IMG/VR virus record: IMGVR_UViG_3300046002_004363
Coordinates: 1 to 64,000 of that record
DNA from: a virus
DNA length: 64,000 nt
Strand: one strand, 5' to 3'
Shown here: piece by piece, positions 1 to 64,000 of the stretch
Position numbering within the stretch: position 1 is the first letter of the stretch
Layout of the letters: each line of letters begins with the position of its first letter
Notes under the pieces: generated by a model
What the model was told of the DNA's origin: nothing
The model's database searches: none
The model's input: the letters and a program-made list of their open reading frames with translations, nothing else
Made by a program: the position numbers and the translations under genes

Positions 1-1
1 T

Positions 2-85
2 TTTAATATTTCTTTAAAGAGGGTGGAAGAAAAAAGAAAAGAAAAAGAATTTAACGTAGTAACTTCATTCGGAGATGGAATGTAG
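2..85 (+). CDS. C-terminal end of a truncated-by-window small protein
   Basis: This is an open frame from the window edge to a TAG at 83-85, covering 27 codons. The visible part is strongly charged (Lys/Glu-rich) and ends in FGDGM. It stops 10 bases before the AAC of the first cassette-like site, as do the genes before the other sites, so it is probably the end of the preceding cassette gene. No function can be assigned from this fragment. Confidence 0.4.
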   Translation, partial: FNISLKRVEEKRKEKEFNVVTSFGDGM

Positions 86-95
86 TATTACTGCT

Positions 96-224
96 AACGT
101 TCCGCATATTAACGATGTGGCGTATTTAAACACATACGAAAACAAATAAACAACAAACAAAAAGTGAGCCGACACATTTCGGATTAACCAAAGCCAAGCC
201 ATATCGGTAATATGCTGTTATATG
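96..224 (+). repeat. Cassette-type recombination site A (attC-like)
   Basis: The left arm GCATATTAACGATGTGGC (104-121) and right arm GCCATATCGGTAATATGC (198-215) are inverted copies matching at 16 of 18 positions, 76 bases apart. The outer flanks are AACGTT on the left and TGTTATATG on the right. Integron attC sites have the same plan: long imperfect inverted arms bounded by AAC and GTT boxes. Similar sites recur at 2858-2984, 63051-63177 and 63573-63683. The link to integrons is inferred from shape only. Confidence 0.55.
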
Positions 225-247
225 ATGGCTTTATATTCACAAATATT

Positions 248-514
248 ATGAAAAATTTTAAACAATTCAGAAGAAGTCAAATTGCAGAAATGAGAGAAGT
301 AACAGAAGTAGATATTAATGTGTTTAATAATCACGGATTTATTCATATATCTGAATACCCATTTGGTTATAATGTATCTATTTCTGATGCAGATAAAAAC
401 AACGGAAGTCCTAAAATTGGAGATATGATTTCAAGAAACCCTAAAAACCACTTTGACCAGTGGTTAGTTTCTGAACAATATTTCAAAGATAACTTTGAGC
501 AGTTAGTTGAGTAA
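248..514 (+). CDS. Small hypothetical protein, cassette paralogue 1
   Basis: The protein has 88 residues from the ATG at 248, which follows the A-rich leader typical here; an upstream in-frame start would lie inside recombination site A and is less likely. It is a paralogue of the gene at 2569: both share the N-terminal stretch QIAEMREVTE and an identical C-terminal half containing RNPKNHFDQWLVSEQYF. The last 108 bases of the gene are part of an exact 124-bp repeat. No known domain is recognised. The duplication fits movement as a cassette. Confidence 0.7.
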   Translation: MKNFKQFRRSQIAEMREVTEVDINVFNNHGFIHISEYPFGYNVSISDADKNNGSPKIGDMISRNPKNHFDQWLVSEQYFKDNFEQLVE

Positions 515-530
515 GCTATTATATAACGTT
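407..530 (+). repeat. 124-bp exact direct repeat, copy 1
   Basis: This stretch is identical to 2740-2863. It covers the 3' part of the gene at 248, its stop codon and the intergenic AACGTT. The two copies diverge immediately after AACGTT, where the cassette-like inverted arms begin, so one repeat boundary coincides with the proposed recombination-site box. Confidence 0.9.
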
Positions 531-660
531 TGCCCGCTATAATTTCAGCGTGGTGTGACACACAATAGCCTTTCGATTAAGCAAAAAGAAAACAAGAGTA
601 CAAAATGAACATTGAATTAAACCTTATGCCACAATTGAATAAACACGCTGTTGTGCGATG
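525..660 (+). repeat. Cassette-type recombination site B (degenerate)
   Basis: This site runs from AAC at 525-527 to GTTG at 650-653 (CTGTTGTGCGATGG, like CTGTTATATGATGG of site A). Only a short pair of arms is visible: CAGCGTG at 546-552 against CACGCTG at 644-650. It holds the same position as the clearer sites, after a gene stop and just before the next start (680). The weak arms make it the least certain site. Confidence 0.3.
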
Positions 661-679
661 GTGCTTTTAAATATAAATT

Positions 680-793
680 ATGTTAGGACAAAGAGTATAT
701 TTTGATTATGGCTTTGGCTCACGAGGATTTGGAACTTATGTTTATTGTGCAAAAACTCACAAAGTATTAATGTTTTTTAAAGATGAAAATTAA
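680..793 (+). CDS. Small hypothetical protein (37 aa)
   Basis: The ORF runs from ATG at 680 to TAA at 791-793 and starts about 30 bases after the right end of recombination site B. The product is rich in Gly, Tyr and Phe (FDYGFGSRGFGTYVY). It resembles no family I recognise. The A-rich TTATG start context matches its neighbours, and cassette genes after sites A and C start at the same distance, which supports it as a real gene. Confidence 0.45.
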   Translation: MLGQRVYFDYGFGSRGFGTYVYCAKTHKVLMFFKDEN

Positions 794-831
794 AACCCGA
801 TTGAAAGGTAAAATGCTATAAATATTATGGA
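792..831 (+). repeat. Conserved leader repeat, copy 1
   Basis: AAAACCCGATTGAAAGG followed by AAATGCTATAAATATTATGG is nearly the same as 2534-2573. In both places the repeat ends on the start codon of a small gene (827 and 2569). The genes behind the two copies are unrelated, so the leader itself is the conserved unit. Its role is unknown; it could be an expression leader or a recombination tract. Confidence 0.6.
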
Positions 832-1066
832 ATTAAAAAGAGAATTATCGTTAGGAGAAAAAAGATTGAGAATTAATTTTGATGACATCTTGACCAATGA
901 ATGTAGTGAGCATTTAAAGTTGAAATATGAACTTGCAAAAGTCATAAATAGAATTGATGCTCTTGAACAAAATGGAAGTGAACACGGAAGATTGAAATCA
1001 TTAGCAATGACAGATATTGAAAATGCTTCAATGTGGATTACAAAAGCTTTTACTCACAAGATTTAA
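827..1066 (+). CDS. Small hypothetical protein
   Basis: The product has 79 residues and is charged and mostly helical by composition (MELKRELSLGEKRLRINF start). It ends with an aromatic, basic tail (ITKAFTHKI). It resembles a recurrent type of small early phage protein in Bacteroidota phages with a helical core around DALEQNGSEHGRLKSLA. The start is set by the conserved leader repeat that ends at this ATG. The function is unknown. Confidence 0.65.
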   Translation: MELKRELSLGEKRLRINFDDILTNECSEHLKLKYELAKVINRIDALEQNGSEHGRLKSLAMTDIENASMWITKAFTHKI

Positions 1067-1080
1067 TTTGTTCTTTACAA

Positions 1081-1155
1081 ATGGTTGGCGAATTATCAAA
1101 AATTCCGACTACAAAACAATTATTAGAAATCTTCAAAAAAGAAAAACAACTATGA
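1081..1155 (+). CDS. Possible 24-aa leader peptide
   Basis: ATG at 1081 to TGA at 1153-1155, overlapping the next start as ATGA at 1152. The peptide (MVGELSKIPTTKQLLEIFKKE and so on) is amphipathic and basic. The ATGA overlap is typical of translational coupling. It is very short, so it may be non-functional. Confidence 0.35.
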   Translation: MVGELSKIPTTKQLLEIFKKEKQL

Positions 1156-1385
1156 AACAAACAGCAATAGAATTTTTAATTAAACAATTAGAAATTCTTA
1201 ATTTAATAAAAGAGGGAGATATAGAAAACGAACTTTTTAGGCAAATTGAATTAGAAGCCAAAGAAATGGAAAAACAACAGATTATAGATTCAAATATTTC
1301 GGGTATGGAATTTATAGCAGTAGACCCAAACAAATACAATGAAGATGCTGAAAAATATTACAACGAAACTTTTAAAAACAGATAA
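1152..1385 (+). CDS. Small conserved early protein, MKQTA family
   Basis: The protein has 77 residues from the ATG at 1152; the reading frame is open upstream but without coding character. It is related to the gene at 63696: both begin MKQ(Q)TA.E.L..QL, have an acidic helical middle ending in a QII motif, and finish with a Tyr-Tyr.(E/Q)TFK tail. This family is frequent in Bacteroidota phages. No function is known. Paralogues at both ends of the window suggest a shared accessory gene pool. Confidence 0.7.
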   Translation: MKQTAIEFLIKQLEILNLIKEGDIENELFRQIELEAKEMEKQQIIDSNISGMEFIAVDPNKYNEDAEKYYNETFKNR

Positions 1386-1428
1386 TATTTATGGAATAGT
1401 GGTAATGGAAAAATATTAAATTAAAAAA

Positions 1429-1686
1429 ATGTCGCATAAAAAAATGTCAGAAAGAAAATTAGAATTAGATAATATAGTGGATATTTTATCCAAAATAAAA
1501 GATGATGATTTTTATTTTAAAGCTTATGCAAAAGATATAATTAATAGTTATATTAAGCAAGAATTTAAAAAAGCTTATAGTATTGAGGAAGTAATAGATA
1601 TTTTAGAAATATTTCGTTATGATATTGAACAAGGAAATGATTCGGAAAATATTCAAGAATGGTTTAAAAAATACATAAAACAATAA
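1429..1686 (+). CDS. Small acidic helical protein
   Basis: The product has 85 residues and is predicted to be all-helical from its heptad-like pattern (IVDILSKIKDDDFYF, EEVIDILEIF). It ends in IQEWFKKYIKQ, similar to the WFEEFKKK end of the protein at 62136. Another in-frame Met (M6) could be the start. There is no recognised domain. It lies in a row of similar-sized genes with very short spacers. Confidence 0.6.
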   Translation: MSHKKMSERKLELDNIVDILSKIKDDDFYFKAYAKDIINSYIKQEFKKAYSIEEVIDILEIFRYDIEQGNDSENIQEWFKKYIKQ

Positions 1687-1691
1687 TAAAA

Positions 1692-1907
1692 ATGAAAGTA
1701 GTACACAGTCCAAGAACAAAAAAAGCCGACAAAGTAGTTAATTTACTTTTTTATGGAGATTTTAATTGCACAACTGGTTTCGGTAATGTATCGAAACAAC
1801 TTATTAATAGTTGGAGCAAAAATAAAAATTTCAATATCACAATATTGGCAATTAATGATTCATCTGAAAAACCATATAATTACAAAAACAATTTACAAAT
1901 TTTTTAA
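1692..1907 (+). pseudogene. Truncated glycosyltransferase-like fragment
   Basis: The 71-residue frame carries a stretch typical of the N terminus of GT4-type glycosyltransferases: VVNLLFYGDF, TGFGNVSKQLI, then NFNITILAIN. Full-length family members have several hundred residues, and here the frame stops at TAA 1905-1907, just after the first Rossmann strands. There is no continuation in the other frames of the next 150 bases, which encode an unrelated small protein. It is probably a remnant of a host-derived or phage glycosyltransferase; a short functional protein is less likely. Confidence 0.5.
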
Positions 1908-1920
1908 AAACAAATAAGAT

Positions 1921-2070
1921 ATGATAAAAGATTTTATAAAATTTGTAATACTACATCGTTGGAATAAAATAAATGAATCACACGTTAGATTTGCTGAATT
2001 AAGTGAATTTAAACCAAATGGATTACATTTAAGACTTTATAATTATATTAAAAAAATTAATAACATTTAA
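1921..2070 (+). CDS. Small basic hypothetical protein (49 aa)
   Basis: The ORF starts with the recurrent stop-to-start spacer (AAATAAGATATG) also seen before 2084, 11122, 11873 and 62352. The product is basic and aromatic (MIKDFIKFVILHRWNKI). It has no recognised domain. Its spacing and start context are those of its neighbours, which supports it as a real gene. Confidence 0.5.
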   Translation: MIKDFIKFVILHRWNKINESHVRFAELSEFKPNGLHLRLYNYIKKINNI

Positions 2071-2083
2071 AAACAAATAAGAT

Positions 2084-2353
2084 ATGACAGCAATAGATAT
2101 TGAAAAGTTAAACCAACTTATATCAAGAACTGATATTAGTGGTAACGATAAGGTAAGGTGGCTTACAGACTTCATAGATGGTAGAGAATTTCAGCAACAA
2201 CAAGACAAGAAAATGTATAGCGAGGAAGAAGTAGATGTATTAGTAGATATGTTACAAAAATGCAAAGAATATTTTTTACTGAAAACTGATTCTAAAAGCG
2301 AAGAAAGAGCAGATGCAATAGGAGAAGTACTTAAACAATTTAAAAACAAATAA
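2084..2353 (+). CDS. Small early protein, YSEEEV family
   Basis: The product has 89 residues. It contains QQQQDKKMYSEEEVDVL, closely like KWQQEQDKNKYSEEEV in the protein at 62136. The family occurs widely as small uncharacterised proteins of Bacteroidota phages. It is preceded by AAATAAGATATG. The function is unknown, and the paralogue at the other end of the window suggests shuffling of small genes. Confidence 0.65.
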   Translation: MTAIDIEKLNQLISRTDISGNDKVRWLTDFIDGREFQQQQDKKMYSEEEVDVLVDMLQKCKEYFLLKTDSKSEERADAIGEVLKQFKNK

Positions 2354-2356
2354 TAT

Positions 2357-2524
2357 ATGAAAAATTTAACAGAAACACCAAATCCAGCTGATTTTATGAT
2401 GTTGGGAGAAAAAGCATTTGAAGAAAATGTACATGAAAAATTAAGAGAAACATTATCTCCAACAGAAAAACAAATGTGGATAAGTGGATATTTGTTTGCT
2501 TTAACTCAACAAAATAAAAGATAA
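2357..2524 (+). CDS. Small hypothetical protein (55 aa)
   Basis: The ORF runs from ATG at 2357 to TAA at 2522-2524, three bases after the previous stop. The sequence (MKNLTETPNPADFMMLGEKAF and onward) ends in WISGYLFALTQQNKR. It is helical and moderately hydrophobic near the C terminus. It is not assigned to a family. Tight packing supports a real gene. Confidence 0.5.
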   Translation: MKNLTETPNPADFMMLGEKAFEENVHEKLRETLSPTEKQMWISGYLFALTQQNKR

Positions 2525-2533
2525 AACAAAACA

Positions 2534-2575
2534 AAAACCCGATTGCAAGGGTAAATGCTACAAATATTATGGAAT
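2534..2575 (+). repeat. Conserved leader repeat, copy 2
   Basis: This is the second copy of the leader seen at 792-831 (AAAACCCGATTGCAAGG followed by TAAATGCTACAAATATTATGG), again ending at a start codon (2569). Differences from copy 1 are a few substitutions and a one-base shift. Confidence 0.6.
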
Positions 2576-2847
2576 ATTTTAAAAATTACAGAAGAACACA
2601 AATTGCAGAAATGAGAGAAGTAACAGAAAGCGATATTACAGACTTTCATAATATAGGTGCTATTGTAATACCATCTGATTTAGGAGATTGGAAACACCCA
2701 ATAAAAGTTAGTATTTCTGATGTAGATTTATTAAACGATAGTCCTAAAATTGGAGATATGATTTCAAGAAACCCTAAAAACCACTTTGACCAGTGGTTAG
2801 TTTCTGAACAATATTTCAAAGATAACTTTGAGCAGTTAGTTGAGTAA
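2569..2847 (+). CDS. Small hypothetical protein, cassette paralogue 2
   Basis: The product has 92 residues and is paralogous to the gene at 248. The N-terminal thirds are similar (YRRTQIAEMREVTE against FRRSQIAEMREVTE), the middle differs, and the last 35 residues are identical. The identical 3' half extends past the stop to the AACGTT of recombination site C. The start is fixed by the conserved leader repeat. The function is unknown. Confidence 0.7.
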   Translation: MEYFKNYRRTQIAEMREVTESDITDFHNIGAIVIPSDLGDWKHPIKVSISDVDLLNDSPKIGDMISRNPKNHFDQWLVSEQYFKDNFEQLVE

Positions 2848-2863
2848 GCTATTATATAACGTT
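2740..2863 (+). repeat. 124-bp exact direct repeat, copy 2
   Basis: Identical to 407-530. It ends with AACGTT, after which site C arms begin. Exact identity across coding and non-coding bases implies a recent duplication or gene conversion. Confidence 0.9.
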
Positions 2864-2984
2864 AAAGCATATATTTCAGTAGCGTAATAGTAAACAATAA
2901 AGTAAAAATTAAACAATTAATAACCAAACAAACACTAACACAACGAAAGCATATAGTAGCTATTGAATATATGCAGTGTTAGTA
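2858..2984 (+). repeat. Cassette-type recombination site C (attC-like)
   Basis: The left arm GCATATATTTCAGTAGC (2867-2883) faces the right arm GCTATTGAATATATGC (2959-2974), which are inverted copies with one or two mismatches and a gap. The flanks are AACGTT at 2858-2863 and GTGTTAG at 2976-2982. The central spacer is A-rich and non-coding. The site sits between the stop of the 2569 gene and the start at 3009, so it separates two gene units. Confidence 0.55.
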
Positions 2985-3008
2985 GCTGTTTTGAAATTCA
3001 CAAAAATT

Positions 3009-3326
3009 ATGAATACAGATGAATTTATTTTACCGATTATTTTAGTTTCTGTTTTGCTAATTATGATAGTAATAGGAAATATTAAAAAACGTGCTTTTTT
3101 GAAAGGATATAAAAAAGCGGAATTTGATATAACATCAAGTATGTTAGATAATGCAACTTGGTTTGGTAGCAGACCGATATTTTACAATACACTTTATTTA
3201 TTTGCTGTTAAATACAGAAAATACGGTTATGTTTCAGCAAGTAGATTTCGTGATGATATTTTAAGTATTGACCAAGAAAAAAGAGTTACAGATTTACCTA
3301 AAGAAGAACTTGAACGTATTGTTTAG
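3009..3326 (+). CDS. Small membrane-anchored hypothetical protein
   Basis: The ATG at 3009 gives 105 residues; an earlier start would lie inside the recombination site and is not preferred. A hydrophobic segment near residues 5-26 (IILVSVLLIMIVIGNI) is a likely membrane anchor with a cytoplasmic basic and aromatic domain after it. The leader TTTTGAAATTCACAAAAATTATG resembles that of the 248 gene. No family is recognised. Confidence 0.6.
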   Translation: MNTDEFILPIILVSVLLIMIVIGNIKKRAFLKGYKKAEFDITSSMLDNATWFGSRPIFYNTLYLFAVKYRKYGYVSASRFRDDILSIDQEKRVTDLPKEELERIV

Positions 3327-3389
3327 GAAACATAGCTACTAACTACTTGATTGACGAAACAACACCACACTGTAACTAACTGATTTACA

Positions 3390-3623
3390 ATGAAAAACTT
3401 TGAGATAGTAAGTATAAATTACAAAGTATATTGGAGGTTTAAAGAACACCATAATTATAAAGTAACGCTATGCAAGAAGATAATAAATTGTCAACGTGGA
3501 ATCATAATAAAACAATCAGTTAAGGGTGGTAGTATAGGTTATTACATATCAGGTAAATTCATAAAGAGGAAAGACTTAAATAAATACATAGAAGTTATAC
3601 CTAAAGAAATATATCCTTTTTAA
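3390..3623 (+). CDS. Small basic hypothetical protein
   Basis: The product has 77 residues and is rich in Lys, Ile and Tyr, with a pattern suggesting beta strands (VSINYKVYWRF, GGSIGYYISGKFI). It may bind nucleic acid through its basic surface, but no motif proves this. It is the last gene before the promoter of the replication operon. Confidence 0.6.
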   Translation: MKNFEIVSINYKVYWRFKEHHNYKVTLCKKIINCQRGIIIKQSVKGGSIGYYISGKFIKRKDLNKYIEVIPKEIYPF

Positions 3624-3645
3624 TTAGTTATTTGAATTTTATATC

Positions 3646-3653
3646 TATATTTG
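3646..3653 (+). promoter_or_regulatory. Bacteroidota-type promoter for the recombination operon
   Basis: The -7 box TATATTTG is followed by a purine start region and a leader of about 65 bases before the 3725 gene. The leader has a GC-rich patch (CCGACACGGAGAAGCCG). The -33 element is weak; TTTG at 3631 lies too close to be ideal. Confidence 0.6.
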
Positions 3654-3724
3654 CATATCTGAATATCCGACACGGAGAAGCCGAACACCGAACATAGTAG
3701 GCAATACATTTTAAATTATATTAT

Positions 3725-4021
3725 ATGGCTCAATTAATTGCAGTTAGCGTTGATCTAACAAAAATTGACAAAACAAGAATCGTTGAAGGTAAAAATGGAG
3801 GTAAGTACATAAACCTTACCATCTCTGTAAACGATGAGGAGGACCAATACGGAAACAATGTTTCTCTATGGCAGTCGCAAACAAAGGAAGAGCGTGAGGC
3901 TAAGGAGAATAGATTGTTCTTAGGTAATGGAAAGTCATTATGGAGTGATAGTGATAAAGGTGCAAAGACATCTAAGACTTCTAAGAAAGAAGAGGCTCAC
4001 AATGATTTACCTTTTAACTAA
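3725..4021 (+). CDS. Single-stranded DNA-binding protein-like
   Basis: The product has 98 residues. The first part has the strand pattern of a short OB-fold (AVSVDLTKIDK, GGKYINLTISVND), and the C terminus ends in an acidic and hydrophobic tip NDLPFN, like the DDxxPF tail by which SSB proteins recruit partners. It is shorter than bacterial SSB (about 110-180). Its position directly before an ERF annealing protein and an exonuclease supports a role in phage replication and recombination. Confidence is limited by the compact OB region. Confidence 0.6.
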   Translation: MAQLIAVSVDLTKIDKTRIVEGKNGGKYINLTISVNDEEDQYGNNVSLWQSQTKEEREAKENRLFLGNGKSLWSDSDKGAKTSKTSKKEEAHNDLPFN

Positions 4022-4114
4022 GGGTTTTCAGTAATCCCGAAATAAAAAAACTGATTAACACATTTGATTTAGAGGTTTTCGTTGAGAAATACTACTAAAT
4101 AACACAACTAACCT

Positions 4115-4147
4115 AAAGAGAGGTATCGTATGGTACTTCTCTTTTTT
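4115..4147 (+). terminator. Intrinsic terminator or attenuator after the SSB-like gene
   Basis: The stem AAGAGAGGTA pairs with TACTTCTCTT (one G-T pair) around an 8-base loop and is followed by six T. It lies between the SSB-like gene and the ERF gene, so it probably gives partial termination. Confidence 0.65.
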
Positions 4148-4167
4148 AATACAAAACAAATTAAATT

Positions 4168-4752
4168 ATGGCAACAGCAAAAAAAACACAAGAAACATTA
4201 GAAGAGAAATTAAATCTTATTCAAACAACTCTTAATGCACCAAAGAATTTATACAACTCATTTGGTAAGTATTCTTATAGAAACCTAGAAGGTATATTAG
4301 CAGGTGTAAAACCACTATTAAAAGATACAGGTTGTACTTTTGTCTTATCTGATGATATGGTGGAAGTAGGAGGTAGGATATACGTTCGTTCTTGCGCATC
4401 AATTAGTTATGGAGGGGAAACAATAGAGTCTTATGGTTGGGCTAGGGAAGAAGAAAGTAAGAAAGGAATGGATGCATCGCAGTTAACTGGATCTACATCA
4501 TCTTATGCTCGTAAATATGCTGCAAATGGTTTATTCGCTATTGACGATACGATTGATGCAGATGGATATAACACTCACGGAAAAGATGAAGTTACAAAAC
4601 CTAATAACTCCACAGCGCCAACCCCTAAGAAACCAACAATAAGTGACTTATCAAAGGTTAAGGATGCCTTAAAGAAAGATAGGGAGGCGACACTGAAGAT
4701 GCTTGAGAAGTACGACATAACGCCAGAACAAAGAAAGGAGCTTGGTATTTAA
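4168..4752 (+). CDS. erf: ERF-family single-strand annealing recombinase
   Basis: The product has 194 residues. The motifs of the ERF superfamily are visible: YSYRNLEGILAGVKPLL near residues 38-54, a central beta region, and GSTSSYARKYAANGLFAIDD near residues 112-131. The C-terminal third is a Pro- and Lys-rich linker with a helical end. These phage proteins anneal complementary single strands during recombination, working with SSB and a 5'-3' exonuclease, both of which are adjacent. The family call is confident. Confidence 0.85.
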   Translation: MATAKKTQETLEEKLNLIQTTLNAPKNLYNSFGKYSYRNLEGILAGVKPLLKDTGCTFVLSDDMVEVGGRIYVRSCASISYGGETIESYGWAREEESKKGMDASQLTGSTSSYARKYAANGLFAIDDTIDADGYNTHGKDEVTKPNNSTAPTPKKPTISDLSKVKDALKKDREATLKMLEKYDITPEQRKELGI

Positions 4753-4776
4753 CCAGGCTCTTAAATAAAGTAATAT

Positions 4777-5496
4777 ATGAATAAGATAATCCTCATAGAC
4801 GCTGACAGTTTTGCATACATAGGTAATAACTGCGAAGAAGTAGACCAAGCATACGACAAAGTAGACCAGGCAATATCAAATATTATAGTGACATCTGGAG
4901 CAAGTCATTACACATTATTTGTAGAGAAACCATTCAACAATAACTTCAGGAAAAAAATTGTAAAGAGTTATAAAGTTGGTCGTGCAAACAAAGAACTGCC
5001 TAAGTTCTACAATGAAATTAAGGAATACTTAATTGGCAGTTGGAACGCTTATGGTCTCGGAGGTTATGAAAGCGATGATGTACTAATCTCCTACCACAAG
5101 AAGTGCAAAGAAGAGTATCCATTTACAGAGGTGGTTATTGCATCAATGGACAAGGACCTCAAGCAATATCCGATAGTAATGTTTGACACCTACTACCAGA
5201 GATTTGGTCAGGTGTATAATATCACAGAAGAGGAGGCTAATTATAATTTATGGGTTCAGGTGATTATGGGCGACAGCACTGATTCAATTAGTGGTATTAA
5301 GGGCAAAGGTATCAAGTATGCAGAAAGTGTCTTAAAAGGCTCTAAGAATCACTTTATGACCACTTGTCGAGCATATCGTGATAACTACGGAAGTAGATGG
5401 CAGAAGAACTTTATAAAGAATTACGTTCAGGTTAAGTTATTAGATAATCTGAATGTTAAGATTGACTTAACTGAGGTAGATTTTAATCAAGAATAA
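4777..5496 (+). CDS. 5'-3' exonuclease (FEN/T7 gp6-like)
   Basis: The product has 239 residues. The N-terminal DADSFAY (residues 7-13) supplies the first metal-binding Asp; GYESDDVL near residue 98 is the conserved acidic cluster of the PIN/FEN fold; ASMDKDLKQYP and MGDSTDSISGIKGKG give the second metal site and the helix-hairpin-helix. It is shorter than the PolA exonuclease domain, as usual in phages. It probably trims flaps and creates single strands for the neighbouring ERF protein. Confidence 0.85.
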   Translation: MNKIILIDADSFAYIGNNCEEVDQAYDKVDQAISNIIVTSGASHYTLFVEKPFNNNFRKKIVKSYKVGRANKELPKFYNEIKEYLIGSWNAYGLGGYESDDVLISYHKKCKEEYPFTEVVIASMDKDLKQYPIVMFDTYYQRFGQVYNITEEEANYNLWVQVIMGDSTDSISGIKGKGIKYAESVLKGSKNHFMTTCRAYRDNYGSRWQKNFIKNYVQVKLLDNLNVKIDLTEVDFNQE

Positions 5497-5499
5497 ATT

Positions 5500-5808
5500 A
5501 TGGCAAAACAAAAGGTAGAAGCATTTTTCCCTAAGGAGGAAGAAATAGCAATGGTAGGGGTAATTAATAAGGAAGTCAAGGTGGCTTTCTCAGTAGAGAA
5601 GGCAGATTACGGATTCTATGTGGTTAGATATAACCTTAATGACAATTTAGAGGGTATTAAAGATACCATAAGTTATAAGAGGATTGACACGAATGAGAGT
5701 GATAGTAAGAGGAATAGGGTTGTGTTTAGCAATCAAAGTGATGCAGAGAGAGAGGTTATTCAGTCATACAATCAAGTGTTTAACTATATTCAAGAAAAAA
5801 GAAGGTAA
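5500..5808 (+). CDS. Hypothetical protein in recombination operon
   Basis: The product has 102 residues with a mixed alpha/beta pattern and a central KADYGFYVVRYNL stretch. It begins three bases after the exonuclease stop, so it is co-translated with it. No domain is recognised. It may be an accessory factor of the recombination module; this is inferred from position only. Confidence 0.65.
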   Translation: MAKQKVEAFFPKEEEIAMVGVINKEVKVAFSVEKADYGFYVVRYNLNDNLEGIKDTISYKRIDTNESDSKRNRVVFSNQSDAEREVIQSYNQVFNYIQEKRR

Positions 5809-5810
5809 CT

Positions 5811-6206
5811 ATGGGTATAGAAAGAGAGTTCATTCCATATGAACAAGCATTAGCTTTAAAAGAATTAGGATTTGATGAGCCTTGTTTTGGTTATTATACT
5901 GGAGATAAAAAACATCTTGTACTAAGACCAAATATGGGTAGGAGAAATGAAGATTTGAATGATATAGTTTGTACTGCGCCACTTTACCAACAAGCATTTA
6001 GATGGTTTAGAGAGAAGTATGAATTTGAATTTCATATTGGATGTTATAGACATACTTCTGTAAAATACTATCAGGTTTATTTAGATGACGTATTAGGTAA
6101 ACGTTCTTATAGTTTTGGAAAATCACTTACTTACGAAGAAGCAGAACTTGAATGTTTGAAGAAACTAATATCAATTATAAAAGAAAGTAAAAATGGAAAC
6201 AATTAA
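5811..6206 (+). CDS. Conserved phage hypothetical protein (PYEQALALKELGF type)
   Basis: The product has 131 residues. It starts with FIPYEQALALKELGFDEPCFGYY and has a central FRWFREKYEFEFHI, a combination that recurs in small uncharacterised proteins of Bacteroidota phages and mobile elements. The biochemical role is not known. It overlaps the next gene by 14 bases, indicating an operon. Confidence 0.7.
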   Translation: MGIEREFIPYEQALALKELGFDEPCFGYYTGDKKHLVLRPNMGRRNEDLNDIVCTAPLYQQAFRWFREKYEFEFHIGCYRHTSVKYYQVYLDDVLGKRSYSFGKSLTYEEAELECLKKLISIIKESKNGNN

Positions 6207-6444
6207 GGAGAAAATTATCAATAGAGTAAATGTAATATACAATACTCTAATCAATGCAAATAAAAAAGACTCTGTATCGGAGGATGTTAAGAGTATTAGA
6301 TTTGTGGTATTCAATGGTAAGACCACAGAAGAATCAATTAAGATTAAGAAAATGTTTGATGTAGTCTTCGAGAGAGAATTAAATAAGAGATTACAAGAAG
6401 CAAATAATGAATTAAGTATAATTAATAACCATATAAATAAATAA
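6193..6444 (+). CDS. Small helical hypothetical protein
   Basis: The product has 83 residues, charged and largely helical. It overlaps the preceding gene by 14 bases. No motif is recognised. Confidence 0.6.
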   Translation: METIKEKIINRVNVIYNTLINANKKDSVSEDVKSIRFVVFNGKTTEESIKIKKMFDVVFERELNKRLQEANNELSIINNHINK

Positions 6445-6448
6445 GATT

Positions 6449-6931
6449 ATGTATTTAGACGAAGCAATTTATAACATTGTAGTAAAGGAATCGAAAGAAG
6501 TTAAGGGAGAAGAAACTAAATCATTTGTTGGTAGAAAACTTAAGTGTATGGAAGACAATGCAAACTACACATTAGCTGTGAAAGGAGAGGTAGTTGAAGT
6601 GGTAAATCAAGATGGTAGTGTATTAACCATAAGCAAACCAATAAATGGTATTGATGGTATGAAGATAACTTCTTGTATGATTGGTAAGGAATTTAAACTA
6701 CTAAAGAAGAAAGGCAAGAAAGATACCATAGTTGAAGCAATTGTAGATAAATTTAAGAGCAGGAGTGATGTTGGTATTAAGAAATACAACACCACATTAG
6801 ATAGGGATGACCTTACAACAGAGCAGTGGATTGATCACGCAATTGAGGAAGGAATGGATATGATTCTATATTTAGAGAGATTAAAGAGAGATATAACTAA
6901 TATTAAGAAAGCTGTAGGAGATGGAAAATAA
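6449..6931 (+). CDS. Hypothetical protein with possible dUTPase/nucleotide-handling context
   Basis: The product has 160 residues. It has an N-terminal small beta-rich part (YTLAVKGEVVEVVNQDGSVLTIS, similar to a barrel strand series) and a C-terminal helical part ending LERLKRDITNIKKAVGDGK. No catalytic motif is visible. The call rests on composition only and no function is assigned. Confidence 0.6.
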   Translation: MYLDEAIYNIVVKESKEVKGEETKSFVGRKLKCMEDNANYTLAVKGEVVEVVNQDGSVLTISKPINGIDGMKITSCMIGKEFKLLKKKGKKDTIVEAIVDKFKSRSDVGIKKYNTTLDRDDLTTEQWIDHAIEEGMDMILYLERLKRDITNIKKAVGDGK

Positions 6932-7151
6932 GACACTGCAAAGGGTAATCTTTGAACTATCTGGGCAAAAGAATAATAGGGAGTTTGCAAAGTACATCAG
7001 GAGATCAGAGAGTTACACATCAAATATGATAAACTCAGATAAGAACATAAGTGTTGAACTCGGAATTGATATGATGCAGAGAATGTATTTAGATAAGGAA
7101 TTAATTAAGGAGGTTATATTAAATTATATAGATGAAGCTTTCTTTATTTAG
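6921..7151 (+). CDS. Small Cro/XRE-like DNA-binding protein candidate
   Basis: The product has 76 residues. The central segment REFAKYIRRSESYTSNMINSDKNISVELGIDMM fits a Cro-type helix-turn-helix, with the turn near SESYTS. It overlaps the previous gene by 11 bases and precedes the non-coding RNA region and the replication genes. It could repress the promoters at 7163 or 7490. The HTH call is from pattern, without the strongest consensus residues. Confidence 0.45.
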   Translation: MENKTLQRVIFELSGQKNNREFAKYIRRSESYTSNMINSDKNISVELGIDMMQRMYLDKELIKEVILNYIDEAFFI

Positions 7152-7162
7152 AAGATAGTTCT

Positions 7163-7170
7163 TATATTTG
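7163..7170 (+). promoter_or_regulatory. Promoter of the 7.2-kb non-coding RNA
   Basis: TATATTTG followed by CAAAGG matches the -7 box used across the window. Transcription would begin near 7176 and run through the tRNA-like element to the T-run at 7452. No TTG is obvious at the -33 position. Confidence 0.5.
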
Positions 7171-7230
7171 CAAAGGTAAAATAGCTAAGCTGTGTAAAGC
7201 GTTCAAACTGATAATTGATTAGAAGCTAAA

Positions 7231-7306
7231 TCCAAAGTAGTGTAACTTGGTAACACAATCAATGGGCAACTGTTGATAAATGAAGTTTCGAATACTTCCT
7301 TTGGAG
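7231..7306 (+). tRNA. tRNA-shaped RNA (Gln-like body) with abnormal anticodon loop
   Basis: The acceptor stem TCCAAAG/CTTTGGA (7231-7237, 7299-7305), U8-A9, the D stem GTGT/ACAC with TTGG in its loop, and the T arm GAAGT-TTCGAAT-ACTTC (7282-7298) are all perfect. The D arm is like that of bacterial tRNA-Gln. The anticodon stem ATCAA/TTGAT closes a 10-base loop TGGGCAACTG that lacks the usual T33 and 7-base length, so no codon can be read in the normal way. It may be a decayed tRNA, or a structured RNA built on a tRNA body. Confidence 0.55.
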
Positions 7307-7358
7307 CATAGTAGTTTTCTTATGATAAAAATCTTTACAAATCCTGTAAGGTAGCTAT

Positions 7359-7425
7359 TCCACTTGGTCGTTTCAACTGACAGTATAAGAAAACGGTTAA
7401 CTCATAATTGACTGTCAAAAGTGGA
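7359..7425 (+). ncRNA. Structured RNA: long two-part hairpin
   Basis: The outer stem TCCACTT (7359-7365) pairs with AAGTGGA (7419-7425), and the inner stem TGACAGT (7378-7384) with ACTGTCA (7411-7417). There is a 12-base asymmetric internal loop and a 26-base terminal loop. It is downstream of the tRNA-like element and probably belongs to the same transcript. No coding frame is present. No RNA family is recognised. Confidence 0.5.
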
Positions 7426-7437
7426 TATGGATTGACT

Positions 7438-7459
7438 GATGGAAAGACATCTTTTTTTT
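7438..7459 (+). terminator. Candidate terminator of the 7.2-kb RNA
   Basis: GATG/CATC (4 bp, loop GAAAGA) followed by eight T at 7452-7459. The stem is short, but the T-run is the longest in the region and precedes a new promoter. Confidence 0.4.
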
Positions 7460-7489
7460 GTAATCACTTTTTTGTATTAAAATATTTTG

Positions 7490-7497
7490 TATATTTG
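7490..7497 (+). promoter_or_regulatory. Promoter of the replication initiator gene
   Basis: The -7 box TATATTTG is followed by CAG; TTTG at 7471-7474 may act as a short-spaced -33 element. Transcripts would start near 7503 and carry the structured leader 7507-7606. Confidence 0.6.
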
Positions 7498-7506
7498 CAG
7501 AGCAAT

Positions 7507-7606
7507 CCACTACTTGCAGAGAAAATTTATGCTAAATTAGCAATCCGACAAATCTCAATATAGTGTAGTGGCTGTATTGGGATTTTGTCTTTTTAAAAAC
7601 CACTAC
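7507..7606 (+). promoter_or_regulatory. Attenuator-like leader with repeated CCACTAC and loop GTAGTGG
   Basis: A 14-bp hairpin with one bulge (7547-7560 against 7575-7589) is followed by TTTTT, like an intrinsic terminator, 20 bases before the 7609 start. Its loop contains GTAGTGG (7565-7571). CCACTAC, the perfect complement, occurs twice: at 7507-7513 upstream and at 7600-7606 directly before the ATG. The loop can therefore pair with either one. This suggests switching between two folds that expose or cover the start; no ligand class is recognised. Confidence 0.5.
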
Positions 7607-7608
7607 AA

Positions 7609-8565
7609 ATGAAAGAACAACCAAACTACTACGCTATTCTTACAGCAGATGTAAGGTATAGTAAACAAATCAATGCAAACGAAAAACTTTTGTATGCAGA
7701 AATAACAGCTCTAACACACAAGGAAGGTTATTGTTGGGCATCTAATGACTACTTCGCTGAACTTTATTCTTGTACACCTCAAGCTATATCTAAATGGATT
7801 AAAAACCTAAAAGATAATGGGTTTATATCTTGCAATTACATATATAAAGAAGGTTCAAAAGAGATACAAAAAAGAGTGATAAGACTATCTTCAATAGGTA
7901 TAAATAATGGTTTAACAGGTATCAATAACGATACAATAGGTATCAACATAGAATTAAAGGGGTATCAACATACGATTAAAGATAATAATACAAGTTATAA
8001 TAATATAAATAATAATTCTCTTGTAGGGTCTTCTCAGACACCTACGAAAAAAGATTCTAAGAAAGATTTATTTAAAACCAAATTATCAGAAGTTGATGTT
8101 ACTACACTCGATAAGCAAGAACAAGTATATTTTAAAATAGCTATTGGTTTTAGAGATTTATTTATAAAGAACAAAAAGGCTTTAGGTGTTAATGATTTTA
8201 GAGACCAAGAAAACGCTACTTACAAAAACTATGTCGATCCAATAAGATTATCTTTTACGCAAGATAAAAAAACAGAGGAAGATTTTAGAAAGGTATATGC
8301 TTTTTTAATGAATGATGAATTCTGGATGAAGAATATAATGTCTACATCTAAGTTAAGAGAAAAAATGTCTGATTTACTTATAAGATCATCTTCTGTTCCG
8401 ACTAAAAAACAAGTACTACCATCAGACTTTTGGGTAAGGGAATTAAGTGATGAGCAAAAGAAACTACTAAGCGATAAAGATTTAGCTACTTGGGAAAGAC
8501 AGAAGACAGCAAGACTTATGGAGGGCGGTAGAATGTTACCTATAAAAATAGAATATGAAAAATAA
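7609..8565 (+). CDS. HTH replication-initiator/replisome-organizer-like protein
   Basis: The product has 318 residues. The N-terminal 90 residues form a winged-helix domain of the phage replisome-organizer type (ANEKLLYAEITALTH, then FAELYSCTPQAISKWIKNLKDNGFI). A low-complexity Asn-rich linker with a repeated GIN motif follows, then a C-terminal helical domain. Such proteins bind the origin and load the helicase. The Asn-rich linker and GIN repeats may themselves contain the DNA target, as in related initiators. The gene is directly before a primase/helicase-like gene. Confidence 0.65.
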   Translation: MKEQPNYYAILTADVRYSKQINANEKLLYAEITALTHKEGYCWASNDYFAELYSCTPQAISKWIKNLKDNGFISCNYIYKEGSKEIQKRVIRLSSIGINNGLTGINNDTIGINIELKGYQHTIKDNNTSYNNINNNSLVGSSQTPTKKDSKKDLFKTKLSEVDVTTLDKQEQVYFKIAIGFRDLFIKNKKALGVNDFRDQENATYKNYVDPIRLSFTQDKKTEEDFRKVYAFLMNDEFWMKNIMSTSKLREKMSDLLIRSSSVPTKKQVLPSDFWVRELSDEQKKLLSDKDLATWERQKTARLMEGGRMLPIKIEYEK

Positions 8566-10402
8566 AGATATGAAAGTAGCAGTATTTAATAACATTAACG
8601 ATACATCTGAACCAAGATATGTTGAGGTTAGTAAGATATTAAAGGCAATAAAAGATGGGGCTTTTAAAGATAAGGTAGAGGCTATTAGAAATGAGAACGA
8701 TAAGGGTAATCAAAGTAGATTAAAGTCGTCTTTGACATCAATACTATTCTCTTCATCTAAACAAGATGGTGTTGAATCAGGTAGAAACAATAAGGTTTCT
8801 TGGAGAACAGATAAGGGATTGGTAGAGCATAGTGGTCTTATGTGTCTTGATTTAGATAAGTTCAGTAATGAGTTCGAGATGATTTCTATTAAGGATGATT
8901 TAATGAATGATGACTATGTATTCTCTGTATTTGTATCTCCATCTGGTGAAGGTTTAAAGGTATTGGTTAAAGTTCCAACTAAAATTGAAAACCACAGGAA
9001 ATACTTTTATGGTCTTAAGGAACACTTTAATTCACCTAACTTTGATGATTCTTGTGTTAATGAGGCAAGGGTTTGTTATGTTTCTTACGATGAAGGCATT
9101 TATATAAATGAGGATTCTTTAGTATTCGATAAGATGCTTGAGCAAAAAACTCAAATCGTAGAGGTTAAGGAAGTAAAGGTTCAGGTTAAAGCTGATAATA
9201 ATAGAATTATAGATGGTCTTTATAAGTGGTGGTCAGATAGATATGGTCTTATAGACGGAGAGAGAAATAGGAATACCTACATCCTTGCTATGGCTTTCAA
9301 TGAATTTGGAATACCTGAGTTGCAAGCTAAGTCTTTTATGTCTCAGTTCGAACACACTGGTTTTGAAATTCAAGAGATTAATTCTTGTATCGAGAGTGCT
9401 TATAATAAGACACACGTATTTGGAACTAAGTCATTTACAGATGAAGATACCATAATAAAAGAATATCTGCCTAATGATGTATCTCCAAAACAAAGTATAT
9501 CCGTAAACCTTGAGAATATATACAAGGCTTCATTTGTTGATGTAACAAAGAAGATTGAGTATCCACCAGTAGCAGTATCAATTGGAACGCATAGAATGGG
9601 TAGTAAAGATTTTCCTATACCATTTGGTACTTATGGAAACTTTAGTTGTATTGTTGGAGCATCTAAGTCTAAGAAGACATTCTTAAAATCTTTGATTACA
9701 GCTTCTTTTATTGGAGGTCAAACATCTAACTATACATCGTCTATAAAAAGCCACAGAGATAGGGAATGCTTTATTATTGATTTGGATACTGAGCAATCAA
9801 GTTGGCATGCCCAGAATGTATTTAAGAGGGTCACAAGATTAGTTGGCGTTGAAAATTACGAGTTTTATAAGCCTTTTGCATTAAGACCATACGAGCCTAA
9901 AGAAAGACTTCAATTTATAGAGTGGTTGATTTACGAAAGCGAGATGAAGGATAATATTGGTTTTATAGCGATTGATGGTCTTGCTGATTTAGTTAACGAC
10001 TTTAATGATCTAAAAGAAAGTCAGGCTGTAATACAAAAAGTAATGAAGTGGACCGATGATAAGCAATTTCACTTAACAACTATCTTGCACTCTAACTTTG
10101 GAACTACTAAGGCTGTAGGGCATATAGGGTCTTCTATGTTAAAGAAGGCAGAGACTGTATGTCAGGTAACTCCAGAAGGTGATTGTGTTAAAGCTCACTT
10201 TAGCCACACAAGGGGATTTCCAATAGCAGATTTTTGTTATTCAGTTAATGAAGATGGTCTTCCTTACTTGTTGAACGAGAATGCAGAGCCTATAATTAGA
10301 AAGGTTGTAAAGGAGATTGATGAGTGTGATACTCCATTGCCAACACCTACACCAGACCAAGCGTTTGGACCAATAGATATTAATAACGCAATACCATTTT
10401 AA
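8555..10402 (+). CDS. Primase-helicase candidate: VirE-N/BT4734-like domain plus RecA-like ATPase
   Basis: The product has 615 residues. Residues 1-200 match the BT4734/VirE N-terminal family (HSGLMCLDLDKF, FVSPSGEGLKVLVKV), related to primase-polymerase folds and frequent in Bacteroidota elements. Residues 340-560 form a RepA/AAA_25-like ATPase: Walker A VGASKSKKTFL near 365-375, FIIDLDTEQ and FIAIDGLADLV as Walker-B-type strands, and a sensor segment TTILHSN. The two domains together suggest a replicative primase-helicase. It overlaps the initiator gene by 11 bases; ATG at 8570 is an alternative start. Confidence 0.75.
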   Translation: MKNKDMKVAVFNNINDTSEPRYVEVSKILKAIKDGAFKDKVEAIRNENDKGNQSRLKSSLTSILFSSSKQDGVESGRNNKVSWRTDKGLVEHSGLMCLDLDKFSNEFEMISIKDDLMNDDYVFSVFVSPSGEGLKVLVKVPTKIENHRKYFYGLKEHFNSPNFDDSCVNEARVCYVSYDEGIYINEDSLVFDKMLEQKTQIVEVKEVKVQVKADNNRIIDGLYKWWSDRYGLIDGERNRNTYILAMAFNEFGIPELQAKSFMSQFEHTGFEIQEINSCIESAYNKTHVFGTKSFTDEDTIIKEYLPNDVSPKQSISVNLENIYKASFVDVTKKIEYPPVAVSIGTHRMGSKDFPIPFGTYGNFSCIVGASKSKKTFLKSLITASFIGGQTSNYTSSIKSHRDRECFIIDLDTEQSSWHAQNVFKRVTRLVGVENYEFYKPFALRPYEPKERLQFIEWLIYESEMKDNIGFIAIDGLADLVNDFNDLKESQAVIQKVMKWTDDKQFHLTTILHSNFGTTKAVGHIGSSMLKKAETVCQVTPEGDCVKAHFSHTRGFPIADFCYSVNEDGLPYLLNENAEPIIRKVVKEIDECDTPLPTPTPDQAFGPIDINNAIPF

Positions 10403-10405
10403 TAT

Positions 10406-10651
10406 ATGAAATTAGTAGATAAAATACAAGAGGCACGCAGTAATAAACTTAGCGATTACTCTATAATTTATACACCTACCGCTGAAGTTATTGAGGGGAT
10501 AGCAGATGAGTTTGCTATTGAGTTTGCGGAGTGGTTATATAAATGGGATAATACTAGGCTGCCTAATGGAAATTGGATTATTAAATTAGGACTTAAACCT
10601 TATACATCAGCAGAAGTATTAGAAATCTATAAAAAAGAAAAAGGACTATGA
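10406..10651 (+). CDS. Small protein, FAxxFAEW/EIYKKE family
   Basis: The product has 81 residues. It shares with the 12117 product the layout FA(I/V).F.EW, then a T..E(V/L)LEIYKKE end. The family is common among small Bacteroidota phage proteins and has no known role. It overlaps the next gene by ATGA. Confidence 0.65.
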   Translation: MKLVDKIQEARSNKLSDYSIIYTPTAEVIEGIADEFAIEFAEWLYKWDNTRLPNGNWIIKLGLKPYTSAEVLEIYKKEKGL

Positions 10652-11025
10652 ATACATACACCGTAAAAGATATAGCTGAGTACTGCAATATAGATAAAAC
10701 AACTATAACGCATAGAATGAAGGTATTAGGCATAGTAAAGGATAATAGAAAGAGTGGTAAGGTGCTTTACTTTGATGAAGAAGAATTTGAGAGTATTATA
10801 AACTTTAAGAAGAGTCATTATAAGAGGTTGTATTCATCACTTATATATTCAAAGAAAAAGATATATATAATAGAGTATTTCTTGTCTAATAAAGATAACT
10901 CAAGTCCAGAGATTGCATCTTACTTCGATGTGCCTGAGAGTTTTGTAAATGCCACGCTTACAGAATATTTAGAAAATAATTCGACAATTTTAGTTAGTAG
11001 TAAAATTAATTTAGTAGATTTGTAA
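10648..11025 (+). CDS. Helix-turn-helix DNA-binding protein
   Basis: The product has 125 residues. Residues 1-45 (YTVKDIAEYCNIDKTTITHRMKVLGI) fit a MerR/excisionase-type HTH with a wing (KSGKVLYFDEEEFESII). A second HTH-like region lies near 85-110 (SSPEIASYFDVPESFVNATL). Two DNA-binding regions suggest a regulator of the phage operons. The target is unknown. Confidence 0.6.
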   Translation: MNTYTVKDIAEYCNIDKTTITHRMKVLGIVKDNRKSGKVLYFDEEEFESIINFKKSHYKRLYSSLIYSKKKIYIIEYFLSNKDNSSPEIASYFDVPESFVNATLTEYLENNSTILVSSKINLVDL

Positions 11026-11037
11026 AAAAAATAAAAT

Positions 11038-11118
11038 ATGCTTCTAATTATATCGTTACAATTAACACTTATAGGATACATTTTACATTCAATTTTAAAA
11101 GAAATAAAAAGAAAATAA
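11038..11118 (+). CDS. 26-aa hydrophobic peptide
   Basis: The product MLLIISLQLTLIGYILHSI with a basic tail KEIKRK has one predicted membrane segment with a positive C terminus. A TAGATTTG box at about 11017, within the end of the previous gene, could provide a dedicated promoter 14 bases before this ATG. It may be a small membrane toxin or regulator; this is speculative. Confidence 0.35.
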   Translation: MLLIISLQLTLIGYILHSILKEIKRK

Positions 11119-11121
11119 GAT

Positions 11122-11307
11122 ATGGAATTACAACTTAAGTCATACGGAAAAACAATAACCTTTAAAACTGAACACGATGATGTTTCTTTAGAGGAATACT
11201 TTGAGGCTTTTGAAGGATTACTTGTTCAAGCTACATTTCATCAAAAAAGTATTAGGGAGTTTATTATAGAGTGGGGAAAAGAATTAGAGGATTTTAAAGA
11301 TAAGTAA
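11122..11307 (+). CDS. Small acidic protein
   Basis: The product has 61 residues (VSLEEYFEAFEGLLVQATF, IREFIIEWGKELED). It has a beta hairpin-like start and two helices. It is a frequent small protein type in Bacteroidota phages but has no assigned role. It is preceded by AAATAAGATATGG. Confidence 0.6.
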   Translation: MELQLKSYGKTITFKTEHDDVSLEEYFEAFEGLLVQATFHQKSIREFIIEWGKELEDFKDK

Positions 11308-11310
11308 GGT

Positions 11311-11619
11311 ATGGAAATAAAATGTTATTGCGGTCATACAGATAGATGTGATTGCGATCCTGAGATAGAGGTTATAAAGAGTCAAGAGCTTTTATTTAAT
11401 GAGAATACAATAAAGATTAAATTCGAGGATTGGCATCATCAATGCGGTGATGGTTGTTGTGATAGCTACGGAACATACTTGTACTTGAATGGTAAGAAAT
11501 TAGAACACCCTAATCCTGAGATACACGATAATGGTTACTTAGGAGAAGATGTTCAGACTGCTTTAGAGGCTGTATTAAGGGAGTTAGGATATAAAGTTGA
11601 GTTTGATTATGGAGCATAA
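11311..11619 (+). CDS. Small Cys/His-rich, probably metal-binding protein
   Basis: The product has 102 residues. Two clusters are visible: CYCGHTDRCDCD at residues 5-16 and WHHQCGDGCCDSYGTYLYL near 39-57. The second part ends with a predicted helix EDVQTALEAVLRELGY. The Cys and His spacing suggests a zinc or iron site. It may recognise nucleic acid or protein; the family is not recognised. Confidence 0.6.
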   Translation: MEIKCYCGHTDRCDCDPEIEVIKSQELLFNENTIKIKFEDWHHQCGDGCCDSYGTYLYLNGKKLEHPNPEIHDNGYLGEDVQTALEAVLRELGYKVEFDYGA

Positions 11620-11869
11620 TTATAGATTGGTTAGAGAAAGAGATGGTTTAACTAATAAATCTTTTGCAATTAAGTGGTTAGAATTTGATGAGAATGGAAG
11701 ATATAAAGCAGACTTTCAATCAGCAGCCGTAGGTAGAAGTTTAATTATGTCTCCGTTTAATATTTATTTTACCTGGCAAACAACACCAGTAACTGAAATA
11801 CTTGAAGATAAAGATGATTACATTAGATTTGCAACAGAGAATAGTATTTACGAATTATTTAGAGAATAA
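11609..11869 (+). CDS. Small hypothetical protein
   Basis: The ATG at 11609 overlaps the previous stop by 11 bases; an upstream TTG at 11597 is less likely. The 86-residue product is beta-rich (IKWLEFDENGRYKADF, MSPFNIYFTWQTTPV). No domain is recognised. It is translationally coupled to the Cys-rich gene. Confidence 0.6.
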   Translation: MEHNYRLVRERDGLTNKSFAIKWLEFDENGRYKADFQSAAVGRSLIMSPFNIYFTWQTTPVTEILEDKDDYIRFATENSIYELFRE

Positions 11870-11872
11870 GAT

Positions 11873-12106
11873 ATGGGTAGAAATAGATACATAGACAATG
11901 TTTTAATTAGCCTAAAGAGGGAATATCAAAAAGATGAACTTGTGTCATATTTAATAAAGACCATTTCAAATTTAGAAATTGAAAACGGAAAATTAAAATC
12001 TTATATTGCTGAGTTAGAATTTAAAGAAGAATCAGTAAATAAATATAAGAAGGAAGTTGTAAGGCTTCATAAAGCCATAAGCACTATGCATTTACAAAAA
12101 AATTAA
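11873..12106 (+). CDS. Small coiled-coil protein
   Basis: The product has 77 residues; residues 28-70 show a heptad pattern (ISNLEIENGKLKSYIAELEF and onward), indicating a coiled coil. It starts after AATAAGATATGGG. No enzymatic motif is present. It may be an adaptor; the role is unknown. Confidence 0.55.
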   Translation: MGRNRYIDNVLISLKREYQKDELVSYLIKTISNLEIENGKLKSYIAELEFKEESVNKYKKEVVRLHKAISTMHLQKN

Positions 12107-12116
12107 AGAATAAATT

Positions 12117-12311
12117 ATGACAACACTACAATACGAAGATAGTAATTATAGACAAAAGCAATTACAAAAAGAAAAAGAAGATTTTGCTGTTAAATTTTCT
12201 GAATGGGTAGAAAGTTTAAGAAGTAGTGAAATTGACACTATTGACTACGATTTATACTTGAGATATAATACAGAAGAACTATTAGAAATTTATAAAAAAG
12301 AAATAAAATGA
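12117..12311 (+). CDS. Small protein, FAxxFxEW/EIYKKE family
   Basis: The product has 64 residues and is related to the gene at 10406 by the FAVKFSEWVESL motif and the ELLEIYKKE end. It overlaps the following phosphoesterase gene by four bases (ATGA). The function is unknown; the pair suggests a duplicated small family. Confidence 0.6.
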   Translation: MTTLQYEDSNYRQKQLQKEKEDFAVKFSEWVESLRSSEIDTIDYDLYLRYNTEELLEIYKKEIK

Positions 12312-12991
12312 GCTTAAGAATACTTCACATCTCAGATACCCATACATATCACGATTTATTAAATATACCAAGCGGTATTAATATGATTATACATTCAGGT
12401 GATTGTAGTAATCCAAGAGATCCTTATAACAACGAACCAGAAGTTAGAGACTTCATTGATTGGTATAAAGAATTACCTATAAAATACAAGATTTATGTTG
12501 CAGGCAATCACGATACCTCAATTGAGAAAAAACTTGTAACAAAGAAAGATTTCGAAGATGCTGGTATTATTTATCTTGAAAATGAATCTGTAACAATTGA
12601 TGGGATTAAGATATTTGGATCACCACACACACCTAACTTTGGTAATTGGGCTTTTATGAAGGAAAGAACAAAGCTTGAGAGATTCTGGAGATTGGCAATT
12701 GATGAAGATGTAGATATTGTTGTAACTCACGGACCACCAAAAGGAATCTTAGATAAGTCTTATGATAAGAATAACTATATGGAATCTTGCGGAGATAAGT
12801 CTTTATTGAATAGGATATTAGAGGTGCAGCCTGCTTATTGTCTTTTTGGACATATCCATAACTGCAAGGATATTATCAATGCTGGTGTGCAAAAGTTAAG
12901 TATTTGCGATACTTGGTTTAGCAATGGCTCAGTTGTAACAGATGGTAGATTTGGTAAATTAAGTAGTAATGGAAATATAATAGAGATATGA
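12308..12991 (+). CDS. Calcineurin-like metallophosphoesterase
   Basis: The product has 227 residues. All five signature blocks are present in order: DTHTYHD (residues 9-15), GDCSNP (near 31), GNHD (near 64), THGPP (near 142) and GHIHN (near 180). The size and the late GHIHN fit the 239AB/MPP subfamily of small phosphodiesterases. The substrate cannot be read from sequence; roles in nucleotide or RNA-end metabolism are plausible in a phage. Confidence 0.85.
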   Translation: MSLRILHISDTHTYHDLLNIPSGINMIIHSGDCSNPRDPYNNEPEVRDFIDWYKELPIKYKIYVAGNHDTSIEKKLVTKKDFEDAGIIYLENESVTIDGIKIFGSPHTPNFGNWAFMKERTKLERFWRLAIDEDVDIVVTHGPPKGILDKSYDKNNYMESCGDKSLLNRILEVQPAYCLFGHIHNCKDIINAGVQKLSICDTWFSNGSVVTDGRFGKLSSNGNIIEI

Positions 12992-13242
12992 GTACAAAAT
13001 TTGGAATATTAACACAAAACATTGAACACGAAAAGTTAGTAGATGAAGATAATGATTTATTAGATTATATATCAAGAGATATATTTGAACCTGTATTTTT
13101 TAGGGGAACTTATAGTAAGTGGTTAATAAAGGTTGGAGAATATCTTCCAGACGATATGAGGGTTTATGCTTTAGATAATACCCAACAAGGTATTTATACA
13201 GTAGGTGATTGTAAAGAATTTTTAAAGAAGGAAAAAGAATGA
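12988..13242 (+). CDS. Small acidic hypothetical protein
   Basis: The product has 84 residues and ends in YTVGDCKEFLKKEKE, loosely like the EIYKKE-ended proteins nearby. It overlaps the phosphoesterase stop by four bases, and its own end overlaps the next gene. No domain is recognised. Confidence 0.6.
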   Translation: MSTKFGILTQNIEHEKLVDEDNDLLDYISRDIFEPVFFRGTYSKWLIKVGEYLPDDMRVYALDNTQQGIYTVGDCKEFLKKEKE

Positions 13243-13388
13243 AAGAATTAGAATCAGTAAGGATGAAGCTTTGGTGTGATGTATATGTAGCTTATGTATC
13301 AGCGCCTAATGCCATTAAAAATGATGGAGCTTTTGTATGGGCTAATATCGCATTAAAAAGATTTGATGAAACATTTAAAGAAGAGTAA
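13239..13388 (+). CDS. Small conserved phage protein (49 aa)
   Basis: ATG at 13239 overlaps the previous stop (ATGA). The sequence contains LWCDVYVAYVSAPNAIKNDG and ALKRFDETF, a pattern seen in many phage and plasmid short proteins of about 50-70 residues. The role is unknown. Coupling and the recognisable pattern support the call. Confidence 0.6.
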   Translation: MKELESVRMKLWCDVYVAYVSAPNAIKNDGAFVWANIALKRFDETFKEE

Positions 13389-13389
13389 A

Positions 13390-13536
13390 ATGAATAAAGA
13401 AAAACAATACCTTGAGTTAATAAAGGTTCAGGAACAAATAATAAAAGATTTAAAGGCAAGTAATTATATGACACTACTCTTAGGAGGTATAGCTGGATTT
13501 ACACTTTCGCACTTAATATTAACCTTAATAAAATAA
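13390..13536 (+). CDS. Small tail-anchored membrane protein (48 aa)
   Basis: An N-terminal amphipathic helix (YLELIKVQEQIIKDLK) is followed by one membrane segment (MTLLLGGIAGFTLSHLILTLI). The length and layout resemble small phage membrane proteins, including possible accessory lysis or superinfection-exclusion proteins. The role cannot be decided. It starts two bases after the previous stop. Confidence 0.5.
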   Translation: MNKEKQYLELIKVQEQIIKDLKASNYMTLLLGGIAGFTLSHLILTLIK

Positions 13537-13539
13537 ATT

Positions 13540-13710
13540 ATGTCTTGCACATCGCACCAAATCGAGTTGGAAAGACTTCATAAGGAGTTAGAGGAGGTAA
13601 AAAATGCCATTCAATTCCACTATCTACAGGGTCATAATGACGAAGCTTTAAATAGGAGATACCACGAATTGTTATCAGAGATTAATCAAACTAAATTAAG
13701 TAAATTTTAA
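13540..13710 (+). CDS. Small helical protein (56 aa)
   Basis: The product (LERLHKELEEVKNAIQFHY and onward) is a predicted helical hairpin. It is packed three bases after the previous stop and four before the next start, so it is very likely translated. No family is known. Confidence 0.5.
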   Translation: MSCTSHQIELERLHKELEEVKNAIQFHYLQGHNDEALNRRYHELLSEINQTKLSKF

Positions 13711-13714
13711 AGAC

Positions 13715-14212
13715 ATGAAGGAAACAATAAACTTTTTAAAGGATAATAAAGGAAAGTACCTTAACTTTAAAGACATAAATAAAACCTACTACACTGATTC
13801 ATTTGTAAACGCAACACCAATACCAAACATTAAGGATGCAATTAAATTAGCTGAACACTTTAAGTTAGAGGTTAAGAGTGTTGATGTTGAGGTATTTAAG
13901 ACAGAATACTCTAAGATAGTATCAAAGATATTAGTTGTTGGTGAGTTATTATACAGAGAATTGAATAGGTATAATGATGACATACCAGTTATTCCAGGAT
14001 TAAACAAGCACGTTAGAAATGCTGTTCGTAATGCTTCAGATAAGTTAAAGGCTTTTCATAAACTATCCGATTCTATTGTAGCAACTGGTAAAGATGAGTT
14101 ATTCTTTGAGGCTTCAGGAGACTTTGAGGAGTTAATGAATTGCATAGTTGATGGTCTTGAGAAAGATACTATGAAAGATTTGGTAAAAAAACTTAAGAAA
14201 AATACTAAATAG
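13715..14212 (+). CDS. Hypothetical helical protein
   Basis: The product has 165 residues and is almost entirely helical by pattern after a short beta-like start (KYLNFKDINKTYYTDS). The C terminus is Lys-rich (MKDLVKKLKKNTK). It precedes the DNA methylase gene by three bases. No motif is recognised. Confidence 0.65.
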   Translation: MKETINFLKDNKGKYLNFKDINKTYYTDSFVNATPIPNIKDAIKLAEHFKLEVKSVDVEVFKTEYSKIVSKILVVGELLYRELNRYNDDIPVIPGLNKHVRNAVRNASDKLKAFHKLSDSIVATGKDELFFEASGDFEELMNCIVDGLEKDTMKDLVKKLKKNTK

Positions 14213-14215
14213 ATT

Positions 14216-14677
14216 ATGAAGAACATTCATATAAACAACGATGATAACTACGCAACTCCTCCAGAATTTTATGAAGAGTTAAATAGTCGTTTCAACTTTG
14301 ATTTCGATCCTTGTCCTTATAACGAAGGAGAAATAGTAAATGATGGACTACAAATTGAATGGGGTTACTCTAACTTTGTAAATCCACCTTACTCTCAAAA
14401 ACTAAAAGAAGCATTTATAAAGAAGGGTATTGAAGAAATGAATAAAGGAAAGGTTTGTGTATTCTTAATACCAGTATCTACATCTACTAAGTTGTTTCAC
14501 GAATCAATAAAACCAAATGCAATTTCAATTGAATTTATAAAAGGGAGAATAAAGTTTGGTAAAATAGATAGTAATGGTAATTTTTATCTTCCACTTAATT
14601 CCAAAGGAAAGACTCAAAGCGGAACAAAAGATAGTATGATTGTCGTTTTTGATGGTAGATTTAAAAAAAACTCATAA
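14216..14677 (+). CDS. Dam-type DNA N6-adenine methyltransferase (phage family)
   Basis: The product has 153 residues. It begins with NYATPPEFYEELNSRFNFDFDPCP, typical of the phage DNA N-6-adenine-methyltransferase family (Pfam Dam), followed by the catalytic NPPYSQ at about residues 56-61 and a VCVFLIPVSTSTKLFHE strand-helix unit. It is the single-domain size usual for phages. It would methylate adenines in phage DNA to avoid host restriction; the recognition site is not known. Confidence 0.85.
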   Translation: MKNIHINNDDNYATPPEFYEELNSRFNFDFDPCPYNEGEIVNDGLQIEWGYSNFVNPPYSQKLKEAFIKKGIEEMNKGKVCVFLIPVSTSTKLFHESIKPNAISIEFIKGRIKFGKIDSNGNFYLPLNSKGKTQSGTKDSMIVVFDGRFKKNS

Positions 14678-14706
14678 AAAATACTAAATAATCAATTTTT
14701 TTTATA

Positions 14707-14714
14707 TAACTTTG
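14707..14714 (+). promoter_or_regulatory. Promoter before the PD-(D/E)XK nuclease gene
   Basis: TAACTTTG fits TAnnTTTG, about 24 bases before the GTG start at 14738 and in the only sizeable gap of this part of the operon. Confidence 0.5.
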
Positions 14715-14737
14715 ACATCAAATAAGAAATTATTATA

Positions 14738-15181
14738 GTGAAGTATGATAGAAGATTAATAAAATCGAAGAAGATTACCATTGATGGTATTAACTTCTCG
14801 TCTCGTTTAGAAGGTACAATGTACAAACTTCTTAAGGAAAACAATATAAACTTTAAATACGAGTCAGAGAGCTATACACTTTCTGACTCTTTCATTTTCA
14901 ATAATAACTACCACGCAAGGTTATCATCTGGTAAAGGTGATTATATCAATCGTGGTTTTAAGAAGGTAAATGATATGTCTTATAAACCTGACTTTGTGAT
15001 TAGACATAATGACTATTATGCAATCATAGAGACCAAAGGTTTGCCAACAGAACCTTACAATATGCGAATGAAGCTATTTAAGGGTATGTTAAATCGACAG
15101 AATATTAAATGTGACATATATGTTCCGCAAACAAATTTAGAGTGCGTAGAAACGATTAAATTAATCCTTGAAAGAATATAA
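14738..15181 (+). CDS. PD-(D/E)XK endonuclease (VSR/DUF1064-like)
   Basis: The product has 147 residues and starts with GTG at 14738. FSSRLEGTMYKLLKENNINFKYESE gives the N-terminal Glu of the fold, and YKPDFVIRHNDYYAIIETKG near residues 85-105 gives the PD...ExK metal-binding core. It resembles the small phage nucleases that precede or follow replication genes and are thought to process junctions or act in recombination. Its substrate is not evident. Confidence 0.75.
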   Translation: MKYDRRLIKSKKITIDGINFSSRLEGTMYKLLKENNINFKYESESYTLSDSFIFNNNYHARLSSGKGDYINRGFKKVNDMSYKPDFVIRHNDYYAIIETKGLPTEPYNMRMKLFKGMLNRQNIKCDIYVPQTNLECVETIKLILERI

Positions 15182-15185
15182 AGAA

Positions 15186-15416
15186 ATGGAAACTAAACAC
15201 CCAAGACACCAAGTTAATAAGGCACTCCTTGAAAGCGAGAGAATTGTATTAATCAATCGAATGATGAAAAAAATTAATCAAGCAACTGATTTCTTGTACG
15301 AGAGTATGGTAGACCACGAAAGAGCCTATACATTCTCTGCAATAGATAAGATACAATCTTACTGCGAGGAAATCAAGAATGACTTTGATAAATACCTGAA
15401 AAAAGATGGACAATAA
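15186..15416 (+). CDS. Small helical hypothetical protein
   Basis: ATG at 15186 gives 76 residues; an upstream TTG within the nuclease gene is less likely. The product has long helices (ERIVLINRMMKKINQATDFLYESM). It overlaps the start of the next gene by 11 bases. The role is unknown. Confidence 0.6.
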   Translation: METKHPRHQVNKALLESERIVLINRMMKKINQATDFLYESMVDHERAYTFSAIDKIQSYCEEIKNDFDKYLKKDGQ

Positions 15417-16689
15417 TCTTAAAGAAAAATTATTAAATAGAGTTAGCGAACTTTATTTAGAGAGTCAAAATATAACTCAGTCTTGTATCACTGCTTGTCG
15501 TGAGAGTGATGTTGAGTATAATGATAGTTTACGGAGGTCGTTTTCAAAGAAGTTAAAAGACTTAGGTCTTACAAATGACTCTGAATCAGATAGTAATAAT
15601 TACTCAAACGATAAAGAAAAGAAGCCTAAAGGATTTACAGCAATAGGTCCTGATGGTCAGTTAATGTCTATTGAGAAGTATTGCGAGTTTTATGGTTTAG
15701 ATTGTAGTAAGATTAGGAGTTATAAATTAATATCTCACTCAGGAATACCATTTTATAATGTTGTATTTTATTCTTCGGAAGATGATGTTATGTTTAACCT
15801 TGAAGATAGCTTTGAAGAAATAGTAAAGAAACATATAAAACCAGTTGTCTTTGAAGATCTAAAGACATTAGATAATAATGATTGGTTTGATAGACTTGTT
15901 TATACTGACACCCATATAGCTATGAATGTAAATGGTAAAGATGGAGATTCTTTATATGAAGGTAAGTGGGATAAAGAAGAGGTGTTGAATAGGTTGCATA
16001 AGATGATTAGTCACGTCAAGAAATTCTCTACTTGTAATACATTGATTATAGATGATTTAGGTGATTTTATGGATGGTCTTGGAGGTAATACAACAAGAAA
16101 AGGTCACGAACTTCCTCAGAATATGAATGACAAAGAGGCTTTTGATTTAGCCTTAGAGTTTAAGATTTACTTAGTAGATGCCTTGATTGATAATTATGAT
16201 ACAATAGTTTGTAATAACATAACCAATGACAATCACTCAGGAGTATTTTCTTACTTTGTTTCTCAAGCCGTAAAGAATATTTTAGAAGCTAAATACCCTA
16301 ATAAAGTTTATGTTAACTCTATAAAGAGATTTATACACCATTACTCTGTAGGTAATCATACATTTGTGATATCTCACGGAAAAGATATTGGTGAGCAGAA
16401 GTTTGGATTTAAACCAAAGTTAGATGCTATTCAGGCTGAAAAGATAGATCAATATTGTAAGGAACATAGATTGTATAATGGTAATTACATAGAATTTAGT
16501 AAAGGAGATTCTCATCAAGCTATATATGACGACACTACAAGTAATGATTTCAGTTACTATAACTACCCAGCATTCTCTCCTCCAAGTAATTGGGTTAAGA
16601 CAAATTTTAAGAATAGCAAGTCTGGATTTAACTTTTTTAACATAGATAAAGAAAATAATACAAAAATATCAATACCTTACTGGTTTTAA
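15406..16689 (+). CDS. HTH-calcineurin-like phosphoesterase fusion
   Basis: The product has 427 residues. Residues 1-95 are helical with a low-complexity linker and a possible HTH (ITQSCITACRESDVEYNDSLRR). The C-terminal 280 residues hold the blocks of a calcineurin-like phosphoesterase in an altered form: YTDTHIAM, IDDLGDFMDG, NNITNDNHS (in place of GNHD), FVISHGKD and GDSHQA. Long phage enzymes of this sort occur in Bacteroidota phages. With the 12308 product, the phage has two such enzymes. Confidence 0.7.
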   Translation: MDNNLKEKLLNRVSELYLESQNITQSCITACRESDVEYNDSLRRSFSKKLKDLGLTNDSESDSNNYSNDKEKKPKGFTAIGPDGQLMSIEKYCEFYGLDCSKIRSYKLISHSGIPFYNVVFYSSEDDVMFNLEDSFEEIVKKHIKPVVFEDLKTLDNNDWFDRLVYTDTHIAMNVNGKDGDSLYEGKWDKEEVLNRLHKMISHVKKFSTCNTLIIDDLGDFMDGLGGNTTRKGHELPQNMNDKEAFDLALEFKIYLVDALIDNYDTIVCNNITNDNHSGVFSYFVSQAVKNILEAKYPNKVYVNSIKRFIHHYSVGNHTFVISHGKDIGEQKFGFKPKLDAIQAEKIDQYCKEHRLYNGNYIEFSKGDSHQAIYDDTTSNDFSYYNYPAFSPPSNWVKTNFKNSKSGFNFFNIDKENNTKISIPYWF

Positions 16690-16706
16690 AATAAAGTAAC
16701 AACCTT

Positions 16707-17090
16707 ATGGAAATAAATAAAGCAATAGAAATGGTATCACACTTTATGATAGCTTGTGACCAAGAAGTAAAAGGAAGACCATCTAATGTAGAAGATAAAG
16801 TAGCTTCACTTAGATATAACCTTATGTCTGAAGAGAATAGAGAGTATTTTGTGGCTTGCTTACAGAATAATAAAGTAGAAATACTTGATGCCTTAATTGA
16901 TATGGCGTATGTATTATTTGGTACAGTCGCTGCACACGGAATGACTGAAGAGTTTATCAAGGGATTTACTTTGGTCCACGAGAACAATATGACTAAGGTT
17001 CAAGATGACGGAAAGGTGTTGAAGAATCCTGATGGTAAGATTTTAAAGCCTATGGGATATACATCTGTAAATCTAAGTGCGTTACTATAA
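16707..17090 (+). CDS. MazG/PRA-PH-like nucleotide pyrophosphohydrolase
   Basis: The product has 127 residues and is all-helical in its first 90. EILDALIDMAYVLFGTVAAHGM (residues 56-77) carries the E..D acidic pair of the MazG/phosphoribosyl-ATP pyrophosphohydrolase fold, and FTLVHENNMTKV with the downstream KNPDGKILKPMGY is the typical phage variant ending. It may hydrolyse non-canonical NTPs or (p)ppGpp during infection. It is the last gene of the operon. Confidence 0.7.
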   Translation: MEINKAIEMVSHFMIACDQEVKGRPSNVEDKVASLRYNLMSEENREYFVACLQNNKVEILDALIDMAYVLFGTVAAHGMTEEFIKGFTLVHENNMTKVQDDGKVLKNPDGKILKPMGYTSVNLSALL

Positions 17091-17099
17091 AATAAAAAA

Positions 17100-17120
17100 G
17101 GAGGGGAATTTAACCCCTCC
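17100..17120. terminator. Bidirectional terminator between convergent operons
   Basis: The stem GGAGGGG/CCCCTCC has loop AATTTAA, with A-run on one side and T-run on the other, so it works for both strands. It separates the + strand replication operon from the - strand virion operon. Confidence 0.9.
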
Positions 17121-17127
17121 AATTTTT

Positions 17128-20100
17128 TTACTTATTATTTTGTTTCTTCCTTAGTATTTCAAAGTATTCATCGCTAGTATCTTCATCGAAATCATCTCCC
17201 ATCATTTCAATATATTTAATATTATCTCCTTCCATTAAATCACCTACATTATCGTAAATATACTTAGCTCTATCCCTACCTTTACTCACTTTATCTAATT
17301 TCTTTATAGCTGGAATAACAAACTTTTCACTTATCTTTTCGTTAGCTTTCTTTATAGCTTCCTTTAATATGCTTAAAGATGTTTCTTCTGATATATTCTC
17401 TTCTTTAGCAAACTCATCTAACTTGTCAGTTAACTCTTCTACTGTCATTAAATTCTCTCCACTATAATACTTATTCTCAAGTAACTTAAATGCGTCTTCA
17501 GATAGCTCTTCTTTTATCTTAGACTCCCTTACTTTATAGTAGCCTTTAGTCTTATCCATACCGCCTAACTTCTTAAGGAATTCAACCTGCTCTACTACAC
17601 TCTTGCGCATTAAATTAAGTCTTATATTCTCAATGTACTCTGCTTTTTGTTCAAAGCCCATCTTAGACAACTCGTTCATTTGCTTCTCATTTAAGAATGA
17701 TGTATTTAACGTCTTATTAGGTGTTAATCTAGGATATACAGCCTTATCTAAAGTTTCTCTAAATGTATTTAACTCTTTTTCGTACTGCTTGAATTCATCT
17801 TGAGTTACCTTACCTGTTACTAAAGACCAATAATCTTTGTAGTCATAACTTTCACTTCCAACCGCTACAACGTAGTCTATATTCTTTTTAAGTTTAGCTC
17901 CAGCAAATCCAGTTCCAGTCTCTAAAGCAAATAAGAATTGGTCTGTATTTGTGTATATCTCTTTCTTATCAATTACATTATCAATACCCCTCATTGTTAT
18001 AGATATGTTTGGTGAAGCTCCTTTTAATGCTTGCATAACCACATCTTGAGATTTAAGATCGGAAGGATTTACATCCATCTCCATAACGTCAGGACTATAT
18101 TTAATTAAAGCAGCATTCTTAATTGAAGATGTTAACGTTCCAGCAAACCCCATACTCTCAAGTATAGAATCTATAATTTTATTTCCAAACTGCAATATAG
18201 ATGTCTTCTTATCTGCTTTACTTTCCTCATCTTCATCATCACTGCCTCTAAGAGCCTCTTTTATCATTACAGGAAGTATTAGTCCAAAAGACGACATAGC
18301 TATAATCCTCTTCATCTTAGAAGCATAATCTCCATCTTTTCTTAACATTGAATTTATATCAGAACTCATCATCTCCATAATCTGTCTTGGAGATTGCAAA
18401 TATCCTCCTAAACCTAAAGCTAAAGCCCATTTCTGATAAAACGCAGTACCAGTATAGAATGGAGCATTTGATTGCAATGTCTTATTAACTTCCTCTGCAA
18501 AGAACTCATCTACATTTTCAGTAGTTGTAGTTTGCGAGTCTACTTGGTATTTACCTTTATATAGTGGTGTTAAAGCTATAACTGATATTTGGTCGAATAC
18601 TGTTGTGAATATAAGTAAGTCAGATATTAATGCTCCAGAAACCCTGTAACCTAAGTTATCATTTATACTTTGAATAGCAGCAACCTCAGCATTATCTTTC
18701 CTCTTATTTGTTCTCTCAATGTAGTTCTTCGAATTAACTATTGCGTTATAAGCTTCTTTTAATTCATTAAACTCTTTATTTCTAGTTTCTTTTTTAGCTA
18801 AATTCTTTAATGTATCTTTTAGGTATTTAAGGTTTCCTTTCTTAGCATAAGCAATTGGAATACCAGTTAACTGAGATATAGCTGAAAATGCATTTAAAGC
18901 TAACTGAGCCGCTCTAAGTGTTGATCTACTTGCTACCCAAAATCTTGATGCAGACCCTACTAAGTCTTTAGACCCCATAGATGTATTATAAGCATCGTCT
19001 CTAACTATGTTTAATATCTTTGTCTTAAACTTATCATTCCAACTTTTTCCAAATGCACTAATCATAGCCACATTGTTTCCTTCATTAGCATATAAATTCC
19101 TAACATCAGATACAATATCAGACCCTTGAACTAATGTGATAGCTTCTTTTGCTATATTGTCAAATGAACGTGTTACAGATAAATCATTAAGGTTTAAATT
19201 ACCTCCAGATGTTCTTGTAAATAAAGAAGGGAATAATAGACTATAATCAGCATTAGGATTCTCAGAATCTTCAAAGAACTCTAAAACATTGCCTTCATTT
19301 GTACCAGATAATGATTCAGCCGATAATGGATAGTATGGTATCTTTTCAGGAAGACCATTAGGGTAAACCATATCTAAAATCTCATACAAATCTCTAGTTG
19401 ACTTATCATCTTTAATTTTTAACGCATCCTCTTTACTAACATATTTTGCCTCACCTAAAGTATCATATCCTAATTTATCTAATGTAGGATTTACATAATC
19501 TCTTATATTTTCAAACAATTTAGCAGACTTATCAGCAACCTCTCTAATTCCAGGATTCTCATTTACATAAGATATAATAGCCTTAGCGTCATCAATTGAA
19601 TATGAATTTAAGAATTTATTCAATCCTTCAGGTTGTCTAAGCATATTAAATAATGCTGCAACACCTTCATTCTTCATTTTATCGAAAGGAATATATCTAC
19701 TTACAAATTGGTCTTTAAATTTCTTTATAGAAGGGTCTTTCTTAATCATTAAATCTAATTCGTCAATAATACCAAGATAGTCTCCTTCAACTTTCTTTCC
19801 ATTAACATCTATGCTAAATTGAATTTCATTTCTACCAACAAAAGACCAAAGAGGACTACTCTTATCACCACCCTTAAATATAGCAACAGCAGTCTTAATT
19901 ACATCGTATGTATTAGACTTTAAGATTCTATTATTGTTTAAGAAATTATCTTTACCAATAACATCCTTAATAAAGTTATCACGAACATCTCTAAATTCAC
20001 TTACTTTTCTACCAAGCTTCTCAGAGTAAACCTTCAGTCTATTTATCCAATTTTTATCAAGGAATTCTTTAGCTCCTTCAACTGAAAATAAAGGCTCAAA

Positions 20101-23100
20101 AAATTTATCAGCACTGAATGTTGCGGTACTATATCTTCTTCTAATGTCATTAAAAGCCGTTTTAAAGCCCTTTCTATTAGTTTCCGCACTACTAGCTACA
20201 TTTGATGTAGATATTGGATTAAAAGACACCCTACTTAGTCCTTCAGTATCTGTGATAAAGTTAGATTTACCTGATTTTGTATTCAAATATATCTTACCAT
20301 TAAAGATAACTCCACCTGAGAATTTATCGAAAATCTTATCTATTGTAGTTGACTCTAGTTTAACTGTTTTCTTAGGCTCAATACTCTTATTCTTATTTAA
20401 AGAAATTATAGCTAATCTATTTGCATTCTCTCTTGATTTAGAATCTCTTGCTTCATTTATAGCTTTTCTTGCCTTAATACCATCTTTTAATAGTTTATTA
20501 ACCTCCAAATAAAATACAGTCTTATCAGCTATTGTAGGGTTGTTTATTTTAGAGAACTTCTTCTTAGCCTCTTCAATCTTCTTCTTAAATTCATCAGTTA
20601 CTTTAGTTTTGGTAACTTTTCCAGAAGTTTTATCCTTGTAAAAAGTATCTTTAGAAGCTTCCTTGATTTTCTTGTCAAGTATAGCCTCGTCTCTTAACTC
20701 TCTTCTAAGATATAAGTCATCTATAATATCATTAATCTTTTCTGCTTGCCCCTCAAAGTTTGCATCAGTAGTATTTTGAACTAATGACGTTATTTTCTGA
20801 TAAGCAGACTTCATAATATCAGAAGCATCAAGACCAACTAAATTAGACTTTACAAATTGATTTAAGTCTTTCTTTAACTTATCAATTTCTTTAGCTCTAT
20901 TTTTCGTTATAGATATAGCTTCTTTAGCTGCACTAAATAGCTCTTGTAGTTGACTCTTAACTTCTTTTAGTGGTTTTACTTTTTCTTCACCTTGCTCGGT
21001 AGACTCTTCAGGTTTTGCTTCGGGTTCTCCTTGCTCCACTTCTTCGCTAACTGCGGTTTCTGGCTGTACAGGAATTTCACTTGTTGTTTGCTCTTGAATG
21101 GCATCTTTGTCTTCTTTTTTAGTTGATAATTGTTTTAATGCGTATTCCTTTAAATCAAAATCAGAAACAGATATATAGCCCATATCTCTAACTAGTTTTA
21201 TACCATCATTTATAGCTTCCGCAAGAGTTTTACCTGCTTTATAAGAAACCTTAATTCCTTGTAAGAACTTTTTAGCAGCGTAAGCTGGTAAGGCTATTGA
21301 AGCATCAAAAGCACCCTTACCTTTTAAATCTAAAGCACTTATAGCTTTATCTAATAGTTTCTCAATTCTATCTCTTTCATCTTTCTTAAAGCTTTCTATT
21401 AAGTTTTGAGCCTCTTGTAAATCTTTTTTATCTGCCTTTGTTTTTTTAGCTTTAAATACGCCAATAGCTTTATTTCTTGTAGCCTCATCTCTAATACCAA
21501 CAAGTTTACCTTCAGGATTTACTTGTGATACGGCAAATGTTCCATCTTGTTTTTTGGTTACTTGAAATACTCTTTGACCTACCTTAACTAAATCTTTGTT
21601 CTTAGATTTCTTAACTAATTCATCTAATATTTCTTCTTCTATTTTAGCTAATAATTCTTCTGATTTCTTTTCTTCTTCTTTAAGTTCGTTAAGTGTTTTA
21701 GATTGAAACTCTTCTCTTCTCTTTCTTCTTTCTTCAGAATTTCTTTTCTTCTCTTCTGCTTTTATTTCTTTATCTGTTTTTCCAACAACTTCTTTACCAG
21801 CCACTTGTAAATTAAGTTTTGTCTCTTTTTTGTCAGATTGCAATGAAACATCTTTTAAAATTCTCTCTGCTTTTTCTCCAGATATTCTTCTTACAAGACC
21901 AGTTTCTTTTTCTTTTAATTTAACAACAGCTTTTCCTTTTTTGTCTCTCGCTCTACTTACAAATTCATATTCTTTACCATCTATTTTTACTACTGGTATT
22001 GATTTACCTTGCTTAGCTTCCGTTCTTACTCCTTCTTGAGGGAATTTAGAAATACCAAAAGACGCTATCGGTCTGTTAGAATCTTCATTAACCTTTCCTA
22101 ACTCTATTATTTCATTATTTGTTTCAAATACAATAGTGTTTCGATTGGTATCATCTATCTTAATCATACCTTCTTTTGATCCAATATATCCTTTTTGACC
22201 GATATTATCAGATAAACTACCCTCTATTCTTTGTTCAGTAACTTCTTGTCTTAAAGCCTCTATCTCGTCTTCTGGAATAGTTATTACCTCATCTTCTTGT
22301 ATTTCTAAATCTTCATCTTTAGGCGTTACTATTTCTTCTTGTGTTTTAATGTTTTTTTTGTTAATTTCTTGTTTTTGACTGTCTGTTAAATCATTTTCAG
22401 ATATTTCAACTATGCCTGCATCTATAGCAAAAATATTTCCGTTATCATCTTTTATAAAATTGTCAGACGTATCTGATATTCTTAAAAACTTACCATCTAC
22501 ATTTACAACAAAGTTATCATTTCCTATATTTAAAAAACCTTTAGACTCTAAATAAGAAGAAACCTCTGATTGAGAAGCGGTCTCTCCTTTTAAATAATTT
22601 TGTTTATATATAGGGTTTTTAACTCCATTTTGCTCATAATAACCTATAACCTCAAGACTGCCATCTCCAATTAAATTACTTATTGAAATTGCATCCTTTA
22701 CTCTTGGCATAAACCCCTCATTACTTCCGTAAGGCTCTCCTATCTTTATAACAGTTTTTCCATCTTTACTTATATAAACAGAATGCTCACTTCCTTCAGC
22801 TAAGAATTCATAGTCATTTAAAAAATCACCAATAAAACCTTGTCTAGATAGAGAGATTTCTATTTTATCTAAGTTATTATTATTAAAATCTAACTCTACA
22901 GAATTTATTTTTTCTTGCAACCCGACATTACCTTCTTGCTGTGTTGTGCTAACGGTTTGTTCTTCGGCTGTGGTTGTAGGCTTTTCTTCACTGGTGATTT
23001 GCCCATCAGTTTGCTTTCTTTTTGCATCTTCTTCTATTTTTTGGTTATATAATTCTTTTGCTTTGTTGTTTATTGATTCTGCATTTATATTTATTAAAGT

Positions 23101-25848
23101 TTCTTCTTCTCCTTTATCAATCAATGCTTGTTTTAATATACTTTTTGCTTCATCTTTGAATTTAGTCTGAACTTCTTCAGGTAATAAATCAAATGATGTT
23201 TTACTTCCATCTATTAACGCATCTCTGTTAGAAATCAACGAAGTGTATAATTCTTTTTGAGCATCTAATAATACCTTCTTTTCTTCTTTAGATAATTCTT
23301 TGTTCTCATTTATCTTATTAGCCTCTTGAAGCATATTATCTATTTCTGTATTTAAAGATTCAATAGCACTTACTCCTCCAGCATCTTTCTTAACCTTATC
23401 TATTATAGATAAATTGGTCTTATCTATATTTGATTGTATCTTAGAAATTCTATCGGAATATATAGCTTTAGTTTCTTCACTAACATTTTCACCAAGTTTT
23501 CCTTTCCAATAATACAACTCTTTTTCAAGTTCAGAAATCTTATTCTTGTCAGAAGTAGATGCAATTCTATTTATAACACCTCTACCCATAAGTGGGAATA
23601 TTTTAGATATTAATGTAAATGTTGTAGTATCTTTTATTACATCATCAATAGATTGACCTATATTCACGCCATCTTCATTAAGCACAAATACTCTTGATAA
23701 GTCCTGGAATATTTCAGCTAAAGACTCTTCCGTGTTCTCTTTTAATAAATCAGTACCAAGTTCTTTTGCCTCATCTAATCCTTTTTTGGTCCAGCTTTTC
23801 CAAAATATATTAGCAGTCTCTGGTTTTGAAAGTAGCGAGTTAAATGATTTGGATAACCTTAAGGCTGTTGGCAAATTACCTAATATATCAGCTCCTCCAG
23901 TAATACCTCCGTGAATCAACTTCTCAGCAAACGTATGTACTTTACCTATCTCTCCAGGCTCAACTAAACCTCTTTTAAACCTCTCTTCAAATTCTTCAGA
24001 TTCACCAACACCTCTACCAAAACCTGATGAAAAATAAACGGCAGATTGTCTTAATAAAGGCATAGCTACTTTTCCATATCCAGCAAGCATAGGTAAAGCC
24101 ATTTGACCTGTTTGAGTAGCTGTTACATCTGATACATAGTTTAGTAAACTACTTGCGTTAGTTACTTCCTTTACATCTTCTCTTACAAGTTCTTTTTGTT
24201 TCTCTAACTCTTTAGAAAAGTCGTAGTAATTATAATCTTTAAATACTTTATTGAATAGGTATGAGTCAGCTCCTTGTAAAGGAAGACCTATTTTACCTTT
24301 AAGTTTGTCTGATAATTCAGCTAATGTTTGAATTGTCTTAATAGTTCCATTCACTGTCTCTGCTGCCGATAAATAAACCTTATCTCCAAAAACACCATCG
24401 TAACTTCTTCTTGAGTTATCGAAGTCGTCATAAGCATCTTCTTTTCCAGTGAATGATTTATCAAATTTCTCTATGTAGTTAAGTTGAGTATCTAATGCAG
24501 AATTAAAGTCGTCTGCTTTAGATTTAATTTCTTCCTCTAACTTACTAACTATTTGCTTTAAATTAGGATTTATAGGGCTAGATGCAGCTTTATCTTTATT
24601 AGTTTCGTAGTAAGATATAAAATCTAAATCATCTTGATTCTTATCTTCTTTATTTAAAAGACCATTGTATATATCTGTAGCGTAATCAAAGTTACCAAAT
24701 ATTATCTGGTGGTTTAATACATTCTTAGTTTGCTTTAAGTCATTATAAAAACCATCTACCTTCTCTTTATTTAATTTTAATAGGTTTGAGTATTTTACAG
24801 ACTCTTTATTTAGTGTATTGTATTTTTCAAAATCATTTATTCTTAATGCATCTTGAATTTTAATAACTTCACCAGATTTAGGGTCTACATATTCTTCATT
24901 TTTTATTTCGTTTAAGAATTCAGCGTCTTGATTCTCAATATAATTATCCTTAGCTTCCTTTAATTTTATCTCTTTTGCTCTTTCTTTTAATCTCTCAGGA
25001 GTTACGCTTTTACCTTCTTTTTCAAACTCTTGCTTTGCTTTATTAAAGTATTTATCTACAGATGTTTTATCAGCTACAACTCCAGTGCTTCCTATTACTT
25101 CACTTGCTTTCTCCCCAATACCAAATGGCAAATTAGAAGCTAAGGCTAAGGCTGTATTCCAAGAGCCTCTTGCAAAATTTTCTACATTATTAAGAAATCC
25201 TTTACCAGCTAAAGCATCTTCGAAATCTATGCTTTCTTTGGTTAAGTAATTATCAAGACCTTCTTGTTGAGACGCTTTTCTTTGCTTTTGTTTTTCAGAC
25301 ACCACTACGCTTAATGGGGATACTGGAGCAACTTTAAAATCATTATCAACTTGAGCAGATACAGCTTCCGTAAATGTATTTGGTTTTACATTGAACTGAG
25401 AAGTTATATCTACTACAGGTTTTTTATCAATTACAGTAATTTCTTTCTTCTTCGCTTCTTTAAATTCTTTTGACTTTTGCTCTGTAAAAGACTGAACAGG
25501 TGCGCCAAATAAGGCTTTATTTTTCCCAACAGAAGATGCCGAAGCCCCAGTTTGAAGAGGTTTTCCTCCAACCGAAAAAGACTTTGCTTTCGTTTGTTGT
25601 ACAGGAGATACCGAAGGAGCTTCTTCTGAAGTACCAGTCGATTCTACTTTTTTTTTTGACGTTACGCTTGAGTATTTCTGTAAGAACGAGTCTTTATCTT
25701 TAGAGTAAAGACCATCTCTTTTTACAACCTCATAAACCTTGTCTTTATAAGGCTCATCATTAGACCATTTATTTTGAAATTCATCAAAGGATTTTGTGTA
25801 TTTCCCCTCTCTTACTAATACTTCGTATAATTTTTTTAATTCGTCCAT
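17128..25848 (-). CDS. Giant polyvalent internal virion (ejection) protein with kinase-like domain
   Basis: The product has 2,906 residues. Residues 1-65 hold two copies of a repeat (YEVLVREGKYTKSFDEFQ and YEVVKRDGLYSKDKDSFLQ). A kinase-like domain lies near 1000-1150, with EGSEHSVY and TVIKIGE as loop and Lys, and NIFAIDAGIVEI as a DFG-like end, as in the kinase of polyvalent phage proteins. A polyvalent-associated helical domain is near 1490-1580. Hydrophobic stretches near 580-630, 2300-2340 and 2510-2525 could enter a membrane. Polyvalent proteins of this kind are thought to be packaged and injected with the DNA. No RNA polymerase motif was seen. Confidence 0.75.
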   Translation of the reverse strand: MDELKKLYEVLVREGKYTKSFDEFQNKWSNDEPYKDKVYEVVKRDGLYSKDKDSFLQKYSSVTSKKKVESTGTSEEAPSVSPVQQTKAKSFSVGGKPLQTGASASSVGKNKALFGAPVQSFTEQKSKEFKEAKKKEITVIDKKPVVDITSQFNVKPNTFTEAVSAQVDNDFKVAPVSPLSVVVSEKQKQRKASQQEGLDNYLTKESIDFEDALAGKGFLNNVENFARGSWNTALALASNLPFGIGEKASEVIGSTGVVADKTSVDKYFNKAKQEFEKEGKSVTPERLKERAKEIKLKEAKDNYIENQDAEFLNEIKNEEYVDPKSGEVIKIQDALRINDFEKYNTLNKESVKYSNLLKLNKEKVDGFYNDLKQTKNVLNHQIIFGNFDYATDIYNGLLNKEDKNQDDLDFISYYETNKDKAASSPINPNLKQIVSKLEEEIKSKADDFNSALDTQLNYIEKFDKSFTGKEDAYDDFDNSRRSYDGVFGDKVYLSAAETVNGTIKTIQTLAELSDKLKGKIGLPLQGADSYLFNKVFKDYNYYDFSKELEKQKELVREDVKEVTNASSLLNYVSDVTATQTGQMALPMLAGYGKVAMPLLRQSAVYFSSGFGRGVGESEEFEERFKRGLVEPGEIGKVHTFAEKLIHGGITGGADILGNLPTALRLSKSFNSLLSKPETANIFWKSWTKKGLDEAKELGTDLLKENTEESLAEIFQDLSRVFVLNEDGVNIGQSIDDVIKDTTTFTLISKIFPLMGRGVINRIASTSDKNKISELEKELYYWKGKLGENVSEETKAIYSDRISKIQSNIDKTNLSIIDKVKKDAGGVSAIESLNTEIDNMLQEANKINENKELSKEEKKVLLDAQKELYTSLISNRDALIDGSKTSFDLLPEEVQTKFKDEAKSILKQALIDKGEEETLININAESINNKAKELYNQKIEEDAKRKQTDGQITSEEKPTTTAEEQTVSTTQQEGNVGLQEKINSVELDFNNNNLDKIEISLSRQGFIGDFLNDYEFLAEGSEHSVYISKDGKTVIKIGEPYGSNEGFMPRVKDAISISNLIGDGSLEVIGYYEQNGVKNPIYKQNYLKGETASQSEVSSYLESKGFLNIGNDNFVVNVDGKFLRISDTSDNFIKDDNGNIFAIDAGIVEISENDLTDSQKQEINKKNIKTQEEIVTPKDEDLEIQEDEVITIPEDEIEALRQEVTEQRIEGSLSDNIGQKGYIGSKEGMIKIDDTNRNTIVFETNNEIIELGKVNEDSNRPIASFGISKFPQEGVRTEAKQGKSIPVVKIDGKEYEFVSRARDKKGKAVVKLKEKETGLVRRISGEKAERILKDVSLQSDKKETKLNLQVAGKEVVGKTDKEIKAEEKKRNSEERRKRREEFQSKTLNELKEEEKKSEELLAKIEEEILDELVKKSKNKDLVKVGQRVFQVTKKQDGTFAVSQVNPEGKLVGIRDEATRNKAIGVFKAKKTKADKKDLQEAQNLIESFKKDERDRIEKLLDKAISALDLKGKGAFDASIALPAYAAKKFLQGIKVSYKAGKTLAEAINDGIKLVRDMGYISVSDFDLKEYALKQLSTKKEDKDAIQEQTTSEIPVQPETAVSEEVEQGEPEAKPEESTEQGEEKVKPLKEVKSQLQELFSAAKEAISITKNRAKEIDKLKKDLNQFVKSNLVGLDASDIMKSAYQKITSLVQNTTDANFEGQAEKINDIIDDLYLRRELRDEAILDKKIKEASKDTFYKDKTSGKVTKTKVTDEFKKKIEEAKKKFSKINNPTIADKTVFYLEVNKLLKDGIKARKAINEARDSKSRENANRLAIISLNKNKSIEPKKTVKLESTTIDKIFDKFSGGVIFNGKIYLNTKSGKSNFITDTEGLSRVSFNPISTSNVASSAETNRKGFKTAFNDIRRRYSTATFSADKFFEPLFSVEGAKEFLDKNWINRLKVYSEKLGRKVSEFRDVRDNFIKDVIGKDNFLNNNRILKSNTYDVIKTAVAIFKGGDKSSPLWSFVGRNEIQFSIDVNGKKVEGDYLGIIDELDLMIKKDPSIKKFKDQFVSRYIPFDKMKNEGVAALFNMLRQPEGLNKFLNSYSIDDAKAIISYVNENPGIREVADKSAKLFENIRDYVNPTLDKLGYDTLGEAKYVSKEDALKIKDDKSTRDLYEILDMVYPNGLPEKIPYYPLSAESLSGTNEGNVLEFFEDSENPNADYSLLFPSLFTRTSGGNLNLNDLSVTRSFDNIAKEAITLVQGSDIVSDVRNLYANEGNNVAMISAFGKSWNDKFKTKILNIVRDDAYNTSMGSKDLVGSASRFWVASRSTLRAAQLALNAFSAISQLTGIPIAYAKKGNLKYLKDTLKNLAKKETRNKEFNELKEAYNAIVNSKNYIERTNKRKDNAEVAAIQSINDNLGYRVSGALISDLLIFTTVFDQISVIALTPLYKGKYQVDSQTTTTENVDEFFAEEVNKTLQSNAPFYTGTAFYQKWALALGLGGYLQSPRQIMEMMSSDINSMLRKDGDYASKMKRIIAMSSFGLILPVMIKEALRGSDDEDEESKADKKTSILQFGNKIIDSILESMGFAGTLTSSIKNAALIKYSPDVMEMDVNPSDLKSQDVVMQALKGASPNISITMRGIDNVIDKKEIYTNTDQFLFALETGTGFAGAKLKKNIDYVVAVGSESYDYKDYWSLVTGKVTQDEFKQYEKELNTFRETLDKAVYPRLTPNKTLNTSFLNEKQMNELSKMGFEQKAEYIENIRLNLMRKSVVEQVEFLKKLGGMDKTKGYYKVRESKIKEELSEDAFKLLENKYYSGENLMTVEELTDKLDEFAKEENISEETSLSILKEAIKKANEKISEKFVIPAIKKLDKVSKGRDRAKYIYDNVGDLMEGDNIKYIEMMGDDFDEDTSDEYFEILRKKQNNK

Positions 25849-25864
25849 TTTTATGTGTAAATTA

Positions 25865-27334
25865 TTAATCTAATTCAGCCTTCTTATTAAACCCAGCTAA
25901 CTCTCTGTATTTATCAAATAACTCATCGGTAGAACTTAATCCTAATGCATTTGCTACGTTACCAGCTTGGTCATCTGCTTCTCTAGGTATAACTAATTCG
26001 TTTCTGTTAGTGGTCTTTATTCCAGACAAACTTCTTTTAGCTAATTCAAGTTCATTCTTCTTTTCGTTATAAGCGTCTGTATTACTTCTTAATGAAGCAA
26101 GTTGTTTTTCTATGTCACTAACGTCTTCTTTTGTATATGTTTGACTTTCTGTACCAGTAGGCTCTGAATACTTAACTTTTATGAATTCTTTACCTTGTGC
26201 ATTCTTAACCATATATACGTTAAGTAATACAAGATTATCTACTACCTTAGTACCAACAGGTTTTCCTTTTTCATTATAAACATTCACCTTCAAAGAAGAT
26301 ACTCTAGGGTTTTTAGCCCCAGAGGCATCCCAAGCGTGTCCTTTACCTCCTCCAGGTAATCTAAAGTCAGTAGGTTTAATTATTTCCTTCTCGTCACCTT
26401 TACCTCCTCCATTATTACTAGGTGGCGCTCCATAACCTCTCTCAACTTCTTTACCGTATGATTTAGCCATATTATCATAAAAGTACTTAGATGCCGCTTT
26501 CTTTTCGTCATCAGTCCAATTACTTGTTTTTCTTACTTTAGTCGTAGGCTTTATTTCAGATTGATACCACTTTGTCATCGCTGCATTATCTCCAGCTAAT
26601 GCGTCTGCCGCTAATTGTATAGCTTCTCTTTGAGGTTGAGCCTCTGGAGAATTTATATCTCTAACCTTAACATTGCTATAATAACTACCACTTTCTTTTA
26701 ATGGAGCTGTAACTCTATCTACAACTTTTTTATATTCATCATTTAATTCAATATCCCCTACAAGATTTAGATTGTCTTTTACAAACCCACCTATATATTG
26801 AGGCTCTCTCTCTGTGCCATCTTGGTCATACAATTGAACAAATCCTCTACCATCTTTAAATATGTACTTAGCCTTACCATCTCTAAGTTGTTGTAAATCA
26901 GACATTACTTCATCGTAATTATCTTTATTTAACTTACCAGATTTAGCCAAGTCTTCAGCTGTCTTAAAGTAATCTGCCAAACCTTTGGCTTCATTTGTTA
27001 TGGTATTCATTTCGTTTACAGTCTTATCGTATTCGTATAGATACCTAGAATCTCCTGTTTTTTCGTATAGCTTTTTATTCTCTATTGCACTATTGTAAAA
27101 GTCTTTATATAATTTAGACATAGATTCATCATATCCAGCTAGACCAGAAGCTGAATAAGCATTAGGGTCTTTTCTATCTTTTAATTCATCTGCCTTTGCT
27201 TTCGCTATAGCTGCTGCCTTAGTTTTTTTAGCTAAGTCTATCTTATCAAATTCAGCCTTAACCATTCCTCCAAAGTCAGGACCTTGAATCGGTTGTACTT
27301 GAGCGTATGTTCCTACATTACCTACTACTGCCAT
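25865..27334 (-). CDS. Internal virion protein candidate
   Basis: The product has 489 residues, starting MAVVGNVGTYAQVQPIQGPD. The first 200 residues are helical and Lys/Ala-rich, and a Gly-rich linker (PPSNNGGGKGDEKE) precedes a beta-rich C-terminal half with coiled-coil near the end. It lies between a short Gln/Ala-rich protein and the giant polyvalent protein, as cargo proteins do in crAss-like phages. No enzyme motif is visible. Confidence 0.55.
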   Translation of the reverse strand: MAVVGNVGTYAQVQPIQGPDFGGMVKAEFDKIDLAKKTKAAAIAKAKADELKDRKDPNAYSASGLAGYDESMSKLYKDFYNSAIENKKLYEKTGDSRYLYEYDKTVNEMNTITNEAKGLADYFKTAEDLAKSGKLNKDNYDEVMSDLQQLRDGKAKYIFKDGRGFVQLYDQDGTEREPQYIGGFVKDNLNLVGDIELNDEYKKVVDRVTAPLKESGSYYSNVKVRDINSPEAQPQREAIQLAADALAGDNAAMTKWYQSEIKPTTKVRKTSNWTDDEKKAASKYFYDNMAKSYGKEVERGYGAPPSNNGGGKGDEKEIIKPTDFRLPGGGKGHAWDASGAKNPRVSSLKVNVYNEKGKPVGTKVVDNLVLLNVYMVKNAQGKEFIKVKYSEPTGTESQTYTKEDVSDIEKQLASLRSNTDAYNEKKNELELAKRSLSGIKTTNRNELVIPREADDQAGNVANALGLSSTDELFDKYRELAGFNKKAELD

Positions 27335-27340
27335 TTCTTT

Positions 27341-28132
27341 TTATTCAAAAATTAAATTACCACTATACGGATCAACAGAATAACCTCTTAAGTTATTACT
27401 TATATTTGCTTTTCTTTGAACAGGTGTTGTTAAAGAAGGTATATTGTAATTGCCAAATAAAGGTTGATTTTCTAAATAATTCATAGCTCCTAAACCACTT
27501 CCTCCTGTTCTAGTTAAAGTATTGTTTAAACCACTGAAAGCTTCATTCATTTTATTTGAGGAAGTATCTAATGCCTTTGTAGCTTGTTCGGCTGTTTTAG
27601 TTAATCCTTTAGTAGCTTCATTAGACTTACCTAAAGCCCCAAGACCAGCTATTCCTGTTTGAGCTATCCCTCCAATACCTTGCCACATCTGTTGATTACC
27701 AGCATTGTATTGTGAAGACAATCCTGATATATCTTGCATCTCTCTTTGCTCTTGCATATTTCTAATGTTAGCTTCGTCTTGAGCATACATTTGGTCTATC
27801 TGTTTTTGTTGCGCATCTAATTCAGCACCAATTTGTCTATTAAGCATTTGATTACCTGCCTCAACTCTACCAAGACCACCAAGTACACCTCTAACGCCAG
27901 CTCCTTGTAAAGCGCCAACTTGTGTAGCAGCTAATCTTGCCTGCTCCTCTCTTTGTAGGTCTGCACCTAAAGTAGAAACTTGCATACCTTCTGCAACATT
28001 ATTAAACTCTTGTCTTTGATAATTATCTAGGGCATTTTTTGCGTCTCTCGCATCTTTTGCTCCCTTTATAGCTTGGTATCCAGAACCTAATAGTCCTACA
28101 CCTGCCATTGCAATACTCGTAGCTGCGGCCAT
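27341..28132 (-). CDS. Small internal virion protein (Ala/Gln/Gly-rich)
   Basis: The product has 263 residues. The N terminus is hydrophobic with Gly (ATSIAMAGVGLLGSGYQAI), followed by a long Gln/Asp/Glu helix (DAQQKQIDQMYAQDEANIRNM) and a second Gly-rich hydrophobic segment (GIGGIAQTGIAGLGALG). This layout is typical of podovirus proteins that line the DNA ejection channel. The ATG precedes a tight operon. Confidence 0.6.
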   Translation of the reverse strand: MAAATSIAMAGVGLLGSGYQAIKGAKDARDAKNALDNYQRQEFNNVAEGMQVSTLGADLQREEQARLAATQVGALQGAGVRGVLGGLGRVEAGNQMLNRQIGAELDAQQKQIDQMYAQDEANIRNMQEQREMQDISGLSSQYNAGNQQMWQGIGGIAQTGIAGLGALGKSNEATKGLTKTAEQATKALDTSSNKMNEAFSGLNNTLTRTGGSGLGAMNYLENQPLFGNYNIPSLTTPVQRKANISNNLRGYSVDPYSGNLIFE

Positions 28133-28144
28133 CTTATATATTTT

Positions 28145-28552
28145 TTATAGTATTTTTATTAATTCAGTTGTTCCTCTTGTTCCTATAGAGAACCCGTTCT
28201 CTACATATTTATTAATTAAATTCTCGTTCTTAATAGACGAAAACACAATTGAATAACCTAACTCTTTAGCTGAGAAAGATAACTCCTCTAACACGCTTAA
28301 AATAGCCTTATTTCTTTCTTCTGATGTGGTCTTAGGATTTGTAACCATAAACTCTATCCACACCATATTGGAATTAGTGGTGTACATAAAACCACAAGCT
28401 AAATCTTTACCTCCTTCTGAAGCTATAACTCCATTGAATTTACCTAAATCATATTGCGGTAATGCCTTGATTGATGGGGCTGGAAATCTCCAAAAACCCC
28501 ACCACTCTGTTAGCATTTTATAATCAGTATGTTCAGCAATTCTTATATCCAT
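28145..28552 (-). CDS. GNAT-family acetyltransferase-like protein
   Basis: The product has 135 residues. It has the strand-helix order of GNAT enzymes: MDIRIAEHTDYKMLTEWWGFW, GVIASEGGKDLACGFMYTT, IEFMVTNPKTTSEERNKAILSVLEEL and a C-terminal NKYVENGFSIGTRGT. The usual acetyl-CoA loop (Q/RxxGxG/A) is poorly kept, being TSEERNKA here, so activity is uncertain. Phage structural operons often carry such a gene. Its own promoter sits only five bases upstream, so the mRNA should be leaderless. Confidence 0.65.
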   Translation of the reverse strand: MDIRIAEHTDYKMLTEWWGFWRFPAPSIKALPQYDLGKFNGVIASEGGKDLACGFMYTTNSNMVWIEFMVTNPKTTSEERNKAILSVLEELSFSAKELGYSIVFSSIKNENLINKYVENGFSIGTRGTTELIKIL

Positions 28553-28556
28553 ATTG

Positions 28557-28564
28557 CAAAGATA
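28557..28564 (-). promoter_or_regulatory. Promoter giving a leaderless mRNA for the GNAT gene
   Basis: TATCTTTG on the - strand ends five bases before the ATG at 28552. At the usual distance, transcription would begin at or next to the ATG. Confidence 0.6.
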
Positions 28565-28570
28565 AAGTAT

Positions 28571-31500
28571 TTATTCAAAAGATTTTGCGACTTCTGAATT
28601 TATAGCGTACACCTCAGCATAACCTGTGGTTTGTAAATTAAATCGTGTATTCATATAATACCCTCTAATACCAGACGTTTCAATTGAGCTAGGTTTTGAA
28701 GATAATATAAAGTCTCCTATATTTACTATGAATGTAATAAATGGTTCAGGTGTTATACTTATGTAGTCAGGTCCTATTCCAGAAACTGTTCCAAATAAAT
28801 TTCTATTTGTGTTATATATCTTATCTCCAACACTAACTGAACTTGGTACTTCGCTAAGGAAGTAGTCAGATCCAATTATATTCTGGATAACGCCCAATCC
28901 TGTTACAGATAATGTCTTTAAATCTAAAGAATCTAATCCTCTTATGTATGAGTAATAAACATTTTCTTTATTAAGAAAGTCAGAAGAATATGCGTATCCA
29001 TTCTGCATATCTGTACTAACTTCTACATTCCAAGCTGAATTACCTTCTATAGATATATTCTTAAATATCTTTCTTGTTGAAGGCTCTTCATTAAAGTTAA
29101 ATGCAAATGTAGATTGACCTAATGTTCCGTAAAAGTTATTATAAGACCCCACATTGTGCTTGTAAACATCTGCTCCTTTGAATGATAGGAATTCATTGTT
29201 CACTCTCAACATACTATCAGGGTCAAACGATTGTCTACCTAAAAATCCATTTACCTCTGGAGAGTAAGACCAAGTAACATAATCATACTTAACTGGTAAA
29301 GATGTATAATCTTTCCCCTTAATTTTGTACTTGATATTCATAATGTATATGTCAAAGAATGCATCATACTGACCAATTACATTTACAATTTCATTATCTC
29401 TAAATAAGGTTTTAAAGTAATCCCTCATTCCTGAATTACTTATCTCACTAAGACCATTAGAGTTATTCATACCTAATACAACACCTCTCTTGTCATCAGT
29501 ACAGAAAGCATTTGTTCCGTAGTCATCATAAGACTCAGGGTGTGATGATATTCCGTATTCTCCAGCATATAAAACTTGTTGACCTAATACATCTTCAATT
29601 CTTGATAGGTTAGTTGTTGCGTCTGTGTTATATAATAAATCCTTACCATACAATACCTTACTCCATTTATCCTCTTGAATTACAAGTAAATCAGTTTGGT
29701 CTGAATCAAGTCTTATAATACTTCCGTATTTCTTAACTAAATCATCCTTATAATTAGCTAAAGATAAATTGAATTCATTAAGTTTATTAACTCCAGTGCT
29801 TTCCTGATAAACACCAGAATATGTTAAATCAGCATATCTATTTACTTGTCTATATATGTCTTCCGTTATAGATGTTGGATTTGAGTTTATATAAAATCTT
29901 TTTCCATTAAACGAATCCTTAATAGTGTTACTTTCGCAACCATTTCCAAAAGTGAAACAGTTAAATGTTTTCTTTAATATATGTACATTTGGAGCTAATG
30001 CATTTCCAGAAAAATGATTTCCACCAACGACATTATATGTTTCTACACTTTCAAAATAAGGTGCATTTAATTGCTCTTCTTTGTAGTTTTCAAATATTAA
30101 AGTTCCAGATGAAAATTTAACATCAAATACCACATTTAAACGAACATTACTTCTTGCTGTACCGTCTCTATTAGACGCAACATAAAATCTTTTATTTTCA
30201 TCCCAGCCAAAATCCTGAAGTCTATCTTCTGCAAAGTTTAACCAAGCTTGATTATCAGCTATTTCAGCTTCCCACCATTCTCTAATAGAATCGTAATCAT
30301 CTTCTGCGAATTTTATTATCTCTACTTGTTGGTCGAAAGCTCCATTCTTAAACATATACATCCTAACAAAGAATCTTATTTGACTGCCATTCTTAACTGG
30401 AGTAGGAATAAAAACAGGAACTGTCGAATCATCAAACTCACCAAACAAAGGAGCAGTATAAACTTCATCTCCCCTCATATATCTTTGACTTCTAAATCCT
30501 TCGTACGTTACAAATGTGTCTCCATCTATATTTATATCGAAAGCTCCTTGTTTTATCTTAAAGTAAAGACCACTTGACTCAAGAATAGGATCTCCTCCAG
30601 ATGTTTCGTTGTCTGGCAAAAAGTCTTTTAGTTGGGTAGCTACCTCCAACACTTTTATCTGTATTGGTATTTCTGTAGGTCCTGAGTAATCTGATTTTAA
30701 TTCTAGTACATCACCTTCTTTTATTTTATTTTTGTTTTCACCAACTAATTGTATCCATCTATAAATACCATCTTCATAAACAACATTTCCATATATTGTG
30801 TCATACTCTCTCTTTGTTTCCTTTATAGCAAATTTATAATACTTAGCCCAAGAAGGTGGATTACTTGCCGTAGTAACTCTTATCGAATTAACTCTTTCGC
30901 TTTCTGATGCAGGAATATAAACAGATGTTTCTCCACCACTTATAACTGTGGTTTTTCTTCCTTTGTCATCTAAATATATTACATCACAAGTATAGTTTCT
31001 ATTTGAGTGCATACTTGCAAAAGCATCTTCACTATAAAGACCAAAGTTTAATGAGTTTATTAAATAAAAATCATCTTTATTTTCTTGCCAAGTGCTTTCT
31101 TCTGTAACAAAATACTTTACATAAGGCATTGTTATTGTCAATATGTCTCCAGAAACACTTGTAACAAATGGCTGAACACTAACTATATCTCCAGCATTAC
31201 TTGCCTTAGAATTCGGATTTAAAGGGTCGTAAAACGCAGATGAAAATGTACCTTCGAAATCAAGTACAAATCCAGAGTTTGTCATAAAATCATTTAAGTC
31301 GGTATAAGAATCTGTTAGGTTATAGAAATATGTAAATGCAGGTTGAACTTCATATACCAAAGAAGATTGTAATTCAAAATCAAAACGCATTTGTATTCCA
31401 GAAACAAATTCAAAATCAGTAAAATCAAATGATGCTGAATAATCTATAATTGTATCTCCCGCTAATGTTGAATCGTATCCTCCATCTTTAGGATAACACA

Positions 31501-33031
31501 ATTGGTCGTATGCATAGTATTTGTATTTTGACACATATATTTTAGGACCTACAACATAATAAGCATTATATTCTAAATCTAAATCATAAATCATACCATC
31601 ATCAGAAACAACATAAAGCTTTAAGTTATATATTGTTGCTAAAGAAATAGGCATAGTATATGTTATATTTTCTTCTCCAGAAACATCTATTGTAGAAAAC
31701 AATGTAGTACTTCCATCTTTTACATATACTGAGTATGTTGAACCGAAATAAACTCCTTTTGGAGATACCTTTAAAATTAAATCTATATTTGTTGCAGATG
31801 GAAAATCAGTTGTTCTGTCTACAATAATTGTATTTGTTTCATAATCTATTTCATCTACAGGAGCAGAGCCACCTTCTGGCGTTCCAAATTCAAAGTCTAC
31901 TACATTTGAGTATGTCGTGCTTTTAACAACATCAGATACAATTCCTTCCTTTTCATCTATAACCAATGATGATGAGAAATAATCTACATTTAATTTCACA
32001 GGTTCTGGTATGTCTCTTCCTTCTGTAATATTACCATAGACTAATCTATTACCAATTGCAGATTGTGCTTTTGCTTTTAATGGAACATTATCAAAATTTC
32101 TAAAGTATTGAGATTCCTCTAATACACCATATATTTTATTTCCATAGAAGTTGTATGTAATTGATTGATTAGGTATGTTCCATCCTTCTTCACTCTTTAT
32201 AAACTTATCTATTATATATACGGTAGAACTTTCACTTTCCTTAAATAATAAATCAATACCTATAACGTGTCTATTCCCGCAATTAAAGCTTATATTAACT
32301 GTATTTGCTAAATTAACCATACCTAAGTTTTCATAGGTTTGATAATCTAATGCAAATGAAGAAGGTAAAAATGCAACTTGACTCCAGGAAGATATTGCTG
32401 AATAATACCCATCTTCATATTTATATCTATAAGCAAATTGTAAAAATTTATCTTCTAAGAAATTAGTTAATTCTGTGGTAACTGTTGATTGAAGAGTTAT
32501 TATAGGAGCGTATATCGGAGAAGGTTTCATTACAGATACCTCATCTTCCGTAAAACCATCAATACCATAAGTCTTAGCTCTCTCTATATTAATTATTCTT
32601 GGAGGGTTTAGACCATCAGTCCAAGACAATAAATCATAACCTTCTACACTTACAAATAAGTCAGAATGCGATATGCGATATTCATTATCAAAATTCAATA
32701 CACCTGTTCCGTGAGTTGACTGAAGTACTATCTCTGTGGTATTATCAATTATATTATATTGAATAACATAGTCATAAGAAGGAGATGCTACAAAATAGAA
32801 AGCCCTATTCTTTGCATCATCCTCTATACTCCCAATTGTTTCAGAATTAGCTATATTTAAAGACGTAACTTTTAAATTACCCTTTACATTCTTTAGCACA
32901 CCAACACCTCCATTATCTTCAGAAATAACCATTACATTCTCTGCATCAGTCATCTGACCATTAGGCGTCAATCTTTCATCAAAATCTTTATTAACCGTTG
33001 CCTTAAGAAAATTATTTTTTATTTTAGCCAT
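28571..33031 (-). CDS. Tail stabilization/muzzle-like protein
   Basis: The product has 1,486 residues. The start KIKNNFLKATVNKDFDERL and PNGQMTDAENVMVISEDNGG is the signature opening of the stabilization (muzzle) protein of crAss-like phages, which forms the distal end of the short tail. The body is beta-rich with many Tyr, Asn and Ser, as in beta-propeller tail proteins. The usual family length is well over 1,000 residues. It overlaps the upstream connector gene by 13 bases. Confidence 0.75.
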   Translation of the reverse strand: MAKIKNNFLKATVNKDFDERLTPNGQMTDAENVMVISEDNGGVGVLKNVKGNLKVTSLNIANSETIGSIEDDAKNRAFYFVASPSYDYVIQYNIIDNTTEIVLQSTHGTGVLNFDNEYRISHSDLFVSVEGYDLLSWTDGLNPPRIINIERAKTYGIDGFTEDEVSVMKPSPIYAPIITLQSTVTTELTNFLEDKFLQFAYRYKYEDGYYSAISSWSQVAFLPSSFALDYQTYENLGMVNLANTVNISFNCGNRHVIGIDLLFKESESSTVYIIDKFIKSEEGWNIPNQSITYNFYGNKIYGVLEESQYFRNFDNVPLKAKAQSAIGNRLVYGNITEGRDIPEPVKLNVDYFSSSLVIDEKEGIVSDVVKSTTYSNVVDFEFGTPEGGSAPVDEIDYETNTIIVDRTTDFPSATNIDLILKVSPKGVYFGSTYSVYVKDGSTTLFSTIDVSGEENITYTMPISLATIYNLKLYVVSDDGMIYDLDLEYNAYYVVGPKIYVSKYKYYAYDQLCYPKDGGYDSTLAGDTIIDYSASFDFTDFEFVSGIQMRFDFELQSSLVYEVQPAFTYFYNLTDSYTDLNDFMTNSGFVLDFEGTFSSAFYDPLNPNSKASNAGDIVSVQPFVTSVSGDILTITMPYVKYFVTEESTWQENKDDFYLINSLNFGLYSEDAFASMHSNRNYTCDVIYLDDKGRKTTVISGGETSVYIPASESERVNSIRVTTASNPPSWAKYYKFAIKETKREYDTIYGNVVYEDGIYRWIQLVGENKNKIKEGDVLELKSDYSGPTEIPIQIKVLEVATQLKDFLPDNETSGGDPILESSGLYFKIKQGAFDINIDGDTFVTYEGFRSQRYMRGDEVYTAPLFGEFDDSTVPVFIPTPVKNGSQIRFFVRMYMFKNGAFDQQVEIIKFAEDDYDSIREWWEAEIADNQAWLNFAEDRLQDFGWDENKRFYVASNRDGTARSNVRLNVVFDVKFSSGTLIFENYKEEQLNAPYFESVETYNVVGGNHFSGNALAPNVHILKKTFNCFTFGNGCESNTIKDSFNGKRFYINSNPTSITEDIYRQVNRYADLTYSGVYQESTGVNKLNEFNLSLANYKDDLVKKYGSIIRLDSDQTDLLVIQEDKWSKVLYGKDLLYNTDATTNLSRIEDVLGQQVLYAGEYGISSHPESYDDYGTNAFCTDDKRGVVLGMNNSNGLSEISNSGMRDYFKTLFRDNEIVNVIGQYDAFFDIYIMNIKYKIKGKDYTSLPVKYDYVTWSYSPEVNGFLGRQSFDPDSMLRVNNEFLSFKGADVYKHNVGSYNNFYGTLGQSTFAFNFNEEPSTRKIFKNISIEGNSAWNVEVSTDMQNGYAYSSDFLNKENVYYSYIRGLDSLDLKTLSVTGLGVIQNIIGSDYFLSEVPSSVSVGDKIYNTNRNLFGTVSGIGPDYISITPEPFITFIVNIGDFILSSKPSSIETSGIRGYYMNTRFNLQTTGYAEVYAINSEVAKSFE

Positions 33032-33879
33032 TTCTTTCTACCATTAAATAATATGAATAATTCACCGCCTCTTAAATCTAACATTCTGATATTAGCATTT
33101 TGTAGGTCTCTATAGTAGTCTTTCTTAGCTCTATTAATTATGTATTCCTGAACACCATACTTATTATTTAAGATAGCATACTTCACATAACTATATAAGG
33201 CTTGCTCAGCTAATTTATGTACCATCACTTCGTCTCCGTTATTATATTCAAGACCATCAGATACATACTCTAATACAATTACTCTACCACCAATATTAGA
33301 AGAGAATGACATCACACCTTTTCTCTTGTCTATACTAAAGTATCCATTTGCATTAAGTGAAGGATTAATCCCATAGTTAGGACCAGTTAGGTCGTGATCA
33401 CAATAACTATTATCTCTACTAACTACTCTTTCGTTATATTTCTTAAATGTTTCTGTTTCATTAGCCTCTAAAGGATATCCGTTTTCATCAAACAATATAT
33501 TGAATTCGTGGTCTTGTAAATAAGCTGTACCAATTAATGTTCTTGAATCTTTAGACAATGTTCTTAATAATCCATCATTTCCTAATACAGAAACCCTAAC
33601 ATACGAAACAAAGTCGTGAGGGAGTGTAAGTAATAAAGAATCACTTAACTCTAACTCTACAACCTTTACTTCCTTTAATGTATCATAATTAAATTCCTGA
33701 ATACCTCTCTTAAAGTGTTGTAATACATTATATCTCTTTACATTAGATAGTAACCTATCGTCTCCAATTTGTTCTAACATAAAATTATTAACCAATTGAG
33801 ATAGAGATACATACTGATAACTACCCCAATTATCCTCGTTATTATAGTAATTTATTGGTGGTAAAATTTGGTGTGCCAT
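33019..33879 (-). CDS. Connector/ring protein 1 candidate
   Basis: The product has 286 residues. The strands and helices (VSLSQLVNNFMLEQIGDDRLL, VVELELSDSLLLTLPHDFVSYVRVSVLG, EYVSDGLEY, HKLAEQALYSYVKYAILN) fit the P22 gp4/T7 gp11-like head-tail connectors found upstream of the tail protein in podoviruses. Its place between a second connector and the muzzle-like protein gives the call. It is inferred from pattern and context. Confidence 0.6.
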   Translation of the reverse strand: MAHQILPPINYYNNEDNWGSYQYVSLSQLVNNFMLEQIGDDRLLSNVKRYNVLQHFKRGIQEFNYDTLKEVKVVELELSDSLLLTLPHDFVSYVRVSVLGNDGLLRTLSKDSRTLIGTAYLQDHEFNILFDENGYPLEANETETFKKYNERVVSRDNSYCDHDLTGPNYGINPSLNANGYFSIDKRKGVMSFSSNIGGRVIVLEYVSDGLEYNNGDEVMVHKLAEQALYSYVKYAILNNKYGVQEYIINRAKKDYYRDLQNANIRMLDLRGGELFILFNGRKKWLK

Positions 33880-33889
33880 CTATTATATT

Positions 33890-34615
33890 TTATAATTGTT
33901 CGTTATTTGTACTTGCGGTTTCCATTGCTTGTGCTATCTGTACCACATCATTCTCTCTGATTTCAATACCACAATACCCTAATATCTTTATAACTAAATC
34001 TGAAAAGAATTGTTCTGGCAATTCAAAATCTTGATAGTCTGTTGCAGACGCATTAAACAAAGGGTTTCCTCCAACACTTAAGTAAGTCCATTTCGGTGCT
34101 TTAGGCTTTCTGATATAAGTACCTATGATTGTAGCTCCACTAACTATTGGGAATATTCTATATTTACCATCAATACCAACATAAACAGGATACTCTGTTG
34201 TAGGAGATATTAAATTATTATTAAGTAATTTAGTTATCTCTAACTTACTAACTTCTTCGACTTCTATTCTTCCAGAAAATTGATTTGCTCCAGTTGGTAA
34301 TCTTTCTATCTTAACACCCTTGTAAAAATCAGTTGCAGTATATTGATGTAAGCCACTTTCAGTTATTAAGGATAAATTAGCCTCAGAAATAAATACGTCA
34401 AATGCTTCTCTAATATGCTTTGGTATATCTGAAAATTCAGAGTGATACATTCTTGCATTCTGCTTAGATATAGCCTTAGAGTATTTATGAAATAACTCTT
34501 CGAATATAGCCATTTGCGCTAATTCAGAATATAAATTAAATTCCAAAGGACTAACATAGCCTCTATTGTCTTTATTTAATATAGCTAATACCGTAGTATA
34601 TACTTGATTTATCAT
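33890..34615 (-). CDS. Connector/ring protein 2 candidate
   Basis: The product has 241 residues. It begins INQVYTTVLAILNKDNRGYVSPLEFNLYSELAQM and ends in a helix with Gln/Glu (EIRENDVVQIAQAMETA). The central PVYVGIDGKYRIFPIVSGATIIGTYIRKP is a beta domain like that of the other ring protein. It is next to the connector gene and has its own promoter. The exact ring position cannot be assigned. Confidence 0.55.
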   Translation of the reverse strand: MINQVYTTVLAILNKDNRGYVSPLEFNLYSELAQMAIFEELFHKYSKAISKQNARMYHSEFSDIPKHIREAFDVFISEANLSLITESGLHQYTATDFYKGVKIERLPTGANQFSGRIEVEEVSKLEITKLLNNNLISPTTEYPVYVGIDGKYRIFPIVSGATIIGTYIRKPKAPKWTYLSVGGNPLFNASATDYQDFELPEQFFSDLVIKILGYCGIEIRENDVVQIAQAMETASTNNEQL

Positions 34616-34634
34616 TTGTAAGTAAATTTATTTG

Positions 34635-34642
34635 CAAAGATA
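34635..34642 (-). promoter_or_regulatory. Promoter for connector/muzzle segment
   Basis: TATCTTTG (- strand) lies 20 bases before the ATG at 34615 and directly after the terminator hairpin at 34654-34680, so transcription of the connector genes restarts here. Confidence 0.65.
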
Positions 34643-34653
34643 CAAAATAAAAA

Positions 34654-34680
34654 AAAGCCCCTAATCAATAGAGGCTTTTG
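34654..34680 (-). terminator. Intrinsic terminator after the 34710 gene
   Basis: On the - strand, AAAAGCCTCT pairs with AGGGGCTTTT around loop ATTGATT, followed by further T. Confidence 0.85.
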
Positions 34681-34709
34681 CATTTCACATAAAACGAAAT
34701 GGGTGCGTA

Positions 34710-35459
34710 TTATTTAATCTTACTTTGAACGTACTTGTTAAAGGCTTTTCCTTCGTCTGTATCATTCATCCATCTTGCAAGTGTATTAAACTTGTCTGTC
34801 TCGTCAAATGGAACTTTACATAATAATGTTTCACCATTATAGAATGCATTTCCTTTGTATTGAGCAAGATTTAATTCTGTAGCCCTTACAGCTAATCCCT
34901 TCAACTTAGTTAGATCATCTGAAGCTAACTTCATAAAACTTTCTGGGTTTGATTTAGCATATAAGAATACATCTCTCTTAACCTCTGCTGTTTTCTTAGA
35001 TAATACTGAACTACCATATAATGATAATGCAATACTTTCAATTTCAGGTAAAGTTAATGCCATAGCTGTTTGTAATGATTCCATTTCGACCTCTAATGAA
35101 CTTAACTCTTTCTCAGCAATTTCATCTGGTTTAAATTCTTCAAATACAATACCATTGTCAGGTGTAATCTCTAAGAATTTTTGTAATTGTGGATTTGTTC
35201 TTGGAACAGTAAGTTTACCATTCTGAAAGATAATTGAGCCTAAGATAACGTCTCCGCTTTGTTCATCTTCAAATACAGATTTTTGATTTGTTCCATAACA
35301 CAAACTCTTTAATGTTCCTTCTTCTTCATCAAAGAATTGTAATGGAGACCCTTTCTTATGTCTATTTCTTAAGAATAGTTGCATAGGTGGATTCTTTGTA
35401 AGTAAGACGTATGTCTTGTCTTTGACTGCTTCTTCAGTCTTTTTAGCTTTTACTGCCAT
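34710..35459 (-). CDS. Virion-associated hypothetical protein
   Basis: The product has 249 residues. The first half is beta-rich (KTYVLLTKNPPMQLFLRNR, GDVILGSIIFQNGKLTVPRTNPQLQKFLE), and the second half is helical. It has its own promoter and terminator and lies right after the capsid gene, as small head-completion or decoration genes do. The family is not recognised. Confidence 0.55.
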   Translation of the reverse strand: MAVKAKKTEEAVKDKTYVLLTKNPPMQLFLRNRHKKGSPLQFFDEEEGTLKSLCYGTNQKSVFEDEQSGDVILGSIIFQNGKLTVPRTNPQLQKFLEITPDNGIVFEEFKPDEIAEKELSSLEVEMESLQTAMALTLPEIESIALSLYGSSVLSKKTAEVKRDVFLYAKSNPESFMKLASDDLTKLKGLAVRATELNLAQYKGNAFYNGETLLCKVPFDETDKFNTLARWMNDTDEGKAFNKYVQSKIK

Positions 35460-35484
35460 ATTAAATTAAATTAGAATTATTCTG

Positions 35485-35492
35485 CAAAGATA
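35485..35492 (-). promoter_or_regulatory. Promoter for the 34710 gene
   Basis: TATCTTTG followed by CAG, 26 bases before the ATG at 35459. The divergent homing-endonuclease promoter is only 50 bases away (35542). Confidence 0.65.
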
Positions 35493-35541
35493 CGAAATAA
35501 AATAAGTTGTAATTTTAACTTTTCGTTTAGAAGTAATTATA

Positions 35542-35549
35542 TATATTTG
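35542..35549 (+). promoter_or_regulatory. Promoter of the + strand homing endonuclease
   Basis: TATATTTG lies 14 bases before the ATG at 35564 in an otherwise - strand region, so the element is expressed independently of the virion operon. Confidence 0.65.
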
Positions 35550-35563
35550 TAAAAAAAATAAGT

Positions 35564-36253
35564 ATGGCATACGTTTATAGACATATACGAAAAGATACAA
35601 ATCAAGTGTTTTATATTGGCATAGGAACAAGGTCAGGGCTTCATAGAGCAAAAAGCAAATCTTGTAGAAATAAAATATGGAATAGTATTGTGTCTAAAAC
35701 AGAATATGAAGTAGAAATACTTTTTGAAGACGTTTCTTGGGATTTTGCTGTTGAAAAAGAAATTGAATTTATAAAACTATATGGCAAGATTATAGATAAA
35801 AACGGAACATTATCTAATTTAACTGATGGAGGAGAAGGATGCGCAGGTTTTAGTCATTCAGAAGAAACTAAAATAAGATTAAGTAAAAGTAAAAAAGGAG
35901 AAAAAAATCCAATGTATGGTACAGTATCGCCAAATAAAGGGAAAAAAACTTCAGAAGAAGTAAGAGAAAAAATAAGATTATCAAATACAGGTAAATTTAA
36001 AGGAGAAAAAAATCCTTACTATGGCAAAAAACACTCTGATGAGATTAGAAAAAAAATGTCAGATATACAGAAAACAATATCTAAAAAAGGAGAAGATAAT
36101 CCTATGAGTAGAAAAATAATAAACTCAAACAATGGCAAGGTATATGACTGCATAAGAGAAGCCGCTGAAGATTTTGGATTTACATACTCAAAAGTAAAAT
36201 GCCTATTAAATGGGAAAACAAAGGTAAACAACACAGGTCTTGAGTATCTATAA
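35564..36253 (+). CDS. Free-standing GIY-YIG homing endonuclease with NUMOD3
   Basis: The product has 229 residues. The N-terminal AYVYRHIRKDTNQVFYIGIG is a GIY-YIG nuclease start (with VYR-YIG variation), followed by the Arg and Glu of the fold (HRAKSK, KEIEFIKLYG). NUMOD3 repeats are visible (HSEETKIRLSKSKKGEKNPMYG and KHSDEIRKKMSD), and the C terminus has a short HTH-like unit (CIREAAEDFGFTYSKVKCLL). It is encoded antisense to the surrounding virion genes with its own promoter and a bidirectional terminator, as expected for an intergenic selfish element. Confidence 0.8.
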   Translation: MAYVYRHIRKDTNQVFYIGIGTRSGLHRAKSKSCRNKIWNSIVSKTEYEVEILFEDVSWDFAVEKEIEFIKLYGKIIDKNGTLSNLTDGGEGCAGFSHSEETKIRLSKSKKGEKNPMYGTVSPNKGKKTSEEVREKIRLSNTGKFKGEKNPYYGKKHSDEIRKKMSDIQKTISKKGEDNPMSRKIINSNNGKVYDCIREAAEDFGFTYSKVKCLLNGKTKVNNTGLEYL

Positions 36254-36255
36254 AA

Positions 36256-36282
36256 AAAAGAGAGGCATTACACCTCTCTTTT
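36256..36282. terminator. Bidirectional terminator between homing endonuclease and capsid gene
   Basis: AAAAGAGAGG pairs with CCTCTCTTTT around loop CATTACA; the stem is flanked by A and T runs and can stop transcripts from both sides. Confidence 0.85.
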
Positions 36283-36315
36283 ATTATTTATAACTTATTG
36301 ATTTTCAAATAGTTA

Positions 36316-37674
36316 CTAACCTTTAACAAGTACGAAATTATTACGACCCATCGTACATAAGGCTCTTTCTGTCAACATGTGTAGTTGGTTAGCATCTAAG
36401 TCTGAATTACTTACATTTCCAGCTCCACCAACGCTCCACACTTTATAACGTCTGTCTTCAGTAGCAGACTTACGGTATTTAACGTGTAAGAATGGCAAAG
36501 TAGCATTAGCTCCTAAAACTTCATCTCTAACTGTTTTTGTTCCAGAAGGACATAGAACAGAGTTGATTGCAGAGTTACCAGAGAACAAACCACGAGCAGT
36601 TGGATCATCTAAGTATTTCCATTGAGATTTGTAGATTTCGTAACCAGCAACTTTGAAACCTGAGAAACCTAAGTTTAAAGCTGTATCTTCGCTGTTATTG
36701 AAAGCTCCGTAAGAAGTACCTCCAACACCATAAGAATTTTGAGCAGCTAACAAGTAATCAATAGCTCTGTCTTGTTCGAAATCATTCATCATCATATATT
36801 CAGAAATAGCACCTTGTTTGTTTAAACGAGATAAGATTTCATCTACATCATCCATAGTAGAGATTACACCAGAGAATACGTTACCTTGAGCAACAGCTTC
36901 GAAGAAACCTTCAGTACCTGTGTACCCAGCAGTAGCAGCAGCAGAACCACTTTCGAAAGAAACACCCTCTACCATACCCATCTCGATATAGTCATCAAAT
37001 CTTTGACGAGATTGCGCTCTTGATTTTAAGTACCATAAGTACCCATTACCACCTTCACCTTCAACTTCAATCCAACCAACTTGAGCCATATCAGAACCAT
37101 TAACTTCATCTAATTCCTTGATGATGATTGGTTTGTTATCAAAGATGTCTGGAGTAGCCTCTAAAGATTCAGCTCTACCATTAGTTCCTTTTCTATACTC
37201 ATTAGAGTAAGTGAATACGTTGATTCCTGAAGCAGCTAAAGCACCAGTATTACCAGCAGTACCGAAACCAGCAGATGTAGAAGCAGCAACTGTAAATGTA
37301 TTTGCGTCTTCCGCTGTTACAATACCTTTCATTTCAACTGTACCATCATTTAAGATTACAGTATCATTTAAACGGAAAGAATGTCCATTCAAAGTAAATA
37401 CAGCTCCTGAACGAGTTACACCTGTACCAACTGGTCTTAAACGACCTTCTTCAGACCATTTAATTAAGTCAGATTGGATAGCCATCTCTTGACCCATTTT
37501 CTCTAAGAAACCTTTTAACGATTGGTTTCCGTAACGAGCGAATTCTTTTTCATACAATTCAGGTAAGAATTGATTTGTGAAGTCGAAATCAGAAGCATCT
37601 AAGTAGTTGCTATTTAAGATTTCTTTTGTTGCAGTAGGAGTTAATTTTACTCCTGGACTTGAATTTAATGCCAT
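36316..37674 (-). CDS. Major capsid protein
   Basis: The product has 452 residues and starts MALNSSPGVKLTPTATKEIL. QSDLIKWSEEGRLRPVG near residues 68-84 is the sort of motif shared by crAss-like capsid proteins, and the C-terminal TERALCTMGRNNFVLVKG ends compactly. The length suits an HK97-fold capsid protein. It lies directly after a scaffold-like gene and before the connector genes and is closed by a strong terminator, as expected for a highly expressed gene. Confidence 0.8.
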   Translation of the reverse strand: MALNSSPGVKLTPTATKEILNSNYLDASDFDFTNQFLPELYEKEFARYGNQSLKGFLEKMGQEMAIQSDLIKWSEEGRLRPVGTGVTRSGAVFTLNGHSFRLNDTVILNDGTVEMKGIVTAEDANTFTVAASTSAGFGTAGNTGALAASGINVFTYSNEYRKGTNGRAESLEATPDIFDNKPIIIKELDEVNGSDMAQVGWIEVEGEGGNGYLWYLKSRAQSRQRFDDYIEMGMVEGVSFESGSAAATAGYTGTEGFFEAVAQGNVFSGVISTMDDVDEILSRLNKQGAISEYMMMNDFEQDRAIDYLLAAQNSYGVGGTSYGAFNNSEDTALNLGFSGFKVAGYEIYKSQWKYLDDPTARGLFSGNSAINSVLCPSGTKTVRDEVLGANATLPFLHVKYRKSATEDRRYKVWSVGGAGNVSNSDLDANQLHMLTERALCTMGRNNFVLVKG

Positions 37675-37709
37675 TTGTGTGTGTTTTTGTTTTTTTTATT
37701 ATTTCTTTT

Positions 37710-38729
37710 TTATACTAATTTAAACTTTGTGCCAGTAGATATGCTCTCTGGCGCTCTACGCATTCCCATATCTATGTTCTTACTATTTCTAACCTCATCC
37801 TCTATAGCCTTAGCCTTAGCTGTTTCATATACGTTTGATAAGATTGATTCGTAGTTCATAGCTACATACAATGCTTTGTGGTATCCTTCAGGGTCTTTGA
37901 TAAAACCATTCTCATCTAAGAACTTTCCTAAAAAATTCATCACGTTTGATTGTGTCTCTTTCGTAGATTGAATATTTGAAGGTTTGTGATTAATAACTTC
38001 TTCACCAACTTTAAATTCAAAACCTTTGAATTCATTGCTAAATAAATTATCAGTCTCCTTCAAGAATATTTCATTCTGTTTTTGAGATAATTCCTCTTGC
38101 CCTTTAATAGAATCTACAAACTCCTTAGCACTTTTATATTCAGCTGGAATTTCTGTATCACTAGACCCTAATGGTACAGCATATTTTTCCTTTTGTTTAT
38201 TAAAGTATTCTAAGGCATCTGCGTGAGCCTTCTTAAATGCACGAGTCTTTTTTCTTATATCCTTGTCATCATCAAGGTCTTCATCATAAGCGTATGCATC
38301 TAAAAATTCATCTTGAATATCTTCATTGTCGAATTCAGGATTCATTTCTCGCATATACTTCTTAACAATATCTTGTTCGTCTAATTCAGAAAAGTCTTTT
38401 TGGTATTCTAAAAAATCATTATACCCCCTACCTGTTTCCTCTTTAAACTCTAAGTACTTCTTAACATCTTCTGGTAATTCCTTGCTTTCGCTTTTAGGAG
38501 CTACCTTAGATAATAATTCTTCCTTAGTCTTAAGGTATTCTAATACGTCATCGTCATTATTAAATGTAAGAACTTGTTTGTCTTCTATAATCTCATCAGG
38601 TGTATCATTTGTTGTTGTAACCGAATCTGTAATTTGGTCGTTCACTTCAGACACTCCTTCATTGTCAATGATCACATCATTATTTTGAACATCAGAGTAC
38701 TCAGACCCTTCTAATTTCATTTTAAACAT
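37710..38729 (-). CDS. Scaffolding/head morphogenesis-like protein
   Basis: The product has 339 residues, strongly acidic with low-complexity N-terminal third (Asp, Asn and Thr) and helical middle (VKKYLEFKEETGRGYNDFLEYQ, ALEYFNKQKEKYAV). Such composition directly before the major capsid gene is typical of phage scaffolds. It ends with a short basic tail. It has its own promoter at 38759. Confidence 0.65.
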   Translation of the reverse strand: MFKMKLEGSEYSDVQNNDVIIDNEGVSEVNDQITDSVTTTNDTPDEIIEDKQVLTFNNDDDVLEYLKTKEELLSKVAPKSESKELPEDVKKYLEFKEETGRGYNDFLEYQKDFSELDEQDIVKKYMREMNPEFDNEDIQDEFLDAYAYDEDLDDDKDIRKKTRAFKKAHADALEYFNKQKEKYAVPLGSSDTEIPAEYKSAKEFVDSIKGQEELSQKQNEIFLKETDNLFSNEFKGFEFKVGEEVINHKPSNIQSTKETQSNVMNFLGKFLDENGFIKDPEGYHKALYVAMNYESILSNVYETAKAKAIEDEVRNSKNIDMGMRRAPESISTGTKFKLV

Positions 38730-38758
38730 ATAGTATTTGATTTAATTAAATTTCTCTG

Positions 38759-38766
38759 CAAAATTA
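38759..38766 (-). promoter_or_regulatory. Promoter of scaffold and capsid genes
   Basis: TAATTTTG fits TAnnTTTG and lies 30 bases before the ATG at 38729. It lets scaffold and capsid be transcribed independently of the endonuclease gene. Confidence 0.6.
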
Positions 38767-38809
38767 CAAAATAATAGTTTTTATTTATCGTGGTTAAAAT
38801 TCTGATAAT

Positions 38810-39712
38810 TTAAACATATATTAGACTTGTTTTATTTGGTCTATTTCCACTTAAGTAATTATTCAGTGTAGATATATTTATATTTCTAGCCACAGCAGCT
38901 TCTCTTACGCAATAATAATATATTCCACTATCTAAATCTAAGACTAATTTTGATTTGTAATTATTTTCCCCAGATATACTTTTGCTTCTTTTTTCTAAGC
39001 ACTCTTTTGATAACACCCTTCCTTTTAATGCGTTGGATATTTTCTCCCTTCTTTCTTTTGAAAATACAGTTCCTTTATTGCTTTCTGATATTTTCTTTCT
39101 AGTTTCAATAGATACTTTTCTACCTACTAATCCTTTTGATATTTTTATTTTACTTTCTTCTGTATGCTTAAATCCTTTAAGTGAATTAGATATTTTCTCT
39201 TTAGATTCGTCTGAATGATTTTTGCCAAGCATATTTTTATTGCCTTTTTTTGATTCAGATATTTTATCTTTAGTTTCTTCAGTATGATTTTTACCATACA
39301 TTGGATGTTTTTCCCCAGAAAATTTACCCTTCATTACAATAGACATATTCTCTATTTGCTCTGCGCTTCTTTTTTTACCTTTATTAGAAAATCCTATTTT
39401 TGACTTTGTTTCTTCTGAATGCTTACCACTAAGAGAATCTGTTTCTGTAAGTTTACAATTCAATCCTTCATTTCCTGTGGAGTTATAATGATCTTGCCAA
39501 AACCTTTCCTTTTCGTTTAATTCGTTTATAAAGCACTCTTCAATAATATCAAAACTATGATTTTTAAATCCATAACTTAAGATAGAATTATACAATCTAA
39601 CTTGATTTTTACAGTTGTTATTTCTGTATTTTCTTATTCTGCTGTTTATATTTGTACTTTGACCTATATATATTTTCCCAGACGGAGAAGTTATCTTGTA
39701 TATTCCTATCAT
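38810..39712 (-). CDS. Free-standing GIY-YIG homing endonuclease with many NUMOD3 repeats
   Basis: The product has 300 residues. MIGIYKITSPSGKIYIGQSTNINSRI is a canonical GIY-YIG start with the catalytic Arg following; ERFWQDHYN supplies the Glu. Residues 95-235 hold at least six NUMOD3-type repeats (HSEETKSKIG, HTEETKDKIS, HSDESKEKIS, and so on). The C terminus has a NUMOD1-like HTH (VREAAVARNINISTLNNYLSG). It sits between portal and scaffold genes with a promoter 13 bases upstream. Its target is probably a nearby virion gene of related phages. Confidence 0.85.
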   Translation of the reverse strand: MIGIYKITSPSGKIYIGQSTNINSRIRKYRNNNCKNQVRLYNSILSYGFKNHSFDIIEECFINELNEKERFWQDHYNSTGNEGLNCKLTETDSLSGKHSEETKSKIGFSNKGKKRSAEQIENMSIVMKGKFSGEKHPMYGKNHTEETKDKISESKKGNKNMLGKNHSDESKEKISNSLKGFKHTEESKIKISKGLVGRKVSIETRKKISESNKGTVFSKERREKISNALKGRVLSKECLEKRSKSISGENNYKSKLVLDLDSGIYYYCVREAAVARNINISTLNNYLSGNRPNKTSLIYV

Positions 39713-39724
39713 ATTTTTTTATTG

Positions 39725-39732
39725 CAAATATA
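39725..39732 (-). promoter_or_regulatory. Promoter of the - strand homing endonuclease
   Basis: TATATTTG on the - strand, followed by a short A/T leader of about seven bases before the ATG at 39712. Confidence 0.6.
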
Positions 39733-39740
39733 ACTATTTT

Positions 39741-42182
39741 TTATCTAGGGTCAAAAGAACTTAAGTCAAACCCATTAAGACTATCTTCATTACTCTCGAA
39801 TGACACCGCAGGTAAATCTTTTTTACGTTGCTCTATCATCTTAGATTGCTGTGTAGCTTGTAATTTTGTTCTCTCGTCTTTTCTATCCTCCTTCATTTGT
39901 TCTTTGGTCTTCATACCATCAACCTCAATCCCCTTAAGTTGCATTTGGTATCCAAACTCTTTCTCCATAAGCATAAGCTTCATTTCAACTTCAGCCTTCA
40001 TCTTCTCTATCTCGGCAGCTACTCTTGCTTGCTCTACCATCGCTTTACTTTGACCTTCTAATTGAATTAACTGAGCCTTGCCTTCTGAAGCAGCTTGAGC
40101 AGATTGCATATTACCTTGAGTTTGAGCATTAATTTCTTGCATTTTTTGCTCTTGTCTCTCCTTCATTCTCTTCTCCTTCTTAATTGAAAGGTATTTAGAT
40201 GCTAAGGATAAATTCTTAATACCAAGAATAGCATACTTATCTTCTACACCAAGATTTCCTTGTTGAATTTCAAATGTAATATCCCCTTCTAATTTAGCTC
40301 TTTCTTCTTCGTCAGGTGTTAATTCGATGTTTATAGCAAAGTCGTGGATATACATATTCTTAATCTTATCCAACGCAGTAACATTGTTAGCTGATATTTT
40401 ATTTATCAAGTCTTGTTTGGTCTCAGAGAATTGTAATACGTCTGCAATACGAATTGTAATGCATTTAGCTAACTCTCTTGTAACAAACATACTGCCTGCT
40501 AATATGTGTCTTGTCGCTACATTTGAAGAATACGCTGCCATCTTTTGAATACCAACTAAACTATTCTTATCAGGATTACTTGCATCAATAGCTTGATTAA
40601 TTCCTGTTACAGATGCAATCATATCCATAGATATTTGAATTGAATCCCATAATGAACTAATCTTATCTTGACCTGATGAATGTCTAATCTCTTGAATAGG
40701 CACTTTAGCATTGTTAAATTCACCGCCTACATTAGAACTTCTACCGATAACAGAACCTGTTTGGAAGTACATATTCATAGCGTCTTCTACGGTGTATTTA
40801 TTTCCACCACCAAGATTAATACCTACTAGCCCATCAACATCAATGTATTGACCATCAGGAACAACTCTTTGTTTTATTTGTTGTAGCTTTAACCAAGACA
40901 TCTGAATGTCATCTGCAAATGGTATCATTCTGTTCACAGTTGAGTCTATATGTCCTTTATACATTTTAGGAGCAATACCAATGTAGTTAGGCTGTACTTT
41001 GTTTAAGTTTGATTTCTCCTTAACCATATTCTTACAAACCTCCCACTTTAATAAGATATTTGTTCCTAGTACTAAAATACCTTCGAACCACACCTCTTCA
41101 ATCTTAGTTAATTTCTCAAAGTCGGCATCACCTGTTCCTTTATATACAAAGTCATTATCTTTTGCGATAACTTTTAATCCACCCTTTGAATTCTTCTTCT
41201 TCTTCCAAACTTTCTCTCTTGAGGTTTTGTAATTAAAGTACAATAAGCCTAATTTACCATCTAATACATCTTGAGATTGACCATTAAGGTTCAATTCATA
41301 ATAGTTATTCCAAGATGAAGATATGCTTTGTAGTCTTTGTTTTTGCTCATCAGTTAGATTTGGAAATTCCTTATAAACTTCTGATAAATTTGTATTCTTG
41401 TATTCTCCGTAGTAGAAGCAATCTTGAAAGTAAGGGTCTTCTGTGTACGACCAAATTAAGTTTGCAGGGTCAACATATTCAATCTTAATTCCGTCTCCAG
41501 GAACGAATCTATGTTTTCCAAAACCAACACCAATCTCGATTATATCCTTCTCTATTTTTCTTCTTGTAATTTCGTTGTAGTTATTCTCTTTAAATACCGT
41601 TTCAACAGCTATCTCTACAGCTTGTTCAATTGGTGGCTTAAATTCAAACTCCATCTTAATATCTATCTCATCTTCACTTTCTGGTATTTGATCTAAAGGA
41701 ACAGAAGTTACTTCAATCCCAACATCATTCTTTATTTTTTGAGCTAACTCCTTCCCAATCATATCTGTCTTAAGATTCTCTCTCTTCTTTGATTTTTCTT
41801 CAACAGATGTAGGGTCTACTGCAATAGCATTAATAGAGAATTCTCTCTGAGCCATTCCATTAGCAATTATATCTACATACTTAGGGATAACTGGTATAAC
41901 CTTCCAATCTAAATTCAAATAAGACATATCTCCATTAACAGCGAAGTACTCCTTATATCTTGCAACACTCTGCAATCCATTAGCATACATTCTTCTCTTG
42001 TGAAATTCATCTCTTTGTTGATAATACTTACAGGTAGAGCTTTCTCTTTTAAACCATTCTGCTTGAATACTTTCGCCAACTTGTAATCCATAATCTTTTC
42101 CCTTTTGAACCTCAAATGGTACATTTTGATTTGGAAAACTTCTGTAAGGAATGGAAATACCTTCCGCTTTCTTCTTTATCAT
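39741..42182 (-). CDS. Portal protein
   Basis: The product has 813 residues. The stem-and-clip portion with long helices and the acidic C-terminal tail (KLMLMEKEFGYQMQLKGIEVDG, KDERTKLQATQQSKM) are portal-like. The region RMIPFADDIQMSWLKLQQIKQRVVPDG and the following ITGINQAIDASNPDKNSL are typical of the crAss-like portal family. It follows the terminase gene by eight bases, the standard order in tailed phages. The length is at the upper end for the group. Confidence 0.8.
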   Translation of the reverse strand: MIKKKAEGISIPYRSFPNQNVPFEVQKGKDYGLQVGESIQAEWFKRESSTCKYYQQRDEFHKRRMYANGLQSVARYKEYFAVNGDMSYLNLDWKVIPVIPKYVDIIANGMAQREFSINAIAVDPTSVEEKSKKRENLKTDMIGKELAQKIKNDVGIEVTSVPLDQIPESEDEIDIKMEFEFKPPIEQAVEIAVETVFKENNYNEITRRKIEKDIIEIGVGFGKHRFVPGDGIKIEYVDPANLIWSYTEDPYFQDCFYYGEYKNTNLSEVYKEFPNLTDEQKQRLQSISSSWNNYYELNLNGQSQDVLDGKLGLLYFNYKTSREKVWKKKKNSKGGLKVIAKDNDFVYKGTGDADFEKLTKIEEVWFEGILVLGTNILLKWEVCKNMVKEKSNLNKVQPNYIGIAPKMYKGHIDSTVNRMIPFADDIQMSWLKLQQIKQRVVPDGQYIDVDGLVGINLGGGNKYTVEDAMNMYFQTGSVIGRSSNVGGEFNNAKVPIQEIRHSSGQDKISSLWDSIQISMDMIASVTGINQAIDASNPDKNSLVGIQKMAAYSSNVATRHILAGSMFVTRELAKCITIRIADVLQFSETKQDLINKISANNVTALDKIKNMYIHDFAINIELTPDEEERAKLEGDITFEIQQGNLGVEDKYAILGIKNLSLASKYLSIKKEKRMKERQEQKMQEINAQTQGNMQSAQAASEGKAQLIQLEGQSKAMVEQARVAAEIEKMKAEVEMKLMLMEKEFGYQMQLKGIEVDGMKTKEQMKEDRKDERTKLQATQQSKMIEQRKKDLPAVSFESNEDSLNGFDLSSFDPR

Positions 42183-42190
42183 TTTTTACT

Positions 42191-44821
42191 TTATTTATTA
42201 TAAGTCTTAAAATTTATAACTATATCCTCAGTCACCTTCTGTGCTGGAGCATACATTTTTCTATTTACTGCCATTATAGCTAAACCAGAACTAATAGAGG
42301 CATCAAACTTTGTTCTATTATTAATATCAAACTTAATCCAATCCTTTAGTGTGTCATTAAACACTATATTCTGAGGCACTTCATCGTCATCTGCATTACT
42401 ACCAACGTATTTCTCTATGTAAGATTCAATAGCTGTTGCGTGCATTTGCTTAACATCTTCAGAGGAGTTAGGCATACCTCCTAATTCTTTCTCTGTTGGT
42501 GAAAGCCTATTTTCAGCCTTATCAAAACGAGTTATACTAAAACCTCTATACCCTCTATTCTTAAAGTGATATAATAAACGTGGCTTATTATTCTCTGCTA
42601 ATATAGGCATACCATAAAATACACACGCCATTAATACATCTTCAAAGAATATCTCTGCGGTTTTTGGTCTTGCTACATACTCTAAAAAGAACGTATGATT
42701 AGGTGCATTAGAAAAACTAAATCCCGTTAGTCCGTGTAAAGCTCCCTTTGAAGCTCTATTGGTATCTTCATCGTAAGAACCATCTTTTCTAACACCTTCT
42801 ACTGTTCCTGATATATCGTATGTATCACAACCGAAAGCCCCTATATCTCCATTTAATGGGTATTTTGAGTGTCCTCCTGGACCACTTTTTGTCTCAAATT
42901 TATTCCTCATCTCCTCTGGAGGTATCCAAGATAGCTTAAATCTTCCTTTCTCATTAGGGTGGAAATCAACTATTGTATCTTTAATACCATCTCTCCATTG
43001 GAAATTACCAACCGCAATTTTGCTATCAGCATCGTGGTCTTCATTTATCTTTATTTGGTCTATTATCTTTTCTATGTTAAAGGTAGATTGCAACAACTCA
43101 TCTCTAAATGCTTCATCTATAGTCATAGGGAATGCTCTTAATTCCTCATTATAAGAAATGTCGCTTTCCTTTCTCTTACTACTTCTCTTCGCCTCTAAGA
43201 ATTGAACACTACCAATAGTCTTCTTATCACCATACACATTGTAGTAAAAACTACCCTTCTCTATAACTTCGTGGCAAACACCATATTTATCTGTGAATTC
43301 CTCCATATTCTTATGAGCTGGAAGAAAGTACGAGTACAACCCTGATGGTGTTCTACCTGTAATCTTATTTCTCTTCTTAATACTTGATGACTTGTATAGT
43401 TTGAAGAATTCTTCTCCACCCTTATTCATCGCATTAACGGTTGAGCCTATAAATGCCTTCCCTACAATTTTACCACCTGTATCGAATGTTGGTGATACTT
43501 GACCCCAATGCTTCTCGAAGTTAGCAGGCTTTTCCCACTTAGATGCCTCATCTCCAAGATATCTAAACATCTTTTGACCATCATAAGCTGAATCCTTTGT
43601 TGGTAAGAAGTCTACTAACGTATTTAAGTAATCATCTGTATTTGTATCTCTATTCTTCTTAGATAACTTACTCTTGTCTTGCGGTCTTGCAAAATCTAAG
43701 GCTTTCTTTGAATCTTCAATACCCCTTACAATAGGTTTAAAGAAGAATGGTAAATTAAGGAATGCATAACTAAACTTAGAGAATGCCTTTGCAGCATCAT
43801 CATTAGTTTTTGATGTCATACCTATTCTTGCATTTGAAGTTGAGGTTGCATCATTAAGTAGTTGACATATAATTTGATAGGTATAACCTGTACGTCTTGA
43901 TTTTACAAATAACTCACCTAAACATCGAGGGTCTACAATACAAGCCTCTGTGAAATAAAACATATCTCTTTGGGCTGTCCTGAAGTCCATATATCCACCT
44001 GAATCTTCCATCTTTACCCATTGAAGTGCAAAGTAATGACTACCAGTTAGATACTGAGGTTTTCCATTATTCATAAACCAGATACCCTCTCTTCTTCTCC
44101 TAAATTCCTCTATAATGTATTCAGTGTATGCTTCTGCGTTTTCTTGAGATAAACCACTTGGCACATCTAATCTTCTCCAATATTGATCTTCCTTCTTCTT
44201 ATCCCAGAATAATATATCTTTTCTGTAAGGTACTTTTGGTAGAGTTATATTTAAACCACTAAGGTTTATTACCTCACCCCTTGTACCATTAGGGTCTAAT
44301 ATGATTGAATCATTTTCTTCATCATACCATTCTTTATAATAGTTCTTTCTTGGTAAAAACTCTCCACAAGCAAACTTCTCAGGATACCCTCTCTTAAACT
44401 CATTCTCCTTAAGATTAATTTTATCAGCATCTATTTGAAGTCTTAATTCAATAAGTGATGAATCAATTTCTACAATCGCTTGATGAATTGATGGTTTAAC
44501 TGAAATAGCTAAGTGGTGTTTTGAAGGATCTAAATCATCGTAGTCAATCTTTGAACGTAAAGCGTCTCTAAGGACTCCTAAGGCAATATCTCCAGCCTTA
44601 ACAAGTCTTACTACATATTTCTTAAATTTATCCTCAGAAGGAGCGTTTGTGCTGTTTTGCCATCTAAGTAGTAATTCCTTACCATACTTAAATGAATCAA
44701 CCTTAGCCTTTACAATAGTCTTTACCTTGTCAGGTTCAATTAAAGACATATCAGTGCTATACTCTAATCCTTCGATTACAGTTTCAACAGCTATCTCTAT
44801 ATCTTTACTTAATCCTATCAT
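42191..44821 (-). CDS. terL: Terminase large subunit
   Basis: The product has 876 residues. The ATPase part has a Walker A variant in LFVKSRRTGYTYQIICQLL (near residues 303-321) and a Walker B acidic pair in MFRYLGDEASKW. The C-terminal RNase-H-like nuclease begins at DIGAFGCDTYDISG, which supplies its first Asp. It is longer than most (500-700) but the crAss-like terminases are also large. It drives DNA packaging into the prohead at the portal encoded next. Confidence 0.85.
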   Translation of the reverse strand: MIGLSKDIEIAVETVIEGLEYSTDMSLIEPDKVKTIVKAKVDSFKYGKELLLRWQNSTNAPSEDKFKKYVVRLVKAGDIALGVLRDALRSKIDYDDLDPSKHHLAISVKPSIHQAIVEIDSSLIELRLQIDADKINLKENEFKRGYPEKFACGEFLPRKNYYKEWYDEENDSIILDPNGTRGEVINLSGLNITLPKVPYRKDILFWDKKKEDQYWRRLDVPSGLSQENAEAYTEYIIEEFRRRREGIWFMNNGKPQYLTGSHYFALQWVKMEDSGGYMDFRTAQRDMFYFTEACIVDPRCLGELFVKSRRTGYTYQIICQLLNDATSTSNARIGMTSKTNDDAAKAFSKFSYAFLNLPFFFKPIVRGIEDSKKALDFARPQDKSKLSKKNRDTNTDDYLNTLVDFLPTKDSAYDGQKMFRYLGDEASKWEKPANFEKHWGQVSPTFDTGGKIVGKAFIGSTVNAMNKGGEEFFKLYKSSSIKKRNKITGRTPSGLYSYFLPAHKNMEEFTDKYGVCHEVIEKGSFYYNVYGDKKTIGSVQFLEAKRSSKRKESDISYNEELRAFPMTIDEAFRDELLQSTFNIEKIIDQIKINEDHDADSKIAVGNFQWRDGIKDTIVDFHPNEKGRFKLSWIPPEEMRNKFETKSGPGGHSKYPLNGDIGAFGCDTYDISGTVEGVRKDGSYDEDTNRASKGALHGLTGFSFSNAPNHTFFLEYVARPKTAEIFFEDVLMACVFYGMPILAENNKPRLLYHFKNRGYRGFSITRFDKAENRLSPTEKELGGMPNSSEDVKQMHATAIESYIEKYVGSNADDDEVPQNIVFNDTLKDWIKFDINNRTKFDASISSGLAIMAVNRKMYAPAQKVTEDIVINFKTYNK

Positions 44822-45360
44822 AAATGCAATATAATTCTATTTTGATTAATCATATATAACTTCTCGTCAAATATCTTGAACTCGTATTCTGAATCTTTCT
44901 TAACGCCAATCAACGAACCTTCGTTTAGATTAGTCATATCTTTATTCTTATACTTTAAGATACATATTTGTTCATTCTCTTTATGTCCTTCATACTTATC
45001 ATTGATAGTTGTAGGCTCTATAAAACAAAATGGAGGTAATGCAATTTTATCATCACCCTTTATAACCATATAAGCTAATTCCTTCTCAACATAAAATAAG
45101 TCATCTTTAATATGATATTTACTCTCCAAAGGAAACCCTTGATTATTATATTGAATCCTAAATGTATTGTGATGTACAACTATTGTATCTCCAATTTCTA
45201 CATCCCCTTCATAACCAATAGGTGTTGATACTACTTCTGCTAATCTTTGTGTGAAGTTGTGGTCCTCAACAGATATATTTAAAATTAATCCATTAGATGA
45301 ATTATTAGAATACCTCTCTTTATTGAAAGGTCTAACTATAAAATAATGTGGACTTCTCAT
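44818..45360 (-). CDS. GroES (Cpn10)-like beta-barrel protein
   Basis: The product has 180 residues. The N-terminal 100 residues match the Cpn10 layout: YFIVRPFNKERY, GLILNISVED, FTQRLAEVVSTPIG, and VEIGDTIVVHHNTFR. The C-terminal portion adds a second beta region. It overlaps the terminase start by four bases. Phage co-chaperonins can differ strongly from the host protein. It is not the protein at 51414, so the phage has two GroES-like genes. The role could be capsid folding or a structural barrel. Confidence 0.5.
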   Translation of the reverse strand: MRSPHYFIVRPFNKERYSNNSSNGLILNISVEDHNFTQRLAEVVSTPIGYEGDVEIGDTIVVHHNTFRIQYNNQGFPLESKYHIKDDLFYVEKELAYMVIKGDDKIALPPFCFIEPTTINDKYEGHKENEQICILKYKNKDMTNLNEGSLIGVKKDSEYEFKIFDEKLYMINQNRIILHL

Positions 45361-45364
45361 AAGA

Positions 45365-45589
45365 CTATAATTGCGTATAGTATTCGATATGAATTACATT
45401 GCTTAAATTAAAAGACTTCCATATAGCTTTTACATCGCTATCTATTTCCTTTACATAGATGTCAAAGAACATATCTTCCTTTATTATATCTGAAACTACT
45501 CCAGAGCCACCAAATACATTACTGTTCACTTGGTAGTGCATAATATTGTTATTATCCATTTTAACGGATATCTTTCTTACTAAATTCAT
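45365..45589 (-). CDS. Small hypothetical protein before the GroES-like gene
   Basis: The product has 74 residues with beta-rich pattern (MHYQVNSNVFGGSGVVSDII, MFFDIYVKEID). It has a promoter 25 bases upstream and is the first gene of the terminase-portal transcript. The family is not recognised. Confidence 0.55.
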   Translation of the reverse strand: MNLVRKISVKMDNNNIMHYQVNSNVFGGSGVVSDIIKEDMFFDIYVKEIDSDVKAIWKSFNLSNVIHIEYYTQL

Positions 45590-45613
45590 ATTAAATTAAA
45601 TTAAAAATATATG

Positions 45614-45621
45614 CAAAGATA
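45614..45621 (-). promoter_or_regulatory. Promoter of the terminase-portal transcript
   Basis: TATCTTTG followed by CATATA, 25 bases before the ATG at 45589. Confidence 0.65.
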
Positions 45622-45622
45622 A

Positions 45623-46183
45623 TTAAAATATAGGGATACCGATTCCTAATGAAATATAAGGCTTTAACGTTTGTGTTTCATATCCAACACCTCCCTTTAA
45701 TAATATCTTATTCTTTATGTTCCAATCAATTCCTAAATTCAATTGATTGTTTGTATTGTACGATGCCGAAACAAAAGCCTTACTCCTATCTCTGTATTTT
45801 GTAATTGTGGTTTCTCTTATTGTATCGTTAACTTCTACCTCTGAACAGAAATCTAACAATTCCCCAGTTGTTGTGATATGGGCAATACCTTTAACTCTCT
45901 TGCCTTCTATCGGTTGGTTGTATACTTTTGCTGTAATTGACGTTGTGTCTGGTTTATCTAAATACACTAAAGACGTATCAGTTTTTCTTATATACACAGT
46001 CTTGTACTTAGTAACAATATTATTGTCTTTTACCCTTAAAGTATCTGTTATCTTTATTATTTTATCTTTGTATGTTATTGTTTCAGAGACACCTCTATAT
46101 TCACAGAAATGCAATACAGAAAAAGCCATTACAACCCCAATAGCTATAAATATAACTCGATTTAATATTTTAGAATAAATCAT
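45623..46183 (-). CDS. Membrane-anchored beta-rich protein, spanin-like candidate (DUF6808-like)
   Basis: The product has 186 residues. A short basic start and one membrane segment (VIFIAIGVVMAFSVLHF, residues 10-26) anchor it in the inner membrane. The rest is periplasmic in layout with repeated beta strands and a Tyr/Gly-rich C-terminal barrel-like end (GGVGYETQTLKPYISLGIGIPIF). Such proteins in Bacteroidota phages lie near lysis genes and could act as single-protein spanins. This is inferred from layout and neighbours. Confidence 0.45.
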   Translation of the reverse strand: MIYSKILNRVIFIAIGVVMAFSVLHFCEYRGVSETITYKDKIIKITDTLRVKDNNIVTKYKTVYIRKTDTSLVYLDKPDTTSITAKVYNQPIEGKRVKGIAHITTTGELLDFCSEVEVNDTIRETTITKYRDRSKAFVSASYNTNNQLNLGIDWNIKNKILLKGGVGYETQTLKPYISLGIGIPIF

Positions 46184-47378
46184 CGTTTAAAAAATTTGAT
46201 ATTGATTCAGATATTGTTCCATCACATAATTCTACTCCATTTGTAATTACGTCTGGATATAGAGTAACTTTTACATCTATAGGTCTTTCCCCAATAGTAG
46301 TGCTAAGAGAAGAAAAATTAAATGGAAACGTAATATAGTTACTAGTTAATGAAACATTTGTATTATATATATCTGTTCTTGTTTTCTTAATTTCAGCACC
46401 TGATTCAAACTCAATAAATACCGAAGCAACCTTAACATTGCTTGTTGTATTCTTGAATATAGGATCATTAAACTTTACTCTTATAGAGTTTATTGGACTT
46501 GTAACATCATATACATAGTTTTGACCGTCTGAAAAATAAGTGGTATTTGTTAATGAATCTCTAAGCTCAATATGATTTGCATACGGTCTATTGTAGTATT
46601 GCGAGTTAATTGTATATACACCATCGCTTGATTCAATAGATATGTTATCTCCATCTGCTAATTCTTGAATTTCAATAGTAGGTATGTCTGATAAATAAGC
46701 AATCGTACCAGATGCATTTTGGAATGTAGCTGTTCTTGCAGTTGTTAGACCTGCTGGTTTTTGAATTGAGAATTTATCGTTTGTAGAGTTATTGTTTCTT
46801 AATGTAATGTATCCACTTCCAGCTTCAAGTATATTATTTAGTTGACGGTTTTGAAATATGAAAGTGTCTTTATCTGTAAATATCTTACCGTAACTAGTAT
46901 TTGTTTCATCATACAAGAATAAAGAACCTATTTTTGCGTCTTCCTGAGATACATTTCCTTGATTCAATACGTTATCTAAATCTTGTAGATTTGCATTAAT
47001 TATAGATGTAATATCTATTTCTGTAAAATCACCTGATACAACTTGAGTTTCATCAACGCCATAAGTATCGTTATTTTTTCTAAATATAAATGTTCTTCCA
47101 TTTAAAATTAAGAATACAATCTCATAATGTAATACAATAATTGGAGTTTCTGAATTGTTGAAATAATCCTCAGGAGTTGTTTCCTCTGAATCATTATCTA
47201 CAATTGTAGTTATCTTTAGATTACCTCCAGTCTCTGGATCTAACCCACTTACTATGTATTGTCTTAATGCTGATACTTGATAATTCTTTGTTTGGTCAAA
47301 GTTATCGTTATCACTTCCAATTATAATATCGTTATCTGATATTAAGTTATCTATTGTGTATGTCTTTATTCTTGCCAT
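46170..47378 (-). CDS. Tail appendage/fibre-like virion protein
   Basis: The product has 402 residues. The N terminus (RIKTYTIDNLISDNDIIIGSDND) looks like an attachment segment, and the rest has repeated short beta strands with Thr, Asn and Ile (TARTATFQNASGTIAYLSDI is typical of repeated fibre modules). It overlaps the spanin-like gene by 14 bases. The size and pattern suggest a fibre or fibre-attachment protein; the receptor is unknown. Confidence 0.5.
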   Translation of the reverse strand: MARIKTYTIDNLISDNDIIIGSDNDNFDQTKNYQVSALRQYIVSGLDPETGGNLKITTIVDNDSEETTPEDYFNNSETPIIVLHYEIVFLILNGRTFIFRKNNDTYGVDETQVVSGDFTEIDITSIINANLQDLDNVLNQGNVSQEDAKIGSLFLYDETNTSYGKIFTDKDTFIFQNRQLNNILEAGSGYITLRNNNSTNDKFSIQKPAGLTTARTATFQNASGTIAYLSDIPTIEIQELADGDNISIESSDGVYTINSQYYNRPYANHIELRDSLTNTTYFSDGQNYVYDVTSPINSIRVKFNDPIFKNTTSNVKVASVFIEFESGAEIKKTRTDIYNTNVSLTSNYITFPFNFSSLSTTIGERPIDVKVTLYPDVITNGVELCDGTISESISNFLNDDLF

Positions 47379-47385
47379 AGTTACT

Positions 47386-47850
47386 TTATTCTTTTATTTC
47401 AAAATGCATCCAATCGTAATTCTTCTCTCTACCTAACGATATAAATCCGTGTTTATAAAATATATCAATCATAGGTTTATATTCTGGTCTAGCAAATCTT
47501 GCTGTTTTTGACGTTTCTTTTAATTGGTTTCTACCAGGATCTAAATCAATCGAAATTCCCCAAGAATGAGTACTCCAGTCATCACCACCTCTCATCTTTC
47601 TAAAGTTAAAACAACCTCCAAATAAATCAATACCAAGATCAACTATTTTATTATAGCCATAAACTCTATGTATTTCATTAAATACAGCAAGGAATCTAGC
47701 GCCAACTAATTTATGGCATCTCATTTTAGTAACCTTTGTATCTGTATCCCAAGCTAATCGCATAGGGTACGGAAGATTAATAGTCATAAGATAACCTTCA
47801 CCAGTTACATTAGGTTTTCCGTATTTAGAAATTATCTCCTTTGTTGTCAT
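47386..47850 (-). CDS. M15-family peptidase endolysin (D-Ala-D-Ala carboxypeptidase-like)
   Basis: The product has 154 residues. The zinc-site pattern STHSWGISIDLDPGRN (His and Asp at residues about 93-99) and the C-terminal DWMHFEI (second His) match VanY/Ply500-type M15 peptidases. It should cut the peptide stems of peptidoglycan to lyse the cell. It lies next to two small membrane proteins that look like holins, giving a lysis cassette. There is no signal peptide, so a holin is needed. Confidence 0.8.
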   Translation of the reverse strand: MTTKEIISKYGKPNVTGEGYLMTINLPYPMRLAWDTDTKVTKMRCHKLVGARFLAVFNEIHRVYGYNKIVDLGIDLFGGCFNFRKMRGGDDWSTHSWGISIDLDPGRNQLKETSKTARFARPEYKPMIDIFYKHGFISLGREKNYDWMHFEIKE

Positions 47851-48004
47851 TCTTTTTATTCTTTAATAATTCTATGGTCTTCAATATGGTATAAATAATA
47901 GATACGCATAAAAGGAATATCTTTAATGTAGCTTCTACATTAGAAAAACTTACAGCCATAGCAAGCGAATTTAGTCCGTATATCTTCAAATCGTTAAGTG
48001 ACAT
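47825..48004 (-). CDS. Small membrane protein of the lysis cassette (59 aa)
   Basis: The frame runs from ATG at 48002-48004 to TAA at 47825-47827. The product (LNDLKIYGLNSLAMAVSFSNVEATL, then ILLCVSIIYTILKTIELL-like) has two hydrophobic stretches and a basic C terminus. It overlaps the M15 gene by 26 bases and the upstream holin-like gene by 11. Similar short proteins with the same beginning stand beside endolysins in Bacteroidota phages and may be holins or holin partners. Confidence 0.55.
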   Translation of the reverse strand: MSLNDLKIYGLNSLAMAVSFSNVEATLKIFLLCVSIIYTILKTIELLKNKKNDNKGDNF

Positions 48005-48200
48005 TATTGTTCTTTGCTTTAATTAAACGTTCTGCTATATTTGTAGCGCCTTCTACAGCTATATACATTGTAGCTACTATAGTCCAATTATCTGAATCAA
48101 CCTTACTAAAGAATAATGCAATTGAAGCAACAATAAATACTGTTAACTTTCTGCTTATCCATTTATTTAAGTAAAGGTCTATTTTTTCTTTTCTACTCAT
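47994..48200 (-). CDS. Holin-like membrane protein
   Basis: The product has 68 residues. A basic amphipathic start (SRKEKIDLYLNKWISRK) leads to hydrophobic segments (LTVFIVASIALFF and TIVATMYIAVEGATNIAERL) and a basic tail. Two membrane spans, small size and its place before the M15 endolysin suggest a class II holin. Confidence 0.6.
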   Translation of the reverse strand: MSRKEKIDLYLNKWISRKLTVFIVASIALFFSKVDSDNWTIVATMYIAVEGATNIAERLIKAKNNNVT

Positions 48201-48396
48201 CTATACAAGGCGTATATTCAATCCTTTCTAACTCATTTAATTGGTCGTGAATTGGCTGAAATGGTTCGTATGTAAGTGCGTCAAGACCTATAAACCATTT
48301 ATCTGCCCCATCTTTTATAAACTCTAACCTGCAAACACCATTTGTGTAACCATTTAAAGCATTGTATTGTTCTGTATTTGGATGTAAAACTATCAT
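48193..48396 (-). CDS. Small hypothetical protein
   Basis: The product has 67 residues with a beta-rich pattern (YTNGVCRLEFIKDGADKWFIGLD) and ends in CIDE. It overlaps the holin-like gene by eight bases. Similar short proteins accompany tail-fibre genes in other phages. No function is known. Confidence 0.6.
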   Translation of the reverse strand: MIVLHPNTEQYNALNGYTNGVCRLEFIKDGADKWFIGLDALTYEPFQPIHDQLNELERIEYTPCIDE

Positions 48397-48397
48397 A

Positions 48398-49198
48398 TTA
48401 AACTAAATTTGTCATATAAGTATTAATTGCATTGTATAAATTTGTGTTCAAAGTTGCATCACCTCCAGAAGTGACTAAAGAAGCTCCCATTCCATAAACG
48501 GAAATTGTGTGAGTTCCGTAAGTTGTTAATGACCTAAAAACTAATTGAGGTGTTGTAGTTAATGCTGAACTATTACTAGTTCCACTTACACTTAAATTTG
48601 TATTTTGAAAGACTCTTATTTGATTACTTGCAGGTCTGTTAATTGATTTCAAACCCGTTCCTGATAAAGCACCAATAGCATTACTTGTTGTTCCATTGTT
48701 GATGTTTTGAGGTAAAACTGCATCAAAAGTAAATCTATTCGATAAACTACCGCTCACACCATCGATAGTTCCTGTACCAGCAGTGTGTACCCAAGCAAAT
48801 CTACTCGCATCACTTAGTTTATATTCTACCCCATTAGTTGAAGGAATAAAGTTTGTTGAAATAGAACCAGTGCTAGTATTAGTAAATCCATTATTTGTAG
48901 CAAAAGTTAATGGATTGTTTAATGTAGATTGATATAATGTGGGAGTTTTCCAATTCAATGAAGCAAACGCATTTGTAGCACCCGTCCCAGTCGCAAAAAC
49001 ATAAAACACATCAAGTTTATCCCAAATGCCTCCTGCTTTTAAATCTAAAACTAACTGATTTTGTACAATTTGTTGTGCAGATGAAGGTATTGGATATCCA
49101 AGACTAGTAGCTCTATCTAATACAGCTTTGTAAGATGTGTCGTATTTAATACCAGAAGACCTATTAGCTCCTATTGCATTTGCTATTGCTATAAACAT
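48398..49198 (-). CDS. Tail fibre/receptor-binding protein candidate
   Basis: The product has 266 residues. A helical start (MFIAIANAIGANRSSGIKYD, KAVLDRATSLGYPIP) is followed by a Thr/Ser/Asn/Gly-rich beta domain resembling lectin-like modules (DVFYVFATGTGATNAFASLNW). The C terminus has a helix AINTYMTNLV. It lies just before lysis genes. It is the best candidate in this part for host recognition, though the call rests on composition. Confidence 0.5.
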   Translation of the reverse strand: MFIAIANAIGANRSSGIKYDTSYKAVLDRATSLGYPIPSSAQQIVQNQLVLDLKAGGIWDKLDVFYVFATGTGATNAFASLNWKTPTLYQSTLNNPLTFATNNGFTNTSTGSISTNFIPSTNGVEYKLSDASRFAWVHTAGTGTIDGVSGSLSNRFTFDAVLPQNINNGTTSNAIGALSGTGLKSINRPASNQIRVFQNTNLSVSGTSNSSALTTTPQLVFRSLTTYGTHTISVYGMGASLVTSGGDATLNTNLYNAINTYMTNLV

Positions 49199-49199
49199 A

Positions 49200-49466
49200 T
49201 TACCAAAGAGCTATGATGTTAGATGCTGTTGTTCCTGTTGAATAAACCCTAACTACCTGCACTGGTAAGAAACTACCATCTTGGAAGTTTGTAAAAGTTA
49301 CTTCATCTCCTCCGACAGTCAATACTTTTAAATTACCTTTCGTACCAACGTAAAGCACACAGCCTCTATTCGGTGTTCCTGCTTCTGAAGATAATGATGG
49401 AATATTAGCTGTATTACTTGGTGTTACAGCAGCAGCTCTATTTGCTTGTAATTTTTGATATGACAT
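49200..49466 (-). CDS. Small virion decoration-like protein
   Basis: The product has 88 residues, starting SYQKLQANRAAAVTPSNTANIP with a beta-rich end (GCVLYVGTKGNLKVLTVGGDEVTF). This pattern is common in small structural proteins of Bacteroidota and marine phages, likely spikes or decoration. It is two bases from the fibre gene. Confidence 0.55.
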   Translation of the reverse strand: MSYQKLQANRAAAVTPSNTANIPSLSSEAGTPNRGCVLYVGTKGNLKVLTVGGDEVTFTNFQDGSFLPVQVVRVYSTGTTASNIIALW

Positions 49467-49492
49467 TTTATTTTATATTTTTAAGTTATTAT

Positions 49493-49765
49493 TTACCATT
49501 TTTCTTTGTCAGCCCAATATGCAGCAGACATTTTTCCTTTCGCTATATTCTTTCCGTGTCTTGCTTTAAATGAAGCTCTTTTCTTCTTCATCTTATCGCT
49601 TTCTCCTGCTTTAGGTTTTCCTGCTGTCTTAGCTCCTTGCTCTCCAAATCTAATTATCTTCTCTTTCCCTCCTTCGCAAGCCTTTACTATATGACTTTTC
49701 TTAGGGTGAGATGGTGTACGTTTTGCAACATTACATTTCATCTCAGACTTATTTACCTTTAGCAT
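49493..49765 (-). CDS. Small basic structural protein (KRASFKARH family)
   Basis: The product has 90 residues, rich in Lys. Its end KKKRASFKARHGKNIAKGKMSAAYWADKEKW follows the KARH...K.AGYW pattern known from uncharacterised small proteins in T4-like and cyanophages, which accompany virion genes. The basic charge suggests DNA contact in the head. It has its own promoter, divergent from groEL. Confidence 0.6.
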   Translation of the reverse strand: MLKVNKSEMKCNVAKRTPSHPKKSHIVKACEGGKEKIIRFGEQGAKTAGKPKAGESDKMKKKRASFKARHGKNIAKGKMSAAYWADKEKW

Positions 49766-49796
49766 AGTTAATTATAATATTTTTAATAAATCTCTG

Positions 49797-49804
49797 CAAA
49801 GATA
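49797..49804 (-). promoter_or_regulatory. Promoter of the 49493 gene (divergent from groEL)
   Basis: TATCTTTG on the - strand is 32 bases before the ATG at 49765. Its upstream region overlaps the groEL promoter. Confidence 0.6.
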
Positions 49805-49820
49805 CGAAATAAAAAAAGTG

Positions 49821-49828
49821 TATATTTG
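49821..49828 (+). promoter_or_regulatory. Promoter of groEL-groES
   Basis: TATATTTG followed by CAA, 23 bases before the groEL ATG. Only 16 bases separate it from the - strand box at 49797-49804, so the two promoters are likely to compete. Confidence 0.65.
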
Positions 49829-49851
49829 CAATATAAAAAATCAAATTTATT

Positions 49852-51414
49852 ATGGTTATAAAAGAAGTTAAATTTAATCAAGAAGCAAAAGAGCCTTTAA
49901 TTAAAGGTATCTCAACAGTTTGTGATGCAGTTGCTACAACTATGGGATATAGAGGTAGAACAGTATTAATTGAGAGTCCAGGAGGGCTTCCAATCGTAAC
50001 AAAGGATGGTGTATCGGTAGCGGAAAGTATTTTCCTTGAAGATGCAACAGAAAGTTTAGGTTGTGAGTTTGTAAAGCAAGCTTGTAGAAAAACAGTTAAT
50101 GAAGCAGGTGATGGTACAACTGGCACAGCCGTACTTACAAAGGCTATTATAGACAATAGTCAGAAGTATTTAAAGAAGGGTGAGTCGGCAATTGATTTAA
50201 AGAATGGTATTGACTTTGCTGTAAAGGAAGTTGTTGAGTACATCAAGAGTACATCTAAAGAAGTTGACGATTCGTACTTGTTTGATGTGGCAAGAATATC
50301 AGCAAACAATGATTCTGAATTAGGGGAGATAATTGCAAAAGCCTTTATATCTGCTGGAAAGAATGGTGTTGTATCTTACGAGCAATCAGAAAGTTCAGAA
50401 ACCTATTTAGACTTTATTGATGGTATGCCAATCGCAAGAGGGTATGAATTTGAGGGGTTTGTAAATAAACCAGAAAATAGATCAATCGAATTCAATAATA
50501 ACCCCCTTATCTTACTATCAAACAGAAGATTTCAGAACATTACAGAATTACTACCTGTTATAGAGTTTTGTCACCACGCAAAGAAAGAGCTACTTATCAT
50601 CTCTGAAATGGAGTTTGAGGTTATGAAGGTTTTGTATGCTAATAAAAAGAATGGTCTTAAGGTAGCTACTATTATACCGCCAAGTATAGGAGAGAAGCGT
50701 AGAGATTATTTAACAGATATTTCTTTAGCAACAGGTGGTTTAATTATTGATTTAGACACCTCTACAAATATTGAAGGGTATGATATGAATGAACTACTTG
50801 GTAAATGTAGTCGATTGACTGTAACTAAAGATGACACTGTATTATTCTTTAATGAAAAACCTAATGCAGATAGGGTTCAATCAAAGATTGAAGAGTTAAA
50901 TAAAGTAATCAAGAACTCAAACAATAATTTAGAAAAGGAATACCTGAGAGACCGTATATCAAAATTAGCTTGTGGTGTTTCTGTAATTAAGGTTGGAGGA
51001 ACAACTGAGGTAGAGATTAAGGAGAAGATTGATAGGGTTGACGATGCAATTAATGCAGTTAAGAGTGCAATAGCTGAAGGTGTGGTTGTAGGAGGTGGTT
51101 TAGCGCTATATAACGCCTCTTTAAAGCTTGTTCCTGTATCGAAAGGATATAAGTGTCTTCTTGAGTCAATTCAAGCTCCTATTCGCACTATTTTAAGTAA
51201 TGCAGGTATTAAGTTAGATTCAATTGAAATGAACTTACTAACATATCAAGATAACTATGGATACGATGTTAAGGATTACGAAATTGTAGATATGTTTGAG
51301 AAAGGAATTATAGATCCTTCAAAGGTAATTAGATTAGCCTTAGAGAATGCTGCAAGTGTAGCTACAACAGTTTTATTAACCAATACGACAATAACACATA
51401 AAAGAAGTAACTAA
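49852..51414 (+). CDS. groEL: Phage-encoded GroEL chaperonin
   Basis: The product has 520 residues, a full-length group I chaperonin. Visible signatures are KDGVSVAESIFLED, the ATP motif GDGTTGTAVLTKAI near residues 85-98, the apical hinge regions, and AEGVVVGGGLALYNAS near 399-414 with its catalytic neighbourhood. The C terminus ends in TTITHKRSN without the Gly-Gly-Met tail of host GroEL. The gene is divergent from the host line of structural genes and followed by its own GroES, so the phage appears to carry a complete folding machine, probably for capsid or tail proteins. Confidence 0.9.
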   Translation: MVIKEVKFNQEAKEPLIKGISTVCDAVATTMGYRGRTVLIESPGGLPIVTKDGVSVAESIFLEDATESLGCEFVKQACRKTVNEAGDGTTGTAVLTKAIIDNSQKYLKKGESAIDLKNGIDFAVKEVVEYIKSTSKEVDDSYLFDVARISANNDSELGEIIAKAFISAGKNGVVSYEQSESSETYLDFIDGMPIARGYEFEGFVNKPENRSIEFNNNPLILLSNRRFQNITELLPVIEFCHHAKKELLIISEMEFEVMKVLYANKKNGLKVATIIPPSIGEKRRDYLTDISLATGGLIIDLDTSTNIEGYDMNELLGKCSRLTVTKDDTVLFFNEKPNADRVQSKIEELNKVIKNSNNNLEKEYLRDRISKLACGVSVIKVGGTTEVEIKEKIDRVDDAINAVKSAIAEGVVVGGGLALYNASLKLVPVSKGYKCLLESIQAPIRTILSNAGIKLDSIEMNLLTYQDNYGYDVKDYEIVDMFEKGIIDPSKVIRLALENAASVATTVLLTNTTITHKRSN

Positions 51415-51665
51415 TGAAGGTAGTATTAAGTAACATTTTAGTTAAGGAGATTAAGGAAGACGTGAAGACAAGTAGCGGTCTTTATTTAGGAGATGGTCAA
51501 GACATTAAGTTTCACAGAGGTGAAGTAATTGAGATTGGAGAGAATGTAGATAAGGTCAATGTTGGAGAGACCATTTGGTTTGATAGACACAGAACATACC
51601 CAATTAACTATCAAGGAATCGAGTACTTGGTTATGGGATATGAGAATGTAGTGATTGTAGAATAG
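51414..51665 (+). CDS. groES: Phage-encoded GroES co-chaperonin
   Basis: The product has 83 residues, starting on the last base of the groEL stop. It keeps the Cpn10 layout: SNILVKEIKED, a short mobile loop TSSGLYLGDG, FHRGEVIEIGENVDKVNVGETIWF, and EYLVMGYENVVIVE. It is shorter than host GroES (about 95) with a compressed loop and roof. Overlap with groEL indicates coupled synthesis. Confidence 0.85.
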   Translation: MKVVLSNILVKEIKEDVKTSSGLYLGDGQDIKFHRGEVIEIGENVDKVNVGETIWFDRHRTYPINYQGIEYLVMGYENVVIVE

Positions 51666-51706
51666 GTATAGGCGCAACAACTTCCATTTTCAATAGAACG
51701 CAAAAA

Positions 51707-51732
51707 AAGAGAGGGTTTAATCACCCTCTCTT
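51707..51732. terminator. Bidirectional terminator between groES and the 51717 gene
   Basis: AAGAGAGGGT pairs with ACCCTCTCTT around TTAATC, with A and T runs outside. The - strand gene's stop codon (51717) lies inside the loop. Confidence 0.85.
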
Positions 51733-52409
51733 ATTATTTCATCCTCTAAGTGATTTCCTAAACCACCATTTAAAATTTCATTCCTCTTCTTATTATACTC
51801 AACCATAAGTTTTGCAATCCTCTTATCCTTGTAGCTTGTCTCGTAGCTATTAAAGAATTTATTACTTGAAGAGTATTCGCTAATTTCTTCTTGCATAGTT
51901 AGTTTCTTGTATATACTAGAAACCCTTCTATTTGCCTTTATGGTTAATCTATATAATCTGTTTCCTGCAACCTTAATCATTGTATTACCAGGAAGAGCCT
52001 CTATCAATCCTAAATCAATAAATCTCTTTATGCTCTTATTTTTTTGAAGCATTGCAGAGTTATATACATCAAACTCCTTCTTTGAGAATAGTGGTTCTGA
52101 GTAAAAGTACATAAGCATCTCTATTTCATCAATGGTTAAATCATACATTACAGAAGCCCATCTCTTTACAATACCATAAAACTTCATAAAGTCAAACTCC
52201 CTATTACAAGAAATAACCTTTATAACCTTCTTCTTGAGTGGTCTTTTCTTTGACCTCTCATACTTCCGCTTCATTGGTCTATACTTCTTTGCTTTATGTA
52301 TAGTACTATCTGCAATTGGTTTTATTAAGAAACTATTGATTTCAGACAAGACTTTCTCTTCCTTGAGTGTTTTTTCATTCTGCTCTAAAAAGTCCTTAAA
52401 ATCGCTCAT
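51717..52409 (-). CDS. Basic DNA-binding protein with winged-helix-like domain
   Basis: The product has 230 residues. A basic N-terminal third (KYRPMKRKYERSKKRPLKKK) is followed by a MarR-like fold (YDLTIDEIEMLMYFYSEPLFSKKEFDVY, RFIDLGLIEALPGNTMIKVAGNRLYRLTIKA). It may regulate late genes or bind DNA in the head. The HTH call is from pattern. Confidence 0.5.
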   Translation of the reverse strand: MSDFKDFLEQNEKTLKEEKVLSEINSFLIKPIADSTIHKAKKYRPMKRKYERSKKRPLKKKVIKVISCNREFDFMKFYGIVKRWASVMYDLTIDEIEMLMYFYSEPLFSKKEFDVYNSAMLQKNKSIKRFIDLGLIEALPGNTMIKVAGNRLYRLTIKANRRVSSIYKKLTMQEEISEYSSSNKFFNSYETSYKDKRIAKLMVEYNKKRNEILNGGLGNHLEDEIIREGD

Positions 52410-52412
52410 AAA

Positions 52413-52691
52413 TTATTTCTTTTTGCCTCTTGCTCGGACATCGCCTGGTGCATCTTTTTTACTTCCCCTATTAACTGATTGTGGTTTTAATACCATACCA
52501 TTCTTTGTGTGGCTTTGGTCTTTTCCATCACCAACACTACTTGTTCCGTTTTTATGGCTCTTTCTATTTGCTTTATTCAATTCAACCCTCTTCTTAACCT
52601 GTTCAGGTTTTTTATTGTACTCTTTTTGGTACTCATCCTTTTTTGCTTTAGCCTTAGGATTGTCTTTATAATACTTAGCAGTTTCTTTCAT
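52413..52691 (-). CDS. Small basic structural protein (DUF5872-like)
   Basis: The product has 92 residues, Lys/Asn-rich. TAKYYKDNPKAKAKKDEYQKEY followed by KKRVELNKANRKSHKNG and the DxxHTKNGMV and QSVNRGSKKDAPGD parts match a short protein of cyanophages and other large phages (DUF5872 type). It is thought to be virion-associated. Confidence 0.6.
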   Translation of the reverse strand: MKETAKYYKDNPKAKAKKDEYQKEYNKKPEQVKKRVELNKANRKSHKNGTSSVGDGKDQSHTKNGMVLKPQSVNRGSKKDAPGDVRARGKKK

Positions 52692-53070
52692 ATTTCTTCA
52701 TTTCGTTTAATAATTCGTATCTTTCTCTTGTAATTAATTCATCTTCAATCAGTTGCTCCGCTTCATCAAGTCTGCCTTCGTATACTAGATCATCTAACTC
52801 ATCAGAGAATACAATTGAGTTTGATTCTAATAGCACATCACCTCTCCTGTCGTATATAATATCCTCTTCTTGATTACACACAATAGAGGCTATAATTGAT
52901 ATTGGTATTGAAGTTGACATATAGTCGTCTTTATCTACGTCATATAATTGGTCTATTGAATCGTAAATCATTCTAGCTAATTCATAGTTGTTATCTTCGT
53001 CTATAAAGTTATCTACTCGATTAAACAATTCTACATTTATTGCAGTAAATTCTGGGCTGTTGCTTTCCAT
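52675..53070 (-). CDS. Acidic hypothetical protein
   Basis: The product has 131 residues, strongly acidic (DNFIDEDNNYELARMIYDSI, DDLVYEGRLDEAEQLIEDEL). It overlaps both neighbours (16 and 34 bases), so it is part of a compact operon. Its acidity next to two basic proteins could allow pairing or DNA mimicry, which is speculative. Confidence 0.6.
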   Translation of the reverse strand: MESNSPEFTAINVELFNRVDNFIDEDNNYELARMIYDSIDQLYDVDKDDYMSTSIPISIIASIVCNQEEDIIYDRRGDVLLESNSIVFSDELDDLVYEGRLDEAEQLIEDELITRERYELLNEMKKYERNC

Positions 53071-53390
53071 TGATTGTCTGTTACGTTAATTACTTCTGTA
53101 TATGTGCTTCTACTTATTTCTCTTAATTCTGTTTCATCATTATCAAAGTGTATATCTACTCCTTCCATATAATGTTGCTTCTTGTCTCCATCAGTGTAAA
53201 TCACTTTGTTTATACCGAGTTTATCAGTTACCTTTATTAAGTCTTGATTAAGATACTTACTATGTCTTGTTGTTGTTACAATTACGTTGTATTCACCTTC
53301 AATTAATTCCTTAGCATATTCTTGTACTGATGGTAATGATAATGTTGCGTCAAAATCAAAACTTACTGTTATATTACTATTCTCTACCAT
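53037..53390 (-). CDS. HAD-like phosphatase
   Basis: The product has 117 residues. Motif I is VSFDFDATLSLP (Asp nucleophile and +2 Asp), motif II includes VTTTRHSKY, and motif IV is VDIHFDNDETEL. The cap is minimal, as in the small HAD proteins related to Bacteroides BT0820. Motif III Lys is not certain. It would remove phosphate from a small substrate or nucleic acid end. Confidence 0.7.
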   Translation of the reverse strand: MVENSNITVSFDFDATLSLPSVQEYAKELIEGEYNVIVTTTRHSKYLNQDLIKVTDKLGINKVIYTDGDKKQHYMEGVDIHFDNDETELREISRSTYTEVINVTDNQWKATAQNLLQ

Positions 53391-53392
53391 AT

Positions 53393-53719
53393 CTAGTTCA
53401 CATCATTAAAGTACATTTCATCATCATTCTCTTCGTACACAAAAGACCATTTAGTGTAATGATAGAACTTTGCATTTTGCAATAGACTTAATCTATCTAA
53501 AATTGCGTAATCATCAACATTAATTATATTGTCATCTATTTTGCCGAACATATCGTAGAAATCAGTACCTATCAAGACCACTACATCAGGCATAGAATCG
53601 TCAGATTGAAAATTAACCAATATTTCCCCCTTGAATTTATTTGCTAGTAGTAATGAGAATAAAAATACATTTGGTCTCTTTATCTGTGAGTTAAAATCCT
53701 CTATAAATTTTTCAATCAT
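53393..53719 (-). CDS. Hypothetical protein
   Basis: The product has 108 residues with a hydrophobic core (NVFLFSLLLANKFKGEILV) and an acidic C-terminal tail (YEENDDEMYFNDVN). It is first in the transcript from the promoter at 53736. No family is recognised. Confidence 0.6.
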   Translation of the reverse strand: MIEKFIEDFNSQIKRPNVFLFSLLLANKFKGEILVNFQSDDSMPDVVVLIGTDFYDMFGKIDDNIINVDDYAILDRLSLLQNAKFYHYTKWSFVYEENDDEMYFNDVN

Positions 53720-53735
53720 AAGTTAAATCTTTTCA

Positions 53736-53743
53736 CAAAAGTA
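53736..53743 (-). promoter_or_regulatory. Promoter of the HAD operon
   Basis: TACTTTTG fits TAnnTTTG, 17 bases before the ATG at 53719 and just after the terminator at 53749-53777. Confidence 0.55.
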
Positions 53744-53748
53744 ATAAA

Positions 53749-53777
53749 AAAAGACCAAACAAAATGAATGGTCTTTT
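53749..53777 (-). terminator. Terminator after the 53805 gene
   Basis: AAAAGACCA pairs with TGGTCTTTT around an 11-base loop, with a T-run on the - strand side. Confidence 0.75.
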
Positions 53778-53804
53778 AATTGTAATCTGATTAAGTAATT
53801 TAAT

Positions 53805-54119
53805 CTACGATACCGCAGTTACACTGTAGCTTATCCAAGCTGTACTTGATATTCTTAAATATAATAAACCACCAGCTGTGATACTTCTGCAAACAACCTT
53901 AGTTCCTACTGGGAAAGTAGCTACTGGGTACGTTGAATTTAAAGTAGCTAATGATAATGCAGATGTAGTAGTGTTATTTACCGTAAAATCAACACCATCA
54001 ATTAAATCCTCTATCGTATAAGGTTCTGTTAAGCTATTTTGTTGAGCTGCTTTTCTCTCTGTTAGATCTGCATCAGTTGAAATACCGATAAATCTTGTTC
54101 CTGCTGGAATTGTTGCCAT
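53805..54119 (-). CDS. Short virion appendage protein with shared N-terminal anchor
   Basis: The product has 104 residues. It begins ATIPAGTRFIGISTDADLTERKAAQQNSLTEPYTIEDLID, the same start as the proteins at 54137 and 55456. The rest is beta-rich (TVNNTTTSALSLATLNSTYPVA). The common N terminus is likely to attach these proteins to the same virion site. The gene is closed by its own terminator. Confidence 0.55.
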   Translation of the reverse strand: MATIPAGTRFIGISTDADLTERKAAQQNSLTEPYTIEDLIDGVDFTVNNTTTSALSLATLNSTYPVATFPVGTKVVCRSITAGGLLYLRISSTAWISYSVTAVS

Positions 54120-54136
54120 AGTTTTTGTTTTATATA

Positions 54137-54892
54137 TTAATTGTAAAGTCTTAATTCAAAGTTTATTCTTCCACCATAAGACCAACCCACAGCAGGCGTT
54201 CCACTTACCTTATAACTAGCTAGTTCGATTGTATCAAAACCTAATAATGAAGGTGTAATTACGTGATATATACTGTTTTGAAGATAATTTGATGCGCTTA
54301 GATATGGATTTGTTAGTGTAATTAATTCAGATCCTAACACGATATTTATTTTTCCTGACACCCAGCTAACTGTTACAGTTGTGCCTAAAGTGTTCTCTAA
54401 AACATTTGTAGTTACAACAGATATAGATTCTGGGATTATTTGAGCAACATAAGACTTATAAGCTAATGCTTCTCCAGAAGCTCCTTGCGGTCCTGTTGGT
54501 CCTTGCGCACCTTGTGGTCCTGTAGCTCCTTGAGAGGCTAGTAAAGCCCATTTAGTTGTAGCCACCTCTGGATTAGAGTTACCTGTACCTGTGACTGCTG
54601 AAATACAAAACCAAGATGAACCATTAAAACCTACGGCATCATCTATTGCGTATGATGTATTTGTATTCCAAGCTCCTCTCCATTCTAATCCTGCTGGTCC
54701 TACTGGTCCTGGAGGTCCTGCTGGTCCTTGAACTCCTTGAGGTCCTTGAGATCCTGCTCCGATTGTTGCTGTAATATCCTCTAATGTAAAGTACTCTGAC
54801 TTTCTATCTACCTTAGTACCTTTCTTTTCGGTTAGGTCTGTAAACGCAGGGTCTACACCTAAAAACTTTGTTCCGCTTGGAATTGTTGCCAT
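54137..54892 (-). CDS. Virion appendage with collagen-like repeats and sugar-binding-like module
   Basis: The product has 251 residues. The shared anchor (ATIPSGTKFLGVDPAFTDLTEKK) is followed by collagen triplets (GPQGVQGPAGPPGPVGPAG near residues 49-67 and GATGPQGAQGPTGPQGASG near 122-140). Between them is WRGAWNTNTSYAIDDAVGFN with WFC, similar to chitin- or carbohydrate-binding CBM5/12-type modules. A beta C-terminal domain follows. Head or tail display for binding to host glycans or mucus is plausible. Confidence 0.65.
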   Translation of the reverse strand: MATIPSGTKFLGVDPAFTDLTEKKGTKVDRKSEYFTLEDITATIGAGSQGPQGVQGPAGPPGPVGPAGLEWRGAWNTNTSYAIDDAVGFNGSSWFCISAVTGTGNSNPEVATTKWALLASQGATGPQGAQGPTGPQGASGEALAYKSYVAQIIPESISVVTTNVLENTLGTTVTVSWVSGKINIVLGSELITLTNPYLSASNYLQNSIYHVITPSLLGFDTIELASYKVSGTPAVGWSYGGRINFELRLYN

Positions 54893-54908
54893 ATTTTATG
54901 TTTTCTTA

Positions 54909-55436
54909 TTAATTTGCTATTCTTATTTTGTTCAAATCTTTAAGCGCTTTCAGGTCTTTTGCTGTAAGTGTTTTTTTATTCCCAGTATTAACTTTAACAA
55001 AGTTTAAATTATTACTAGCTCTATTGGCGTAATCTGTACTGTCTCTTACAAATTGTTTTCTAAACTCAGGATTAAATTTTTCTCCAGGCTTAGTTGTTGT
55101 TTTAGCCTCGCTAACTACCTTTCCTTTTGAGTCAAAAACTCTGTCTTTTTGACCAGACTTTCCGTATTCGTACTTCTTAGGGTATTGTTTTACTTCAGCT
55201 TTACCTCCAGAGTATTTAACTCCGCTTGACTCGAATTTACCTTCTTTTACGTTTTTATCAATTTTTTTTGCGCTTTCAGTAAATTTCTTTGTGTATTCAA
55301 TGTTAGGCGTAGTTGGTGTAGTAACTGTTTTCTTAGTAGTTACAATTGTCTTCTTCTCGTCTTTCTTAACCGCTGGGGTTTTAGCAGGAGTTGTTTTAGT
55401 TACCTCTTTTTTCTTTTCTTTTAAAGCTATAGCCAT
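54909..55436 (-). CDS. Lys/Thr-rich low-complexity protein
   Basis: The product has 175 residues. The N-terminal half is Lys, Thr, Pro and Ala repeats (KKEVTKTTPAKTPAVKKDEKK), and the second half has short hydrophilic strands (VKYSGGKAEVKQYPKKYEYG). Unstructured basic proteins like this may bind packaged DNA or link appendages. No family is recognised. Confidence 0.55.
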   Translation of the reverse strand: MAIALKEKKKEVTKTTPAKTPAVKKDEKKTIVTTKKTVTTPTTPNIEYTKKFTESAKKIDKNVKEGKFESSGVKYSGGKAEVKQYPKKYEYGKSGQKDRVFDSKGKVVSEAKTTTKPGEKFNPEFRKQFVRDSTDYANRASNNLNFVKVNTGNKKTLTAKDLKALKDLNKIRIAN

Positions 55437-55455
55437 ATCTTTATTATTTTATTTG

Positions 55456-56088
55456 TTAAAATGTTTTGCTTAATGTAAATATCTCTGAATAAATTGAATC
55501 TTCTGCATTAGCTGAACCCCATTTAGCGGTTACGTCTAGCGTGTTATTTATTGTTGTATTGAATGTATTTATAGTACTAAAGTTAGTTCCCTCAAATGCC
55601 AATCCAGCATTTCTATTATATGAGAATATACCGCCAGACGCTACAGATCCATTACTACCAACACTTCTGACTGTAAAGTATATGTTTAGCTCCCAGTGTC
55701 TATTACTTATTGTGTCTAAATCAATTATTCCTGTATCAGCAAGTATTACAGATCCTGCCTTAATATTTAATCTTAAGGTTGCAGCTGAGTTGCAAGATAT
55801 ATGACCAATTAACTTTGCGTGATATGAATCCCCAACCTTAAATGCATTTGCAGGAACAGATAATGATCCAACACCACTACCAATTAAACTACTTTCTGTA
55901 GCTGTGTTTGCTATTGGAGTGCTACTTGTTGTTTGAGCGAATAGACCTACTAGTGGATTTATATAACCATAAATATCTTGTAGCGAGTAGTATTCGGTTT
56001 TTGAATCATTAAGAGACCCTTTCTTCTCGCTTAAATCAACCTTAGAAGAATCTACACCTAAGAATCTTGTATTGGTATCTATAGACAT
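55456..56088 (-). CDS. Virion appendage with jelly-roll-like C-terminal domain
   Basis: The product has 210 residues. The start SIDTNTRFLGVDSSKVDLSEKKGSLNDSKTEYYSLQDIYG is the shared anchor of the three appendage proteins. From residue 52 (FAQTTSSTPIANTATESSLIG) onward, the pattern is that of a C1q/TNF-like jelly roll often found in phage surface proteins, with SVPANAFKVGDSYHAKLIG. It could form trimers. Confidence 0.6.
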   Translation of the reverse strand: MSIDTNTRFLGVDSSKVDLSEKKGSLNDSKTEYYSLQDIYGYINPLVGLFAQTTSSTPIANTATESSLIGSGVGSLSVPANAFKVGDSYHAKLIGHISCNSAATLRLNIKAGSVILADTGIIDLDTISNRHWELNIYFTVRSVGSNGSVASGGIFSYNRNAGLAFEGTNFSTINTFNTTINNTLDVTAKWGSANAEDSIYSEIFTLSKTF

Positions 56089-56091
56089 AAT

Positions 56092-56226
56092 CTATTTCTT
56101 CTTAAAAGCCGTACCCATCTTCTCTTTCTTCTCAAAAGCCTTACCTTCTTTTTTCTCGTGCTTAGCCTTAGCTGTTTTAGAAGTGTATTTTTCTTTTCCT
56201 CCGTATTCTTTAATCATTTTTTTCAT
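56092..56226 (-). CDS. Very small Lys-rich protein
   Basis: ATG at 56226 gives 44 residues (KKMIKEYGGKEKYTSKTAKAKHEKKEGKAFEKKE and end). A longer frame starting at 56274 would overlap the promoter box at 56255-56262 and is rejected. The content is about half Lys and Glu. It resembles the small Lys-rich virion proteins at 49493 and 52413 in composition and is perhaps DNA-binding. Confidence 0.6.
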   Translation of the reverse strand: MKKMIKEYGGKEKYTSKTAKAKHEKKEGKAFEKKEKMGTAFKKK

Positions 56227-56254
56227 ATCGTAGAATGTTTTTATTTTTGATTTG

Positions 56255-56262
56255 CAAAGATA
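56255..56262 (-). promoter_or_regulatory. Promoter of the 56092 gene and appendage operon
   Basis: TATCTTTG followed by CAAATC, 29 bases before the ATG at 56226. The -33 part overlaps the end of the upstream gene. Confidence 0.65.
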
Positions 56263-56266
56263 CAAA

Positions 56267-56485
56267 TTATTCAACCACCTTTATAAAGTTTCCATTCTTA
56301 TCGTGTAGTGTAGTTAACTCAAACTTTTTATCTAAACCACTAAGTACCACTTCATTTAATTGAAATACCATTTGAAATACATTGAAGTCAACTGAACCTC
56401 CGTTCTCTTTGTAGTATCTGTAAAACCAACCTATATCGAATTGATTGGTATTTCTCATTTGTATATATTGTTCTCTATATTTCAT
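56267..56485 (-). CDS. Small hypothetical protein
   Basis: The product has 72 residues with aromatic content (FDIGWFYRYYKENGG) and a C-terminal beta hairpin (FELTTLHDKNGNFIKVVE). Its ATG is three bases after the regulator's stop, so the two are co-transcribed. No family is recognised. Confidence 0.6.
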   Translation of the reverse strand: MKYREQYIQMRNTNQFDIGWFYRYYKENGGSVDFNVFQMVFQLNEVVLSGLDKKFELTTLHDKNGNFIKVVE

Positions 56486-56488
56486 AAT

Positions 56489-57337
56489 TTATTTATTTAA
56501 TTTATCCCAATGTTTAGTTACAGTTATTCTTGACACACCTGATTTTTCTGAAACAGAATTTTTATTTATCTTTTCGTTATTCAATTTCATTTCATTTATA
56601 ACGGATTGTATTTCATTTATCTTTTCTTGCTTATTTAATTCATTTTTATTTACAACCAAGTCATAACCTTCAAGTCTTATGTTTTTAGATACATATTCTT
56701 CGTAATGTCTTTTAACTGTATTGAATGATATTTTTGTTCTATCTACTATCTCGTTTATATAGCATTTATCTAAACCATCTTTTTCTTCATTTATTATCTT
56801 GATAGTCTCAATTATTAAATCTCTTTTATTCATACTTTTTACTTTATTTAAAAATGTTAATGCTTCTTTTTGTTTTTTCTTTGCTTTAAAATCAGAATAA
56901 TATTTATCTTTTTTATAACCATCAAGTGAATTATACATATCTAATTCTTCTTTAGTCATAACAAATAATTCATCTAAATTTGTTTTCCACATTATTTTTT
57001 TGTCTTCATAAATCATATTCAACATTTCTTGACTAAATTCTTTGTTAAAACATTCTTCTGCTATCGAATATATATCATACTCTGAAACATATATCCCCTT
57101 TATCTTTTTTGTTTTCCTTATTAAAGATATACCCTCATCTACCAACATACCAATATTAACATCATCATTCAAATACATTAGTTTATAGAAAAAAGACTCA
57201 ACATTCCTCATTGCAGATGCTCTTGTATAATTAATACCAACATATCTTGCATCAACACAAGTATATCCATCTGGATAATACCAAAAGTATTTATGCTCAA
57301 TAGCTGTGGTTTTATTTATAGTTCTATAGTAAATCAT
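56489..57337 (-). CDS. Regulator with two HTH regions at the head of the late operon
   Basis: The ATG at 57337 gives 282 residues; an upstream ATG at 57388 lies beyond the promoter box and is rejected. Residues 1-60 are beta/aromatic-rich. A first HTH-like unit lies near residues 195-220 (CYINEIVDRTKISFNTVKRHYEEYV), and a second near 258-282 (NKNSVSEKSGVSRITVTKHWDKL). It has a leaderless promoter and precedes all the late genes, so it may control them. Confidence 0.6.
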   Translation of the reverse strand: MIYYRTINKTTAIEHKYFWYYPDGYTCVDARYVGINYTRASAMRNVESFFYKLMYLNDDVNIGMLVDEGISLIRKTKKIKGIYVSEYDIYSIAEECFNKEFSQEMLNMIYEDKKIMWKTNLDELFVMTKEELDMYNSLDGYKKDKYYSDFKAKKKQKEALTFLNKVKSMNKRDLIIETIKIINEEKDGLDKCYINEIVDRTKISFNTVKRHYEEYVSKNIRLEGYDLVVNKNELNKQEKINEIQSVINEMKLNNEKINKNSVSEKSGVSRITVTKHWDKLNK

Positions 57338-57342
57338 ATATG

Positions 57343-57350
57343 CAAATATA
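57343..57350 (-). promoter_or_regulatory. Promoter of the late-operon regulator (leaderless)
   Basis: TATATTTG on the - strand ends six bases before the ATG at 57337, so the message would start at or beside its start codon. Confidence 0.65.
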
Positions 57351-57925
57351 CGAAAAATATGTATATAAATTACGCTATCAATATACAATTATTAACTTAT
57401 ATTAAAAATGTATATACCTATTCAAACCATCCTTTTATAATATACGGACATTAATGGTGTATACACTTTTATCAATAATTTGTTATATATTCTATGTTAG
57501 ATAAGTCTGTTGTAGTTAGTATGGTCTGTTGTTGTGATTATAACCCCACCCTACGATCACCACCCTCCCCACCAAAACCATCCACCAAAGCCTACGGGGG
57601 TAACCTTTCAAAATGTTTCTCCAAAAGTTTTTACCTTTTTAGCCTGGATTGATGTCGTGGTACATTACAGCCTACTTATTTAACGGCACAATATTGTAGT
57701 TAATCCATTCAACGTTTTAGGTAATCAACTTTTAAAACCAAAATACAAAGGTTTTATTTTTTTGTGGTGTGAAGTGGCTTTTGTCGGTGCAACTAATCCC
57801 AAAACCTAAAGCAATTTTAACCTAAAATAACTACATTCTAAAAGTTAAGTTCTTAAATTATAATAATATCATAAAATTGTATAAAATGTAACTACTTGAA
57901 AATCAAAGGCTTTAATAATAATCAA
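57351..57925. other. Divergent non-coding control region, candidate origin
   Basis: No coding frame of useful length was found. The most unusual part is 57540-57600, a C-rich tract on the + strand (CCCCACCCTACG, CACCACCCTCCCCACC) in very AT-rich DNA. There is a weak hairpin AAAACC/GGTTTT followed by a T-run at 57734-57763. Late and early operons diverge from here. This is where I would look first for a replication origin or packaging site, but no iterons or known origin motif were seen. Confidence 0.4.
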
Positions 57926-57956
57926 GTTAAAAAGTGTTAAAGTTTTGTTAAAGGTA

Positions 57957-57986
57957 TTGTTATCTAAAATTAAATACCTATATTTG
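57957..57986 (+). promoter_or_regulatory. Early promoter P1
   Basis: TTG (57957-57959), 19 bases, TATATTTG (57979-57986): a full consensus. Upstream lies GTTAAAAAGTGTTAAAG (57926-57942), repeated before P2. Transcription should start near 57993. Confidence 0.75.
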
Positions 57987-57992
57987 TAGTGT

Positions 57993-58160
57993 AATAATGA
58001 AACAAAGTTCTTTTATATACATTATGTAATACACGATAAGGCTAAACCACAGGTATACTATAAAATAAGTAAATGTGAAATAGGCAAACATCCGAGTATT
58101 GTAAGTTAGTTGGTCACACGTTACGCAAAGCAGTATGGTACACAAGGCGATAAGATAGCA
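57993..58160 (+). ncRNA. Leader RNA 1 between P1 and P2
   Basis: The transcript has no gene of more than ten codons. It shares short blocks with leader 2: ACCACAGG, ACTATAAAATA, and a CCGAG. It is either a non-coding RNA or an untranslated leader continuing into the operon. The fold is not resolved by eye. Confidence 0.35.
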
Positions 58161-58184
58161 AATGTTAAAAAAGTGTTAAAGTTT

Positions 58185-58214
58185 TTGTATATTAAATAAC
58201 TTGTTATATATTTG
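58185..58214 (+). promoter_or_regulatory. Early promoter P2
   Basis: TTG (58185-58187), 19 bases, TATATTTG (58207-58214) and CAG. The tract GTTAAAAAAGTGTTAAAG at 58164-58181 repeats the one near P1. This is probably the main promoter of the small-gene operon. Confidence 0.8.
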
Positions 58215-58220
58215 CAGTGT

Positions 58221-58392
58221 TAAGTAGAGACAAACTACTTCAAAATAAATCAGCTGATACCACAGGCTTACGATGTGGAGGTAGTCATAAAAGACTATAA
58301 AATAGGGTGTGGTCACTCAGGAATAAGCGGTAAAAAGTAATCCGTGAAGTCCGAGACTACGATACTGCCAACTACATAGGTATAAGGTCGTT
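58221..58392 (+). ncRNA. Leader RNA 2 upstream of the type III hammerhead
   Basis: The region between P2 and the ribozyme has several hairpins: AAGTAG/CTACTT at 58223-58241 and CCACA/TGTGG near 58260-58278, and GGTAGTC can pair with GACTACG further on. It lacks a coding frame. If the ribozyme cuts at 58399/58400, this leader is released as a separate RNA of about 180 bases. Confidence 0.45.
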
Positions 58393-58447
58393 AAGCGTAT
58401 AAGGATGTGTTATCCTTACTGAAGAGAGGCAGAACCTCGAAACGCTT
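58393..58447 (+). ncRNA. Hammerhead ribozyme, type III
   Basis: Helix III is AAGCGT (58393-58398) with ACGCTT (58442-58447). The cleavage triplet is GTA with A17 at 58399. Helix I TAAGGAT/ATCCTTA (58400-58406, 58412-58418) is closed by loop GTGTT. The core CTGAAGA (58419-58425) is followed by helix II GAGG/CCTC with loop CAGAA and then GAA (58439-58441). Every invariant core base of the family is present and all helices pair. Cutting should occur between 58399 and 58400. Confidence 0.85.
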
Positions 58448-58463
58448 TTTAAAATTATACACT

Positions 58464-58574
58464 ATGAAGAATAAACTTAAGGTTATAGCGCTACTAATTG
58501 TGGCGCTATTTCTATTAGCAGTAGCAGAAAAACATTGTGAAACCAAAAATAAATACTATGAAGGGCAGAAGTAA
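58464..58574 (+). CDS. Small membrane protein (36 aa)
   Basis: The ATG is 17 bases after the type III hammerhead. The product begins MKNKLKVIALLIVALFLLAV, a signal-like or membrane segment with basic N terminus, and ends with a hydrophilic tail (EKHCETKNKYYEGQK). It is the first gene of the early operon. A single membrane span at the cell surface is plausible. Confidence 0.55.
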   Translation: MKNKLKVIALLIVALFLLAVAEKHCETKNKYYEGQK

Positions 58575-58701
58575 TTCAAGTAGCAGAAGGTTAGCCTTAA
58601 CCATCAGCACAAGCAGTACAATGAATGATTTTATTAACAAAAAATTAGGAGTAACTAAAGAAAACAAACGACCAATTTTAATCAAACCAACTAAAAAATA
58701 A
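58558..58701 (+). CDS. Small basic Ser-rich protein (47 aa)
   Basis: The ATG at 58558 lies in the end of the preceding gene (17-base overlap, different frame). The product has a Ser/Arg-rich start (KGRSNSSSRRLALTISTSS) and a Lys-rich end. The overlap suggests coupled translation. No family is recognised. Confidence 0.5.
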   Translation: MKGRSNSSSRRLALTISTSSTMNDFINKKLGVTKENKRPILIKPTKK

Positions 58702-58707
58702 TATATT

Positions 58708-58896
58708 ATGGACAAATCTTATTCAATTTTTTGCATCGCAAGTCAGTTATTAAAAGATAACGAAAGAGAGTTAGATATAGTTTGGCAAAATGCAACCGAA
58801 CTATACAACGAATTTTTAAATAGTAGTTTCGATAATGTTAACGAATCGGAGTTGGACTGCATAAATGATTTTTTAAATTATAAAAATCTAATATAA
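58708..58896 (+). CDS. Small acidic early protein
   Basis: The product has 62 residues (SIFCIASQLLKDNERELDI, NESELDCINDFLNY). It starts with the TTATGG context and shares its stop with the next start (TAATG overlap). The role is unknown; it is one of several short acidic proteins in the operon. Confidence 0.6.
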   Translation: MDKSYSIFCIASQLLKDNERELDIVWQNATELYNEFLNSSFDNVNESELDCINDFLNYKNLI

Positions 58897-59237
58897 TGAA
58901 AACACTACAAATTAATTTGGGATTAAATAATAATCCAATGGATCGTGATCAGGTAGCTAACTACTTTTATGCACTATCTGAGTATAGACTAATGGCTTAT
59001 ATCATCAAGGATAAGACCTTTAATGGTGAAGTAGAGCCTACTTTTGTAGCCTTATTAGAGCATAAGTACACACGTGACAGCAAAATACTATCTGATGCTG
59101 AAAATTGGTGTAGCCTATTCACTCAGGAGTCAATTGCAGTAGTGACTGATAAAATGGAGGTGCTTGCATTCAATACGAAGTACGAAGGAGATACCTACAA
59201 ATTTGATTCTAGTCTATTTGAATACATTAAAATATAA
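58896..59237 (+). CDS. Conserved small early protein
   Basis: The product has 113 residues. TLQINLGLNNNPMDRDQVANYFYALSEYRLMAY is a pattern found in small hypothetical proteins of Bacteroidota plasmids and phages. The second half has FVALLEHKYTRDSKILSDAENWCSLFTQESIAV. It precedes a 21-codon frame that ends at the second ribozyme. No function is known. Confidence 0.65.
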   Translation: MKTLQINLGLNNNPMDRDQVANYFYALSEYRLMAYIIKDKTFNGEVEPTFVALLEHKYTRDSKILSDAENWCSLFTQESIAVVTDKMEVLAFNTKYEGDTYKFDSSLFEYIKI

Positions 59238-59241
59238 CCTT

Positions 59242-59307
59242 ATGAGAGCAATTATAAAATTTTTAGAAGAGTTAGCTAAGAATTGTCCGAGCGAGACAAA
59301 ATGGTAG
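59242..59307 (+). CDS. 21-aa peptide upstream of the type I hammerhead
   Basis: The ATG at 59242 is five bases after the previous stop. The peptide (MRAIIKFLEELAKNCPSETKW) is amphipathic. Its TAG (59305-59307) touches the first base of the ribozyme's helix I. Translation to this stop would place a ribosome on the ribozyme, so it may regulate folding. Confidence 0.4.
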   Translation: MRAIIKFLEELAKNCPSETKW

Positions 59308-59364
59308 GCAAACTGATGAGGTTTTAATAACCGAAACTTGGATCTTCGGATCTGAGTCTTTGTC
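59307..59364 (+). ncRNA. Hammerhead ribozyme, type I
   Basis: Helix I pairs GGCAAA (59307-59312) with TTTGTC (59359-59364, one G-T pair). The core CTGATGA (59313-59319), helix II GGTT/AACC with loop TTAAT, and GAA (59333-59335) follow. Helix III is nine pairs (59336-59344 with 59349-59357) closed by a TTCG tetraloop. The site is GTC with C17 at 59358. All invariant bases are present. Cutting should occur between 59358 and 59359, 28 bases before the next start codon. Confidence 0.9.
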
Positions 59365-59386
59365 AAACTTTAAAAACAATACTAAT

Positions 59387-59638
59387 ATGAGAACAAAACA
59401 AGTTTTAGAATACATAGAAAACACACTAAATCAAACACCTAGACACAATTGTACAGCACTAGCTAAGGCTATAACCCAAGCTAGTAAAAAATTCAAGCAG
59501 GACCAATTCGATATGATGATGTTACTACTGGAAAATAAACCAATAGGAGGTCACACTCATAGCTATGGTTTCCACACGTCATACGGAAGAGATCTAATAG
59601 ACACAATGTCAAACTATTACTATAAATTTAATAACTAA
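59387..59638 (+). CDS. Small early protein after the type I hammerhead
   Basis: ATG at 59387 gives 83 residues; a TTG at 59360 would fall inside ribozyme helix I and is rejected. The product has ALAKAITQASKKFKQDQFDMMMLLLENK and a His/Gly/Tyr-rich segment (GGHTHSYGFHTSYG). No family is recognised. Its mRNA would have a 28-base 5' leader after cleavage. Confidence 0.6.
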   Translation: MRTKQVLEYIENTLNQTPRHNCTALAKAITQASKKFKQDQFDMMMLLLENKPIGGHTHSYGFHTSYGRDLIDTMSNYYYKFNN

Positions 59639-59651
59639 AACCAAGCATATT

Positions 59652-60068
59652 ATGAGTAATTATAAAACATTTTACGAAAATACAATTGTAGACAATATAG
59701 ATTTAGAGTCTTATGGTTTATCTAATGACGTATACCTATACGATAAAATTAAAACAACGTACAACATATTCAAACAAGAGTATGGTTTTATGATTGATAG
59801 AGTAGGCGAAGTAAACGCATTTAAAGAATGGTTAATGGGATTACCAAGTGTCTTAAGTGTTCCGTTTATGAATAGCGAAATATTGTCTTTAGCAAAAGAT
59901 AATGGATTCCTTAACGTGCAATGCATAACAAACCATATAGATGGTAGTAAAACAACTGAATATGTTTATGCAGAAGGCAGAATGTTAGAACGTATAGAAG
60001 ATAGATTTTTAAATAACTATTGGACTAACTTAGCCTTAGCTTTTTTTAACTTAAAAGATAACCTTTAA
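59652..60068 (+). CDS. Hypothetical early protein
   Basis: The product has 138 residues with a mixed fold (FMIDRVGEVNAFKEWLMGLPSVLSVPFMNSEIL, NNYWTNLALAFF). The pattern FKEWLxGLPSxLxVPF is frequent in small hypothetical proteins of Bacteroidota mobile elements. The role is unknown. Confidence 0.65.
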   Translation: MSNYKTFYENTIVDNIDLESYGLSNDVYLYDKIKTTYNIFKQEYGFMIDRVGEVNAFKEWLMGLPSVLSVPFMNSEILSLAKDNGFLNVQCITNHIDGSKTTEYVYAEGRMLERIEDRFLNNYWTNLALAFFNLKDNL

Positions 60069-60080
60069 AATTATATAACT

Positions 60081-60377
60081 ATGGAATTTACAAACGAATT
60101 TAAGAGTACAAGAAGTGGTTTTAATCACACGTCTAAACTATGGAGTAGCAAAGGAGAGTTATTAGCCGTAGCGGTCTGCAGATACTTAAATAGAACATGG
60201 GAAAGTTATGCATTTCAATCATCAATGAAGTCTGCGGTTTATCAGGCTATAGAAAATCAAGTGCAAAAAGAAAAACAACTGCAAAGGATAACAAGACTAA
60301 CCAAGAGTAAGAGACTAGAGATAGAAAATTACTCATCAATTATAAATGAATTAAAGGAACTATATAAGACATTGTAA
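60081..60377 (+). CDS. Hypothetical basic early protein
   Basis: The product has 98 residues; the first half has beta strands with SVAVCRYLNRTWESYAFQSSM-like content (LAVAVCRYLNRTWESYAFQ), and the second half is a Lys/Arg helix ending NELKELYKTL. This type also recurs in Bacteroidota elements near the 59652 type. It shares its last base with the next start. Confidence 0.65.
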   Translation: MEFTNEFKSTRSGFNHTSKLWSSKGELLAVAVCRYLNRTWESYAFQSSMKSAVYQAIENQVQKEKQLQRITRLTKSKRLEIENYSSIINELKELYKTL

Positions 60378-60670
60378 TGAATATAAAAGACCAATTCAAT
60401 AAAAGCAAAGGACTCCCTTTATATGAGATAGAAGTAACTAATCTAATTAGTAATAAAGATGACTTCATTATCTTCGATATAACGGCATATAAAAATTATT
60501 TCAAGGTAACACATCAGCCACTTACTGAAGAGCAAGAAAATAGCTGTAAAATAGCCTCATTCTTTATGCCTATAGATAATGAGGTTTCTTTAGAAGAACA
60601 CCTTAATGAGTTATACCAAAAATGTTGTGAAGAAATAACAAGTAGTGATTATTATATTTTAAATGATTAA
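60377..60670 (+). CDS. Hypothetical acidic early protein
   Basis: The product has 97 residues with acidic C-terminal helix (EVSLEEHLNELYQKCCEEI). It overlaps both neighbours, indicating one polycistronic unit. No family is recognised. Confidence 0.6.
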   Translation: MNIKDQFNKSKGLPLYEIEVTNLISNKDDFIIFDITAYKNYFKVTHQPLTEEQENSCKIASFFMPIDNEVSLEEHLNELYQKCCEEITSSDYYILND

Positions 60671-60854
60671 AGATATGAGACCGAGAATTAATAGACGTGT
60701 GAATGTTCAGCAAGTGATTGAACACCTAGAGAACAAACGTAGAGTGTATTCAGAAGCTATTACAGACCTTATGAATGAAGAAGGTATATCTTATACCAAA
60801 GCAAAAGAATTGTTAAATAAAAGGCTATACGATAAGGTGGTCTTTAAATTTTAA
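60663..60854 (+). CDS. Small basic protein
   Basis: The product has 63 residues (MRPRINRRVNVQQVIEHLENKRRVYSEAI). It overlaps the previous gene by eight bases; ATG at 60675 is an alternative start. It is helical, with a possible nucleic-acid-binding Arg patch at the start. Confidence 0.55.
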   Translation: MIKDMRPRINRRVNVQQVIEHLENKRRVYSEAITDLMNEEGISYTKAKELLNKRLYDKVVFKF

Positions 60855-60857
60855 GGT

Positions 60858-61016
60858 ATGGTAATAGTAAACCAAATTGATAATGAATTTTGGCAAATGA
60901 GATTGTTTGAACCGAGTAATAATATTTGGTTTGAACTTCTCTGCCTTGATTTAGAATCATTAACGCTACAAGCGAGTGTAATATATAACGTAGATTTAAA
61001 CGAAGTCTTAAACTAA
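60858..61016 (+). CDS. Small acidic protein (52 aa)
   Basis: The frame from ATG at 60858 to TAA at 61014-61016 codes for VIVNQIDNEFWQMRLFEPS and onward, a small beta-rich protein ending in VDLNEVLN. It starts three bases after the preceding stop. No family is recognised. Confidence 0.5.
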   Translation: MVIVNQIDNEFWQMRLFEPSNNIWFELLCLDLESLTLQASVIYNVDLNEVLN

Positions 61017-61048
61017 TGAGAGTGAGAGACGCTAAATAATTCTAAGAT

Positions 61049-61255
61049 ATGACAGAAACTGCACAAATACACGGAAGTCAATTACATTTAGGAGAATTTA
61101 TCTATGTAATAAATAGATACGGAAGATTCCTTAGGAAGATTACTTGGCTAAATACATACTACTTTGAATGGAATTCAGGTTATAGTAGTATAAACGAATT
61201 AGAATTAAATACAGATCAAAAAAGTAAAGTTAAATTTTTATTAAAAGAAGAATAA
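61049..61255 (+). CDS. Small hypothetical protein
   Basis: The product has 68 residues, aromatic and beta-rich (LGEFIYVINRYGRFLRKITWLNTYYFEW). It is preceded by TAAGATATG. The role is unknown. Confidence 0.55.
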   Translation: MTETAQIHGSQLHLGEFIYVINRYGRFLRKITWLNTYYFEWNSGYSSINELELNTDQKSKVKFLLKEE

Positions 61256-61258
61256 ATT

Positions 61259-61399
61259 ATGGAAGAGTATAGTAATTGCTGTGGTGCAGGTAGACACCAC
61301 ATATATAACGAACTTTGTGCTGACTGTTTAGAGCATTGTGAGTTTGAAGAAGATGAAGACTTTGAATATGATGCGGACATCGAGGATTTACAAAGTTAG
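61259..61399 (+). CDS. Small Cys-rich (zinc-binding-like) protein (46 aa)
   Basis: The product begins MEEYSNCCGAGRHHIYNELCADCLEHC, with Cys pairs CC..HH...C..C..C that suit a zinc site. The C-terminal half is almost entirely acidic (EFEEDEDFEYDADIED). Such short Cys-rich proteins with acidic tails are common in phages and may bind host factors. The next gene begins inside its end. Confidence 0.6.
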   Translation: MEEYSNCCGAGRHHIYNELCADCLEHCEFEEDEDFEYDADIEDLQS

Positions 61400-61574
61400 A
61401 TGTACATTGAATGTACGAAACCAAATAATTAAGGGTATTATAACAAGAGGTAAGGCATACGATGTTATATGGAGTAATGAGTACGGCTTTACCTTCCTTA
61501 ATGATAAGGGTAAATTGTCTTTAGGTAGATTTAAAAATTGTCATATAATAAATGGCGATTGGGAAGTAATTTAA
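61368..61574 (+). CDS. Small protein with barrel-like pattern
   Basis: The ATG at 61368 (or 61371) overlaps the previous stop by about 30 bases. The 69-residue product has repeated strands with Gly turns (KVRCTLNVRNQIIKGIITRGKAYDVIW, GFTFLNDKGKLSLGRF), as in SH3-like folds. The function is unknown. Confidence 0.6.
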   Translation: MMRTSRIYKVRCTLNVRNQIIKGIITRGKAYDVIWSNEYGFTFLNDKGKLSLGRFKNCHIINGDWEVI

Positions 61575-61597
61575 GAAACAAAATATAAAAATATAAA

Positions 61598-61945
61598 ATG
61601 GAAGTAAAGAAATTCACATTATTTGAGGTGGCTAAGATATTAAGAAATCAACACCTAAACAAACTAAACTACAAAGACTACAATAAATTTACTCAAGATG
61701 ATTTTGAAGGTGTTGAGTATGTAAGGGTTAATAACAAGACAAGACCAAAAGATTTAGTAGGTAAGAGTGGTAGGGTATCTAAGATGATCACCGCAATATC
61801 ACCTAAGGGTAAGGAGATTGTATTCGATGGTGTTACAGATATTTGCGAGGCCTTAGATATTAAGGCTAAGAACTACTGGAGAAAGATGGCAGAGAATCAA
61901 GGGTACACTATTGTAAGTGTAGAAGAAGTAGCTAAATTAATTTAA
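61598..61945 (+). CDS. DNA-binding protein candidate with NUMOD1-like motif
   Basis: The product has 115 residues. The C-terminal part SPKGKEIVFDGVTDICEALDIKAKNYWRKMAENQGYTI resembles the NUMOD1-type strand-helix-turn-helix used by homing endonucleases for DNA contact. No nuclease domain is present. It may be a stand-alone DNA-binding protein derived from such an element. Confidence 0.5.
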   Translation: MEVKKFTLFEVAKILRNQHLNKLNYKDYNKFTQDDFEGVEYVRVNNKTRPKDLVGKSGRVSKMITAISPKGKEIVFDGVTDICEALDIKAKNYWRKMAENQGYTIVSVEEVAKLI

Positions 61946-61956
61946 AGAAAAATAAG

Positions 61957-62124
61957 ATGAAAAAAATACTTAAAAAATTAGAGAAATTAAATAAAATAAG
62001 TGGTGATACCAATATGATACAGATATTCTCAGATGGCAGTGGCTTTGTATTGTATGAAACAGAAGATATTAGATTTGAATTTCTGAGTATTAAGCAATTA
62101 AAGAAATACCTTAAAACAATTTAA
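61957..62124 (+). CDS. Small hypothetical protein (55 aa)
   Basis: The frame starts after AAATAAG and codes for KKILKKLEKLNKISGDTNM and onward, with a Lys-rich amphipathic helix followed by two strands (IQIFSDGSGFVLYE). It ends in KQLKKYLKTI. No family is recognised. Confidence 0.5.
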   Translation: MKKILKKLEKLNKISGDTNMIQIFSDGSGFVLYETEDIRFEFLSIKQLKKYLKTI

Positions 62125-62135
62125 AAAGAAATAAG

Positions 62136-62348
62136 ATGGAAAATAAAGAAATACTTGAAGAAGTTGCTGAACAATTTGAATATACTAATGGTATATATGG
62201 ATTTAAACAAGGTGCTAAATGGCAACAAGAACAAGACAAGAATAAGTATAGTGAAGAAGAAGTAATTCAACTACTAATAAAATTCAATCAAGAAATTCAA
62301 GAAGTGGAAAATGTTAGAGGTTGGTTTGAAGAATTTAAAAAGAAATAA
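62136..62348 (+). CDS. Small early protein, YSEEEV family
   Basis: The product has 70 residues with GAKWQQEQDKNKYSEEEVIQLL, like the protein at 2084. It ends in WFEEFKKK. It is a widespread small Bacteroidota phage family of unknown role. Its TAA runs into GATATGG of the next gene. Confidence 0.65.
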   Translation: MENKEILEEVAEQFEYTNGIYGFKQGAKWQQEQDKNKYSEEEVIQLLIKFNQEIQEVENVRGWFEEFKKK

Positions 62349-62351
62349 GAT

Positions 62352-62537
62352 ATGGAACACTTTAAATACAGATGGAAAATAGTTAATGTATACTACGAAA
62401 CTATAGATGATGATCCAGAGTTAAGACCAGATATAGTACTTGATGCCGTTTATTATAATGGTATAGACATATTGCCAATAATGAATGAAGTAGATTGTAT
62501 TGAGTTAAAAGAAGAAATGTATAATCAATTATTTTAA
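62352..62537 (+). CDS. Small acidic protein
   Basis: The product has 61 residues (KYRWKIVNVYYETIDDDPE, DAVYYNGIDILPIMNEVDCIEL). It begins after AAATAAGATATGG. The pattern fits a small beta-rich protein. No function is known. Confidence 0.55.
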   Translation: MEHFKYRWKIVNVYYETIDDDPELRPDIVLDAVYYNGIDILPIMNEVDCIELKEEMYNQLF

Positions 62538-62540
62538 AAT

Positions 62541-62708
62541 ATGAATAAGGTAGAAATTATTGCAGAATTAGATAAACTAATGTATATTGCAGAACAATTA
62601 GAGAATACTTTTTTAGTTGGTAGACTTGAGGCAATAAAGCAATCACTTATAAAGGATTGGAATGAGAGTGATGCTTACTATAAAATTATAAGTAATCAAT
62701 TGAAATAA
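62541..62708 (+). CDS. Small helical protein (55 aa)
   Basis: The frame codes for NKVEIIAELDKLMYIAEQLENTF and onward, with two helices. Its TAA (62706-62708) overlaps the AAC box of the next cassette-like site, as in other cassettes. It marks the end of the early operon. Confidence 0.5.
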   Translation: MNKVEIIAELDKLMYIAEQLENTFLVGRLEAIKQSLIKDWNESDAYYKIISNQLK

Positions 62709-62825
62709 CGGTTCTCGGCTTGGCGAAGTTGCAGAATGTTGAAATTAAACACTAAATATTACAGATTATGACTAAACATTCAGAAAATACCAAAAGTAGC
62801 AATAGCACAAAACCTGTGTTACAAT
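62707..62825 (+). repeat. Cassette-type recombination site F (degenerate)
   Basis: AAC at 62707-62709 is followed by CGGCTTGGCGAAGTTGC. A weaker facing arm, GCAATAGCACAAAACC at 62799-62814, precedes TGTGTTACAATC at 62815-62826. The arms pair only in part. Position, spacing (119 bases) and end boxes match the clear sites. Confidence 0.35.
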
Positions 62826-63040
62826 CAGTTTTTTTTGACTTTGATTATTGGAATAAATGCAATGCTTTATGGAATGTTTCTCCGCATCATTCTTTTGAAA
62901 ATTTAGTAGTCATTGAATATGTTGGAACAAGTAAAATGAGAATTTCTATTTGTGTTGAAAAAAATGAATTTGAATTAGGTTTAAATAGATTTTGGAGTGA
63001 GTTCAAACGTCAAAGTGAAAATAATGCGTTACGTAATTAA
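62768..63040 (+). CDS. Cassette protein reading out of the site (KPVLQSVF type)
   Basis: The product has 90 residues. Its first 20 residues are encoded by the right half of site F, giving TKPVLQSVFF; the protein at 63110 has LKPLLQAVF encoded by its own site. The rest has FDFDYWNKCNALWNVSPHHSFENLVVIEYVG and ends basic. It is not assigned to a family. The real start may be inside or before the site. Confidence 0.5.
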   Translation: MTKHSENTKSSNSTKPVLQSVFFDFDYWNKCNALWNVSPHHSFENLVVIEYVGTSKMRISICVEKNEFELGLNRFWSEFKRQSENNALRN

Positions 63041-63050
63041 AATTGATTGT

Positions 63051-63177
63051 AACGTATGTGGCTTTAAGCAGTTGCCAATAAAACTGCCTTAACTTTTGAT
63101 TTAAAACTAATGATTACAGATACAAAACAACCTTTAAATTTAGCCGAAAGTGGCAATTGCTTAAAGCCGCTGTTACA
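63051..63177 (+). repeat. Cassette-type recombination site D (attC-like)
   Basis: The arms GGCTTTAAGCAGTTGCCA (63060-63077) and TGGCAATTGCTTAAAGCC (63151-63168) are inverted copies with 17 of 18 matches. The flanks are AACGTATGT and GCTGTTACAAGC. A central spacer of 73 bases contains the start of the next frame. This is the clearest of the sites. Confidence 0.6.
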
Positions 63178-63562
63178 AGCAGTGTTTTTAGTTCCTTATG
63201 TTCCGTATTATTTACGAATATTTGAACCAATTTACAACGAAAAATATACACTTGTTGGAATTATTGAAAATGAACTTTATTGCAAAGAAACTGAAATAGA
63301 TGATTGTTTCTCTTTTGAAATAGACGAAAATACATTTCCAATATTAAGACCGTTGTCTGATTTTTACGATATAAATGCACCCGCATTTATTGATACAAAT
63401 TTTGATATTCCAACACAATTAGTTTTGGTTGATTTATGCTCTAAAAAACAACATTATTCAAGCGTAAGATATTCAGATATGCAAGAGTTTTTACGTGAAC
63501 ATATTGACATTTTCAATCTTATTGAACAAGATTTAGCCGTTTCAATCCACGATGTTGTGTAA
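63110..63562 (+). CDS. Cassette protein (150 aa) starting inside site D
   Basis: The product has 150 residues. Its first 22 residues derive from site D. The remainder has VPYVPYYLRIFEPIYNEKYTLVGIIENEL, an acidic middle (ETEIDDCFSFEID) and CSKKQHYSSVRYSDMQEFLREH. It has no recognised domain. The stop at 63560-63562 is ten bases before the AAC of site E, so gene plus site E form one cassette unit. Confidence 0.55.
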   Translation: MITDTKQPLNLAESGNCLKPLLQAVFLVPYVPYYLRIFEPIYNEKYTLVGIIENELYCKETEIDDCFSFEIDENTFPILRPLSDFYDINAPAFIDTNFDIPTQLVLVDLCSKKQHYSSVRYSDMQEFLREHIDIFNLIEQDLAVSIHDVV

Positions 63563-63572
63563 CATTGCTTAT

Positions 63573-63683
63573 AACGTTCCCACGCTTGGCATCAGTTGCC
63601 TAACGGAATAATCAAATGAATTAATAAAAAACAATAATGTCAAACGAAACACTAATAGGCGATTGTGCCAAACGTGTGTTAAA
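63573..63683 (+). repeat. Cassette-type recombination site E (attC-like)
   Basis: CACGCTTGGCATCAGTTGCC (63581-63600) faces GGCGATTGTGCCAAACGTG (63658-63676); the CACG/CGTG and TTGGCA/TGCCAA blocks pair with few mismatches. The flanks are AACGTTCC (63573-63580) and TGTTAAAA (63677-63684). The next gene starts 20 bases later. Confidence 0.55.
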
Positions 63684-63695
63684 AAACGTATTAAA

Positions 63696-63923
63696 ATGAA
63701 ACAACAAACAGCAGTAGAATGGTTAGAAGAACAATTATTTGGTTCATTAGGAATTGAATTAACAGAACATCAATCAAAAATGGCTAATGAAATATTCTTT
63801 AAACAAGCCAAAGAAATGTTTGAAAGTCAAATTATTAATGCACATACATCAGGGCAATTAGAAAATGATTTACTACCAAACGAAAAAGCACAACAATATT
63901 ATAAGCAAACTTTTAAAAAATAA
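63696..63923 (+). CDS. Small early protein, MKQTA family
   Basis: ATG at 63696 gives 75 residues; the open upstream frame belongs to site E. MKQQTAVEWLEEQLFGSLGIEL, QIINAHTSG and the YYKQTFKK end match the paralogue at 1152. This family occurs repeatedly in Bacteroidota phages. The role is unknown. Here it begins a cassette directly behind a recombination site. Confidence 0.7.
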   Translation: MKQQTAVEWLEEQLFGSLGIELTEHQSKMANEIFFKQAKEMFESQIINAHTSGQLENDLLPNEKAQQYYKQTFKK

Positions 63924-63928
63924 AAATT

Positions 63929-64000
63929 ATGATTTTTAAATTAATTTTTGAGGACAAACAAGAATATGCACAAGCTAAATCACAACTTCATTTATTACAA
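63929..64000 (+). CDS. N-terminal part of a small protein cut by the window edge
   Basis: ATG at 63929 opens 24 codons up to the end (IFKLIFEDKQEYAQAKSQLHLLQ). The A-rich AATTATG context supports the start. It continues beyond the window, and the product cannot be judged. Confidence 0.45.
   Translation, partial: MIFKLIFEDKQEYAQAKSQLHLLQ

Follow-up and report, generated by a model that had tools for sequence, protein, structure and literature searches.

At the left end of a 64,000-nt stretch of viral DNA (hereafter the window, positions 1 to 64,000 of record IMGVR_UViG_3300046002_004363), small genes stand between long imperfect hairpins, which raises the question of whether genes enter and leave this locus as discrete units and, if so, which enzyme moves them. 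A sequence-only reading of the window had proposed cassette arrays at both of its ends as a route for importing defence or host-takeover genes, an interpretation that our analysis supports in part. Our preferred answer, to which we give a probability of about 0.8, is that the locus would be a row of integron-type gene cassettes that lacks an integrase of its own and is carried by an Elemovirus-group Flavobacterium phage, with the enzyme most likely supplied in trans by the host.

Sites A, B and C exist where the sequence-only reading had placed them (Table 1), and share one layout, in which about 6 nt separate TAAC from a long imperfect arm and, after a loop, about 3 nt separate the complementary arm from GTT(A). 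We aligned 17 sites (7 from phage and 10 from Flavobacterium chromosomes, with site B outside the training set), among which AAC and GTT are invariant, and built a covariance model from them. Paired bases filled 83.8% of arm cells in this alignment, compared to 61.8% in column shuffles and 31-48% with slid arms, and the covariation score was 0.534 versus 0.181 for the control. The model recovered A and C, the untrained and, as originally described, weaker site B, and the four right-end sites with the same boxes as A and C. Across 405 kb it gave no further match at E<=1 outside known arrays, bar three weak ones in Polaribacter phage P12002L, and a plain scan for AAC, arm and GTT ranked A and C above nearly all matches in Markov-shuffled sequence. 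Single-sequence DNA folding energies of the sites were not significant by themselves; the evidence for the sites is covariation and comparison.

Table 1. Features of the window, with site R3 of the adjoining part of the record.
Feature	Position	Strand	Basis or remark
N6/N4 DNA methyltransferase cassette gene, 3' end, truncated by record start	1..85	+	window 1-99 100% identical to L133 (reverse complement) 6417-6515, where the complete gene matches PF01555 (E 4.8e-24)
Site A, attC-like; TAAC 95-98, GTTA 217-220	88..227	+	covariance model, 93.7 bits, E 4e-17
Cassette gene, 88 aa	248..514	+	homologue, 75% identical, sits as a cassette in the chromosomal array of Flavobacterium muglaense
Site B, degenerate attC-like; R' box GTTG; cassette ends mismatch	517..660 (about 525-660)	+	covariance model, 40.6 bits, E 1e-5
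Acb2/Tad1 hairpin-domain protein, anti-CBASS/anti-Thoeris sponge family	827..1066	+	PF24729, E 7.9e-9
Series of small phage-type genes without sites between them	1152..2524	+	covariance model
Gene paralogous to 248-514 (proteins 73% identical)	2569..2847	+	comparison within window
Site C, attC-like; TAAC 2857-2860, GTTA 2978-2981	2850..2988	+	covariance model, 65.8 bits, E 4e-11
Last cassette gene, 105-aa putative membrane protein	3009..3326	+	
Right boundary GCTACTAA/C, complementing the site C cassette start GTTAGTAGC	3335..3343	+	conserved phage DNA CTACTTGATTG.. next
Conserved right flank with genes of 77 aa and ~98 aa (COG4652 by record annotation in Elemovirus)	3390..4021	+	
Conserved left-flank phage gene MNKVEIIAELDKLMYI..	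62541..62708	+	array begins exactly at stop codon, AA/C
Site R0, second genome's array	62699..62828	+	covariance model, 46.7 bits
Cassette gene, ATG within site R0 (MTKHSENTKSSNSTKPVLQ..)	62768..63040	+	
Site R1	63043..63182	+	covariance model, 114.2 bits
Cassette gene, ATG within site R1, phrog_10841	63110..63562	+	
Site R2	63565..63688	+	covariance model
Site R3 and its YopX gene	record 64210-64353 (site), beyond window	+	covariance model

Judged by sequence, sites A, B and C are attC-like: complementary R''/R' and L''/L' boxes are combined with conserved AAC and GTT. The three left and four right sites in the record, with no integrase nearby, also have the composition of a CALIN (two or more attC sites that lack a neighbouring integrase). 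A phage-encoded integrase was dropped as a candidate, as PF00589 has no match anywhere in the 99.6-kb record. Some site arms encode a common leader peptide (..SNSTKPVL..) in frame with differing downstream genes, as at window position 62768 and at L003 1793, L103 8185, L105 3179 and L107 3688.

The relation between the two arrays was settled by self-alignment of the 99,577-base record (G000:C1), in which 3.7-34.9 kb aligns colinearly with 65.0-99.6 kb at 72-98% identity. Both copies have the gene order of the ~60-kb Flavobacterium phages of the genus Elemovirus (86.8% identity across 74% of a 7-kb query, with the same gene order around the locus). Because the first and last 35 kb are colinear and Elemovirus-like in gene order, the record consists of a pair of related Elemovirus-like genomes, each of ~62 kb, placed head to tail, a joining that is probably an assembly product. 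The left array (up to 3343) and the right array (from 62,709 to roughly 64,730) are thus a single locus in two relatives, situated just upstream of a conserved ~98-aa gene; the self-alignment rules out the earlier proposal that one phage carries arrays at both ends. Gene or array tallies per phage taken from this record come out doubled. Elsewhere in the window, positions 54473-54742 hold tandem 9-nt repeats (TCCTGCTGG-like) whose minus-strand reading would give collagen-like repeats.

A comparison of gene content in relatives, the check named beforehand, revealed changes that coincide with the boxes. A sister contig (G317) is 100% identical to window positions 1-99 and 92-1143 and carries in between one additional 219-bp cassette, composed of a stem (site) and a 58-aa ORF, the break falling inside 92-99 (TGCTAACG) with 8 bp of ambiguity. 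At the left edge, conserved phage DNA ends at GAAATAA/C (slash, cut) in the right array, in another contig (L006) and in G317, and three different stems come next; G317 also has the left-genome array starting at the end of the left-flank gene. At the right edge, the window and L006 finish different last genes at AA/CTACTTGATTG. Four array alleles share these phage boundaries, and cassettes are gained and lost as units cut at G/TT, AA/C being the same cut on the other strand. Record and sister contig are metagenome assemblies that join variants, and chimerism is possible; a shared stretch of 8 bp cannot easily create a cassette-exact indel by chimeric assembly. The sister contig leaves the window match at L133 (reverse complement) 7778, window position 1143, inside a repeated gene end (TTATTAGAAATC..AAAAAAGAAA), possibly another point of exchange or misassembly.

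The start of a cassette (GTTA and what follows) complements that cassette's own end: across the 17 cassettes scored the mean was 11.7 of 15 nt, compared to 7.8 of 15 nt between the boxes within one site, and G.T recurs at position 11 of the 15-nt cassette-end arms. Two further cassettes, from the left array, were compared by eye. On the strength of this complementarity we read the unit, in phage direction, as C-stem-GTTA-gene-TAA, cut at AA/C. The canonical unit of a gene followed by attC was rejected in phage direction, where no stem follows the last gene and the first stem is variable, and is also contradicted by the indel, which carries the upstream stem. Among 30 phage sites, 11 contain the ATG with which the downstream gene begins.

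Some exceptions and details add to the sequence-only description. The intervening genes are indeed small and mostly unrelated, but those preceding B and C are paralogues, with DNA 95% identical across the last 152 nt, AAC box included. Gene starts fall 16-55 nt past GTT or within the site itself. The cassette reading stands for the arrays, but site B does not bound a clean cassette, and the 2.2 kb and many genes of the B-C interval do not form a single clean one. The phages vB_FspP_elemoA-F (Elemovirus) share with our record the genome plan, the flanking genes and an Acb2/Tad1-family gene at the locus; in contrast, the covariance model found no attC-like sites at the locus in the Elemovirus isolates examined, and apparent ones from a loose scan lay below its threshold.

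The cargo agrees with the proposed import of defence-related genes in including counter-defence-type genes: the left array carries the Acb2/Tad1 hairpin protein together with the 3' part of an N6/N4 methyltransferase gene, and the L006 array another methyltransferase; the right array carries a YopX protein. The orientation of the cargo differs sharply between phage and host. Across seven phage or viral-contig arrays the gene lies on the GTT side of the site in 22 cassettes and on the opposite side in none, whereas in Flavobacterium host arrays (L083 to L102, plus L040-L042 from the F. muglaense contig) the counts are 8 and 115. Since most genes in host arrays point in the opposite direction, the phage cassettes cannot simply be equated with the usual host type, and the contrast calls for explanation. 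One idea is that the phage locus sets array direction against transcription, so that only reversed cassettes would be expressed and kept.

The host arrays come with a candidate enzyme. On the F. muglaense contig, a 590-aa tyrosine recombinase is followed by at least eleven sites; this protein (L030:577-2349; positions 24092-25864 of its record) has an N-terminal extension of ~290 aa, a shorter ~350-aa type being commoner. At E<=1e-8 the covariance model had matches in 97 of the 121 Flavobacterium genomes and, in the wider Bacteroidota sample, in 78 of 198, both lower bounds because the filters were stringent. In some Bacteroidota genomes (G178, G231 and G305) lone sites are dispersed over the chromosome, not arrayed. 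The array lies 418-3733 bp downstream of the recombinase, always in the same relative orientation, in 16 of 20 loci fetched, with no tabulated site in the remaining four. XerC and XerD, situated away from arrays in the genomes checked, were discarded as the array enzyme on that ground. Directly after the recombinase, 15 of 17 loci have an attI, TATA..AG/TT (two have no attI match); past this AG, likewise in 15 of 17 loci, 10-12 of 13 nt agree with the end of the first cassette itself.

The recombinase aligns to IntI4 (2a3v) over residues 11-182 and 248-319 alone, which means that the IntI-specific insertion (IntI 183-247) is missing. Its TIGR02249 score is 202-217 bits versus a cut-off of 265, and it falls outside the IntI family as defined by an additional domain, the patch, which has been used as a selection criterion for IntI (PMC2426708). 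In a 27-protein tree with a small IntI sample (three), the array recombinases cluster as a single clade that joins IntI, with XerC/D separate (97/94 support). Tied to the sites by position, this recombinase is most likely the enzyme that acts on them.

Could the same patterns arise without such an enzyme? Ordinary mosaicism, by homologous recombination between conserved sites through the phage's own ERF-type gene, would need no site-specific recombination. An ERF gene is present in Elemovirus relatives, the paralogous gene ends preceding B and C resemble homologous exchange, and site R3 recurs at 87-94% identity in four other, otherwise different viral contigs. In three of these contigs the match stops exactly at TAAC and GTTA, which counts for the cassette reading. 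We regard mosaicism as an unlikely account: just 8 bp are shared at the ends of the 219-bp indel, different stems meet the same phage boundary without homology, and cassette ends are complementary within the cassette, not across the site. The exact cassette-sized indel also speaks against hairpins with a regulatory role, in transcription or as RNA elements, that sit between small genes and travel as mere passengers. Their intergenic position and the start codons that some contribute to the next gene fit such a role, but the cassette-matched terminal repeats, the attI geometry and the recombinase linkage do not, and we give it almost no credence.

A site-specific enzyme of another kind is a separate matter. 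A classical patch-bearing IntI of some bacterium might mobilise the cassettes, making the Flavobacterium recombinase irrelevant. Qi et al. (2023, PMC9892861), who described attC clusters in phages, including a Polaribacter phage, and partly tested them with IntI1, report that IntI1 recombined one of two P12002L sites, and our model has weak matches in the P12002L methyltransferase region. However, Flavobacterium arrays adjoin the patch-less enzyme with attI in between, TIGR02249 gives no match in the F. muglaense genome that exceeds its curated cut-off, and a Vibrio record with a classical integron integrase gave no significant match to our site model, leaving a classical IntI very improbable as the source of mobility.

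The system resembles integrons in its AAC..GTT boxes, its imperfect stem with R and L parts, the G/TT cut, the attI beside the recombinase at host loci, and arrays of similar sites with small-gene cassettes. It departs from them in a host recombinase that lacks the 183-247 insertion, sometimes has the N-terminal extension and is encoded in the same orientation as the array, and in 15-nt cassette-end arms with recurring G.T. Like the phage CALINs of PMC9892861, among which P12002L matches our model weakly, the present arrays are integrase-less attC clusters with methyltransferase cargo; allelic turnover at one locus, exact single-cassette polymorphism, the link to a flavobacterial platform and the systematic inversion of the gene relative to the site do not occur in the sections of that paper considered. 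IntegronFinder 2.0 reported one complete integron in Bacteroidetes proper, in Salinibacter, complete integrons being very rare in Bacteroidetes (PMC9024848), and in the open-licence literature, preprints excluded, we found no description of a flavobacterial patch-less platform. Phage attC clusters were already known; what looks new is the host platform with its patch-less enzyme, along with the inversion of the phage cassettes and the polymorphism for a single cassette.

Taken as a mechanism, the host-supplied cassette system would work as follows. Units made of a hairpin site and then a small gene would enter and exit at AA/C, that is, G/TT on the opposite strand and the classical integron cut. 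The enzyme would most likely come in trans from the host's own system, as an IntI-sister tyrosine recombinase without the IntI-specific insertion, and would recombine the folded single strand of the site into a resident GTT or attI-like point between two early phage genes, the phage flanks being like attI only in (T)AG/TT. Incoming genes would then be read along the phage operon direction, and selection may retain useful ones such as Acb2/Tad1 and methyltransferases. We also think it fairly probable that these findings describe a widespread and hitherto unrecognised Bacteroidota integron class, which would combine an IntI-sister recombinase lacking the patch with a dedicated attI and with attC-like sites that have 15-nt arms, and which Flavobacterium phages would exploit through inverted cassettes to exchange counter-defence genes singly; these inverted cassettes would then be a separate population, with the site upstream of the gene and sometimes giving its start codon.

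If the patch-less enzyme is the integrase, a large pool of cassettes escapes the usual detection rule, and there is an exception to the rule by which activity requires the extra domain. Because rows of the same kind, with their own integron-type recombinase, are widespread in Flavobacterium chromosomes, it appears that phages acquire counter-defence genes singly, as individual cassettes, and the phage array would be a concrete route for swapping single counter-defence genes at a fixed early locus.

Follow-up and report, generated by a model that had tools for sequence, protein, structure and literature searches.

A tRNA-like RNA with a sealed lower arm in an exchangeable cassette of Elemovirus-like Flavobacterium phages

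What is an RNA for that has the upper half of a tRNA intact and nothing readable where the anticodon should be? The question is raised by a locus in a stretch of 64,000 nt of phage DNA (hereafter the window), taken from an IMG/VR virus record 99.6 kb long (G000). In its replication region the window shows homology to the Elemovirus phages that infect Flavobacterium sp. BAL314, and by sequence we assign the window to an Elemovirus-like Flavobacterium phage. The last ~35 kb of the record (65010-99574) are collinear with the first ~35 kb of the window (3672-34882) at 73-96% identity, and G000 may be an assembly that joins two related phage genomes, or may carry a large duplication. Since the record's end is collinear with its start, the second cassette in G000 is best treated as a sibling allele. 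The IMG/VR records behind the comparisons that follow are partly fragments.

The locus is a cassette in which a promoter element is followed by a folded leader (leader A), the tRNA-like RNA, a pseudoknotted RNA and a terminator. A transcript of ~285 nt from its own promoter is predicted. Its features, all on the + strand, are as follows.

7163-7170, +: Bacteroidetes-type promoter -7 element TATATTTG, here TANNTTTG
7181-7229, +: leader A, a folded 5′ module conserved in 14 contigs of different phages
7231-7306, +: non-decoding tRNA-like RNA (ARAGORN; Rfam tRNA model, 47.3 bits; arm pair check)
7231-7237, +: 5′ strand of the acceptor stem, pairing with 7299-7305 (7/7); discriminator G at 7306
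7240-7256, +: D arm of 4 bp (4/4 in the arm pair check), loop AACTTGGTA
7258-7277, +: lower arm in the anticodon position, an 8-bp stem with a GCAA tetraloop (7266-7269)
7282-7298, +: T arm of 5 bp (5/5), loop TTCGAAT
7314-7425, +: pseudoknotted RNA element, with P1, P2, and P3 pairing kept in 12 sequences
7314-7323/7385-7394, +: pseudoknot P1
7359-7365/7419-7425, +: pseudoknot P2
7378-7384/7411-7417, +: pseudoknot P3
7366-7374, +: conserved bulge GGTCGTTTC of the pseudoknot
7401-7408, +: conserved CTCATAAT of the pseudoknot
7438-7459, +: intrinsic terminator, from the sequence: hairpin GATG-GAAAGA-CATC and T8

ARAGORN, the check proposed in an earlier sequence-only reading of this DNA, reports a single gene in the whole window, at 7231-7307, and labels it tRNA-Ala(ggc). 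The Rfam tRNA model recovers 7231-7306 (E = 5e-9) when the stretch is searched alone; a filtered Rfam search of the whole window missed it. The tmRNA model RF00023 has no match in the window, and true tmRNAs were found in L032, L033, and L054. The acceptor, D, and T arms are perfect, as that reading had held, and have canonical loops, so that the upper part is what a decoding tRNA would have. The molecule carries U1-A72 and G73, and its acceptor strands (TCCAAAG/CTTTGGA) place C3-G70 at the third pair. The alanine identity signal of tRNA-Ala is G3-U70; because this pair is absent, the tRNA-Ala label given in GenBank to the equivalent elemovirus genes is not credible. A role as a decoy for the glutaminyl or alanyl synthetase is likewise not supported, since U1-A72 and G73 are the only features that fit Gln and the Ala pair is missing.

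The lower half is where the molecule departs from a tRNA, although it is only 2 nt longer than normal in the window. The ten bases TGGGCAACTG, previously taken for an enlarged loop, are present at 7263-7272 and lack U33 in the tRNA register, but they are better read as part of a closed arm in which 7258-7265 pair with 7270-7277 beneath a GCAA cap: The stem is lengthened by U-G, G-U, and G-C pairs before the tetraloop closes it. The arm folds at a minimum free energy (MFE) of -7.1 kcal/mol compared with -1.1 for shuffled sequence (z = -4.3), and it takes the same fold in the MFE structures of the whole tRNA-like RNA and of the arm alone. The whole-molecule MFE structure lacks the full cloverleaf; support for the D and T arms comes from the covariance-model alignment and the pair check. 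Under a strict anticodon-arm test (5 bp, a 7-nt loop, U33, a purine at 37, and no Watson-Crick 32-38 pair), the best register has three pairs and no U33. With the anticodon position sealed by the 8-bp stem and GCAA cap, the tRNA-like RNA cannot decode.

We compared the same locus among Elemovirus relatives. The GCAA form occurs in four records (two phages, each present twice), and 64 other Elemovirus records match the locus, with tRNA-Met in those that were read. In isolates on the one host strain BAL314, this slot holds either the GCAA cassette or an ordinary tRNA-Met. When elemoA_7-9A, which has the GCAA form, is compared with three isolates carrying tRNA-Met, 1.5 kb of 5′ flank are 95%-99% identical and the pseudoknot part 98%-100%. 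The 3′ flank is 95%-100% identical to that of two isolates and 54% identical to that of elemoF, which has different genes downstream. The leader and tRNA between these flanks share 52% identity, close to the 47% of shuffled sequence, so that this is a clean replacement and not a decayed copy. A relative with an ordinary loop in this place had been named as the sign of recent decay; the tRNA-Met supplies one in form only, since it belongs to an unrelated cassette.

The odd loop itself is shared without change by the window, elemoA_7-9A, and L014, the last of which has a different upstream context; loop conservation, too, had been put forward as a check. Within the T stem, U53-A61 in the window is replaced by G53-C61 in elemoA_7-9A, a compensatory change that bears out the earlier view of a body under constraint with decoding lost. 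In more distant relatives other tRNA-like RNAs stand before the same pseudoknot, among them Leu-like molecules with a D-loop insert of ~50 nt and molecules with UACUG-loop arms. We also observed a module (module X) in the D loop of Leu-like tRNAs, with a 30-nt invariant core GTGAGTTAAATCGTTAAGGTGTTTAATTCC and a covarying flanking stem (L008 5739-5790; L025, L026, and L028; L046-L048); it appears as well in an RNA that resembles a D arm but lacks the remainder of a tRNA.

We scanned 0.77 Mb on both strands (1.5 Mb) for tRNA upper halves, requiring an acceptor of 7 bp, U8, a D arm containing GG, and a T arm of 5 bp with a canonical loop, and obtained 19 matches, against none in three block shuffles. 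Together with ARAGORN and Rfam, the census of Flavobacterium-type phages comes to ~20 distinct tRNA-like RNAs with an intact upper half, a lower bound. Their lower halves are 20-78 nt long and mostly unreadable. None of the 20 passes the strict arm test, which both tRNA-Mets pass. A looser test (4 bp, U33, and a purine at 37) is passed by five of the 20, compared with 31 of 32 T4 and T5 tRNAs (23/24 in T5, 8/8 in T4). Literature searches returned no description of these tRNA-like RNAs.

The lower halves are exchanged between relatives. At a homologous locus in G008, G011, and G012, the 5′ flank is 90%-99% identical, the D half 96%-100%, and the T half with the 3′ flank 94%-100%, whereas the middle is 46%-53% identical, the same as shuffled middles; the alignments indicate an upper half that is conserved and a lower half that is replaced. 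Lower halves that recur vary by compensation, as in ACATC/GATGT and GTATC/GATAC around UACUG. Over the 20, lower-half folding has a mean z of -1.3, driven by the short ones, and many longer lower halves are no more structured than their shuffles. Two candidate explanations of the lower halves were rejected. As antisense guides, eight lower halves or inserts compared with their own phage genomes gave longest matches at the shuffled level; as small introns, several, at 20-21 nt, fall below normal length, and that of the window exceeds it by just the 2 nt. Ten contigs matching GGTCGTNTCTCTGTAGT (L055-L064) were set aside as chance matches in unrelated sequence, with no tRNA or Rfam hit. In G009 (L068, 49100-49750), a 57-nt tRNA-like RNA without an anticodon arm adjoins one with two T arms.

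The remaining parts of the cassette are also widespread. The promoter and T-run claimed for the RNA were both recovered. Of 18 contexts, some of them mutually related, 14 have TANNTTTG ≤52 nt 5′ of the first RNA element (11 of them at 11-18 nt), against a background of 0.042 per 45 nt. The terminator stem is altered on both sides in the second copy. Leader A pairs through UAGC/GCUA, UAA/UUA, and GC/GC and a covarying 4-bp stem (UCAA/UUGA, CAGA/UCUG, and CGGA/UCCG) that is paired in 100% of cells, with changes on both sides at three of its four pairs. Its 14 contigs are IMG/VR records, some >110 kb, in which it precedes tRNA-like RNAs, tmRNAs, or other RNA; neither its pattern nor the D-loop module has an exact match in GTDB genomes. 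After leader A in L033, and in L032 (2590-2990), an RNA-like stretch of 250-400 nt with repeated CCTTGAGAAA runs up to the tmRNA and has no Rfam match. A second self-contained folded 5′ module, leader B (L005 4078-4145; also L020, L036, and L049), covaries at AAGG/CCUU and GCUUAU/AUAAGU and is placed before tRNA-Met, before leader A, or alone before a gene.

The structured RNA downstream, described earlier as a second hairpin, is indeed there but is a pseudoknot. In 12 sequences segmented by hand, 276 of 277 P1, P2, and P3 pairs are kept; pairing 5′ strands with the 3′ strands of other groups yields 47%. Two unpaired motifs, TGRTYGTNTC and YUCAURAU, are conserved. Neither the pseudoknot nor leader A matches any Rfam family. 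The group I intron core RF00028 has no match to the pseudoknot at E up to 5, although at 92-95 bits the model identifies group I introns beside or within tmRNA genes of Flavobacterium-type phages (L038 10151-10375 and L041 3280-3538). CTCATAA in the window pseudoknot can form a hairpin of 5 bp with a 7-nt loop like the anticodon loop of tRNA-Met; we dropped this candidate mimic because the hairpin stem is lost in L019, L023, L025, and L026, where only YUCAURAU is kept. Beyond the terminator, at 7495-7600, the 5′ leader of the replication operon has a loop CCACTAC (7502-7517) that can kiss a GTAGTGG loop in a hairpin resembling a terminator (7547-7589). The two loops covary among relatives (GTGGAGG/CCTCCAC, GTGAGAGC/GCTCTCA, and GGTGAGATG/CATCTCAC), and this looks like a family of regulatory leaders.

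These comparisons establish how the RNA is built, that its upper half is constrained, and that relatives exchange lower halves as well as entire cassettes. Unrelated lower halves at this and equivalent sites suggest a use of the tRNA shape outside translation. In a tRNA, the upper half alone is what RNase P, tRNA 3′ processing, and CCA addition recognize. We tentatively favor an account, plausible rather than probable, in which acceptor stem, D arm, and T arm form a conserved scaffold and an exchangeable lower domain replaces the anticodon arm, in the window allele as a sealed hairpin with its GCAA tetraloop. The tRNA-like RNA would be transcribed as the middle part of the ~285-nt RNA; the three host activities would mature and stabilize it and would separate it from the pseudoknot RNA. 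Its lower half, or else the intact acceptor and elbow, would then engage a host factor, most likely a tRNA-targeting defense protein. Phage tRNAs are known or proposed to counter such defenses (PMC10264068; PMC11555353). A target of this kind would explain why alleles turn over in phages that share a host, a pattern that fits an arms race, and a decoy for a tRNA-targeting toxin, as already proposed, is possible. Against counter-defense stands the decoding that known counter-defense phage tRNAs retain and the window RNA has lost; moreover, the scaffold account leaves the pseudoknot partner unexplained, and part of the variation may be neutral, given the many long lower halves with structure at the shuffle level. 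A more far-reaching version, unlikely in its entirety, would place in Flavobacterium phages a fast-evolving family of RNAs built on a tRNA scaffold, whose swappable domains each antagonize a different host tRNA-binding defense factor, with the new pseudoknot RNA as constant partner.

The main rival is that the tRNA shape serves only to mark the transcript for a cut that releases the pseudoknot RNA or an mRNA, while the lower arm drifts. A processing signal had been listed as a possibility before, and it would suit a slot that takes any tRNA shape (tRNA-Met, the GCAA form, Leu-like molecules with inserts) while the pseudoknot stays, as well as the position of the tRNA-like RNA directly 5′ of a gene in G008, G011, and G012. 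The many long lower halves that fold no better than chance keep it alive. We nevertheless consider it rather unlikely: Drift should give point changes and would not replace everything between two identical halves, the GCAA arm folds strongly, and lower arms recur across different phages with conserved loops and changed stems. Decay of a tRNA gene could likewise account for the loss of decoding, and relatives do have a normal tRNA-Met in the slot, but a relic is very improbable when perfect upper halves occur at ~20 loci and in no shuffle, the T stem changes by compensation, the same loop appears in three diverged contexts, and the tRNA-Met is an unrelated cassette. Nor does the tRNA-Ala call of ARAGORN and the GenBank records make a working tRNA with an odd loop anything but a negligible prospect, with U33 and G3-U70 missing, the loop sealed, and the canonical-arm test failed that 31 of 32 T4 and T5 tRNAs pass.

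Two further readings look to the neighbors of the tRNA-like RNA. It lies ~300 bp 5′ of replication genes in the window (ORFs of 318 and 615 aa from 7609) and in the equivalent place in elemoviruses, and might be a cis-acting leader that regulates them. We give this a small chance, because the terminator and a new promoter-like element with its structured leader (~7495-7600) intervene, and related tRNA-like RNAs precede quite different genes; for the specific regulation of the downstream replication genes suggested earlier, we found no evidence. Alternatively, the pseudoknot might be a self-cleaving ribozyme that trims the tRNA 3′ end, as it sits directly 3′ of a tRNA shape in Bacteroidota phages like theta ribozymes (PMC10879173). 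This is highly doubtful: P1 starts 8-15 nt past the tRNA (8 nt after G73 in the window, ~15 in L019) and not ≤5, the strand order is unlike the HDV fold, with no P3 hairpin between P2 and P1′, and there is no Rfam HDV hit.

Annotation still assigns no function to the tRNA-like stable RNAs of T5, and the window offers the same kind of molecule in a compact, well-bounded cassette. Near-isogenic phages that differ by this cassette on one host, together with hypervariable alleles, make its function directly testable. Because annotation tools label such genes tRNA-Ala or tRNA-Leu, counts of phage tRNAs may be inflated by non-decoding RNAs.

ToxI is a short tandem-repeat pseudoknot, and we saw no repeat or toxin link in the window RNA. 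In principle only, the window RNA resembles the phage PhiTE RNA that mimics such a pseudoknot antitoxin and neutralizes a host toxin (PMC3475682). Theta (HDV-like) ribozymes next to phage tRNAs, proposed to trim the tRNA 3′ end, share with the window a pseudoknotted RNA after a tRNA in Bacteroidota phages but differ in how the strands are ordered, in how far they lie from the tRNA, and in which sequence is conserved (PMC10879173). The nested order P1-P2-P3-P1′-P4-P2′ does not occur in the window pseudoknot, which has no hairpin between the P3 5′ strand and P1′ and has an extra one between P1 and P2. Defense-resisting phage tRNAs are likewise products of a phage tRNA gene, with changes in the anticodon loop in one case (PMC10264068), but they keep decoding and replace the tRNAs that are cut (PMC10264068; PMC11555353). 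T5 and T4 offer the closer parallels. In T5 (AY543070), RNA1 and RNA2 are annotated as "tRNA-like stable RNA with unknown functions," and on their sequences they are a precedent for the window RNA. RNA1, like the window RNA, has a canonical T arm toward the 3′ end, near-complementary acceptor strands, and an expanded noncanonical middle, with a Leu-type D arm (GGAATTGGTAGACGG); RNA2 has two T-arm-like hairpins, as at the G009 locus. They differ in being 144 and 125 nt long and inside a large tRNA cluster, whereas the window RNA has 76 nt and an arm closed by GCAA, follows a separate leader, is accompanied by a covarying pseudoknot, and has hypervariable relatives. In T4 (AF158101), RNA C and RNA D are the species 1 and 2 small stable RNAs, both inside the tRNA cluster. 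Our scan found no T arm in RNA D; RNA C, like the window RNA, has one toward the 3′ end (CCGGG TTCGAAT CCCGG) and also a long lower domain, but the scan found no strict acceptor pairing for it. Judged by its predicted anatomy, an upper half joined to a noncanonical lower half, the window RNA groups with T5 RNA1 and RNA2 and T4 RNA C.
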